Below, in pieces: positions 1 to 37,494 of a stretch of DNA of 37,494 nucleotides (positions are counted from its first letter, which is position 1; each line of letters begins with the position of its first letter). This DNA comes from an uncultured Pseudomonadota bacterium (lineage in GTDB: Bacteria; Pseudomonadota; Alphaproteobacteria; Rs-D84). Position numbers and translations under genes: made by a program. The notes below the pieces were generated by a model. That model was given only the letters and a program-made list of their open reading frames with translations, made no database searches and was not told the DNA's origin. The DNA lies in the NCBI GenBank assembly GCA_902793005.1, contig CADBBQ010000007.1:1-37494 (forward strand), given 5' to 3'.

Positions 1-1
1 T

Positions 2-337
2 CAACAAATTCAAAAATATGAATCTGCGACGAACCGTATATCTGCATCGCGTCTGTTCCAGATTGGGCGTGCATTGGATACACCGGTATCTTTTTTCTTT
101 ATGGGATTGCCGGGAAATTTACCTGATGAAACCAAGGCGACAAAATCCCGTCGTGTATCGGACCAAGATGAAGATGATCCAATGGGCAAAACGGAAACAT
201 TGCGTTTGATAAATTTATATTGGAAATTATCAACCGACAAACAACGTGCAATCGTAATGGATATTTTAACCGCTCTGAACCAGGGCGACCGGGTATCTGT
301 CACCGAACAACAGCCCGACGGCACAATTATGTTGTAA
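2..337 (+). CDS. XRE/Cro-CI family transcriptional regulator, C-terminal part (5' end outside window)
   Basis: The reading frame is open from base 2 to a TAA at 335-337, so the protein begins upstream of the window. The first visible residues, QQIQKYESATNRISASRL, are the end of a Cro/CI helix-turn-helix: the recognition-helix and wing region in which 'QQxQKYE.G.NRIS.SRL' is typical of alphaproteobacterial XRE regulators. These are followed by 'DTPVSFFFMGLPG', the usual link out of that domain. The remaining ~85 residues are polar. They include RLINLYWKLSTDKQRAIVMDIL, a pattern common after the helix-turn-helix in these regulators. It probably binds DNA as a dimer; the target is unknown. The methionine-like TTG at 74 is internal and is not a start. 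Confidence 0.85.
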   Translation, partial: QQIQKYESATNRISASRLFQIGRALDTPVSFFFMGLPGNLPDETKATKSRRVSDQDEDDPMGKTETLRLINLYWKLSTDKQRAIVMDILTALNQGDRVSVTEQQPDGTIML

Positions 338-358
338 ATATTGCTTTTTATATCGCAT

Positions 359-386
359 AAAAAACCACCAAAACTGGTGGTTTTTT
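359..386. terminator. Bidirectional rho-independent terminator
   Basis: CCACCA (365-370) pairs with TGGTGG (375-380) over a four-base loop. The stem has an A-run on its left and a T-run on its right, so it can end transcription from both directions. It lies between the convergent ends of the regulator gene (337) and the secreted-protein gene (403). Confidence 0.85.
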
Positions 387-402
387 AATTACTTTGGCAA
401 AA

Positions 403-1782
403 CTAAAATTTACGTGTTCCCATTGTGGTGTTTATTAGTTTTTCCCCAGATGGTAAAGTCTCAAACGATATCTTCTTACCCAATTCAAAAAAATTTCCGC
501 TTGTACCAGATATTGTATTATTTGAATTTGCGCCGCCATTGTTGGTTGTGCCATTGCTTGCTGTCTGTGTACCTAATACGCATTTTTTATATTCGTCTGG
601 CGATGTCTTTGTCCAGCACTGATCTGAAATAGCTGTATTATTGCCTTTGGTTAGATTTTTGCCATACTGTAAATCTGTGCGCGAATAGCCCTGTGCGGTT
701 TTGCACTGTCCTGTTGCAGAATCAAAATACTGACCCAAATCACATTTTACACAAACACCATTGCTCGGATGTGGACCGCCACGAACACCCACGGCACAAT
801 CTACACAAGAAACATCACCACTCGAAGGAAATGCTTGGTTACTATCTTTACAAAAATAACGCAAACAATTACCAGACGACGTAGAATCTATAGTGTGAAT
901 TGCTTCATTATATTTGTCACGCGAAAAACCATCACAAAAAGTCCCATTTTGCAATTGACACATTGTTGCATTCACAGGTTCACAGTCTGTGTTGTTGGGG
1001 TTTGGTTTATACCCAGGCGAACACATCAACAAAGAATCTCCAATGGTATGAATAATAGCGGTAGAATCCATATCTGCCCAACCGTTACGATCTGCCCAGG
1101 CCATCATCGGTGCAACTTTTGCACCATGGCCACTTGGAATCCATCCAGAAATTGCCAAAAATGCCTCATGCTCGTTTTTTCCATGGGCATTACATTGTGT
1201 GGAACCGTTTTGCCACCGCCCAAACATCCAGTCTGTGCTTTCCACATTCATTGTGTTAGATGTAGCGATTCTATAATTACTAAAACTACTGCGTTTTATA
1301 ATTTCAGAATTACATACAGAACCACCCGCGGCATCACCACATTCTGCACCGCCATATCCGGGTTTGCATAACCAAAAACATTTTGTTTGATTCCCAGACG
1401 CTGCATAATAAGTCAACCAAGGACCGTCAACACCTTTGTTTTTATTTTTATTAGCGCCTTGGACCTGTGTTAAACAAAATTTAGCACCATTTGCATTTAC
1501 CTTTTGCGCTATAAACAACAATGTTGCGCCCTCATCAGAATATGTTCCGTGATTACTCATATTGCTGGTCCAACCAACACAAACACCATTACTCGTCGCG
1601 CTGTTCCCCACACAAGCATCACCGATATTTTGAGATTTACAATGGTTATCACTTGAAGACGATGTGTAATTATAGCCGGCCTTCAAAGAGTCTGCAATCC
1701 AACAATAAGCTTCTGATTGCATAAACGTGATACACAAAAAACAAACAATCTTAACAAATTTCTTTATCTTATTGTGCAACAT
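403..1782 (-). CDS. Secreted cysteine-rich protein of unknown function
   Basis: 459 residues from the ATG at 1782. An in-frame ATG at 1809 also exists. I prefer 1782 because GGAG sits seven bases upstream and the product then starts with a clean signal peptide: the charged MLHNKIKK, then a hydrophobic stretch, with likely cleavage near residue 25. The mature protein has many cysteines in short motifs such as CSPGYKPNPNNTDCEP and CDLGQYFDSATGQC, which resemble EGF-like or GCC2/GCC3-type repeats and imply disulfides outside the cytoplasm. The C-terminal third is Asn/Thr/Ser-rich. The start overlaps the end of the upstream 803-residue gene by 14 bases, so the two are probably translated together. 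I do not recognise the family. The CxxGQYxD motif also occurs in the large secreted protein at 13109-17323. Confidence 0.8.
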   Translation of the reverse strand: MLHNKIKKFVKIVCFLCITFMQSEAYCWIADSLKAGYNYTSSSSDNHCKSQNIGDACVGNSATSNGVCVGWTSNMSNHGTYSDEGATLLFIAQKVNANGAKFCLTQVQGANKNKNKGVDGPWLTYYAASGNQTKCFWLCKPGYGGAECGDAAGGSVCNSEIIKRSSFSNYRIATSNTMNVESTDWMFGRWQNGSTQCNAHGKNEHEAFLAISGWIPSGHGAKVAPMMAWADRNGWADMDSTAIIHTIGDSLLMCSPGYKPNPNNTDCEPVNATMCQLQNGTFCDGFSRDKYNEAIHTIDSTSSGNCLRYFCKDSNQAFPSSGDVSCVDCAVGVRGGPHPSNGVCVKCDLGQYFDSATGQCKTAQGYSRTDLQYGKNLTKGNNTAISDQCWTKTSPDEYKKCVLGTQTASNGTTNNGGANSNNTISGTSGNFFELGKKISFETLPSGEKLINTTMGTRKF

Positions 1783-4180
1783 AGCAAACTCCGTTCTCAA
1801 AATATCCATTGCCTAATAAAGAACACTGTTGTTCATACCATTTGTCTGTAAATACGCATTCATCACGTACCGCATCATACCTTGCCATCTCTCCGTCCTT
1901 AGCATTATCTGCATTATAACTGATACACTGAACCATTGTGGAGTTTTCATAACACGTTCCTAAACTTTTTTCTTTATCTGTTGCGCGTCCACCAAACACA
2001 TTTGTATAGAAAGAATTTAAAGGCTTCATAGAACTTGTAACAGAATTCGGCGTAGAACTCACAAACCAAAAACCATCTTGCTCTGTACATTTTTCTGATA
2101 ACACGCCTTCTAATTCCTCTTGCAAACCAGAAAACTGTCTCACTATATCTGCCTGTATGCGCGATTCTGACGCCGGCAAAGATGTTGCGTCGCTGCCAAT
2201 ACAATTTTCAATTGCATAATTTACAACCATTTGCGCCAATGTCATATTGTTTGATACGTTGGTTTTGTCCCAGTTTTTGCCCTCATCTATACTTCCAAAT
2301 TCACGCAACCGGCAATTCCAAGGATAACCTTCGTCCCCGGTTGACGGTGTGCAAATTTGTTTTAAATAATTTTCAACCGCCGTGCCGCAACCCTCGGCGA
2401 CGCGAACATCATCAACCGTATCAACAAAGTTAATCAATGCACCCAAACCACATGCACTTGCATTTTTTATACGATTGGTTGTCGTATCCACTTGGCACTT
2501 TGCCTCGGAACCGGTACGATATAACGCCGCACAGGCCTCTACTTTGTCGGCACACATTGCGCGCGATGCGCGGGCCGCCAATGCACCGGACGCTTGGGCC
2601 GTTGTGTCATCGAAGCTTTTTAATGCGCCACTTTGTGTATCATAACATTCCTTCATTGTGGAAACGCAAGACATTTTTACTTCTTCAATTTTTTCATCCT
2701 GGGCCTGGGAAATCTTAATCAACGCATTGCGTTTGAATTCAGTCCAAACCGTATCCGCCAAATCACGACACGATTCCAGTGCGGTTTTTGCATACACGCG
2801 TTTTGAATCCAAGAATTGATTAAATTGCGGGTTTTGTGTCAAAACATCCGACGAGCCATCCAATGTAATAATCCCATTTAATTCAAACAAACGTGGGGAA
2901 TAAATCGGCTCGCCCGATGTGGTATTGATATACACGCCCGAATAATCCAAACATTTTACATAATCCGTCCCGCACGCCGTTGGCTGGGTCAGGGCGGCCT
3001 CGACTTTATCCAAACACTCGTTCACATCCGCCGAATTGTGCGAACGATATTCCTCTAATCTGGCCTCGCGCAGGTATTTTTCCGCCGTGCGAACGGTTGA
3101 TTTAACTTGTTCTGCCTTGGCATCAATTTTCTTTTGATATGCGTTGCAATCCTGGGTGATTAAAATGCTGTATGCACTTTTTGCCATATTGCGAACCGCG
3201 CCCGCATCGCAAGACGCGCCGACCAATTGCATACACTGATTATGTGCATTGTTATATAATTCGACACCCTCCATCGTGGACAAATCCGCCGCGGATGAAT
3301 CATTAAATAATGATGTCGCCGAACCGCCACCCCAAATGTCACCCAAATCCGTTGAAAAATCAACCGACAGTCCCGACAACGATGTCAAAGTGTTTCTTGT
3401 ATCCGACGCCTTTTTCTTGCCAGACAACAAATCGCCAATATCACTTAATAACGCCGCCGCCCCAGATGTATCGTTTTTAATTGCGGCCTCGCCAGCCGTG
3501 GCCGTGTACATCGCGTTTACTTCCTCGGCCGATAATGTGACGGCGTTCAAATTATTATTTTCAAATTGTGCTAATAAAGTTGTTGCCGCATCCAAGGCGT
3601 CTTCTTTATCACGAAAATCACGGAAAGTATTACTGCAATAACATCTGCGATATGTTTCATTTGCACCGGCACAAAATTGATCCATACAGGTATTATACGC
3701 CTCGCGACACTGGTTATAACCATCACCCAATTTTGAAATGTCGCCAAACACCGCCGTTGCACGTGCGCGTGATGCGCCGCCCGGTTGCACCGCCGAACGC
3801 GCGGTATGCGCACCAGTTGTGGCGCGTGCCACGGATGTGGGTGTCGCACTGCGCGATATACCAAATGCACGACGAATAATTGCGTTTCCGGCATTACTAA
3901 TAACATTACCCGCCCGAGAAATAGAACTCACCGTGGTCGCCGCCCGATTCGGTGTGACCGATGCGCGTTTTGCAACCGTTCGCGCCGTCCGCGATGTTCC
4001 GCGTTGTGTGGTCGTCGATTGTTTCGCCCGCGTCCCAGACGCACCACCCGCAACCCCGGCGGCACGTGCGTGTTCCGTTGTCGCCACACGCGAAGTATTC
4101 GCGGTCGTCGCAAACGCATACGGCGCCATCATCGCCACAACAAATAAACCACAGAAAATATATTTAAAATTCTTTGTCAT
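1769..4180 (-). CDS. Large secreted Cys-containing protein of unknown function
   Basis: 803 residues. The N-terminus MTKNFKYIFCGLFVVAMMAP ending in AFA is a clear signal peptide (cleavage near residue 24). Residues about 25-145 are low-complexity and strongly basic (Ala/Thr/Arg/Ser-rich). From about residue 150 the protein is mostly predicted helical with paired cysteines, for example NQCREAYNTCMDQFC and YRRCYCSNTFRDFRD, and further Cys pairs to the end (CSLLGNGYFENGVC). The even spread of Cys pairs suggests a disulfide-stabilised helical periplasmic or surface protein. It has its own promoter at 4199-4228 and overlaps the next secreted Cys-rich gene by 14 bases. AGAGAG lies just before the ATG. 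I do not recognise the family, and no catalytic motif is visible. Confidence 0.82.
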   Translation of the reverse strand: MTKNFKYIFCGLFVVAMMAPYAFATTANTSRVATTEHARAAGVAGGASGTRAKQSTTTQRGTSRTARTVAKRASVTPNRAATTVSSISRAGNVISNAGNAIIRRAFGISRSATPTSVARATTGAHTARSAVQPGGASRARATAVFGDISKLGDGYNQCREAYNTCMDQFCAGANETYRRCYCSNTFRDFRDKEDALDAATTLLAQFENNNLNAVTLSAEEVNAMYTATAGEAAIKNDTSGAAALLSDIGDLLSGKKKASDTRNTLTSLSGLSVDFSTDLGDIWGGGSATSLFNDSSAADLSTMEGVELYNNAHNQCMQLVGASCDAGAVRNMAKSAYSILITQDCNAYQKKIDAKAEQVKSTVRTAEKYLREARLEEYRSHNSADVNECLDKVEAALTQPTACGTDYVKCLDYSGVYINTTSGEPIYSPRLFELNGIITLDGSSDVLTQNPQFNQFLDSKRVYAKTALESCRDLADTVWTEFKRNALIKISQAQDEKIEEVKMSCVSTMKECYDTQSGALKSFDDTTAQASGALAARASRAMCADKVEACAALYRTGSEAKCQVDTTTNRIKNASACGLGALINFVDTVDDVRVAEGCGTAVENYLKQICTPSTGDEGYPWNCRLREFGSIDEGKNWDKTNVSNNMTLAQMVVNYAIENCIGSDATSLPASESRIQADIVRQFSGLQEELEGVLSEKCTEQDGFWFVSSTPNSVTSSMKPLNSFYTNVFGGRATDKEKSLGTCYENSTMVQCISYNADNAKDGEMARYDAVRDECVFTDKWYEQQCSLLGNGYFENGVCYVAQ

Positions 4181-4198
4181 CTATTCTCTCTTGAGGCC

Positions 4199-4228
4199 AT
4201 TATACCATTTTTCAAAAACTTAAATCAA
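4199..4228 (-). promoter_or_regulatory. Sigma70-type promoter for the 803-residue secreted protein gene
   Basis: On the minus strand, TTGATT (4228-4223) is followed after 18 bases by a perfect TATAAT (4204-4199). The expected start of transcription is near 4192, twelve bases before the ATG. It lies in the 55-base gap after the upstream gene, so the two secreted proteins can be expressed independently of the genes before them. Confidence 0.65.
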
Positions 4229-4235
4229 CACCATT

Positions 4236-4850
4236 TTATTCAATACAACAATTTACCGCACGTTTTACCCAATTGCCCAATTTTTTAACAGTTGATGTAT
4301 CGGACGTGTTATCGGCCGCCACCGTCGCGTTTTTTGTTTTGGCCGCTTTCTTTGGGGTATCCATTTTGCACGCCGCAACCGCGCCATCATAAAATGCCGG
4401 TACGGATTCGTGCACGCCATCCAAATCAATCAAATGCATATTCAAGCCCCAAAACAGGGAATACAAATCATACGCCCGTTCAAACATTTGTTCCGCGTCA
4501 GCCTTGTTTCCGGCACCCAACGCTTTGGTTCCAACCTCCATCAAACGCATAGACGCCGCCAGCAAATGTTTTGAAATGCACCAAACCTCGCCACCTTCGA
4601 CGGACGACTTATCAACAATGCGTTCCATTAATTCTTTGCGCATAGAACGCACCGTATTCAACAAATCATAAAAGCCAGGCTTTTTTGTTTTTGCACCACT
4701 GAAAAAGAAATGTTCTTCCAATGAAATCAAATTCATCAACGCAATCGACAAATCTTGGTCAGACGACAAATCCAATGGGTTTGCCTTTTTTGCCGCGTCA
4801 ACTTTTTCAATCATTTCTTCCATAGTCAATTTTTTCATATTTTTTTTCAT
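4236..4850 (-). CDS. Conserved-looking cytoplasmic protein of unknown function
   Basis: 204 residues from the ATG at 4850. ATGs at 4859 and 4856 are in frame, but the AAAGGG ribosome site directly abuts the first of them and stands nine bases from 4850. There is no signal peptide or membrane segment. The sequence is mostly helical, for example DLSIALMNLISLEEHFFF near residues 30-50, then an amphipathic stretch containing 'EQMFERAYDLYSLFWGLNMH'. The C-terminus is a Lys/Ala/Thr-rich tail. It lies 17 bases or so after the membrane-protein gene upstream and is probably co-transcribed with it. I do not recognise the family and see no active-site motif. Confidence 0.7.
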   Translation of the reverse strand: MKKNMKKLTMEEMIEKVDAAKKANPLDLSSDQDLSIALMNLISLEEHFFFSGAKTKKPGFYDLLNTVRSMRKELMERIVDKSSVEGGEVWCISKHLLAASMRLMEVGTKALGAGNKADAEQMFERAYDLYSLFWGLNMHLIDLDGVHESVPAFYDGAVAACKMDTPKKAAKTKNATVAADNTSDTSTVKKLGNWVKRAVNCCIE

Positions 4851-4867
4851 AATCATCATCCCTTTAT

Positions 4868-5359
4868 TTACATTGCAAATCTAGATACCAAAAAACTGGC
4901 GATAAACAACATCACCAACGCCAACACAACCTTTTCAAATGGAAAGTGTGCGTGATTATTATTGTGTCGTTTCATATATTCATATAACTTTTGTGAAACG
5001 ATATAAACCACGCCGCCAACAATCGCCCAGAATAAAAATGCATCTAAAAACCAATAGCACGGACTGTAATGCAACTGATTTATATATAATCCGCCAATCA
5101 TAGAAAACGACAGCAACATTAAAATCGCATCGCGACCAAAAAAGTGCCAGTTGCGTTTATCAAACCATTTAATTGCCCAATAACCCAATATCACCAAAAA
5201 CGCGCCCAGCCAAACCGCAACCGCGTTATCACACACACCCAAACGGCGTGAAATTGTCAGTGTTGCACCAATTGCCACCGTGCACACCGCGCACGCCGGA
5301 TTTGCAAACACATTTGATGTAAGTGTTGTTCCAAACAAAAATGCCAGTATTTTTTTCAT
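4868..5359 (-). CDS. Small multi-pass membrane protein with PACAVC motif
   Basis: 163 residues. A signal-like N-terminal hydrophobic segment (1-19) is followed by the motif PACAVCTVAIGATL near residues 21-34 and SRRLGV just after it. Four more hydrophobic segments follow at about 45-65, 77-93, 102-123 and 143-160. A CxxC next to a small-residue helix suggests a redox- or metal-active pair on the outer face of the membrane, but this is inference. Similar 'P.C..C..A.G..L..SR.LG' membrane proteins of unknown function occur in several bacterial groups, from memory. A purine-rich GGAAAAAGG lies before the ATG. It follows rsmH after a 49-base gap that contains its own promoter. Confidence 0.72.
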   Translation of the reverse strand: MKKILAFLFGTTLTSNVFANPACAVCTVAIGATLTISRRLGVCDNAVAVWLGAFLVILGYWAIKWFDKRNWHFFGRDAILMLLSFSMIGGLYINQLHYSPCYWFLDAFLFWAIVGGVVYIVSQKLYEYMKRHNNNHAHFPFEKVVLALVMLFIASFLVSRFAM

Positions 5360-5384
5360 TACCTTTTTCCTTTCTTTGTTTTAG

Positions 5385-5412
5385 ATTACATTAAATCGTA
5401 TGCAGGGGTCAA
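5385..5412 (-). promoter_or_regulatory. Promoter embedded in the rsmH stop codon region
   Basis: On the minus strand TTGACC (5412-5407) is followed after 16 bases by TGTAAT (5390-5385). The -35 element overlaps the TGA stop codon of rsmH. It would drive the membrane-protein gene beginning at 5359, separately from the secA-dnaE-rsmH block. Confidence 0.5.
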
Positions 5413-6257
5413 TATGATTTTTGCACCCCACGCAAATGTGCCGAGCGCGACCGTGGATTTTGTTCTAATTCGATTGCATCTGGTGTTGCCACACGCAGCA
5501 TTTTATACTCTGCATCTGCGGCAACAGGTATCAGTGGATTGCCCGGAACGCTTGACCAATCACGAAAAGTATTTTTAACAATTCTATCCTCGATTGAATG
5601 AAATGTAACCGCCAAACATTTGCCACCAACTTTTAATAAATTTGGTACCGCATCCAACGCGCGTCGCAATTCGCCCATTTCGTCATTTACCGCAATACGC
5701 AACGCCTGGAATACGGGGGCAACATCACGCGGATTATAAATCAGATTTTTTAATTCAAATGTGGTTTGTGGTTTCGATTGAACCATAGCGCGCGCCAAAA
5801 CATTTGCACGTGACACATCCCCATAATCGCGTAATATTTTTGCCAACGTGGCAACACTGGATTGTGCAATTAAATCCGCCGCCGTTTGTCCCGCACCCGA
5901 CATCCGCATATCTAATGGCGCATCCCCACGAAATGAAAAACCGCGTTCCGGGACATCAATTTGCATCGAAGATATTCCTAAATCAAATACAATCGCATCA
6001 AATGTTTCGGTCAGTCGGGACATCTCTGAAAAAGGCGCCGATATGAAACGAAATTTATCACCAAATTCTTGTTTTATGGCATCTGCATCCACTATGACAT
6101 TTGGATCACGATCAAATGCAACAACCGATGCACCCGCGTTTAAAAATGCACGCGTATAACCACCCGCGCCAAACGTCGCATCCAAAATATGACGACCGTT
6201 TAAATCGCCCAATTCTTGTAAAATCGCCCCCAAAAGAACCGGTATATGTTTTGTCAT
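5409..6257 (-). CDS. rsmH: 16S rRNA (cytosine-1402 N4)-methyltransferase RsmH
   Basis: 282 residues, somewhat shorter than the ~313 of E. coli RsmH. It transfers a methyl group from S-adenosylmethionine to N4 of C1402 in the ribosomal P site. Family marks are the N-terminal HIPVLLGAIL, the SAM-binding DATFGAGGYT at residues 26-35, FDLGISSMQIDVPERGFSF, LDMRM, ALRIAVNDE, TFHSIEDRIVK and the C-terminal NPRSRSAHLR. The ATG overlaps the TGA of dnaE by four bases (ATGA), so translation is probably coupled. In most bacteria rsmH heads the cell-division (dcw) cluster before ftsL. Here neither mraZ nor ftsL is next to it. Confidence 0.97.
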   Translation of the reverse strand: MTKHIPVLLGAILQELGDLNGRHILDATFGAGGYTRAFLNAGASVVAFDRDPNVIVDADAIKQEFGDKFRFISAPFSEMSRLTETFDAIVFDLGISSMQIDVPERGFSFRGDAPLDMRMSGAGQTAADLIAQSSVATLAKILRDYGDVSRANVLARAMVQSKPQTTFELKNLIYNPRDVAPVFQALRIAVNDEMGELRRALDAVPNLLKVGGKCLAVTFHSIEDRIVKNTFRDWSSVPGNPLIPVAADAEYKMLRVATPDAIELEQNPRSRSAHLRGVQKSY

Positions 6258-9200
6258 TCTATTTGTACCTTGACCCCCAACGCCGCCAAATCAGACGCGG
6301 TATTTTGCCCCAATTCAACACCACCCGGCAACGCCATTGTTGCAATCTTGTCGGCACCGTGTAAATTCAAAACCACACGCGTAGAACCCGCGGGCAGGGC
6401 TGATAAAGTTTTTTTCAAATCCGGTAATACCGACCCGTTCCAAACATCCAAAGTAATTTTTTTTGCGATTTTCGCAACCCATTCAGACAACGGTGTAATT
6501 GAATCAACGAATACGGAAACCCGGTCATCGCGACACGATGATTTGCCCGAAATTAAAACCAAAGATTCTTTTGATAAAATGTTTGCAAATTGCAGCGATG
6601 CATCGCCAAACGCAACCGCGTCAATATTTCCAAAACTGTCCGTCGCAGCAATTGTAATCATTTCTTTGCCGGTTTTGGTGCGCCGACGCGAGAATGAACC
6701 AACGTTTGCGGCAATGCGCACCGGTTTTCTGTCGCCGGCCGATTCCAGCGTGGTGCTGGTTACTAATTTTTCGCGTGCAATTAAATTCTTGTATTGGTCC
6801 AATGGATGTGCCGAGATATAAAATCCCAACGCAGACAATTCGTTTTCCAACCGTTGTGCAAAAGTCCACGGTTCTGTTTTTGGTAAATTTGAATGCAATC
6901 TGTCTTCAACAACATCGTCTTGGGTTGTATTTGCAAACAAAGATAATAAATTGCCACTGTCTTTACTTTTTGACGCATAAGATAAAATCATATCCGCATT
7001 CATAAATATTGCCGCACGATTTTTCTCCAAAGAATCCAAAACGCCAACTTTGGCAAATGCCTCTAAAATTCGTTTGTTTATAATTGGGGCACAACGTTTT
7101 GCAAAATCTGTTAAATTCTTAAATTTACCATTTGCGCGCCGTTCGGCAATAATCGCATCGGTTGCCGCCGTTCCAACCCCTTTGATTGCGGCCAACGCAT
7201 AAATAATTTTACCATTTTTGACCGTAAACAAAGATTCACTTTCATTAATATCCGGTGCCACAATTTGAATTCCAAAGTTGGATTTTGCATCATCAACAAA
7301 CAATGCCAATTGGTCAGTATCGTTTAAATTACTGGACATTGCTGCGGCAATAAATTCCGGGGTATAGTGCGCTTTCAGGTACGCACATTGATTTGCAACA
7401 ATGGAATAAGCAATTGCGTGTGATTTATTAAATGCATACTTTGCAAATTCTTTAAACTTTTCCCATAAATCTTTTGCGGTGGCGTTATCCAATGTCCCTT
7501 GTTCTTCGCATCCTTTCAAAAACTTGACCTCTAACTTGGCCAACAAATCCAATTTCTTTTTACCCATAGCTTTACGCACGGTATCGGATTCGCCACGTGT
7601 AAAGTTTGCGAGAGCACGTGTCAATAACATAACCTGTTCTTGGTACACAATAATACCATAAGATTCTTTTAATATTGGTTCGGCCTTTGGGTGAACATAT
7701 TCAATTTTTTCTTCGCCGTGCATACGTGCGATAAATTGTGGAATAAACGCAATTGGCCCCGGTCGATTTAATGCATTTAACGCCGAAATTTCCAAGAAAT
7801 TTGTTGGTTGCATTTTTCGTAATGTTTGTTTAACAAACGGGGCATCGAATTGGAATATCCCCTCGGTCAATCCCCGTTGCCACAATTTCATTGTCACATC
7901 ATCATCAGTTGGAATTTTATCTAAATCAACATTTATACCACGTGTTTGTTGAATTAGTTTAACCGCATACTTTAACACAACCAATGTTTCCAATCCCAGA
8001 AAGTCAAATTTAATAAGACCGGTTGCCTCCAAATAATGTCCGTCATATTGACTGGATGGTAATGGGTTAGACGGGTCGCGATAAACCGGCGCAATTTTAG
8101 TTGTGGGTCGGTCACCAATAACGACGCCACACGCGTGCTGTCCCAGGTTTCGGATTGAACCTTCTAATTCTTCGGCGATTTTAACAACTTTGTCCATATC
8201 GGCATCGGCCGCCAATACTGCTTGCATTTCCGGCGAAGAATCAACGGCGTCTTTTAATTTTTTTGCATCCGCCGGAATCAGTTTTGATAATCTGTCAGAT
8301 TTAGAATAGGGTATTCCATACACACGTCCAATATCGCGAATTGCACCACGGGCTTGCAGGCTGCCAAATGTGATGATACGACACACCGAATCGTGACCGT
8401 ATTTATCGCAAATATATGCCAACACGCGTTCGATACCCGTTGGTTCAAAATCAACATCGAAATCCGGCATAGAAATACGGTCTGGATTTAAAAATCGTTC
8501 AAACAGCAATCCATATTTCAAAGGATCAACGTGTGTAATACCCAAACACCACGCCACAATAGAACCCGCACCCGAACCACGTCCCGGACCGGTTAAAATA
8601 TCATTATTGCGACACCATTGGATATAATCAGCCACGATTAAAAAGTATCCCGGAAATCCCATACCGATAATAACATTTAATTCAAATTCGGCCTGGTCAT
8701 AATATGGTTTGGTGTCGGTAATATTGTGTTCGGCAATACGCGCCGCCAAACCCTGCATAGTATTGTCACGCAACATTTGACATTCGGCTTCGAAATCGTC
8801 ACCGAATTTAGGCAACAACGGCTTTTCGTGCACATTTACCAAAAATCCGCATCGTGATGCGATAATTTCCGTGTTTTCAATTGCCTCGGGCAAATCAGAA
8901 AACAACTCACTCATTTCTGCGGTTGATTTAAAATATTGTTCGGATGATTTGCGTGGACGGTTTGGATCAATAACCTTGGTTTGTCCCAAAACGCATCCCA
9001 ACGCATCAGCCGCCTCGTAATTTTCGGGTGCCGCAAAACATACATCGTTTGTCGCAACAATTGGAATGTTCAAACTTTCAGCAATACGCAAAAATTCAGG
9101 TTCCGTTTTTATTTCATCTTCCAATCCGTGTCGTTGAATTTCGATATAGAACCTGTCGCCAAACATTGTTTGTAAACGTTTTGCATACATTTCAGCCGTA

Positions 9201-9688
9201 TCATTTTGATTACTTAAAACCGCCATACCAATCGGCCCCAAATGTGCACCCGACAAACAAATTAAATTTTGCGACAAAGGCTCTAAATCATCAAATGTAA
9301 TATAGGGCCCCAAATGATGATTATCCGGTCGCATATACATAATGCGTGTCAGTTCGCATAAATTCAAATAACCATCGTGATTTTGTGCCAATAACACTAA
9401 CCTGGATAACGAAGATTCGCGTAAAACCTTTGGGTCGGCATTATGTTGGTTCAAAGATATTTCGATACCGATAATCGGTTGCAATTTATTGGCGGGCATA
9501 ACATCGGACAATTCTGCACATCCCGACATCATATTTGTATCCGTCAGCGCGCACGCCGTCATACCATCTGCGATACACAATTCCGGTATTCCAACCAAAA
9601 TCCCGGCCTTTTTATTTGCCGCAATGGACAAAGTGCTGGCACCAACCGATATTTTTGAATGCACGTGAAGATGAACAAAACCCGCCAT
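6254..9688 (-). CDS. dnaE: DNA polymerase III alpha subunit DnaE
   Basis: 1144 residues, close to the 1160 of E. coli DnaE. It is the replicative polymerase subunit. The N-terminal PHP domain starts with FVHLHVHSK. Its second motif is TDTN rather than the TDH of active PHP proofreaders, so a separate epsilon exonuclease is probably needed. The palm carries the catalytic aspartates in PDFDVDFE (residues 408-415), followed by ITFGSLQARGAIRDIGRVYG. Other marks are LGQHACGVVI, FDFLGLETL and the helix-hairpin-helix region around AALAAIKGVG-like residues. An OB fold near residues 990-1060 reads VRIAANVGSFSRRRTKTGKE. It lies 27 bases after secA and overlaps rsmH by four bases. AAGGA precedes the ATG. 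Confidence 0.97.
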   Translation of the reverse strand: MAGFVHLHVHSKISVGASTLSIAANKKAGILVGIPELCIADGMTACALTDTNMMSGCAELSDVMPANKLQPIIGIEISLNQHNADPKVLRESSLSRLVLLAQNHDGYLNLCELTRIMYMRPDNHHLGPYITFDDLEPLSQNLICLSGAHLGPIGMAVLSNQNDTAEMYAKRLQTMFGDRFYIEIQRHGLEDEIKTEPEFLRIAESLNIPIVATNDVCFAAPENYEAADALGCVLGQTKVIDPNRPRKSSEQYFKSTAEMSELFSDLPEAIENTEIIASRCGFLVNVHEKPLLPKFGDDFEAECQMLRDNTMQGLAARIAEHNITDTKPYYDQAEFELNVIIGMGFPGYFLIVADYIQWCRNNDILTGPGRGSGAGSIVAWCLGITHVDPLKYGLLFERFLNPDRISMPDFDVDFEPTGIERVLAYICDKYGHDSVCRIITFGSLQARGAIRDIGRVYGIPYSKSDRLSKLIPADAKKLKDAVDSSPEMQAVLAADADMDKVVKIAEELEGSIRNLGQHACGVVIGDRPTTKIAPVYRDPSNPLPSSQYDGHYLEATGLIKFDFLGLETLVVLKYAVKLIQQTRGINVDLDKIPTDDDVTMKLWQRGLTEGIFQFDAPFVKQTLRKMQPTNFLEISALNALNRPGPIAFIPQFIARMHGEEKIEYVHPKAEPILKESYGIIVYQEQVMLLTRALANFTRGESDTVRKAMGKKKLDLLAKLEVKFLKGCEEQGTLDNATAKDLWEKFKEFAKYAFNKSHAIAYSIVANQCAYLKAHYTPEFIAAAMSSNLNDTDQLALFVDDAKSNFGIQIVAPDINESESLFTVKNGKIIYALAAIKGVGTAATDAIIAERRANGKFKNLTDFAKRCAPIINKRILEAFAKVGVLDSLEKNRAAIFMNADMILSYASKSKDSGNLLSLFANTTQDDVVEDRLHSNLPKTEPWTFAQRLENELSALGFYISAHPLDQYKNLIAREKLVTSTTLESAGDRKPVRIAANVGSFSRRRTKTGKEMITIAATDSFGNIDAVAFGDASLQFANILSKESLVLISGKSSCRDDRVSVFVDSITPLSEWVAKIAKKITLDVWNGSVLPDLKKTLSALPAGSTRVVLNLHGADKIATMALPGGVELGQNTASDLAALGVKVQIE

Positions 9689-9715
9689 TTCCTTACCTTT
9701 ATTTGTACAGGTGTC

Positions 9716-12319
9716 CTAGTGCAATTTACCGTGACAGTTTTTGTACTTTAATCCCGAACCACACGGGCAGGGCGCATTACGATGAATATTTGCATCACCG
9801 TTCAACGCCGCATCGTGCGCCGCGCGTTCTGCGTCTGTTTTATTCACATCTTCGCGTGTCAATTCCATACGGCAAATATATGACACCGACATCAATTTGA
9901 AATTATTGACCGTATTGCGGAATAAATCCAACGCCTCGCGCTTGTATTCATACAGCGGATTTTTCTGGGCGTATCCACGCAGACCAATTGACATTTGCAA
10001 ATAATCCATTTGTTGCAAATGCCGCTTCCATACCGTATCCAACGCACCCAGCATCATTTGACGCGTTGCCATTTGCATCAATTCGATACCGTATTTTTCG
10101 GCCTGTTGATTATATCTGCGAATTGCCAAGTTATATAAAGATTCATATGCTTTGCGTTCCGTGATATCTTCATCCCGTTTCCAATTTTCAATATCCGTAA
10201 TATCCAATGCAAAAATACGCAGCATTGCATCGTGAATACCGTTTGTGTTCCAATCCATCGGATGAGATTTTTCCGGGATATTATTTTCGCAAATCATTTC
10301 AACAACATCACCAATCAATTCGCGTGCCAAAGGCGCCAAATCTTTGGACGTCATCAAATCATTGCGTTGTTTATAAATAACACCGCGTTGTTCGTTCATA
10401 ACATCGTCGTATTTCAACAATTCTTTACGAGCCTCGAAATATCTGGCCTCGACGCGTTTTTGTGCCTTTTCCAACGCCTTGGTAATCCACGGATGGGTAA
10501 TAGCCTCGCCGGTTTTTAATCCCAACGTGGTCAGCATTCCATCCAACCGTGCGGCACCAAATATACGCATCAAATCATCGTCCAATGCCAAAAAGAACTT
10601 GGAATCACCCGGGTCACCTTGCCGCCCCGCGCGCCCACGTAATTGATTATCAATTCTGCGTGATTCGTGGCGTTCGGTTCCAATAACATACAAACCACCC
10701 GCATCCAAAACCAACTTTTTATTTTTCTCGATTTCGTTGTAAATTTCCTGTTTGCGTGCCTCGAAATCAGGGGCCGTCGCATCCAATGTTGCAATCAATT
10801 CTTCGGCATTTCCACCCAGTTTAATATCTGTTCCACGTCCCGCCATATTTGTTGCGATTGTGACCGCCCCGGGGGCACCCGCCTGGGCAACGATTTTTGC
10901 CTCGGACTCGTGCTGTTTTGCATTTAACACCGCCGGCGTAATGTGCAGTTTTTCACGAACCAATGCCGCCAGTTCTTCGGATTTTTCAATTGACACCGTC
11001 CCAACCAACACCGGTTGCTGGCGTTTAACGCAATCGTCAATCTGTTTCAAAATCGCATCGTATTTTTCAGTCTTGTTGCGATAAATTTCATCGTGATGGT
11101 CAACACGCGCCACCGGACGATTTGTTGGAATTGACACCACACGCAATTTATAAATTTCTTCAAATTCGGCGGCCTCGGTCATAGCGGTCCCCGTCATACC
11201 GGCCAATGTTTCATATAACCGGAATAAATTTTGATAAGAAATACTGGATACCGTTTGATTTTCCGGTTGCACCGCAACGTGTTCTTTGGCCTCAATCGCC
11301 TGGTGCAGGCCGCGACCAAAACGGCGTCCCGTCATCACACGACCGGTAAATTCATCAACGATTAAAACCTCGCCACCCCGCACAACATAGTTTACATTTT
11401 TCTGGTACAAGTGATGCGCCAACAATGCCTGTTGAATATGCATAACCAATTGAGCATTTTCCGCCGCATACAAATTGTCCCCCACCAGCAAACCGGCATC
11501 TTTTAATAAACGCGTTGCGGTATCAACGCCGGTTTCGGTCAATGTCACGTGTCTATCTTTTTCATCTTTTTTGAAATCAGACGCACCAAACTGTGCCACA
11601 ACCGCATCAACACTATTGTATAAATCACTGACATCTTCGGACGGGCCCGATATAATCAACGGGGTGCGAGCCTCGTCAATTAAAATACTGTCAACCTCGT
11701 CAACAATGGCATAGAACAAAGGACGCAAAACCTGTTGTTCTTTGAAAAATTTCATATTATCGCGCAGATAATCAAAACCCAATTCAGAATTCGTCACATA
11801 TGTAATATCACAATTATACGCCGCGCGACGTTCTTCGTCCGACATATCGTGTTGAATAATACCAACAGACAATCCCAAAAATTTATAAACTTGGCCCATC
11901 CATTGTGCATCACGCGATGCCAAATAATCGTTCACGGTAATCAAATGTGCGCCTTTGCCGTATAAAGCCTTTAAATACAGTGCCAATGTTGCAACCAATG
12001 TTTTTCCTTCGCCAGTTTTCATTTCAGCGATTTGACCATTTGCCAACACCATACCGCCAATCAATTGCACATTAAAATGACGCAAGCCAATGGCGCGTTT
12101 TGCACCCTCGCGCACGACGGCAAACGCATCTGGCAATATAGATTTTTCTTTTTCGCCATTTGCCAATCGTTGCTTTAATATTTCTGTTTGTGCCCGTAAT
12201 TCATCGTCAGACATTTGGACATATTTCGGTTCCAAATCATTAATCATCGACACCGTTTTATCATAAGATTTTACAATTCTGTCATTTGCAGAACCCAACA
12301 ACAACTTTATAATATTCAT
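9716..12319 (-). CDS. secA: Preprotein translocase ATPase SecA
   Basis: 867 residues (E. coli SecA has 901). It is the motor that pushes unfolded preproteins through SecYEG. Nucleotide-binding domain 1 has Walker A KTGEGKT at residues 101-107 and the DEAD-type Walker B in VDEVDSILIDEARTPLI. The second motor domain shows TNMAGRGTDIKLGG and QLRGRAGRQGDPG. The C-terminal Cys-rich zinc site PCPCGSGLKYKNCHG, which binds SecB and lipid, is complete. AAGG lies nine bases before the ATG. The product is relevant to its surroundings, because at least six proteins in this window carry Sec-type signal peptides. It is the first gene of the secA-dnaE-rsmH block. Confidence 0.98.
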   Translation of the reverse strand: MNIIKLLLGSANDRIVKSYDKTVSMINDLEPKYVQMSDDELRAQTEILKQRLANGEKEKSILPDAFAVVREGAKRAIGLRHFNVQLIGGMVLANGQIAEMKTGEGKTLVATLALYLKALYGKGAHLITVNDYLASRDAQWMGQVYKFLGLSVGIIQHDMSDEERRAAYNCDITYVTNSELGFDYLRDNMKFFKEQQVLRPLFYAIVDEVDSILIDEARTPLIISGPSEDVSDLYNSVDAVVAQFGASDFKKDEKDRHVTLTETGVDTATRLLKDAGLLVGDNLYAAENAQLVMHIQQALLAHHLYQKNVNYVVRGGEVLIVDEFTGRVMTGRRFGRGLHQAIEAKEHVAVQPENQTVSSISYQNLFRLYETLAGMTGTAMTEAAEFEEIYKLRVVSIPTNRPVARVDHHDEIYRNKTEKYDAILKQIDDCVKRQQPVLVGTVSIEKSEELAALVREKLHITPAVLNAKQHESEAKIVAQAGAPGAVTIATNMAGRGTDIKLGGNAEELIATLDATAPDFEARKQEIYNEIEKNKKLVLDAGGLYVIGTERHESRRIDNQLRGRAGRQGDPGDSKFFLALDDDLMRIFGAARLDGMLTTLGLKTGEAITHPWITKALEKAQKRVEARYFEARKELLKYDDVMNEQRGVIYKQRNDLMTSKDLAPLARELIGDVVEMICENNIPEKSHPMDWNTNGIHDAMLRIFALDITDIENWKRDEDITERKAYESLYNLAIRRYNQQAEKYGIELMQMATRQMMLGALDTVWKRHLQQMDYLQMSIGLRGYAQKNPLYEYKREALDLFRNTVNNFKLMSVSYICRMELTREDVNKTDAERAAHDAALNGDANIHRNAPCPCGSGLKYKNCHGKLH

Positions 12320-12346
12320 ACTCTTTTACCTTTTTTTATCACCGTA

Positions 12347-12375
12347 TTTATAGCAATTTTATATTTTGCGGTCAA
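12347..12375 (-). promoter_or_regulatory. secA promoter
   Basis: On the minus strand TTGACC (12375-12370) is followed after exactly 17 bases by TATAAA (12352-12347). The start of transcription would be near 12340, about 20 bases before the secA ATG. Its -35 box shares two bases with the -35 of the divergent plus-strand promoter at 12366-12393. Confidence 0.68.
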
Positions 12376-12393
12376 GCCACTTTATGATATAAT
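12366..12393 (+). promoter_or_regulatory. Divergent extended -10 promoter for the 74-residue protein
   Basis: TTGCGG (12366-12371) is followed after 16 bases by TATAAT (12388-12393), preceded by TG at 12385-12386, which makes an extended -10 element. It points away from secA toward the small gene at 12455. Confidence 0.6.
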
Positions 12394-12454
12394 CTAATCT
12401 GTCAAACAAACAAGTGTTCAAAGCATTATTTTTTATTATCAAAGGGGGATTTTT

Positions 12455-12679
12455 ATGCACGATCAATCAGTTACACAATTAAAAACAACCGAAATATCCA
12501 GCGACGTTTACACAATCGCCCCAACACAGATGGAATATATTGCAAAATTAATTGGCGACACCGTTGCAGATAATATGAATATGCGTGCATTTGCGCCGAA
12601 AATTCGCACAATTGCAATGCGTGCATTACAGACGGCACTGCAATCGGCACGCCATATGGGCGAGGGGAATCATAAATAA
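12455..12679 (+). CDS. Small soluble protein of unknown function (74 residues)
   Basis: A strong AGGGGG ribosome site stands seven bases before the ATG, and a good promoter lies about 60 bases upstream, so this short frame is probably a real gene. The protein has no signal peptide. Its first ~25 residues are polar (MHDQSVTQLKTTEISS). The rest is predicted helical, with repeated Ala/Met/Ile spacing (TIAMRALQTALQSARHMGEG), as in small helical bundle or DNA/RNA-associated proteins. It ends 47 bases before rnpB, which has its own promoter. I do not recognise the family. Confidence 0.68.
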   Translation: MHDQSVTQLKTTEISSDVYTIAPTQMEYIAKLIGDTVADNMNMRAFAPKIRTIAMRALQTALQSARHMGEGNHK

Positions 12680-12683
12680 ATTG

Positions 12684-12711
12684 TTGATTTTTTGATATAA
12701 TAACATATAAT
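12684..12711 (+). promoter_or_regulatory. Promoter of rnpB
   Basis: TTGATT (12684-12689) is followed after 16 bases by TATAAT (12706-12711), so transcription would start near 12718, just before the 5' strand of RNase P helix P1. A second TATAAT at 12696-12701 with TG before it is an alternative, but it lacks a good -35. Confidence 0.6.
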
Positions 12712-12725
12712 TATTCCGTTTTTTT

Positions 12726-13068
12726 CAGGCAGACGAAGCATAGCTGTTTTGATATAATGTCATAATGGAGGAAAGTCCGGACTGCATTGGGACGCATAGC
12801 GGCTAACGGCCGCGCGGAGTAATCCGACGATTAGAGCTACAGAGACGAGCTGATTCAATTCAGAGTGAAACGAGCAATCTCTATGTGCAGCAACCCCGAA
12901 AAGGTTTTCCGTCCGGTCCCAGGACTATGGTTAACGGGTAGGGGGCTTGACACTTTGCGGCAACGCATTGTGCAGACTAATTATGCTTGTCACCATTAAA
13001 TGTCTGCGTTGACCCGGCGCAACCGCATCATATGGCGATACAGAATCCGGCTTATATGTCTGAACCTG
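12726..13068 (+). ncRNA. rnpB: RNase P RNA (catalytic RNA, bacterial class A)
   Basis: This RNA cleaves the 5' leader from tRNA precursors. The ends pair to form helix P1: CAGGCAGAC at 12726-12734 with GTCTGAACCTG at 13058-13068. The conserved regions appear in order. GGAGGAAAGTCCGGACT (from 12766) is the 5' strand of P4 (CR-I), ACAGAGA near 12840 is CR-II, and GAGTGAAACGAGCAATCTC follows. Near the 3' end ACAGAATCCGGCTTAT is CR-V, the 3' strand of P4. The stretch 12735-12765, where P2/P3 should lie, is AT-rich and I could not resolve its pairing. The length of about 343 bases is normal for the class. The ends are set by P1 and could shift by a few bases. Confidence 0.95.
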
Positions 13069-13084
13069 GGGAAACAGATGGGTA

Positions 13085-13110
13085 AAACGCACCGTTTGGT
13101 GCGTTTTTTT
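13085..13110. terminator. Bidirectional terminator between rnpB and the 1404-residue gene
   Basis: AACGCACC pairs with GGTGCGTT over the loop GTTT and is followed by a run of T; the left side has an A-run. It ends rnpB on the plus strand and can also serve the convergent minus-strand gene whose stop codon is at 13109-13111. Confidence 0.85.
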
Positions 13111-16100
13111 ATTCCGTAACACACGTCACATCATCACATACATAATAATTTGTATTGTTATACTGTGTTTTGAATTTATTACCACTGGTTGCAGTTGAAA
13201 TTTGACCGGTGGATGACACGCGCATAGGCGACGCAAAGGTTGACATTTTTGCATAAAAATCCGGACGCCCATTGGCATTACCCGCATAGTTAAACCGCAG
13301 TGACGGCGACGGCACCAACGATGACAGTGCACCCGTTGACGGAATCGATTTTAATCTGATTTCGTGCACGCCAACGTGCAACACGCGTCCACAATCAGCG
13401 GCCTCGTCGTGATAACGGGCGTCCTCGACCGATGAAGTGGTTAATCCACCTGTGCACGATGAACAAGATGCCGCACCGCCAGTACTGTATTTATTTACCG
13501 CACATATCACGGGTGTTGCCTCACCACCGGCACAAGAATATCCCGCCGGACACGATACGCATTCCCCATCGTCCAAATATTGTCCCGCCGAACAGCCCGA
13601 TGTCCGCCATACGGCATACAACGAAATTGTTGCACCGGACGTAGTGGTTAAATTTTGAACGGTATCACTTTCCAAATAACCGTCCCCACTGCCGTCTGTT
13701 GCGGTATTCCAACCATCAAATGTTGCATTGGTTTTTGCCAATGTTCCCTTGGCCGCCAATGTGCAATCTTGATCATATATGCACGTCACAGATGTTGGAT
13801 TTGCCGCGCCCGAACCACCATTGGCGCCAAATGTTATCGTATATGAAATTGGTGTACAGGTCGGCCGCGATGTATTTCCACCCGACAAAGTATATCCATC
13901 ATTACAACTGGCCGAATATGTTACCTGGCCAAGTGTCCCGATTGTGACATCACACGTTCCGTGGGTAATTTCACAATCTTGGGCCCACGCGGCAAACCAT
14001 TCGGTATCACTGGTTAATGTTTCTGTACAGTTTGTCCCGGCACAACCATCCATAGTGGTCAAATTGGTTTTCATTTTAAATCCGGTTGTGGATGATGTAT
14101 TACTGGTGACATCATTTAAATCCGATGTATAATATCCACGGAATTTATATCCGGTGCGCGTCATACCGGGAACCGTTGTAATAGAAGTGCCACTGGGTTG
14201 TCCATTAGTATTTGACGCCCAACGATTGCCATATATTTCAAACAACGAACGGGTATTAGATGTTTCTTTGTTGTCTGTCAAAGTTAACATATATTGTCCA
14301 ACGCCACACGTATAACTGACAGATGTCCCGCCGGCGGTGCCCGTATATGTTCCAGATGTGTTGTATCCCGTATTACACGTCACAACGCATCGCGGTGCAT
14401 TATTCGACGGTGTTGTAATTGTGCCCGTTCCATTTGTGACCGAACAGGTCGGCGTTGCCCAAACCGCATACAAAAGAGTGTCTGACGTAAATGTTCCACT
14501 GTTTGTATATGTTGCCGTGGTTGCATTTGGATCTGTGGACCAACCTAAAAAGATTTTGTTTCCGTTTGTTATATTGCACGGATTTTGAGCATTGTTATTC
14601 CAGGTTTGCAAAGCGCAACTTTCACCAACGTTACAAGTTGTGCTTAATGCGTGCGAACCACTGCCACCATTTGCATCATAAGAAACCGTCACAGAATCCA
14701 CCACACAAACACCGTTTTCCAAGTGATACCCACTAGCGCACTCATACAACGCGCGCAATGTTATTGATGGTGTACTGTCTGCCTGAAATCCGTATATAAG
14801 CAAACTGTTATAATACCCTTGTGTTTTAGATAAACTATTACATTTAGAAAAACTCGCTGCAATATTTTCTGACCCATCACTATTAAACCAGCCTTCATTG
14901 TGTGGATAGGCATAGGTGCCCGTAACAGAATACAAACCCGCATAATAACCATTGGTCGGGGCATTAGGAAACACAATACTGCTCATCGCATTCGTGTCAT
15001 TGCGACAATCATTAACGGTTGGATATATATCACAGTTTGCTGAATTGTAATGAGTGTTATCGATATACATCCAAAATTCTGTTGTTGCACCATTGTTATT
15101 ATTACCACCATTAGTGGTATTATCGATAGCGAACTTATAACAAATACTTTGATTACACGATTCCGAGGAATCTGTCAAAGTGGCGCTGCTGGGATTTCCC
15201 GCAGTACCTATTTTAACTTGTTGGGTATTATTATTATGCGCATACCCGTGTGCGCACGTGTACTGACACTGCGGGGCATTATTAACAGGTGTTAATGTCG
15301 TCGGACTCCCACTAAGAATATTTTGAACAACGGATGGCATATAATCGCAATAAGTATCCTTCCACACGGCATACAGTGTTTGCGAACCGGAAAAGGTTCC
15401 GCTGGTTGTATAATTTGGTTCTGTTGCATTTGAACTGGTTGCCCAACCAACAAATATCTTGGTTCCTTTCGTTATATTACACGAACTGGAATCCCATTCC
15501 GGTAAAGCACAGGCTGATCCTGTACCACAACTAACACTGCCGGCGGTTGTACCGGTTGCACCACCACAAGTGCCGCTTCCGCCATTTTTATTTAATGTAA
15601 TCGTCGTCGAACTTGCCGACCATTGTGCCTGAATATGTGTTGATGTGCCCGATGTGACCCCGGTGTATGTGCTGATGCATCCCCCAGATACCGTCGAACC
15701 GGCGGCCTTGATTGTGCCGTTATTTAATTTCCATCCATTAAACGTATATCCGCTGCGTGATGGGGCGGCCGGTAAAACCAGATTTCCACCATATGTACAC
15801 GAACCATTTGTAACAGTGTCGCCACCATTTTCGTCCCAATTCAATGTAATCGAATTTCCTGTCCAATGTGCGTAATATGTTGTGTCAACCGCATTTATTC
15901 CCAAATGCACCAAATTAACCTGGGTGCCACCGGTACTGGACGTCCACCAACCATTAAATGTATATCCGTCCCGTGTCGGCGTGGCATTATTTACCTGGTT
16001 AACAGACGCGTTCATTCCCAAATTATATTTTTTCACCTGAACAGACGGTGTGCCACCATTTCCATTTAACGTCAAATAAACATAAGGCCACGCATCCAAG

Positions 16101-17323
16101 TATCCCGGTGACGACGGATTTGTTGACACATATTCTGTATTTGCGGGTGTTGTTGCCGGATGAATTGCTGTATAAACATATTGTCCGGTTGGGTTATACA
16201 CCATACGACCAAACGATTCAAAAAATCCGTGCGGGGTTGAATTTACGGTATTATTTGCAACCATCGACTGGGAATAATGTTTATATATGCGTGACATCCC
16301 ACTTGTCATCGCTTGCGTATTATTGTTATATCCAAAATGATTTCGACGTATTATCGGGTTAATACACACCCCGGTTGTTGTATCAAACCATCCGCCGGCC
16401 TCGCATATGCATCGACCGGTTTCACGATTTACCGCAACACCCTCGACCTCTTTCACAGGACACTCGACCGGCAAACCTTCGGAATTAACATAACCGCCGC
16501 CGCTTTCAAAATTCAATATTTCGTTTACATAAGTACGCCAGGTTTGAATATCTGTTATACACCCCAGGGTTGACGGGTCATAAAACAAACAACACCGCCA
16601 TTCGTCGCCGATTAAATAATTTTGTTGACCCGTGGGGCACGGTTCACGATTGTCGGTTAAATCAATACACACATTCTGGCATTCCGAAACAACCCCATCG
16701 GCGCACTGGTCAGCGGCATCGGGATTAAATGTCAATGCCGGATTTTTACACGTACAATCGCACGTCCCGGGAACACCGGTCACAACATCATCTAATCCGA
16801 TATCTTTCATTTTTGATATAACGGCCGAACAAGTGTTTTTTGATTGGAACATCGCCAACGATATAGCATCTTTGTTTAAATAATTAAAGAAATGCCCAAT
16901 ATTTCCGGTTTCCAATTTTTCATTCCAAAGATCACAAAATCTTGAAGAACGCAAATAAAAGACCTCGCACTGTCCCGTGGTTGTATTCAAAACCCCCGAA
17001 GGACATCTGCATTGGTGTGTTGTTGCATTCGGAATTGAACCCTCGGGACAACAGTGTGGATTCCCGTCGCTGTCAATATACAGGGCCGGTTCACTATATC
17101 CGCAACCCAATTTATCAAAATAGTTACCAAAATTGGATTCATTTATACATAAAATCTCGTCTTTGTCGGTAACATAGTAATGCCAACAGCATTGTTTCCC
17201 ATCCCACATCCATCCATTGGCCAAACAGTCCGATTGTTCATCTGCGAACGACACAGAAACGCCCGCAAATACCAATATTACGGCCATAAAAAAACTGGTA
17301 AAAATCCGTGATAAAACTCTCAA
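13109..17323 (-). CDS. Giant secreted Cys-rich protein with InlB/Listeria-Bacteroides-type repeats
   Basis: 1404 residues, starting at a TTG (17323). The TTG is preferred because it gives a full signal peptide, MRVLSRIFTSFFMAVILVFA ending in SFA, with GGGAAGG just upstream. The next ATG would lose the positive charges. The N-terminal ~400 residues are Cys-rich with PNATTHQC and TTTGQC motifs. Between about residues 430 and 1240 lie at least six beta-grasp repeats of the Flg_new/InlB B type, recognised by 'FNGWWTSSTGGT', 'FNGWKLNNG', 'FVGWATSS', 'FLGWSTDP', 'FRGYYTSDLND' and 'FDGWNTATDGSGDG', each ending near LYAVW. A GCC2/GCC3-like Cys segment (CSAGQYLDDGECVSCPAGYSC) follows. No LPxTG anchor or membrane segment is seen at the C-terminus. 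It is probably a surface or adhesion protein. It follows tolA but has its own promoter. Confidence 0.85.
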   Translation of the reverse strand: MRVLSRIFTSFFMAVILVFAGVSVSFADEQSDCLANGWMWDGKQCCWHYYVTDKDEILCINESNFGNYFDKLGCGYSEPALYIDSDGNPHCCPEGSIPNATTHQCRCPSGVLNTTTGQCEVFYLRSSRFCDLWNEKLETGNIGHFFNYLNKDAISLAMFQSKNTCSAVISKMKDIGLDDVVTGVPGTCDCTCKNPALTFNPDAADQCADGVVSECQNVCIDLTDNREPCPTGQQNYLIGDEWRCCLFYDPSTLGCITDIQTWRTYVNEILNFESGGGYVNSEGLPVECPVKEVEGVAVNRETGRCICEAGGWFDTTTGVCINPIIRRNHFGYNNNTQAMTSGMSRIYKHYSQSMVANNTVNSTPHGFFESFGRMVYNPTGQYVYTAIHPATTPANTEYVSTNPSSPGYLDAWPYVYLTLNGNGGTPSVQVKKYNLGMNASVNQVNNATPTRDGYTFNGWWTSSTGGTQVNLVHLGINAVDTTYYAHWTGNSITLNWDENGGDTVTNGSCTYGGNLVLPAAPSRSGYTFNGWKLNNGTIKAAGSTVSGGCISTYTGVTSGTSTHIQAQWSASSTTITLNKNGGSGTCGGATGTTAGSVSCGTGSACALPEWDSSSCNITKGTKIFVGWATSSNATEPNYTTSGTFSGSQTLYAVWKDTYCDYMPSVVQNILSGSPTTLTPVNNAPQCQYTCAHGYAHNNNTQQVKIGTAGNPSSATLTDSSESCNQSICYKFAIDNTTNGGNNNNGATTEFWMYIDNTHYNSANCDIYPTVNDCRNDTNAMSSIVFPNAPTNGYYAGLYSVTGTYAYPHNEGWFNSDGSENIAASFSKCNSLSKTQGYYNSLLIYGFQADSTPSITLRALYECASGYHLENGVCVVDSVTVSYDANGGSGSHALSTTCNVGESCALQTWNNNAQNPCNITNGNKIFLGWSTDPNATTATYTNSGTFTSDTLLYAVWATPTCSVTNGTGTITTPSNNAPRCVVTCNTGYNTSGTYTGTAGGTSVSYTCGVGQYMLTLTDNKETSNTRSLFEIYGNRWASNTNGQPSGTSITTVPGMTRTGYKFRGYYTSDLNDVTSNTSSTTGFKMKTNLTTMDGCAGTNCTETLTSDTEWFAAWAQDCEITHGTCDVTIGTLGQVTYSASCNDGYTLSGGNTSRPTCTPISYTITFGANGGSGAANPTSVTCIYDQDCTLAAKGTLAKTNATFDGWNTATDGSGDGYLESDTVQNLTTTSGATISLYAVWRTSGCSAGQYLDDGECVSCPAGYSCAGGEATPVICAVNKYSTGGAASCSSCTGGLTTSSVEDARYHDEAADCGRVLHVGVHEIRLKSIPSTGALSSLVPSPSLRFNYAGNANGRPDFYAKMSTFASPMRVSSTGQISTATSGNKFKTQYNNTNYYVCDDVTCVTE

Positions 17324-17343
17324 TTCCTTCCCTGTATAACCAC

Positions 17344-17373
17344 AGCATAGAACATTTATCTGTATTTAAGCAA
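17344..17373 (-). promoter_or_regulatory. Promoter of the 1404-residue secreted protein gene
   Basis: On the minus strand TTGCTT (17373-17368) is followed after 18 bases by TATGCT (17349-17344), in the AT-rich 94-base gap after tolA. Transcription would start near 17337, just ahead of the ribosome site. Confidence 0.42.
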
Positions 17374-17417
17374 ATAAAAAATATTAAAAAAATCACGAAA
17401 AAAATTTGACACCAAAT

Positions 17418-18173
17418 TTACATAACACTGTGTGAAGTCGGATAAAACGTCAATGTTATCGTTTCCCACGTATTATATTCCGCCCGTGGCAACATAGATA
17501 ACGGTTCACAGGTCTGTATTGCCGCGCGAATTGTATCCAAGACATATGCAAATGTTGGATCCGTATCGGCGCGCGCCGCGCTTTCAAACCATACATTTTG
17601 AACCGTTCCATTGGGACGCATTTTCAAATGTGCAACCGCACGAATGTCCGATAAATCCGGGCGTGTATTATCAATTACCCAACAACGTGTCATTGCCACA
17701 CGCAACGCATCAACAACCGATACGGTCATCTTGCCATCGGCGGATAAAGCCTCGCGATTAACCCGTATCACGGTTTTCTTTTTCGGTGCATTTGTATCGG
17801 GCGTATTGTTTTTATTGTTGGCCGCCGCAGGTTTCTGCGTTTTTTTATCAATATTGTCATCAACGAAACTGTCGGTTTGTTTGTTATTTTCTGCGGCAAC
17901 AGATTCCGGTGTTGCGGCGGGGATTGGCTCTGACTTTTGTGTTTCGATTGTTTTTGTATTGGGCGCGTCGGTATTGTATAATTTTGTGTCTTTACCCGTA
18001 ATTTTCACATTACTTAAATCGATTTCCATAATTTGAATACGATCAGGTGCAACGGTTTCGGCGCGCTCAACAAAAATTGCAACCGATGTTATCATAGCGG
18101 CAATCAACACCAAATGCCCCATCGCAGACATCAAGATATTTTCCGAATAAAATTGTTTCGCGCGTTTTTTCAT
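17418..18173 (-). CDS. tolA: TolA-like envelope energy-transfer protein
   Basis: 251 residues. One N-terminal membrane helix (about residues 15-35, MSAMGHLVLIAAMITSVAIF) is followed by a long Lys/Pro/Asn/Thr-rich periplasmic linker and a C-terminal TolA/TonB-type domain. That domain contains TRCWVIDN, VAHLKMRPNGTVQNVWF, a DP pair, ALR/IRAAIQTCEPL and 'YNTWETITLTFYP', matching the pattern of alphaproteobacterial TolA. TolA joins the TolQR motor to outer-membrane partners during cell constriction. Its ATG shares one base with the TAA of tolR (TAATG), so they are translationally coupled. The linker is shorter than in E. coli (421 residues). TolB and Pal, the usual partners, are not next to it. 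Confidence 0.87.
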   Translation of the reverse strand: MKKRAKQFYSENILMSAMGHLVLIAAMITSVAIFVERAETVAPDRIQIMEIDLSNVKITGKDTKLYNTDAPNTKTIETQKSEPIPAATPESVAAENNKQTDSFVDDNIDKKTQKPAAANNKNNTPDTNAPKKKTVIRVNREALSADGKMTVSVVDALRVAMTRCWVIDNTRPDLSDIRAVAHLKMRPNGTVQNVWFESAARADTDPTFAYVLDTIRAAIQTCEPLSMLPRAEYNTWETITLTFYPTSHSVM

Positions 18174-18574
18174 TATTTGTTATCTATCTGTGTTTTTAAA
18201 CCAACCTTTTGAAATCCGGCATCTTTTAATCGGCCCATGGCACGCATAACCGCCCCATAATCCGCACGAGCATCCCCACTGATTGTGATTGCCAGGTTTG
18301 GATTTTCTGTTCGCATAGCCGTCGCACGTTTTACAACCTCATCCAATGGCATCGCGTCCCGTGCCAAATAATACCGACCGGCACTATCCACGCTGATTTG
18401 AATTGCGTGATCATTTCCCGTCATCGCAGAATGCCCCGCGCGTGGCAATTCCAAATCAATTCCCGCCGTCATCATTGGGGTTGTCACCATAAACACCGCC
18501 AACAATGTTGTCATAACATCAATCATTGGTGTCAAAGATATCCCGGCATCAAATCGCCGTGCTCTCCGTTGCAT
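18173..18574 (-). CDS. tolR: TolR/ExbD-family proton-channel subunit
   Basis: 133 residues from the ATG at 18574. An upstream in-frame TTG (18580) is less likely because AAAGG is well spaced for the ATG. The N-terminus MQRRARRFDAGISLTPMIDV leads into a single membrane helix. Its aspartate (TPMID) is the residue that carries protons in TolR/ExbD proteins. The periplasmic part has the family's IQISVDSAGRYYLARDAMPL and ...ISGDARADYGAVMRAMGRLKDAG. It works with TolQ to power TolA. The gene sits 12 bases after tolQ and overlaps tolA by one base. Confidence 0.93.
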   Translation of the reverse strand: MQRRARRFDAGISLTPMIDVMTTLLAVFMVTTPMMTAGIDLELPRAGHSAMTGNDHAIQISVDSAGRYYLARDAMPLDEVVKRATAMRTENPNLAITISGDARADYGAVMRAMGRLKDAGFQKVGLKTQIDNK

Positions 18575-18586
18575 AATCAAACCTTT

Positions 18587-19081
18587 TTATTTATGTTGCG
18601 ATTTTAATTCTGTGCAGTTTTCATCCAAACGATTGTATAAATCATCAGATTTTTTCGCAAAATACTGGTACGCAATTGCCGCCGGTATTGCCGCAATCAA
18701 TCCCAACGCGGTTGTTCCCAACGCCGTGGCCAAACCCGGCGCAATAACGCCAATACTGACCGATTGATTAATTCCAATCGACGCAAACGAATCCATCACG
18801 CCCCAAACCGTCCCAAACAAACCAATAAAAGGGGACACATAAGAAACCATCGACAAAAACCACAAATTTTTATCAAACGGCCGTATTAATTTATCGACAA
18901 TTATATCTAAATTATCGCCATTTTTAATTTTAACCGGATTGCGTTTAACCATTTTCCAAATGCGATATTTTTCAATAATGACCGCCCAAGATAAAACACT
19001 TAAAACCACCAACACAACCGACACAAAAATCGTCATTATGTCGCCAGTAAACAAATTCAACAACGAAAAACTATTTCCCAT
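18587..19081 (-). CDS. tolQ: TolQ/ExbB/MotA-family channel subunit, short form
   Basis: 164 residues, clearly shorter than E. coli TolQ (230). TM1 is at about residues 15-38. TM2 and TM3 carry the family core: SPFIGLFGTVWGVMDSFASI and GVIAPGLATALGTTALGLIAAIPA, which line the proton path with TolR. The cytoplasmic loop between TM1 and TM2 is only about 45 residues instead of roughly 90-100. The sequence reads through without stops, and GGAAGGA precedes the ATG, so this looks like a natural short form rather than a truncation. It is the first of the tolQ-tolR-tolA trio and follows ybgC by 28 bases. Confidence 0.92.
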   Translation of the reverse strand: MGNSFSLLNLFTGDIMTIFVSVVLVVLSVLSWAVIIEKYRIWKMVKRNPVKIKNGDNLDIIVDKLIRPFDKNLWFLSMVSYVSPFIGLFGTVWGVMDSFASIGINQSVSIGVIAPGLATALGTTALGLIAAIPAAIAYQYFAKKSDDLYNRLDENCTELKSQHK

Positions 19082-19109
19082 TTTTTCCTTCCTTTTTTTA
19101 TTTATTACA

Positions 19110-19484
19110 TTATTTCAAAGAATCCATAATGGCATCTGGGATTGCCTTTGGGCGCATATTTTTGCCCAAATAGGCTATCATAATGTTCATTATAGCACAA
19201 ATTTCATCATTACGTAAAAACTTTTGTTCAATTTTCATCGAAGCCGCACCAATATTAATTGGCGTGGTTTCAACAATAATATCATCCCCCAACAACAATG
19301 GCATACTGTATTTTATATCCAGTTGACGCACCACAAACCCCAAATCATCATCAGGTATTTTAATCCCACGCGACCAATCCATACGGGCGCGTTCTGCAAT
19401 TTCGATAAAACGCGGATGATATACAATACCGCCGGCATCAGTATCCGCGTATGCAATTTGAAATTTAAATTTATGTGTTGTCAT
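19110..19484 (-). CDS. ybgC: YbgC-type acyl-CoA thioesterase of the Tol cluster
   Basis: 124 residues with a hot-dog fold. The N-terminus has YADTDAGGIVYHPRFIEIAERAR, split here as YADTDAGG (residues 12-19) and VYHPRFIEIAERAR. The second aspartate (D16) corresponds to the catalytic Asp18 of E. coli YbgC. It hydrolyses acyl-CoA or acyl-ACP thioesters and is linked with phospholipid metabolism and the Tol-Pal complex. The position directly before tolQ is the classic order in Proteobacteria. Only a weak ribosome site (AGAG) is seen, and it follows the HD gene after nine bases, so coupling is likely. Confidence 0.93.
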   Translation of the reverse strand: MTTHKFKFQIAYADTDAGGIVYHPRFIEIAERARMDWSRGIKIPDDDLGFVVRQLDIKYSMPLLLGDDIIVETTPINIGAASMKIEQKFLRNDEICAIMNIMIAYLGKNMRPKAIPDAIMDSLK

Positions 19485-19493
19485 TATTTTGCT

Positions 19494-20111
19494 CTATTTT
19501 TTATAAAACGCTGTGACATCTATGTTTTGTTCTTGTTTTAATCGCTTGGCGACCCGATTGCAAATTTCATTATACACTTTTTTCAACGCAGGCTCAACAT
19601 CAAAACTATGTGCGAAATCATCAGAAAAAAACAATTTCCAATAAAAAGAATTTTCATATGTCCCAACATATGATATATCACGGGCACACATATGTTGCAC
19701 ACCGGTATCCAATATATCCAACATTTTTACCAATCTGGATTCCGGGGTTTGCCGCGCCTCGTATTCTGCAAACAAAGACGCAATATTTTTATCATCCAAC
19801 AAAGCATTTATTGTTGTGATGGCGTGCATCTCGTCTTTTTGTTTTTGCTGTTTCACCAATGGGGTTTGTTTATGCAACGGAATATCGTGGGCAATAGCCT
19901 CGGGCAAATCGTGCAAAATACACATTTGCAAAACGCGTGTCATATCAACATTATTGTTTAAATATGGCCAAAACATAATCGCCATATTTGCCATATTCCA
20001 CGAATGCGAGGCCACGGTTTGATTGTCGCCATTTGACAAGCGTGTCAAACGATGTTCGCCTTCTAATCGTTCGGATATCTTTATAAAATCAACCAATTTT
20101 TCAGGATTCAT
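19494..20111 (-). CDS. HD-domain phosphohydrolase (YfbR/HDDC2-like 5'-nucleotidase family)
   Basis: 205 residues from the ATG at 20111. GGAG lies seven bases upstream, so an earlier in-frame ATG (20126), which would overlap rlpA, is not needed. The metal ligands of the HD superfamily are in order: His in VASHSWNMA, His-Asp in LHDLPEA followed by HDIPLHK, and a later Asp in KMLDILDTG. This arrangement matches COG1896 proteins such as YfbR, which remove phosphate from deoxynucleoside 5'-monophosphates. The exact substrate here is inferred. It sits between rlpA and ybgC and is part of the same run of genes with tiny gaps. Confidence 0.82.
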   Translation of the reverse strand: MNPEKLVDFIKISERLEGEHRLTRLSNGDNQTVASHSWNMANMAIMFWPYLNNNVDMTRVLQMCILHDLPEAIAHDIPLHKQTPLVKQQKQKDEMHAITTINALLDDKNIASLFAEYEARQTPESRLVKMLDILDTGVQHMCARDISYVGTYENSFYWKLFFSDDFAHSFDVEPALKKVYNEICNRVAKRLKQEQNIDVTAFYKK

Positions 20112-20115
20112 CACG

Positions 20116-20811
20116 CTACTCCACAATAAATGCCCCTGAATATGTTTTTCTTAAATTATTTCGCGCCGTTGTTGCACGCGCACGCGTACCGTATGGACCG
20201 GCAACGACGGCATATTTACCGTTCTTTTTTCTTATCGCCTGGGCGTATCCCATATTTGATAATTTTTTTGCCGCCGCCGTGGCGTTATTTGATACAGAAT
20301 AGGTCCCAACCTGGACATAATAATTATTATTTGATTTTTCAGAATTTGTTGTGGCGGTGCGTGCCGTATTTTGGTTGTTAACACTTCCAATACTGCTAAT
20401 TTTAACACGCGCCGTACCACGCCCAACCATACCTATCTTGTTGGCCGCCGCATAAGACAAATCAATAATCCGCCCAGATTTAAATGGCCCACGATCATTT
20501 ATAACAACATCAGTGCTTAATCCGTTATCCAGATTTTTTACATTTACACGCGTCCCAAACGGCAATGTCTTATGCGCCGCGGTAAAAGCGTGTTTATTAT
20601 ATGTCTCGCCACTGGCGGTTTGTTTCCCGTGAAAATCCGGTCCATACCACGACGCATTCCCAGATTCAACAAAACCATTTGCCGACGCCATTGGATAATA
20701 CGTATTACCCCCAACCGTATATGGCTTTGTACTTACTTTATAATTATACACAGAATTCCCGGCACACCCCGCCAACGCCGCCGCAATAAAGACCACAAAC
20801 AAATGTTTCAT
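20116..20811 (-). CDS. rlpA: RlpA-like septal-ring lipoprotein with SPOR domain
   Basis: 231 residues. The lipobox LAGC puts the lipidated cysteine at residue 16. The double-psi beta-barrel (about residues 50-140) contains ASWYGPDFHGKQTASGE, FTAAHKTLPFGTRVNV, VVINDRGPF and GRIIDLSYAAANKIG, the marks of RlpA lytic transglycosylases that cut stripped glycan strands. After a Thr/Asn-rich linker, a C-terminal SPOR domain (YVQVGTYS... to the end), which binds denuded septal peptidoglycan, completes it. A role in late division fits with the Tol genes downstream. Its ATG shares one base with the TAA of ruvB. Confidence 0.94.
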   Translation of the reverse strand: MKHLFVVFIAAALAGCAGNSVYNYKVSTKPYTVGGNTYYPMASANGFVESGNASWYGPDFHGKQTASGETYNKHAFTAAHKTLPFGTRVNVKNLDNGLSTDVVINDRGPFKSGRIIDLSYAAANKIGMVGRGTARVKISSIGSVNNQNTARTATTNSEKSNNNYYVQVGTYSVSNNATAAAKKLSNMGYAQAIRKKNGKYAVVAGPYGTRARATTARNNLRKTYSGAFIVE

Positions 20812-21800
20812 TATTTTTCCAATCCCAAATGTTTGTATCCATTTTCGGTGACAATGCGGCCACGTGGTGTTCGTTGAATAAAGCCCAATTGCATTAAATA
20901 TGGTTCGATAACATCTTCGATTGTATCGGCTGGTTCACTTAACGCCGCCGCCAAATTATCGATTCCAACCGGTCCACCCGCATAATGATTTATAATTGTC
21001 ATCATATATTCACGGTCAATTGAATCCAACCCAGAATCATCAACCGCCAATTGGAATAGGGTGGTTTTCACGGTATCTTGGCTAATTGTATTTTTATGCA
21101 ACGCATTTGCAAAATCGCGCGCACGTTTTAATAAACGATTTGCAATACGCGGGGTTCCACGCGATGCACGCGCCAACATTAATGCGCCATCCTCGTCAAT
21201 ATCCATCCCCAATATGCGCGCACTGCGCCGAATGATTTGCGCCAATTCAGATGCAGAATAAAAAGACAATCGTAAATCAATACCAAACCGTTCACGCAAC
21301 GGATTAGACAACAATCCTGTCCGCGTTGTTGCGCCAACCAATGTAAACGGTGGCAAATCAATGCGAACACTTTTTGCAGACGGCCCTTCGCCCAGCATAA
21401 TGTCTAATTTAAAATCTTCCATCGCAGAATACAAAACTTCCTCAATTGCGGTTGGCAAACGATGAATTTCATCAATAAATAAAACGTCCATCGGTTCCAA
21501 CGCGGTCAGTATTGCCGCCAAATCACCTTGTTTTGTTAACATAGGGGCCGCCGTTGCACGAAAATTCGTTCCCAATTCATTTGCAACAATGTGTGCCAAC
21601 GTGGTTTTTCCCAGTCCCGGCGGCCCGTACAGCAATACGTGATCCATCGCTTCGCCCCGGGATTTTGCCCCTGCAATAAACACAGACAAATTTTTCTTTA
21701 ACGCATCGTGCCCAATAAAATCAGATAAAACTTTGGGACGAATAGATACCGCCAATTCATCTGGGATATTTGGGTCTAAAAATCTCTCGTTCGCATCCAT
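20811..21800 (-). CDS. ruvB: Holliday junction branch-migration helicase RuvB
   Basis: 329 residues. An AAA+ motor that drives branch migration with RuvA. Walker [10 protein letters not shown] is at residues 59-67, and Walker B is LFIDEIHRL near 106-114. Sensor 1 and the arginine finger follow in [19 protein letters not shown]. The winged-helix C-terminal domain ends with [21 protein letters not shown]. The N-terminal [18 protein letters not shown] is also typical. ruvA and ruvC are not in the window. It is the first well-known gene of the ruvB-rlpA-HD-ybgC-tolQRA run and follows the hydrolase-like gene by 13 bases. Confidence 0.97.
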
Positions 21801-21813
21801 TATAATTTCTACC

Positions 21814-22473
21814 TTATAACAGTTTCATTTCTGTATCTTCGCGACCAACATATGCCTTGAAATCGTTATACATCTGGCGCAAATCCGCTGGCGCAGAATA
21901 CGTGGCGTCCGCATTTTTAACATAGATTGTTTCCAAATCTATGTCGGCCTGTTTTTTCAAAACGTGCGTCAAATGTGTTCCAAATGCGCGCGCATCATCG
22001 CCCTCGGCGGCACCTTGCAACAACAAACCACGGTTAGGGCGGGGCGACAAGAATTGAAAATCAGAAACCGTTGTATCCGGCGACACTAAAACAAATCCCG
22101 AAATTTCCGGTCTGCGCATCATTGCCTGTAAAACATACCACGCGCCCATTTGATTCCCCGCCAACCAGATTCTATCACTGTCTTCATTTTTATTTTGAAT
22201 CCAATCAATGACCGTCGCGATATCTAGCATATTTTCAGATGCCGTTCCAATTGCGCCCTCGGAATCACCGACGCCACGATAATTAAAACGCACAACCGAA
22301 AAACCAATATCCATAAACGCACGAAACATCGCATACGACACACGATCGTTCATATGATATTTTTGACGTGGATTCCCCGATAACACCACCGCAACCGGCG
22401 CACCCGGAATATCAGATTTATGATACACGGCGTGCAATCTGCCACCTTCGCCAGAAATAATAACATCAACCAT
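21814..22473 (-). CDS. Alpha/beta-hydrolase-fold protein that lacks its catalytic residues
   Basis: 219 residues from the ATG at 22473, preceded by AAAGG and by a promoter at 22517-22545. A longer frame to 22575 would run over that promoter and adds an unlikely N-terminus. The fold follows the COG2945 type: [47 protein letters not shown], and [23 protein letters not shown] (split over two strands). The nucleophile elbow, normally GFSFG, reads GNQMG, so the serine is missing. The usual HPHP near the start reads SGNP, and the C-terminal histidine of the GADH motif is also not seen (NADATY). I infer a pseudo-enzyme, perhaps a binding or scaffold protein. It is the head gene of the ruvB-tol run. 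Confidence 0.78.
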
Positions 22474-22516
22474 ATTTAACACCTTTCCGTAAAAATCTCT
22501 ATTTATACAAGACTCT

Positions 22517-22545
22517 TTATAATACAAATTAAATCTAATTTTCAA
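22517..22545 (-). promoter_or_regulatory. Promoter of the hydrolase-like/ruvB/tol run
   Basis: On the minus strand TTGAAA (22545-22540) is followed after 17 bases by TTATAA (22522-22517). Transcription would start near 22510, about 37 bases before the ATG at 22473, which supports that shorter start. Confidence 0.5.
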
Positions 22546-22561
22546 TAAAAATATTTTTGCT

Positions 22562-22589
22562 TTGACACGAACCATAAAAAAATTCTAAA
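22562..22589 (+). promoter_or_regulatory. Promoter of the secreted protein/two-component/argS run
   Basis: A consensus -35 TTGACA (22562-22567) is followed after 16 bases by TCTAAA (22584-22589). Transcription would start near 22596, just before the AAGGAAGAAG ribosome site of the gene at 22618. It is back-to-back with the promoter of the hydrolase-like gene. Confidence 0.5.
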
Positions 22590-22617
22590 CTGAACCTGAG
22601 GAACCAAGGAAGAAGAA

Positions 22618-23526
22618 ATGTACAAACCCAGTTTTATGATTGTTTTTGCCCTGATTTTTGCGGGTCCCGCAATGGCCAATATGGTGTACCAGGACTTTCA
22701 AACAATATACACAGAAACACCTGTGTCGTCGTATTATGCATATCCAAACGACCAAAATTTTATTCCTGAAACCATTTTTATGCAACAAGACGACGATTTT
22801 AACTATGACCAAAACATTATAAACAATCGTGATACCCAGGCTTGTGCCCATCCGGGTGTTGGTTTTGCGGAACGTCCAATGGTCATTTGCAGAAATTTTA
22901 ATTGTACGCGTTTGAATGACCGTATAACCCGCAATTTCTTATTTAACCGGCTCAGCCAGATTTTTATGATGAACGGTTATTCGCGCCTTTATATATGCGA
23001 GGCTGACCCGTTTTCGCGTGATTGTTTGCAATCGGGCATTTCTTTCCCTGTGCGCAGCGGTATTGCCAACGCAATTGTTAAAATTCCCAAGGCATCTATT
23101 TCCCAGGTAAATTTATCAACCGGCCTGTCACGTGCATCGGTTGGTATGACATACACATTATTGGTGAACGGAATCGATCGCCGTTGTGAACAAACGGTTA
23201 TGGATATTGTAATTCCATCAAATTCCCAGGCAACATTGTCAAACCGCGAATTTGCGTGCAATTTAACCAGTGACGGCAACAGCAGTATGTCAATCTTGGT
23301 AAATTTGGATTATATTGATTTAGATTACGGTATTTTGGGTGGTTATTATTCTATTGGCACCCAAGGTTCCACATCTGGTGGTGGCACGGGATACGCATTA
23401 TTCAAAACAGAATATTCCACACGTGGCATACGCGCCAGCGGCGCAACACGTGCCAGTGCCGGCGATGCCGCTGAATCCAGTTTAACAATTCAACCAGGCG
23501 AATACGCGGTCGAACCTATGCAATAA
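22618..23526 (+). CDS. Secreted protein of unknown function linked to a two-component system
   Basis: 302 residues. The signal peptide MYKPSFMIVFALIFAGPAMA is cut after residue 20. The mature part starts Tyr/Asp/Asn-rich and contains four to eight cysteines, as in QACAHPG, VICRNFNCTR, YICEADPFSRDC and RRCEQ. The C-terminal half is beta-rich, with MTYTLLVNGIDRRCEQTVMD and VNLDYIDLDYGILGGYYSIG, ending in a Gly/Ala/Ser segment. I do not recognise the family. Its stop lies only five bases before the response-regulator ATG, so it is probably made together with the kinase and could serve as its periplasmic partner; this is inference. AAGGAAGAAG precedes the ATG. Confidence 0.8.
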   Translation: MYKPSFMIVFALIFAGPAMANMVYQDFQTIYTETPVSSYYAYPNDQNFIPETIFMQQDDDFNYDQNIINNRDTQACAHPGVGFAERPMVICRNFNCTRLNDRITRNFLFNRLSQIFMMNGYSRLYICEADPFSRDCLQSGISFPVRSGIANAIVKIPKASISQVNLSTGLSRASVGMTYTLLVNGIDRRCEQTVMDIVIPSNSQATLSNREFACNLTSDGNSSMSILVNLDYIDLDYGILGGYYSIGTQGSTSGGGTGYALFKTEYSTRGIRASGATRASAGDAAESSLTIQPGEYAVEPMQ

Positions 23527-23531
23527 GAAAA

Positions 23532-24176
23532 ATGAACAAAACGATTCTTGTTATTGACGATGATGAATTATTAAGAAAAAATCTGGTCCGCGGATTGCAA
23601 CAGTATGACTTTTCTGTTTTAACCGCGGATTCTGCCGAATATGGGGTCCAGGTTTTAAGCCGGGTTTCCGTGGATGCGATTGTATTGGATCGTATGATGG
23701 GCGGCACGGATGGTTTAACATTTTTAAAACAATTGCGTGAATCTGGAAATTCGACACCGGTTATTATGTTAACGGCCTTGTCAGGGCCAGAAAACGCGAT
23801 TGCGGGACTGGAAAATGGCGCAAACGATTATTTGGCAAAGCCGTTTCAATTACAAGAACTGGTATTACGACTGCGCAACATAATAAAACAAACGCCGCAA
23901 AACACACAAAAACTGCCCGATGGGTTAATTTTTGCAGACAATGAATTTTTTATCAAAAAAAATGATAGCGACACCGGCAAACTGTTCTCTTTATCGGGTG
24001 AAGAAAAGAAATTATTACAAAATTTAACAACCCCGGTTGGCAACATTGTTGCGGCATCCCCAATGGTTGCAAAACGCTTGCGAACCAAAATAAATGGTGT
24101 ATTATCAGACTTGGACATTATAACAATTCGTGGCCGTGGTTATAAATTAATCATCGGACCAATAACAAAACGGTAA
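23532..24176 (+). CDS. OmpR-family response regulator with shortened DNA-binding domain
   Basis: 214 residues. The receiver domain (about 1-120) has the acidic pocket VIDDDE, the phosphorylation aspartate D53 in IVLDRMMGG, the switch Thr in MLTALSG, and Lys in LAKPFQL. The C-terminal winged helix is recognisable by its recognition helix SPMVAKRLRTKI and the wing ITIRGRGYKL. Between LQNLTTPVG and that helix, roughly 18 residues usual for the family (helix 2 and the transactivation loop) are missing. It probably acts on the nearby genes after phosphorylation by the kinase, whose gene begins seven bases downstream. The target promoters are unknown. Confidence 0.92.
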   Translation: MNKTILVIDDDELLRKNLVRGLQQYDFSVLTADSAEYGVQVLSRVSVDAIVLDRMMGGTDGLTFLKQLRESGNSTPVIMLTALSGPENAIAGLENGANDYLAKPFQLQELVLRLRNIIKQTPQNTQKLPDGLIFADNEFFIKKNDSDTGKLFSLSGEEKKLLQNLTTPVGNIVAASPMVAKRLRTKINGVLSDLDIITIRGRGYKLIIGPITKR

Positions 24177-24182
24177 AAAAAT

Positions 24183-25466
24183 ATGAGATTGATACCCAGA
24201 AGTTTTCTTGGTCGAACCATTTTAATGGTTTTGGTACCTTTGATTATAACCCAGGTTATTATTGCCGAGTTTTTCTTTGGCAATCACTGGGCACGCGTCC
24301 ACAACACATTGGCACGCGGTTTATCGGCGGAAATCACAACGATGATGAATTTCATAGATTCCGATAATTTATCTGCGGCAAAATCTATGGCTGGCGACAT
24401 CGGAATAAATTTATCAATCAATCCACGATTGAACAGACCTGCCAAAAATGACAACAATTCACTGATTGCCGGCCGGTTGGCGAAACATTTGCAATCTCAA
24501 TTAAAACGTCCGGCCAACATATATATCGATCGTGGCGAACGGTTGGTATTCGTGGATATTCCAACAAAAAGCAATCAAATTGCAACATTTGGAACATCAC
24601 TTCATCGCATTTATTCAACCAGTACCGAAATGTTTATATTGTGGCTGATTGGGTCTATACTAATTGTGTCTATATTGATTTCACCGTTTGTTATATTGCA
24701 TTCGCGCAGTATTCGACGCATATCAAACGCCGCCAATCGTTTTGGCCGTGGTTTGGATGCCCCCGGTTTCAAGCCTAGTGGTTCATTAGAAATCCGTAAT
24801 GCGGCGGCATCAATGATAACAATGAAGGAACGTATCGACCGATATAATCACACCCGAACAGATATGTTAAACGCGGTCAGTCACGATTTAAAATCACCAT
24901 TGACGCGTATGCGTCTGGCCATTGAAACAGGTGCAGCCGATAAAAAAACATTACTACAAGATATTGACCGTATGACAGATATGGTAAACGGATATCTGGC
25001 ATTTGCACGTGGCGAAACCCCCGAAATAGAGCAGGCCACCGAATTACCGCCAACATTGGTTCGTATTGCACGCGACGCGGCACCCAATAAAAAAATAGAA
25101 CTGGATTTACCCGATACACCGGCCCAGTTTTATGCGCGTCCAATGGCGTTAACGCGCGCGTTTGCTAACATAATTGAAAACGCCGCACGCTACGCAAAAA
25201 CCAAGATAAAAATAACAGAGCACGACACACCAAATTCTATCGAGGTTATAATTGACGACGACGGGTGTGGTATTCCTGAAAATCGTCGTGCTGATGCGTT
25301 GCGTCCATTTGTTCGTTTGGATGATGCCCGCGGGACTGACACTGGCGGCACCGGATTGGGGTTATCTATCGCACAAACCGCAATTGAAAACCACGGCGGA
25401 CAAATATTCTTGGAAGACAGTCCCCTTGGTGGATTACGCGTACGCGTTGTTTTACCAATTGAATAA
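24183..25466 (+). CDS. EnvZ-like membrane sensor histidine kinase
   Basis: 427 residues. TM1 is near residues 9-30 (TILMVLVPLIITQVIIAEFF). A periplasmic domain follows to about 145, then TM2 (about 150-172, WLIGSILIVSILISPFVIL) and a HAMP segment starting SRSIRRISNAANRFGRG. The dimerisation helix has the phospho-accepting His234 in AVSHDLKSPLTRMRLAIE. The ATP-binding domain has the N box FANIIENAARYAKT, the G1 box DDDGCGIP, the F-box region RPFVRLDDAR and the G2 box GGTGLGLSIA. This order is the EnvZ/OmpR type. It autophosphorylates and passes the phosphate to the preceding response regulator. The signal is unknown. Confidence 0.94.
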   Translation: MRLIPRSFLGRTILMVLVPLIITQVIIAEFFFGNHWARVHNTLARGLSAEITTMMNFIDSDNLSAAKSMAGDIGINLSINPRLNRPAKNDNNSLIAGRLAKHLQSQLKRPANIYIDRGERLVFVDIPTKSNQIATFGTSLHRIYSTSTEMFILWLIGSILIVSILISPFVILHSRSIRRISNAANRFGRGLDAPGFKPSGSLEIRNAAASMITMKERIDRYNHTRTDMLNAVSHDLKSPLTRMRLAIETGAADKKTLLQDIDRMTDMVNGYLAFARGETPEIEQATELPPTLVRIARDAAPNKKIELDLPDTPAQFYARPMALTRAFANIIENAARYAKTKIKITEHDTPNSIEVIIDDDGCGIPENRRADALRPFVRLDDARGTDTGGTGLGLSIAQTAIENHGGQIFLEDSPLGGLRVRVVLPIE

Positions 25467-25499
25467 TTATTTTTATTAAAAAACCAAGAGAAACACACA

Positions 25500-27209
25500 A
25501 TGAATTTATATAAATATGTATCAGATGCCATAAACGAAAAACTGGGATTTAACGCAAACTTGGAAACGCCGCGCAATCGTGATTTTGGCGACTTTTCAAC
25601 AAATGCCGCATTGGTCGGCGCAAAGATTGCTCACAAAAATCCACGTGAATTAGCGGGCGAAATATTGCCAAAAATCCAAGAATTGGACTTTGTGGCATCG
25701 GCCGACATCGCAGGTCCTGGTTTTATCAATATAAAAATCAAAGATGATTTTATATTAAAAAACGCAACCGCACCACATCCATACAAAAACGACAAGCCAT
25801 TGGTTATCGATATGGATTACGGCGCGTATAATGTTGCAAAATCTTTGCACATTGGACATTTGCGCACATCTATTGTTGGTGATACATTAAACAGAATATT
25901 TCGCTTTATGGGCCACAAAACGATTTCTTATAATCATATGGGCGATTGGGGGCGTTCGATGGGGATGGTTATTGCGTGGATAAAACGTATTCACCCAGAT
26001 TGGCCATTTTTCCAAGACAATTTTGACCCGGCCCAGGATTTATCCAAATACACATTTGACGCGGCTGAATTAAATACATTTTATCCGGCCGCATCTGCAT
26101 TGGCAAAACAAGATGAAAAATTTATGGACGAGGTTCATTTAATCACGGCAGAATTGCAAAGGGGACACCCAGGATACAACGCATTGTATAATATATTTAT
26201 GCCAATATCGTTAAAATCAATGCACGACACAATTGAAAAATTAAATATTTTGTCGTTTGACAATGATTTAGGCGAAAAAAATGCAGCACTTTATGTAAAA
26301 GATGTCGAAAAGATTTTGCGTGAAAAAAATCTGTTGCAAGAAAGCGACGGCGCCGAAATAATCGTCGTAAAAAAAGACACAGACACCGCGCCAATGCCGC
26401 CAATGATGTTCTATAACTCTCGCGGTGCAACAACATACGACGCAACCGATATAGCGGCCGTATTTTATCGCAAGTTAACAGATAACCCGAACAAAATAAT
26501 ATATCTTACTGATTCAAGGCAATCTTTACACTTTGAGCAATTGTTTCGCGTATCCGAACTTGCCGGCCTTTTTGATATAAAAAATATCGAGCATATCGGG
26601 TATGGTACCATAAATGGCGCCGACGGGAAACCATTTAAAACACGCAACGGAAATGCGGCCGACCTGGACGATATTATCCAAATTGCAATCGATGCCGTTC
26701 GCGCACGCACATCCGAAAACAACAAAGAACTGGACAACGATACAATCGAAACTATCGCGATTGCCGCATTAAAATTTAATGATTTGATGCACGATTTGCG
26801 TTCGGATTACATATTCGACCCTGATTCCGTCACCAGTTTCGAAGGTCGTACCGGTCCATATGTTTTATATACTGCGGTTCGATTAAATTCTGTTTTGGCA
26901 CGTGCAACAATCGACGCGCAATTGCACGAACACACGTTATCCACAGACGAACGCAATCTATTGCTGGCAATTATGGATTTTGATAAAACAATCCAATCTG
27001 CGTATGAAAATCGCGCCACAGATATGATTGCAAATTATGCATATAATCTGTGTCAGTTAATAAACGCATTTTATCACACCTGTCCGATATTGCGTGACGA
27101 CATAGATATTCAAACAAAACAATCCCGGCTGTATATTACCAAAATTGCCCGGGATACTTTGGTGACTACAACAAATTTAATGGGGTTAAAAATACCGACA
27201 AAAATGTAA
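25500..27209 (+). CDS. argS: Arginyl-tRNA synthetase
   Basis: 569 residues (E. coli ArgRS has 577). It charges tRNA-Arg with arginine. The N-terminal Add-1 domain reads TPRNRDFGDFSTNAAL. The class I signature VAKSLHIGHLRTSIVGD carries HIGH at residues 117-120. The KMSK position is replaced by KPFKTRNG, as usual for ArgRS (ADGKPFKTRNGNAADLDD). The C-terminal anticodon-binding DALR domain spans about 450-569, with YENRATDMIANYAYNLCQLINAFYHTCPI (in parts). It follows the kinase gene after 33 bases and ends at a strong shared terminator, so it may be the last gene of that transcript. Only weak AAGAGA precedes the ATG. Confidence 0.96.
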   Translation: MNLYKYVSDAINEKLGFNANLETPRNRDFGDFSTNAALVGAKIAHKNPRELAGEILPKIQELDFVASADIAGPGFINIKIKDDFILKNATAPHPYKNDKPLVIDMDYGAYNVAKSLHIGHLRTSIVGDTLNRIFRFMGHKTISYNHMGDWGRSMGMVIAWIKRIHPDWPFFQDNFDPAQDLSKYTFDAAELNTFYPAASALAKQDEKFMDEVHLITAELQRGHPGYNALYNIFMPISLKSMHDTIEKLNILSFDNDLGEKNAALYVKDVEKILREKNLLQESDGAEIIVVKKDTDTAPMPPMMFYNSRGATTYDATDIAAVFYRKLTDNPNKIIYLTDSRQSLHFEQLFRVSELAGLFDIKNIEHIGYGTINGADGKPFKTRNGNAADLDDIIQIAIDAVRARTSENNKELDNDTIETIAIAALKFNDLMHDLRSDYIFDPDSVTSFEGRTGPYVLYTAVRLNSVLARATIDAQLHEHTLSTDERNLLLAIMDFDKTIQSAYENRATDMIANYAYNLCQLINAFYHTCPILRDDIDIQTKQSRLYITKIARDTLVTTTNLMGLKIPTKM

Positions 27210-27233
27210 AACAAAAATCAAAAATATAAAATA

Positions 27234-27257
27234 AAAACCGCCACTTGGGCGGTTTTC
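27234..27257. terminator. Bidirectional terminator between argS and corA
   Basis: AAAACCGCC pairs with GGGCGGTTTT over the loop ACTT, with an A-run to the left and a T-run to the right. The two genes converge here: argS stops at 27209 and the corA stop is at 27258-27260. Confidence 0.85.
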
Positions 27258-28145
27258 TTAACGTAAACTCTTGGTTCTAAACCAACTTAAAAACGCAAAC
27301 CCTATCAGCAACGCCAGTATAACAACAAATATCCCGGTTGCGGCAAAAGGCGACTCTGCAAACGGCAACGCCACATTCATCCCGTAATAACCAACTATCA
27401 CCGTCGGAATCACCAATACAATGTTCCACATAGTCAGCCGATTAATATATCGGTTAGATTCCATATTTATAATACTTTCAAATGTTTCTTTGATAGATTT
27501 TAACATTTTACTATAACTTGTTACAACCTCGGTTGCCTGACCCAATTCAATTCTAACATCTTCGGATAATTCTTGTGCCTCATCAGTTTTTATAAAACCG
27601 CGCATTTTTTCCAATTTATCCAACACCGAAACATTACCTTTGATACCCGCCATATATAAAGTATAACTGTTTTCTACCTCTAACAGCGCCATCAAATCAT
27701 ATTTCGACACATTTTTCTGCAAACCTTTCTTGGTTGCCAGCACTCGCTTGTTTAATTCTTTTAAAAACCGCAAATAAGATTCCGCAATATAATACAAAAT
27801 ATTCAGTACAAAATCCTCGCGCGAGGTCTTTTCATCTTTTTTGATTTTATCTAATAAATCACACCGTTTTCTGCATACAGTAATTACACGATTTTGCGAA
27901 TAAATAATTGATAAAGGCTCGGTATGCCACAAAGTATCGTTTTCACGATTAATGATTGGAAATCGCACAATTATAACCTTGTAATCATCTTCTATTTCTA
28001 AACGCGGTTGCTCATCCGGGTCCAAAATATCGATAATATTATCTTCATCAATCTTGTATTCGGATTGCAATCTTTCAAAATCATCGTGATCGGGATTCCC
28101 AACATTCACCCAAGAAAATGTTTTTAATTTTTCGGTAACAAACAT
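27258..28145 (-). CDS. corA: CorA-family divalent metal transporter (Mg2+/Co2+)
   Basis: 295 residues. A long cytoplasmic N-terminal domain with 'LDPDEQPRLEIEDDY' and a helical stalk (about 140-240) leads to two C-terminal membrane helices. The signature GMN (residues 255-257, in YYGMNVALPF) ends the first helix and forms the selectivity loop. The second helix, then the basic tail WFRTKSLR, closes the protein. The channel works as a homopentamer in the inner membrane. AAGGAGG lies seven bases before the ATG. It has its own promoter (28198-28226), and I see no magnesium riboswitch in the ~45-base leader. Confidence 0.95.
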   Translation of the reverse strand: MFVTEKLKTFSWVNVGNPDHDDFERLQSEYKIDEDNIIDILDPDEQPRLEIEDDYKVIIVRFPIINRENDTLWHTEPLSIIYSQNRVITVCRKRCDLLDKIKKDEKTSREDFVLNILYYIAESYLRFLKELNKRVLATKKGLQKNVSKYDLMALLEVENSYTLYMAGIKGNVSVLDKLEKMRGFIKTDEAQELSEDVRIELGQATEVVTSYSKMLKSIKETFESIINMESNRYINRLTMWNIVLVIPTVIVGYYGMNVALPFAESPFAATGIFVVILALLIGFAFLSWFRTKSLR

Positions 28146-28197
28146 TTCAAAACCTCCTTGATAATACGGTTATAATTTTTTTAACAAGCGACCATAT

Positions 28198-28226
28198 ATT
28201 TTACACTAAATTTATCCAAAAATCAA
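28198..28226 (-). promoter_or_regulatory. corA promoter
   Basis: On the minus strand TTGATT (28226-28221) is followed after 17 bases by TAAAAT (28203-28198). Transcription would start near 28191. Confidence 0.55.
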
Positions 28227-28310
28227 ATAATGATACGAAAACAAACCTGTTTTTTACTCAACCACCAATTCACTAGACTATTTTACACACAGAACCCAAG
28301 GGAGTTTATT

Positions 28311-28742
28311 ATGGACGACACACCATCGGCTTTTTCAATATCTCATTATGTTTTACTGTTTATTGTTTCAACACTATGCACGGTTTCCGTGGTATGGGTT
28401 TTAATATCCGCCAACAATCGCGAGGCCGCATTACACGACAAAACCCATATATATCACAAACAATCCAACAAAACTTGTCAACGCGCCACCGCAGACGAAA
28501 TCACATCTATATGGGAAACGCGTCCACACGAAATTCCAAAAGCATACATTTTGATGGAAAACAATTACGCGCACAGAATTGTTCCTGTGCGAACAACCGG
28601 TATGTGTAATGGCAAACCATTTGTTTGCAAAATGGGCGATGTACGATCAGACTGTGACCCGTGTGCAAAAAATTCCGCTCGCAAACGCGCAATGTTCCAA
28701 CATATTTCGGACGCCATCGATCAAGAATGCGTTGATAAATAA
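28311..28742 (+). CDS. Small membrane-anchored Cys-containing protein of unknown function
   Basis: 143 residues from the ATG at 28311, with AAGGGAG seven bases before it. The frame stays open upstream to 28230, but without a ribosome site. One membrane helix (about residues 10-32, HYVLLFIVSTLCTVSVVWVL) anchors a ~110-residue soluble domain. This domain contains conserved-looking cysteines: KTCQRAT, GMCNGKPFVCKMGDVRSDCDPCAK and QECVDK (given in parts). The pairs resemble a metal- or disulfide-stabilised fold, but I do not recognise the family. It stands 82 bases before the giant secreted gene and might be expressed with it; the -10-like CTAGACT at 28273-28279 upstream resembles the one before the giant gene. 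Confidence 0.72.
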   Translation: MDDTPSAFSISHYVLLFIVSTLCTVSVVWVLISANNREAALHDKTHIYHKQSNKTCQRATADEITSIWETRPHEIPKAYILMENNYAHRIVPVRTTGMCNGKPFVCKMGDVRSDCDPCAKNSARKRAMFQHISDAIDQECVDK

Positions 28743-28800
28743 AAAAATCCTTGCGTCAAAATTTTCATTTTTGCTAGACTTTTTTCAAGAAAGGATTTTT
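28743..28800 (+). promoter_or_regulatory. Promoter of the 1732-residue gene framed by a 10-bp inverted repeat
   Basis: TTGCGT (28751-28756) is followed after 18 bases by TAGACT (28775-28780). The promoter is enclosed by a perfect inverted repeat, AAAAATCCTT at 28743-28752 and AAGGATTTTT at 28791-28800. The repeat could be an operator or, in a read-through transcript, a long-loop hairpin. Confidence 0.42.
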
Positions 28801-28824
28801 GCCGAAAAAACTAGGGAGGAAATT

Positions 28825-31800
28825 ATGTTGAAACACTTACGTTTGTTTGCTGCTTTTGTATTTGCCGCGATTTGTTCTGGTGCAAGCGCGTTGCAACCAA
28901 CGGTTCGTGCCGGCTCTATCAGTATGAGTGGCGGTATCAAACCTGCATCAACGGGTGTTACATCAACCACATCAACAACACCAACGACAACGGCATCTGG
29001 CGATGTTAATGTTTCCCGGGGTTCGGCATTATCAAAATTCACACCAACCGTCGTTCCAATCAGCACCGGCAACAATAACAACAATGTTTCCTCTTCTGTA
29101 TTGGCCGAATTGCAAGAACAAATTAATGATTTGCGCAGCGCGCAACTGGGGTTGGAACAAAACCAGATAACACGTGACGATGTTGAAACAACTGTTGAAT
29201 CATCGATTAAAAATTTGGATATAACAACAACGAATCGTGATTTGAAAAACGCTTTGTCGGAAATCCGTTCTACGAACCAAGGATTATCCACATCGCTAAG
29301 CACAATTCAACAACGCGCAGACGATTTTACAAATTCATTAAACAACGACATTGATAATCGTTTAAAGGTTCGCGGCCTGATTGACGCCAACAACCAAGTA
29401 TCTTTTGCCAACAAATCTGATATTGAACCAAACGTATTGGCCCAGAAAATTGTGGCCGATACAACCGCAACACAAACATTGGCAAATAAAATCCAACCAA
29501 AAGAAAACGAAATTCGCGAAATCATCACTGACGAATTAACCGATGTGGGCGTTTTGAAAAACGGCGCATTGGATGTCGAAAAGAAAGGCCAAGTCCAAGT
29601 CACCGAAGCAACCGTAACAAACGCATTGCGCAATTCACAAAACTTTAAAAATATGGTTTCCGAAGAGGTCGCAACCAAGGGTTATGTCACCGAAACCGCA
29701 TTAAACAGTCGTGATTTTGTCACAAACGCGGCATTAAATTCGAAAAAGTTTGTCACATCCGATTCGGACACTATTCGTAATTTGGCAACCAAAGAAGACA
29801 TTGCGCCTGCAACAATCGCGGCGGCCATCGCCGACAGTGCGGCTGCAACCGCGGCATTAACTGGCAAAGTAGGCACCGACGAAGCGGCCGTTAATCGTTT
29901 AATATTACAAGGTTTAAAAGATAAAGACATTTTAACAAACGGTGGCGAATTAAATGTGGCAAAAACATCTGATATTACCGCTGAAAAAATTGCTGAAAAA
30001 ATTGCAAACAGTGCAAACGCAAAACAAACATTAAATGGACAAATTGGGCCAAACGCAACCGAGGTTGATAACCTTATCAGCACAAAATTAAAATCCAAGG
30101 GTATTTTAAGCAATGACGCCAACGAAACATTGCAATTGGCAACAAAAAACGAAGTTTCTGCCCTGGACAGCAAATTCGCATTAAAAGGCGAGGTTGGCAC
30201 GGACGAGGCCGCGGTCAAAGCACTTATCAAATCCGATTTGCAAAAACGCGGCGTTATTGACGACAAAGAAAACCTGGCCATCGCGACGGACTCGGAGGTT
30301 TCCTCGTTGTCTGGAACGGTTCGTTCATTGCAAGCAACCGTTGACGGTGATGTAAACACATCGGGCAGTTTGCTTTACAGAATTAAAAATAATTCAGAAA
30401 TTCGCGCTGCGTTAAAAGGTGTCGATGGTAAAGACGGAACAAGTTATAAATTAAAGGGTACTGTTGCAAATTATGCGTCATTACCAAAAACAAACAATAC
30501 CGAAGGTGACGGTTGGTTTACCAAGGATTCTGGATTGTTATATGTATACAATTGCGATTCATCCGGTCAAAATTGTGGATACCCCAGCATAAATAACGGT
30601 ATGGACATCAAAGGCGAAAAGGGCGAATCCGCATGGTATGCATACTGCACAGAAATTGACAGAAACGGCAAAACCAATTTGGAAAAAATCATTACACCTT
30701 TGTATTCAACGGTGACGTCTTGTGATAAATTCACATCCGCGCAATATAACGCGATTATGGGTGGCGCGCGCGCATACTGTTTATCATTGGCAAATGATGG
30801 GGCAAACCTGGATTTATCAACCGGCATAGGTAAAAAATTATCAACCGTTTTGGGCAGCACCCAAATGTCTAATTTCAAACGCGCATCTGATGTTCAATCC
30901 AGAATTAAAATGACCGGATTTAAAGATGTCGACAGCAGTAAAAATTTTGTCGAGGCTTGTGAAGAAAAATACAATGAAATTATGTCTGGTAATGATGGCG
31001 AGGACGCAAAATCCGCAGAACAGGTTTATTGCGAGGCACAGGCAGAAAATTATCCATCCGGCACAACAAACCTGACATTAATTAAACAATTATACACCAG
31101 CGTTTCATCTTGTGCGGATTTCACACCAGAAATGTATAACGCAATTATGGGTGGCGCCAAAGCATACTGTTTGTCATTGGCACAAAACCCAACAAAACTG
31201 GTTGCAACAACCGGCATAGGATTAAAATTGGAACAAGCGCTGGGCAAGGGCGTTGTGTCTAATTTGAAAACCAGCAAAGTTGCCACCAAGGTATCTGTGA
31301 ACGGCACGGAAAAGAACTTCGTTTTGGCCTGTGAAGAAAAATACAATGAAATTATGTCCGGTGCCGATGGCAAAGGCTATACATTAAAAGGAACGGTTCC
31401 AACATACGGTGATTTACCAGCATCTAATAATACCGAGGGTGATGGTTGGTATGTAAAATCGAACGGTATGTTATATGTGTACAGATGTGATGACAACGGA
31501 GCAAACTGTGGTTATCCAACCGAAGACAAAGGTATTCCAATGAAGGGCGAGCCGGGTGACAATGGTGAAACGGCGTGGCACGCATACTGTATGGAAACGG
31601 ACAGCAACGGCGTATCGAACCTGACCAAGATAATCACGCCATTGTATTCAACGGTAACAGATTGTGATAAATTCACCAGTTCGCAATACAACGCGATAAT
31701 GGGTGGCGCAAAAGCATACTGCTTGTCGTTGGTGCAAAAAATCGATACTATCGATTTAAACGAAGGTATTGGTAAACGTTTGGCAAAAACATTTACTACG

Positions 31801-34023
31801 GAAAAAATCCAAAGTTTAAAGAGTGCCGACGGCATCCAAAACAAATTAAAAATCAAAACATTTGGTACCAGCAAGAATTTGAATTTCATTGACGCTTGCG
31901 AAGAAAAATACAATGAAATTATGGCCGGCGAAGACGGTGAAGACGCAGAAAGCCCAGAACTTGCCTATTGTAAAGCACCTGCGGCGAACTATACTGACGG
32001 CACAACAAACCTGACTTTGGCACGTAAATTGTTCAACAATTCAAGTCTTGAATGTTCCGACTTTACCGCAGCAATGTATGCGAAAATGATTGGTGGTGCG
32101 GATGCATTCTGCGCAGACTTAACGGCAACATTTAACAAGGTTGATTTAACCAAGGGTGCTGGGTTAAAAATTGCAAAAGTATATGCGTCACAAAAAGGCG
32201 TCGATTTATCCGTGGCAAAAGACGCATTAACGACATTGAAAAATAAAACACCTGCGGCGCGTTTGGCAGATACAAACTTCTCGATATTACAAGCCTGCCG
32301 CGACAACTATAATTCAATTATGTCGGGTGAAGACGCGGAAAGTCCAGAACTTGCCTATTGTAAAGCACCTGCGGCAAACTATACCGACGGCACAACAAAC
32401 CTGATTTTGGCACGTAAATTGTTCAACAATTCAACTCTTGAATGTTCCGAATTTACCGCGGCAATGTATGCGAAAATGATTGGTGGTGCGGACGCATTCT
32501 GCGCAGATTTAACGGCAACATTTAATAAAGTTGATTTAACCAAGGGTGCCGGGTTAAAAATTGCGAAAGTATATGCATCGCAAAAAGGCGTCGATTTATC
32601 CGCGGCAAAAACTGCATTAACAACATTGCAAAACAAAACACCTGCGGCGCGTTTGGCGGATACCAACTTCTCGATATTACAGGCCTGCCGCGACAACTAT
32701 AATTCAATTATGTCGGGCGAAGACGCGGAAACCGCGTGGCACGCGTACTGTGTTGCACAAAACGAAAACGATTCCACAAAAACAAACCTGACCGCAATCA
32801 TCACGCCATTGTATCCAACCGTGACCAAATGTGATCAATTCACATCCACGCAATACAATGCGATTATGGGTGGTGCATCGGCATACTGTCTGTCATTGGC
32901 CCAAGACATCAGCGCCAGCCGTTTGAGCGACTTTAATTCCGGCATTGGCAAACGTTTGAACACACAATTAAAGGCCGACAACGGACAAACAGTCGCTGAT
33001 TTAAAAGGAAAAAATTTGTCAGTGATATTAAACAACAAATTCAATGGCAGTAAAACCTTTGTCAAGGCTTGCGAAGAAAAATACAACGAAATTATGGCTG
33101 GTGCTGACGGTGCCAAAGGCGAAAACGGTGACGACGGTAAATCTGCGGCCGAAACTTGGTGCGAGGCACACCTGATGAAAAACAATATTGTAGCGGTACC
33201 TCTATCCCCGGCCAAAATGGCACGTGCATACGACAAATTATCGAAAATTTCTTCGACATATGCCGCCAAAATTACCGTAAATAAAACCGCCGGCAACGGA
33301 TACTTTACGGATATGGCGTCCTGTCTGGCCGCGGTTGCCGCCGACCCAGACCTGATGGGTGGCGAATCCGAAGCAGATGCCAAATACAACGAATTACAGG
33401 CATCTGAAATCAAAAACAACAAATTTGTCTTGGCCAACGCATTCACCGGATTAAGCAATCACCGCAGCGGTTTCCGTGATACGTACCTCAAAGGTCAAAA
33501 AGGTGATGATGGTGCCGATGGCGTAACATTTACACCGACATTTGACTCGTCAACCGGCAAAATTTCTTGGTCTTCCAGCAAATCCGGCGTATCGGCCCCG
33601 GCCGCAATGAAAGTTGCCAAAACGGATTCAGAATTGGGCACTTTGGCACTAAACGCGGTAAAAACCGGCCTGGGCGGCGATTCCAGCAGCAATTTAAGCA
33701 CCCTGATAACAAACAAAGCATCCAACGCAATTGGCTCACAGGCTGTCACGATGGACGATTTGGTAAACTACATTAATGCAGGATTGTTCAAGGTTGGATC
33801 TAATACCGTTACATTAAATACAGACTTTACAACATCTGGATTATCCAGTGGCGAAACCGCCAGTTTGCAAAAATTGTCTGGTGCCGGTAACAGCAGCGAC
33901 AACACGAAACGTATCGGAACGGTCAACGGCACATGCAACACAAATGGTGTATGCTCTGTGTCAAAAACATCTGCAACTGGATCAAAAACAGACTATAATT
34001 TAACACCTATATTAAACCCATAA
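28825..34023 (+). CDS. Giant secreted modular protein with collagen-like linkers and four-Cys repeat modules
   Basis: 1732 residues from the ATG at 28825 (GGGAGGA upstream); the frame is open back to 28579, but that part overlaps the preceding gene. The signal peptide is cut after ASA (residue 22). In order: a Thr/Ser linker after RAGSISMSGG; a coiled coil (LAELQEQINDL); a helical repeat region of ~68-residue units (about 160-520) with SDITAEKIAEKIANS, 'KGILSNDAN' and LATKNEVSALDSKF; a tail-fibre-like module (533-603, GKDGTSYKLKG then EGDGWFTKDSGLLYVY); four-Cys modules 1 and 2 (604-849); a second tail-fibre-like module (850-915); four-Cys modules 3-6 (916-1428); a divergent segment with GENGDDGKS; and a C-terminal domain (about 1563-1732). 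There is no anchor motif. It is probably an extracellular adhesin or fibre; the function is unproven. Confidence 0.85.
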   Translation: MLKHLRLFAAFVFAAICSGASALQPTVRAGSISMSGGIKPASTGVTSTTSTTPTTTASGDVNVSRGSALSKFTPTVVPISTGNNNNNVSSSVLAELQEQINDLRSAQLGLEQNQITRDDVETTVESSIKNLDITTTNRDLKNALSEIRSTNQGLSTSLSTIQQRADDFTNSLNNDIDNRLKVRGLIDANNQVSFANKSDIEPNVLAQKIVADTTATQTLANKIQPKENEIREIITDELTDVGVLKNGALDVEKKGQVQVTEATVTNALRNSQNFKNMVSEEVATKGYVTETALNSRDFVTNAALNSKKFVTSDSDTIRNLATKEDIAPATIAAAIADSAAATAALTGKVGTDEAAVNRLILQGLKDKDILTNGGELNVAKTSDITAEKIAEKIANSANAKQTLNGQIGPNATEVDNLISTKLKSKGILSNDANETLQLATKNEVSALDSKFALKGEVGTDEAAVKALIKSDLQKRGVIDDKENLAIATDSEVSSLSGTVRSLQATVDGDVNTSGSLLYRIKNNSEIRAALKGVDGKDGTSYKLKGTVANYASLPKTNNTEGDGWFTKDSGLLYVYNCDSSGQNCGYPSINNGMDIKGEKGESAWYAYCTEIDRNGKTNLEKIITPLYSTVTSCDKFTSAQYNAIMGGARAYCLSLANDGANLDLSTGIGKKLSTVLGSTQMSNFKRASDVQSRIKMTGFKDVDSSKNFVEACEEKYNEIMSGNDGEDAKSAEQVYCEAQAENYPSGTTNLTLIKQLYTSVSSCADFTPEMYNAIMGGAKAYCLSLAQNPTKLVATTGIGLKLEQALGKGVVSNLKTSKVATKVSVNGTEKNFVLACEEKYNEIMSGADGKGYTLKGTVPTYGDLPASNNTEGDGWYVKSNGMLYVYRCDDNGANCGYPTEDKGIPMKGEPGDNGETAWHAYCMETDSNGVSNLTKIITPLYSTVTDCDKFTSSQYNAIMGGAKAYCLSLVQKIDTIDLNEGIGKRLAKTFTTEKIQSLKSADGIQNKLKIKTFGTSKNLNFIDACEEKYNEIMAGEDGEDAESPELAYCKAPAANYTDGTTNLTLARKLFNNSSLECSDFTAAMYAKMIGGADAFCADLTATFNKVDLTKGAGLKIAKVYASQKGVDLSVAKDALTTLKNKTPAARLADTNFSILQACRDNYNSIMSGEDAESPELAYCKAPAANYTDGTTNLILARKLFNNSTLECSEFTAAMYAKMIGGADAFCADLTATFNKVDLTKGAGLKIAKVYASQKGVDLSAAKTALTTLQNKTPAARLADTNFSILQACRDNYNSIMSGEDAETAWHAYCVAQNENDSTKTNLTAIITPLYPTVTKCDQFTSTQYNAIMGGASAYCLSLAQDISASRLSDFNSGIGKRLNTQLKADNGQTVADLKGKNLSVILNNKFNGSKTFVKACEEKYNEIMAGADGAKGENGDDGKSAAETWCEAHLMKNNIVAVPLSPAKMARAYDKLSKISSTYAAKITVNKTAGNGYFTDMASCLAAVAADPDLMGGESEADAKYNELQASEIKNNKFVLANAFTGLSNHRSGFRDTYLKGQKGDDGADGVTFTPTFDSSTGKISWSSSKSGVSAPAAMKVAKTDSELGTLALNAVKTGLGGDSSSNLSTLITNKASNAIGSQAVTMDDLVNYINAGLFKVGSNTVTLNTDFTTSGLSSGETASLQKLSGAGNSSDNTKRIGTVNGTCNTNGVCSVSKTSATGSKTDYNLTPILNP
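30151..30393 (+). repeat. 243-bp dispersed repeat, copy in the 1732-residue gene
   Basis: Matches 37021-37263 in the second giant gene with seven differences in 243 bases by eye (about 97%). It codes for the last helical repeat and the start of the VRSLQATVDGDVNTSGSLLY segment, just before the collagen-like linker. Identity is lost abruptly after AATTAAAAATAAT. Confidence 0.9.
31951..32730 (+). repeat. Two tandem copies of a 390-bp coding repeat
   Basis: Copy one is 31951-32340 and copy two is 32341-32730, each coding for 130 residues (modules 4 and 5 of the giant protein). By eye they differ at 26 of 390 positions (about 93% identical), mostly at third codon positions. Each codes for AYCKAPAANYTDGTTNL, 'MIGGADAFCADL' and ILQACRDNYNSIMSG. 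Confidence 0.9.
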
Positions 34024-34024
34024 C

Positions 34025-34057
34025 AAAAAATCCCGGGTTAACCCGGGATTTTTTTTA
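34025..34057 (+). terminator. Rho-independent terminator of the 1732-residue gene
   Basis: AATCCCGGGTT pairs with AACCCGGGATT to form a strong, nearly loop-free palindrome followed by a run of eight T. It starts right after the TAA at 34021-34023. Confidence 0.9.
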
Positions 34058-34099
34058 TTGCTTTTTATGCAAACCTTAAATACAATACACTCAACTTGT

Positions 34100-34176
34100 C
34101 GGGGTGTAGCTCAGCCTGGTAGAGTACTTGCATGGGGTGCAAGGGGTCGCAGGTTCGATTCCTGTCACCCCGACCA
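34100..34176 (+). tRNA. tRNA-Pro (anticodon GGG)
   Basis: 77 bases with encoded CCA. The acceptor stem CGGGGTG (34100-34106) pairs with CACCCCG (34166-34172). The D arm is GCTCAGCCTGGTAGAGT. The anticodon stem CTTGC/GCAAG encloses the loop ATGGGGT, so the anticodon is GGG, reading CCC and CCU. The T arm GCAGGTTCGATTCCTGT is regular. A hairpin with AAACCGC/GCGGTTT at 34186-34202 then acts as its terminator. It lies between two giant secreted-protein genes. Confidence 0.95.
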
Positions 34177-34198
34177 AAAATTCAAACCGCGTTTTGCG

Positions 34199-34231
34199 GT
34201 TTTAATTTTTGTTTGTGCGACAATTGGAATT
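34199..34231 (+). repeat. 33-bp direct repeat, copy 1
   Basis: Identical to 34498-34530, 299 bases downstream. The shared core includes GTTTGTGCGACAATTGGAATT-type sequence starting at 34209. Copy 1 follows directly on the hairpin that ends tRNA-Pro. The stretch between the copies (34232-34497) holds no convincing gene, only the tRNA 3'-end copy, a GTTAC/GTAAC hairpin at 34304-34330 and a terminator-like hairpin. Confidence 0.85.
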
Positions 34232-34336
34232 GGTACATCGTCATTGCACCGCAATGGCTGGTTCGAAAACAAGTAGATTTGATAAGCATAGCGCAATCAA
34301 ATCGTTACGGTTTCCCCGCAGGGGGGTAACCCGAGG

Positions 34337-34356
34337 GAATTCTGTCACCCCGACCA
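34337..34356 (+). repeat. Partial copy of the tRNA-Pro 3' end
   Basis: This 20-base stretch matches the last 20 bases of tRNA-Pro (34157-34176) at 18 positions. CTGTCACCCCGACCA is identical at 34162-34176 and 34342-34356, so the copies are 180 bases apart. No tRNA body precedes the second copy. Like the true tRNA, it is followed by a terminator-like hairpin (AAAACCGC/GCGGTTTT, 34374-34396). This is the arrangement left by an element inserted at, or a deleted duplicate of, the tRNA gene. Confidence 0.75.
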
Positions 34357-34497
34357 CAAAATTTCGTTAACAAAAAACCGCATATCGCGGTTTTTTGTTT
34401 AAGAAATTTTAGTGTCACGCCGTAGCATTGTTTGTAATTATAAAAACAAACCGTTCTTATCGGCGTAGGCGGACAATTCAAAATCAACCGATGTATC

Positions 34498-34530
34498 GTT
34501 TTAATTTTTGTTTGTGCGACAATTGGAATT
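34498..34530 (+). repeat. 33-bp direct repeat, copy 2
   Basis: Identical to 34199-34231. It follows a degenerate hairpin (AACCGA...TCGTT, 34485-34500) and lies about 40 bases before the promoter of the second giant gene. Confidence 0.85.
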
Positions 34531-34567
34531 AACACAAATATTTATTTTTTTGTTTTTTACACTTGCC

Positions 34568-34597
34568 TTGACCTTTTGATTTTTTCTACCCTTTATA
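34568..34597 (+). promoter_or_regulatory. Promoter of the second giant secreted gene
   Basis: TTGACC (34568-34573) is followed after 18 bases by TTTATA (34592-34597). The -10 lies in a perfect 12-bp palindrome, CTTTATATAAAG (34591-34602). Confidence 0.45.
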
Positions 34598-34638
34598 TAA
34601 AGAAGGATTATTTTATGATAAATACAGGGAGAAAAATC

Positions 34639-37494
34639 ATGAAAAAATTCGGGATTTTTGCGTTCTTTTGCACATTATGTGGTGCGGCATTTGCCGCGGC
34701 CAGTATCCGTGCCAGTTCTGTTCCATTGTCGGGCGGAACAACCGTCAGTGCACCAAAATCCGCTGTTTCAACAACCACAACCGCATCCGATTCGAATGCA
34801 TCGGATAACAGTGCCCAATCGTCCAGTAATGTTGATGTAAATAACTCCCGTATTTCGTTCGCGTCACCACTGGGCAAGGTTAATCGGTATTATGTTCCGG
34901 CGGGCACACACAACACACAACCATCACAAACCGAAACGGCCGAAACCGCCAAAGAATTGGCCGAACTGCAACGCCAAATTGACAATTTAATCCAAAAACA
35001 AACGCAAATTGAAACAACTTTGCCGACAACTGTTCAAACAGAAATTAAAAATTCTGATTTGACCAAAAACGCCAGTTTTAACGAGGCTATATCCGATTTG
35101 CAAGACAATGTCGCATCAATTGATACAATTAACCAAACCGTTGAATCAAAAATTGATAATAAATTGATTGAATCTGGAATCGTTGACAATCGTGGCAAAC
35201 TGTTGGTTGCAACCACCGACGAAATCCAACCAATTGCATTGGCACAAAAAATGGAAAGTACATTGGCGGTAAAATTTGCAAAAAAATCTGATTTTACACC
35301 GTCAAAAATCGCATCAAACATCGTCAGCGATAACACCGCCGTATCTACATTGGCTGGGAAAATCGGCACAAACGAAGATACAGTCAAAGATTTAATTAAA
35401 TCAGACTTACAAAAACGTGGTATCGTTGATGGCGATAATAAATTACAAGTTGCCAAGAAAACCGAATTGCCGGTAATTGATACAGACACGGTGTCTGCGG
35501 CATTACAAAATACACCTGCGTTTGACAATATGATTTCACAAAATTTAACGGCGCGTGGTATTTATGACGCCAGCAACCAATTACAACTGGTAAAAAAATC
35601 CGAAATCACACCTGAATTTTTATCGGCTAAATTAGATTCTAAATACGCAAAATCTGATGAAATCACAAATTTAGGAAACCAATTATCACTTATCCGTGAT
35701 GGCGACGAAAACACATCTGGTTCAATTGCATATAAATTAAAAAACGCCGGATTTGCAAAAACAACCGACATTACCCCGGAATCTTTGACACGCAAACTGG
35801 ATGGGGTTTACGTCCGCCCCAGTGCGATTACATCTACCGAATTATCTAATAAATTGGCAGATGTCTTTGTAACCCCAAATCAATTGGCCGGGAAAAATTA
35901 CGCAACTAAATCCGAATTACCCGTCGTAAACGAAGAAACTGTCTCGGCGGCATTGCGTAATTCCACAACACTGGACGACACAATTGTCAGAAATTTAAAA
36001 TCCAAACGGTTATTGAACGACAACAACGAATTAAATGTCGCCACAAAATCCAGCGTTGATACATTATCCAGCAACATTTCATCCACAATCGGAACATTGG
36101 CCACGAAAAACGAAGTTGCCGCATTGGACAACCGTTTTGCAAAAACATCCGATATCACCGCCGATGCAATTGCTGACAAAATCGCGGCCAGCGACACCGC
36201 CCGTGAAAAATTAAACGGCAAAATCGGCACAGACGAAACTGCGGTAAAAAAATTAATTTTATCGGATTTGAAAACACGTGGCATTGTTGACAACGGCAAT
36301 AATTTAAATGTCGCCACCAAATCCAGTGTTGACGCATTATCCGACAATATTTCATCCACAATCGATACATTGGCAACAAAGAACGAAGTTGCTGCGTTGG
36401 ACAATAAATTCGCATTAAAAGACGATATTGGCACAAATGAAGACGATGTGAAATCTTTGATTTCTGCGGACTTGAAAAAACGCGGCATCATCGGTACAGA
36501 CGACAAATTAAATGTCGCCACCAAATCCAGCGTTGATACATTATCCGACAATATTTCATCCACAATCGATACATTGGCAACAAAGAACGAAGTTGCTGCA
36601 TTGGACAATAAATTCGCATTAAAAGACGATATTGGCACAAATGAAGACGATGTAAAATCTTTGATTTCTGCGGACTTGAAAAAGCGTGGCATTATTGATG
36701 ACACGACCGAAACATTAAAACTGGCCACCAAGGACGATGTTCGTGTTGAAAATTTGGTTGAAAAATTGGATGACACATTTGCAAAATCCAGTGATTTAAC
36801 GGCCGAAAAAATCGCAACATCCATCGCCGAAAGTGATGCCGCGCGTGAAAAATTATCTGGACAATTGGGCACCAGCGAACAAGACGTCACAAATATTTTG
36901 GTCGCAAAAAACATTTTGAAAAACGACGCAAACAAATCCTTGAATTTGGCCACCAAGGAAGATGTTTCAACATTGTCCAACACCGTATCAAACACAATCG
37001 ACACATTGGCCACAAAAAATGAAGTTTCCGCCCTGGACAGCAAATTCGCATTAAAAGGCGAGGTTGGCACGGACGAGGCCGCGGTCAAAGCACTTATCAA
37101 ATCCGATTTGCAAACGCGCGGTGTTATTGACGACAAAGAAAACCTGGCCATCGCGACAGACTCCGAGGTTTCCGCGTTGTCTGGAACGGTTCGTTCATTG
37201 CAAGCAACCGTTGACGGTGATGTAAACACATCGGGCAGTTTGCTTTACAGAATTAAAAATAATGAAACATTGCGCACTGCATTAAAGGGAACCGACGGTA
37301 AAGATGGTAAAGCCGGAAAAGACGGAACCAGTTATAAATTAAAAGAACCTGTCCAACATTATACGGATTTAAGTGCTTTGGCATCATCCGCCGAAGAGGG
37401 TGACGGACACTATGTTTTGGACAACGGTAAATTGTATGTGTACACCTGCGACACAAACGGCACCTGTGCATTTCCAACCGAGGACAAAGGTATC
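34639..37494 (+). CDS. Second giant secreted modular protein, 3' end outside window
   Basis: 952 codons are visible with no stop to the last base. CAGGGAGAAAAATC precedes the ATG. The signal peptide MKKFGIFAFFCTLCGAAFA is cut after residue 19. The next residues, ASIRASSVPLSGG, match the paralogue's RAGSISMSGG. A Thr/Ser/Asn linker (about 20-95) and the coiled coil LAELQRQIDNLIQKQ follow. From about 120 to 870 come many ~68-residue units built from SDITxxxIAxxIA, 'GTDETAVKKLI..DLKxRGI' and LNVATKSSVDTLS. Near residue 885 a collagen-like GTDGKDGKAGKDGTSYKLK starts a tail-fibre-like module (EGDGHYVLDNGKLYVYTC). The four-Cys modules, if present, lie beyond the window. It is probably an exported fibre or adhesin; the function is not known. 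Confidence 0.85.
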   Translation, partial: MKKFGIFAFFCTLCGAAFAAASIRASSVPLSGGTTVSAPKSAVSTTTTASDSNASDNSAQSSSNVDVNNSRISFASPLGKVNRYYVPAGTHNTQPSQTETAETAKELAELQRQIDNLIQKQTQIETTLPTTVQTEIKNSDLTKNASFNEAISDLQDNVASIDTINQTVESKIDNKLIESGIVDNRGKLLVATTDEIQPIALAQKMESTLAVKFAKKSDFTPSKIASNIVSDNTAVSTLAGKIGTNEDTVKDLIKSDLQKRGIVDGDNKLQVAKKTELPVIDTDTVSAALQNTPAFDNMISQNLTARGIYDASNQLQLVKKSEITPEFLSAKLDSKYAKSDEITNLGNQLSLIRDGDENTSGSIAYKLKNAGFAKTTDITPESLTRKLDGVYVRPSAITSTELSNKLADVFVTPNQLAGKNYATKSELPVVNEETVSAALRNSTTLDDTIVRNLKSKRLLNDNNELNVATKSSVDTLSSNISSTIGTLATKNEVAALDNRFAKTSDITADAIADKIAASDTAREKLNGKIGTDETAVKKLILSDLKTRGIVDNGNNLNVATKSSVDALSDNISSTIDTLATKNEVAALDNKFALKDDIGTNEDDVKSLISADLKKRGIIGTDDKLNVATKSSVDTLSDNISSTIDTLATKNEVAALDNKFALKDDIGTNEDDVKSLISADLKKRGIIDDTTETLKLATKDDVRVENLVEKLDDTFAKSSDLTAEKIATSIAESDAAREKLSGQLGTSEQDVTNILVAKNILKNDANKSLNLATKEDVSTLSNTVSNTIDTLATKNEVSALDSKFALKGEVGTDEAAVKALIKSDLQTRGVIDDKENLAIATDSEVSALSGTVRSLQATVDGDVNTSGSLLYRIKNNETLRTALKGTDGKDGKAGKDGTSYKLKEPVQHYTDLSALASSAEEGDGHYVLDNGKLYVYTCDTNGTCAFPTEDKGI
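36306..36713 (+). repeat. Two near-identical 204-bp tandem units in the second giant gene
   Basis: The sequence from 36306 recurs at 36510, a period of 204 bases or 68 residues. Both copies code for LNVATKSSV, NISSTIDTLATKNEVAALDN and KDDIGTNEDDVKSLISADL. A related unit at 36033 is 69 bases longer to the next (273), because it adds a 23-residue SDITADAIADKIAAS segment. Confidence 0.85.
37021..37263 (+). repeat. 243-bp dispersed repeat, copy in the second giant gene
   Basis: Matches 30151-30393 with seven differences. It codes for the last helical unit and the segment before the collagen-like linker, the same place in the protein as in the first giant. Confidence 0.9.

Follow-up and report, generated by a model that had tools for sequence, protein, structure and literature searches.

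The window analysed here, 37,494 nt of contig CADBBQ010000007.1 (assembly GCA_902793005.1) from Candidatus Enterousia (Alphaproteobacteria, order Rs-D84; genome 0.83 Mb, 91% complete), carries a gene for a giant exported protein in which six copies of a four-cysteine module (module A) are joined by short Gly-X-Y tracts. From its sequence, module A is a new, predicted helical domain, restricted to one lineage and new to the libraries searched. The reading we favor, with a probability of about 0.55, is that this module and its Gly-X-Y links are parts of a giant secreted, probably trimeric attachment fibre. Rs-D84 bacteria have shed most of their biosynthetic capacity and are believed to subsist on partner cells. 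They are reduced-genome Alphaproteobacteria from animal guts, considered by inference to be obligate symbionts or parasites, and dependence on a partner has been inferred for them (PMC12306168).

The features of the locus are listed in Table 1. The frame of giant 1 opens with an ATG immediately downstream of a ribosome-site-like sequence (GGGAGGAAAT), and the whole protein gave no NCBIfam match over the cut-off. A continuous coiled-coil has little support in its stalk, the signal at period 3.5 (z 3.5) being weak against that at period 5 (z 8.8).

Table 1. Features of the locus of the proposed giant fibre (window positions).
Feature	Position	Strand	Basis or remark
Small membrane-anchored, Cys-containing protein	28230..28742	+	no Pfam/NCBIfam match
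Giant 1, exported protein of 1732 aa, proposed fibre	28825..34023	+	N-terminus conserved in other Enterousia
Signal peptide MLKHLRLFAAFVFAAICSGASA, then conserved LQPTVRAGSIS	28825..28890	+	inspection and alignment
Repetitive stalk, tail-fibre-like	29089..30425	+	weak heptad signal, period of 5 stronger
Module C copy 1 (KGTV..LP..NTEGDGW, two Cys)	30442..30612	+	motif matches copy 2, read from sequence
Four-Cys module A copy 1	30622..30990	+	family profile
Four-Cys module A copy 2	31006..31362	+	family profile
Module C copy 2	31372..31545	+	homology to phage minor tail protein/phrog_3904
Four-Cys module A copy 3 (copy modelled)	31564..31929	+	family profile
Four-Cys module A copy 4	31945..32328	+	family profile
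Four-Cys module A copy 5, recent duplicate of copy 4	32335..32718	+	family profile
Four-Cys module A copy 6	32725..33102	+	family profile
Two-Cys module B	33139..33495	+	profile and model
C-terminal stalk and tail	33496..34020	+	
Intrinsic-terminator-like hairpin, strong, 13 pairs	34025..34054	+	directly after giant 1 stop
tRNA-Pro(GGG), between the two giant genes	34100..34176	+	marks insertion site
Giant 2, paralogue of giant 1 and proposed fibre, N-terminal part	34636..37494	+	runs past window end

The original prediction had placed six copies of the module at 30634–33108. All six are present in a single frame, each matching the family profile at E ≤ 1e-43, and they occupy 30622–33102, so that the proposed start has to be moved 12 nt upstream and the proposed end falls 6 nt earlier. 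The family as collected here comprises 39 copies from nine Enterousia genomes, each copy different from the others, with two to eight copies per protein and a number that differs between species. Exactly four cysteines occur in every one of the 39 copies, as had been proposed, and the spacings given earlier (~25 and ~55 residues) hold as approximations of the actual ranges, which are 20–30 residues for C1–C2, 19–22 for C2–C3 and 52–72 for C3–C4; the AYC said to begin each unit is general, except that copy 2 has VYC. Positions C9, L27, C34, F37, Y42, G48, C53 and C112 are invariant over 26 copies, and none of 26 copies matched Pfam or PHROGs at E ≤ 0.01. Module A also lacks NCBIfam and PDB-sequence matches, in agreement with the view that it corresponds to no named domain. 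The AlphaFold2 model of copy 3 is confident and all-helical, with eight helices (pLDDT 90.6, pTM 0.77), which together with the signal peptide seen on inspection supports the exported helical domain envisaged at the outset. No structure in the PDB or BFVD was matched by the model at a Foldseek E ≤ 0.001, and none of 98 chains reached a VIA Z of 2 or more, a rare outcome for a helical domain that may reflect an unusual or extended chain path.

Copies 4 and 5 share 93% nucleotide identity (dN 0.024, dS 0.27) and represent a recent duplication, and the species pair L060/L055 differs by a dN of 0.034 and a dS of 0.15. Since dN lies below dS in both comparisons, the copies are under purifying selection, and the values for copies 4 and 5 indicate that giant 1 is a real, constrained protein. 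Exchange between the two giant genes is also evident: a stretch of 66 codons in copy 3 (31564–31761) shares 97% nucleotide identity with the L021 paralogue, the first 65 residues being identical in protein sequence, as expected from recent recombination at this point. A second new domain, missed by the earlier reading, follows the A modules on their C-terminal side in all proteins that are complete in that region. This module B (~110 residues) has exactly two cysteines in 12/12 copies, and its model (pLDDT 92.5, pTM 0.85) had no structural match in the PDB or BFVD. Kinship between the two modules was considered and set aside, as they have only a [KE]SA..[WY]C start in common (profile comparison, probability 1.7%).

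The segments between modules, described earlier as acidic, Gly-rich joints, are indeed acidic and contain glycine, but their collagen-type identity had been overlooked: judged by their sequences, they consist of whole Gly-X-Y triplets. Counted from the closing Gly of module A up to the first Cys of the module that follows, the 33 short links are all 7, 10, 13, 16, 19 or 22 residues long, every one of these lengths being 1 mod 3; among them are 30 distinct sequences of one to six triplets, in which X is mostly E/D and Y mostly D. Distances within the module, on the other hand, vary freely across the mod-3 classes (15/12/12 for C1–C2, 15/13/11 for C3–C4). Because the links share ancestry, (1/3)^30 overstates the odds, and the changes between the six lengths alone correspond to about 1 in 250. 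Changes in length by whole triplets are the published behaviour of the collagen domains of the E. coli EPcl proteins (PMC3368898). The best match to Pfam Collagen (PF01391), found in L059, had an E-value of 0.065 and 13.4 bits against a gathering score of 27.2, with none for giant 1, and tracts this short may be unable to fold into a stable triple helix on their own.

That the tracts are short and acidic, and score below the Collagen cut-off, would also suit a monomeric bead-on-a-string protein, periplasmic or secreted, whose links would be no more than flexible acidic spacers, their triplets having arisen by duplication of 9 bp of DNA. The anchor search fits this too: no known outer-membrane anchor was recognised, and no YadA-type Pfam match was found in giant 1, in giant 2 of L052 or in six other giants scanned, some of them cut off where their contigs end. 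Flexible spacers, however, need not keep triplets, yet these were kept in 33/33 links over six lengths while loops elsewhere drift, and trimeric tail fibres are the closest likeness of the stalk and of module C. We regard the monomer as an unlikely competitor of the trimeric fibre.

The resemblance to tail fibres raises a different alternative, namely that the giants are fibres of a phage or domesticated prophage and not cell-surface proteins. Module C, which is absent from the earlier reading and points to a fibre protein, matched in its copy 2 the tail fibre protein phrog_3904 (E 1.8e-10), and in the phage search module C matched minor tail proteins (E 2e-5). The homologues are minor tail proteins of Gordonia and Mycobacterium phages (phrog_3904-type, 35–47% identity); the stalk is tail-fibre-like, and the giant genes flank a tRNA. 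Unlike the giants, however, those phage homologues are virion proteins, and neither module A nor module B was found in them; module C was alone in matching in the phage search, and profile searches detected the other two modules nowhere in viral contigs, and nothing in plasmids. A signal peptide is present on every giant whose N-terminus could be read, whereas tail fibres need none, and no virion genes lie near the giants, which have housekeeping genes (argS, corA, histidine kinase and acpS) as neighbours in conserved order. That the giants are phage or prophage fibres is improbable.

In genomes that carry the island and whose contig covers the locus, the genes for response regulator, histidine kinase, argS and corA precede, in that order, the small gene and giant 1. 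On a single contig of L052 the small gene is followed by giant 1, tRNA-Pro, giant 2 and acpS, while L099 and L101, which lack the giants at this site, have small gene, tRNA-Pro and acpS, and L100, also without giants here, has the small gene beside acpS and the tRNA just beyond. Comparison of these gene orders places the giants on either side of tRNA-Pro at a chromosomal site. Hairpins are found on both sides of the tRNA gene, at 34025–34054 and 34184–34202. The tRNA lies on the same strand as the giants here and on the opposite strand in L051, L052, L053 and L055, a difference that points to a small inversion. The truncated gene that lies at one end of contig C11 is very probably the C-terminal part of giant 2, as it ends beside acpS, like giant 2 in L052; the two pieces (the end of C7, and C11) add at least five copies of module A. 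At its C-terminal end giant 2 carries EGF-like repeats rich in Cys, such as CPEGTYFNEESMKNTSLPRCVC (L021:2682-6524, L052:9818-15247), which had no Pfam match. The small upstream gene, encoding several cysteines, was matched in 64/156 genomes of the genus, but close versions occur only in the same 11 genomes as the giant N-terminus, with divergent versions elsewhere in the genus, and for this reason its product may assist the fibre.

The four invariant cysteines of module A probably form two disulfides, as the earlier reading suggested, an arrangement that would yield exactly four cysteines per copy. A DsbA-like protein is encoded in the genome; searches of the 91%-complete assembly yielded neither DsbB nor VKOR, so the cysteines would have to be oxidised through a different partner or by oxidants from outside. 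Binding of metal or haem by the cysteines, in a periplasmic metal store or electron carrier, would accord with four invariant cysteines per module and with the DsbB/VKOR result, but is the least probable of the readings considered, as the module A consensus is without CxxC or CxxCH, the cysteines are far apart, module B has exactly two, and the protein is exported by a cell that has a DsbA-like protein.

Under the attachment-fibre reading, the giant chain would be exported by Sec, and the tail-fibre-like stalk and collagen-type connectors would bring three chains into parallel register. The four-cysteine beads would then form protease-resistant knobs along the fibre, varying in number and surface by duplication and recombination, and the fibre would attach its bacterium to a partner cell or to the surface of the gut. 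We infer the trimer, the disulfides, the surface location and adhesion, the register of three chains, surface display and binding being taken from known collagen-like proteins such as Legionella Lcl (PMC11162425). Lcl is likewise a secreted protein of a Gram-negative bacterium with a signal sequence and a collagen-like region, and is a trimer on the surface, as is presumed for the giants; it differs in having one collagen stalk, a single DUF1566 head and no repeated Cys modules. The EPcl proteins of pathogenic E. coli prophages (PMC3368898) share with the giants Gly-X-Y tracts between phage-fibre modules, whose lengths differ by multiples of three, and have a helical stalk and are trimeric in solution, the state proposed here, but they are prophage-encoded, with longer collagen domains, globular modules at the ends only and no cysteine-bead modules. 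Trimeric autotransporter adhesins (YadA class) are also modular exported stalk proteins of Gram-negative bacteria, whereas the giants have collagen-type links and lack a YadA-type membrane anchor. The giants would work like a collagen-linked adhesin of the tail-fibre type, but they are not assigned to Pfam Collagen, the trimeric autotransporters or the phage fibres, since a tested defining feature fails in each; the type of object is known, and the libraries searched do not contain the domain family. A stronger version, in which modules A and B are new folds acting as disulfide-locked trimeric knobs in collagen register, and the whole is an undescribed class of surface fibre that holds the partner cell on which genome-reduced Enterousia depend, is doubtful, at perhaps one chance in four.

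By profile searches, module A was detected in nine Enterousia genomes, and none was found in other Rs-D84 genera or in 381 sampled genomes from outside the order (class sample, 384 other genomes). Module B is limited to seven genomes, all within the module A set, and the conserved N-terminus of the giants is clear in 11 genomes with three further weak matches, all Enterousia. Of the 156 Enterousia genomes searched, 11 have the locus, and three others that were examined have the site without it, a distribution that makes attachment testable. The literature search found no publication on these giant proteins and no attachment device described for Rs-D84 bacteria, for which the locus offers a concrete candidate. 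In addition, the locus contributes two domain families not described before, both confidently modelled and unmatched by any solved structure, and shows clearly how collagen-type triplets can serve to space small beads.

Several weaker matches to the module A profile were rejected. Those in other Enterousia (E 0.002–0.008) come from proteins of another Cys-rich family (SCQEQYNECMDQFC), and their alignment is confined to the tail of the module. Matches of 30–70 residues (E ~0.002) in G163 and G166, from another genus of the same family, were left out of the count, and a 33-residue match in G163 to a smaller profile (E 8.5e-5) was read and then discounted as module A. The separate Enterousia family of exported Cys-rich proteins (L062–L066; SCQEQYNECMDQFC) has an SR(A/V)(I/V)P-like motif after the signal peptide, which recalls the VRAGSIS of the giants. 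Another likely surface protein is encoded in the window on the reverse strand (13109–17323), a Cys-rich exported protein of 1404 residues with Listeria-Bacteroides (InlB-type) repeats (PF09479, E 7.6e-39).
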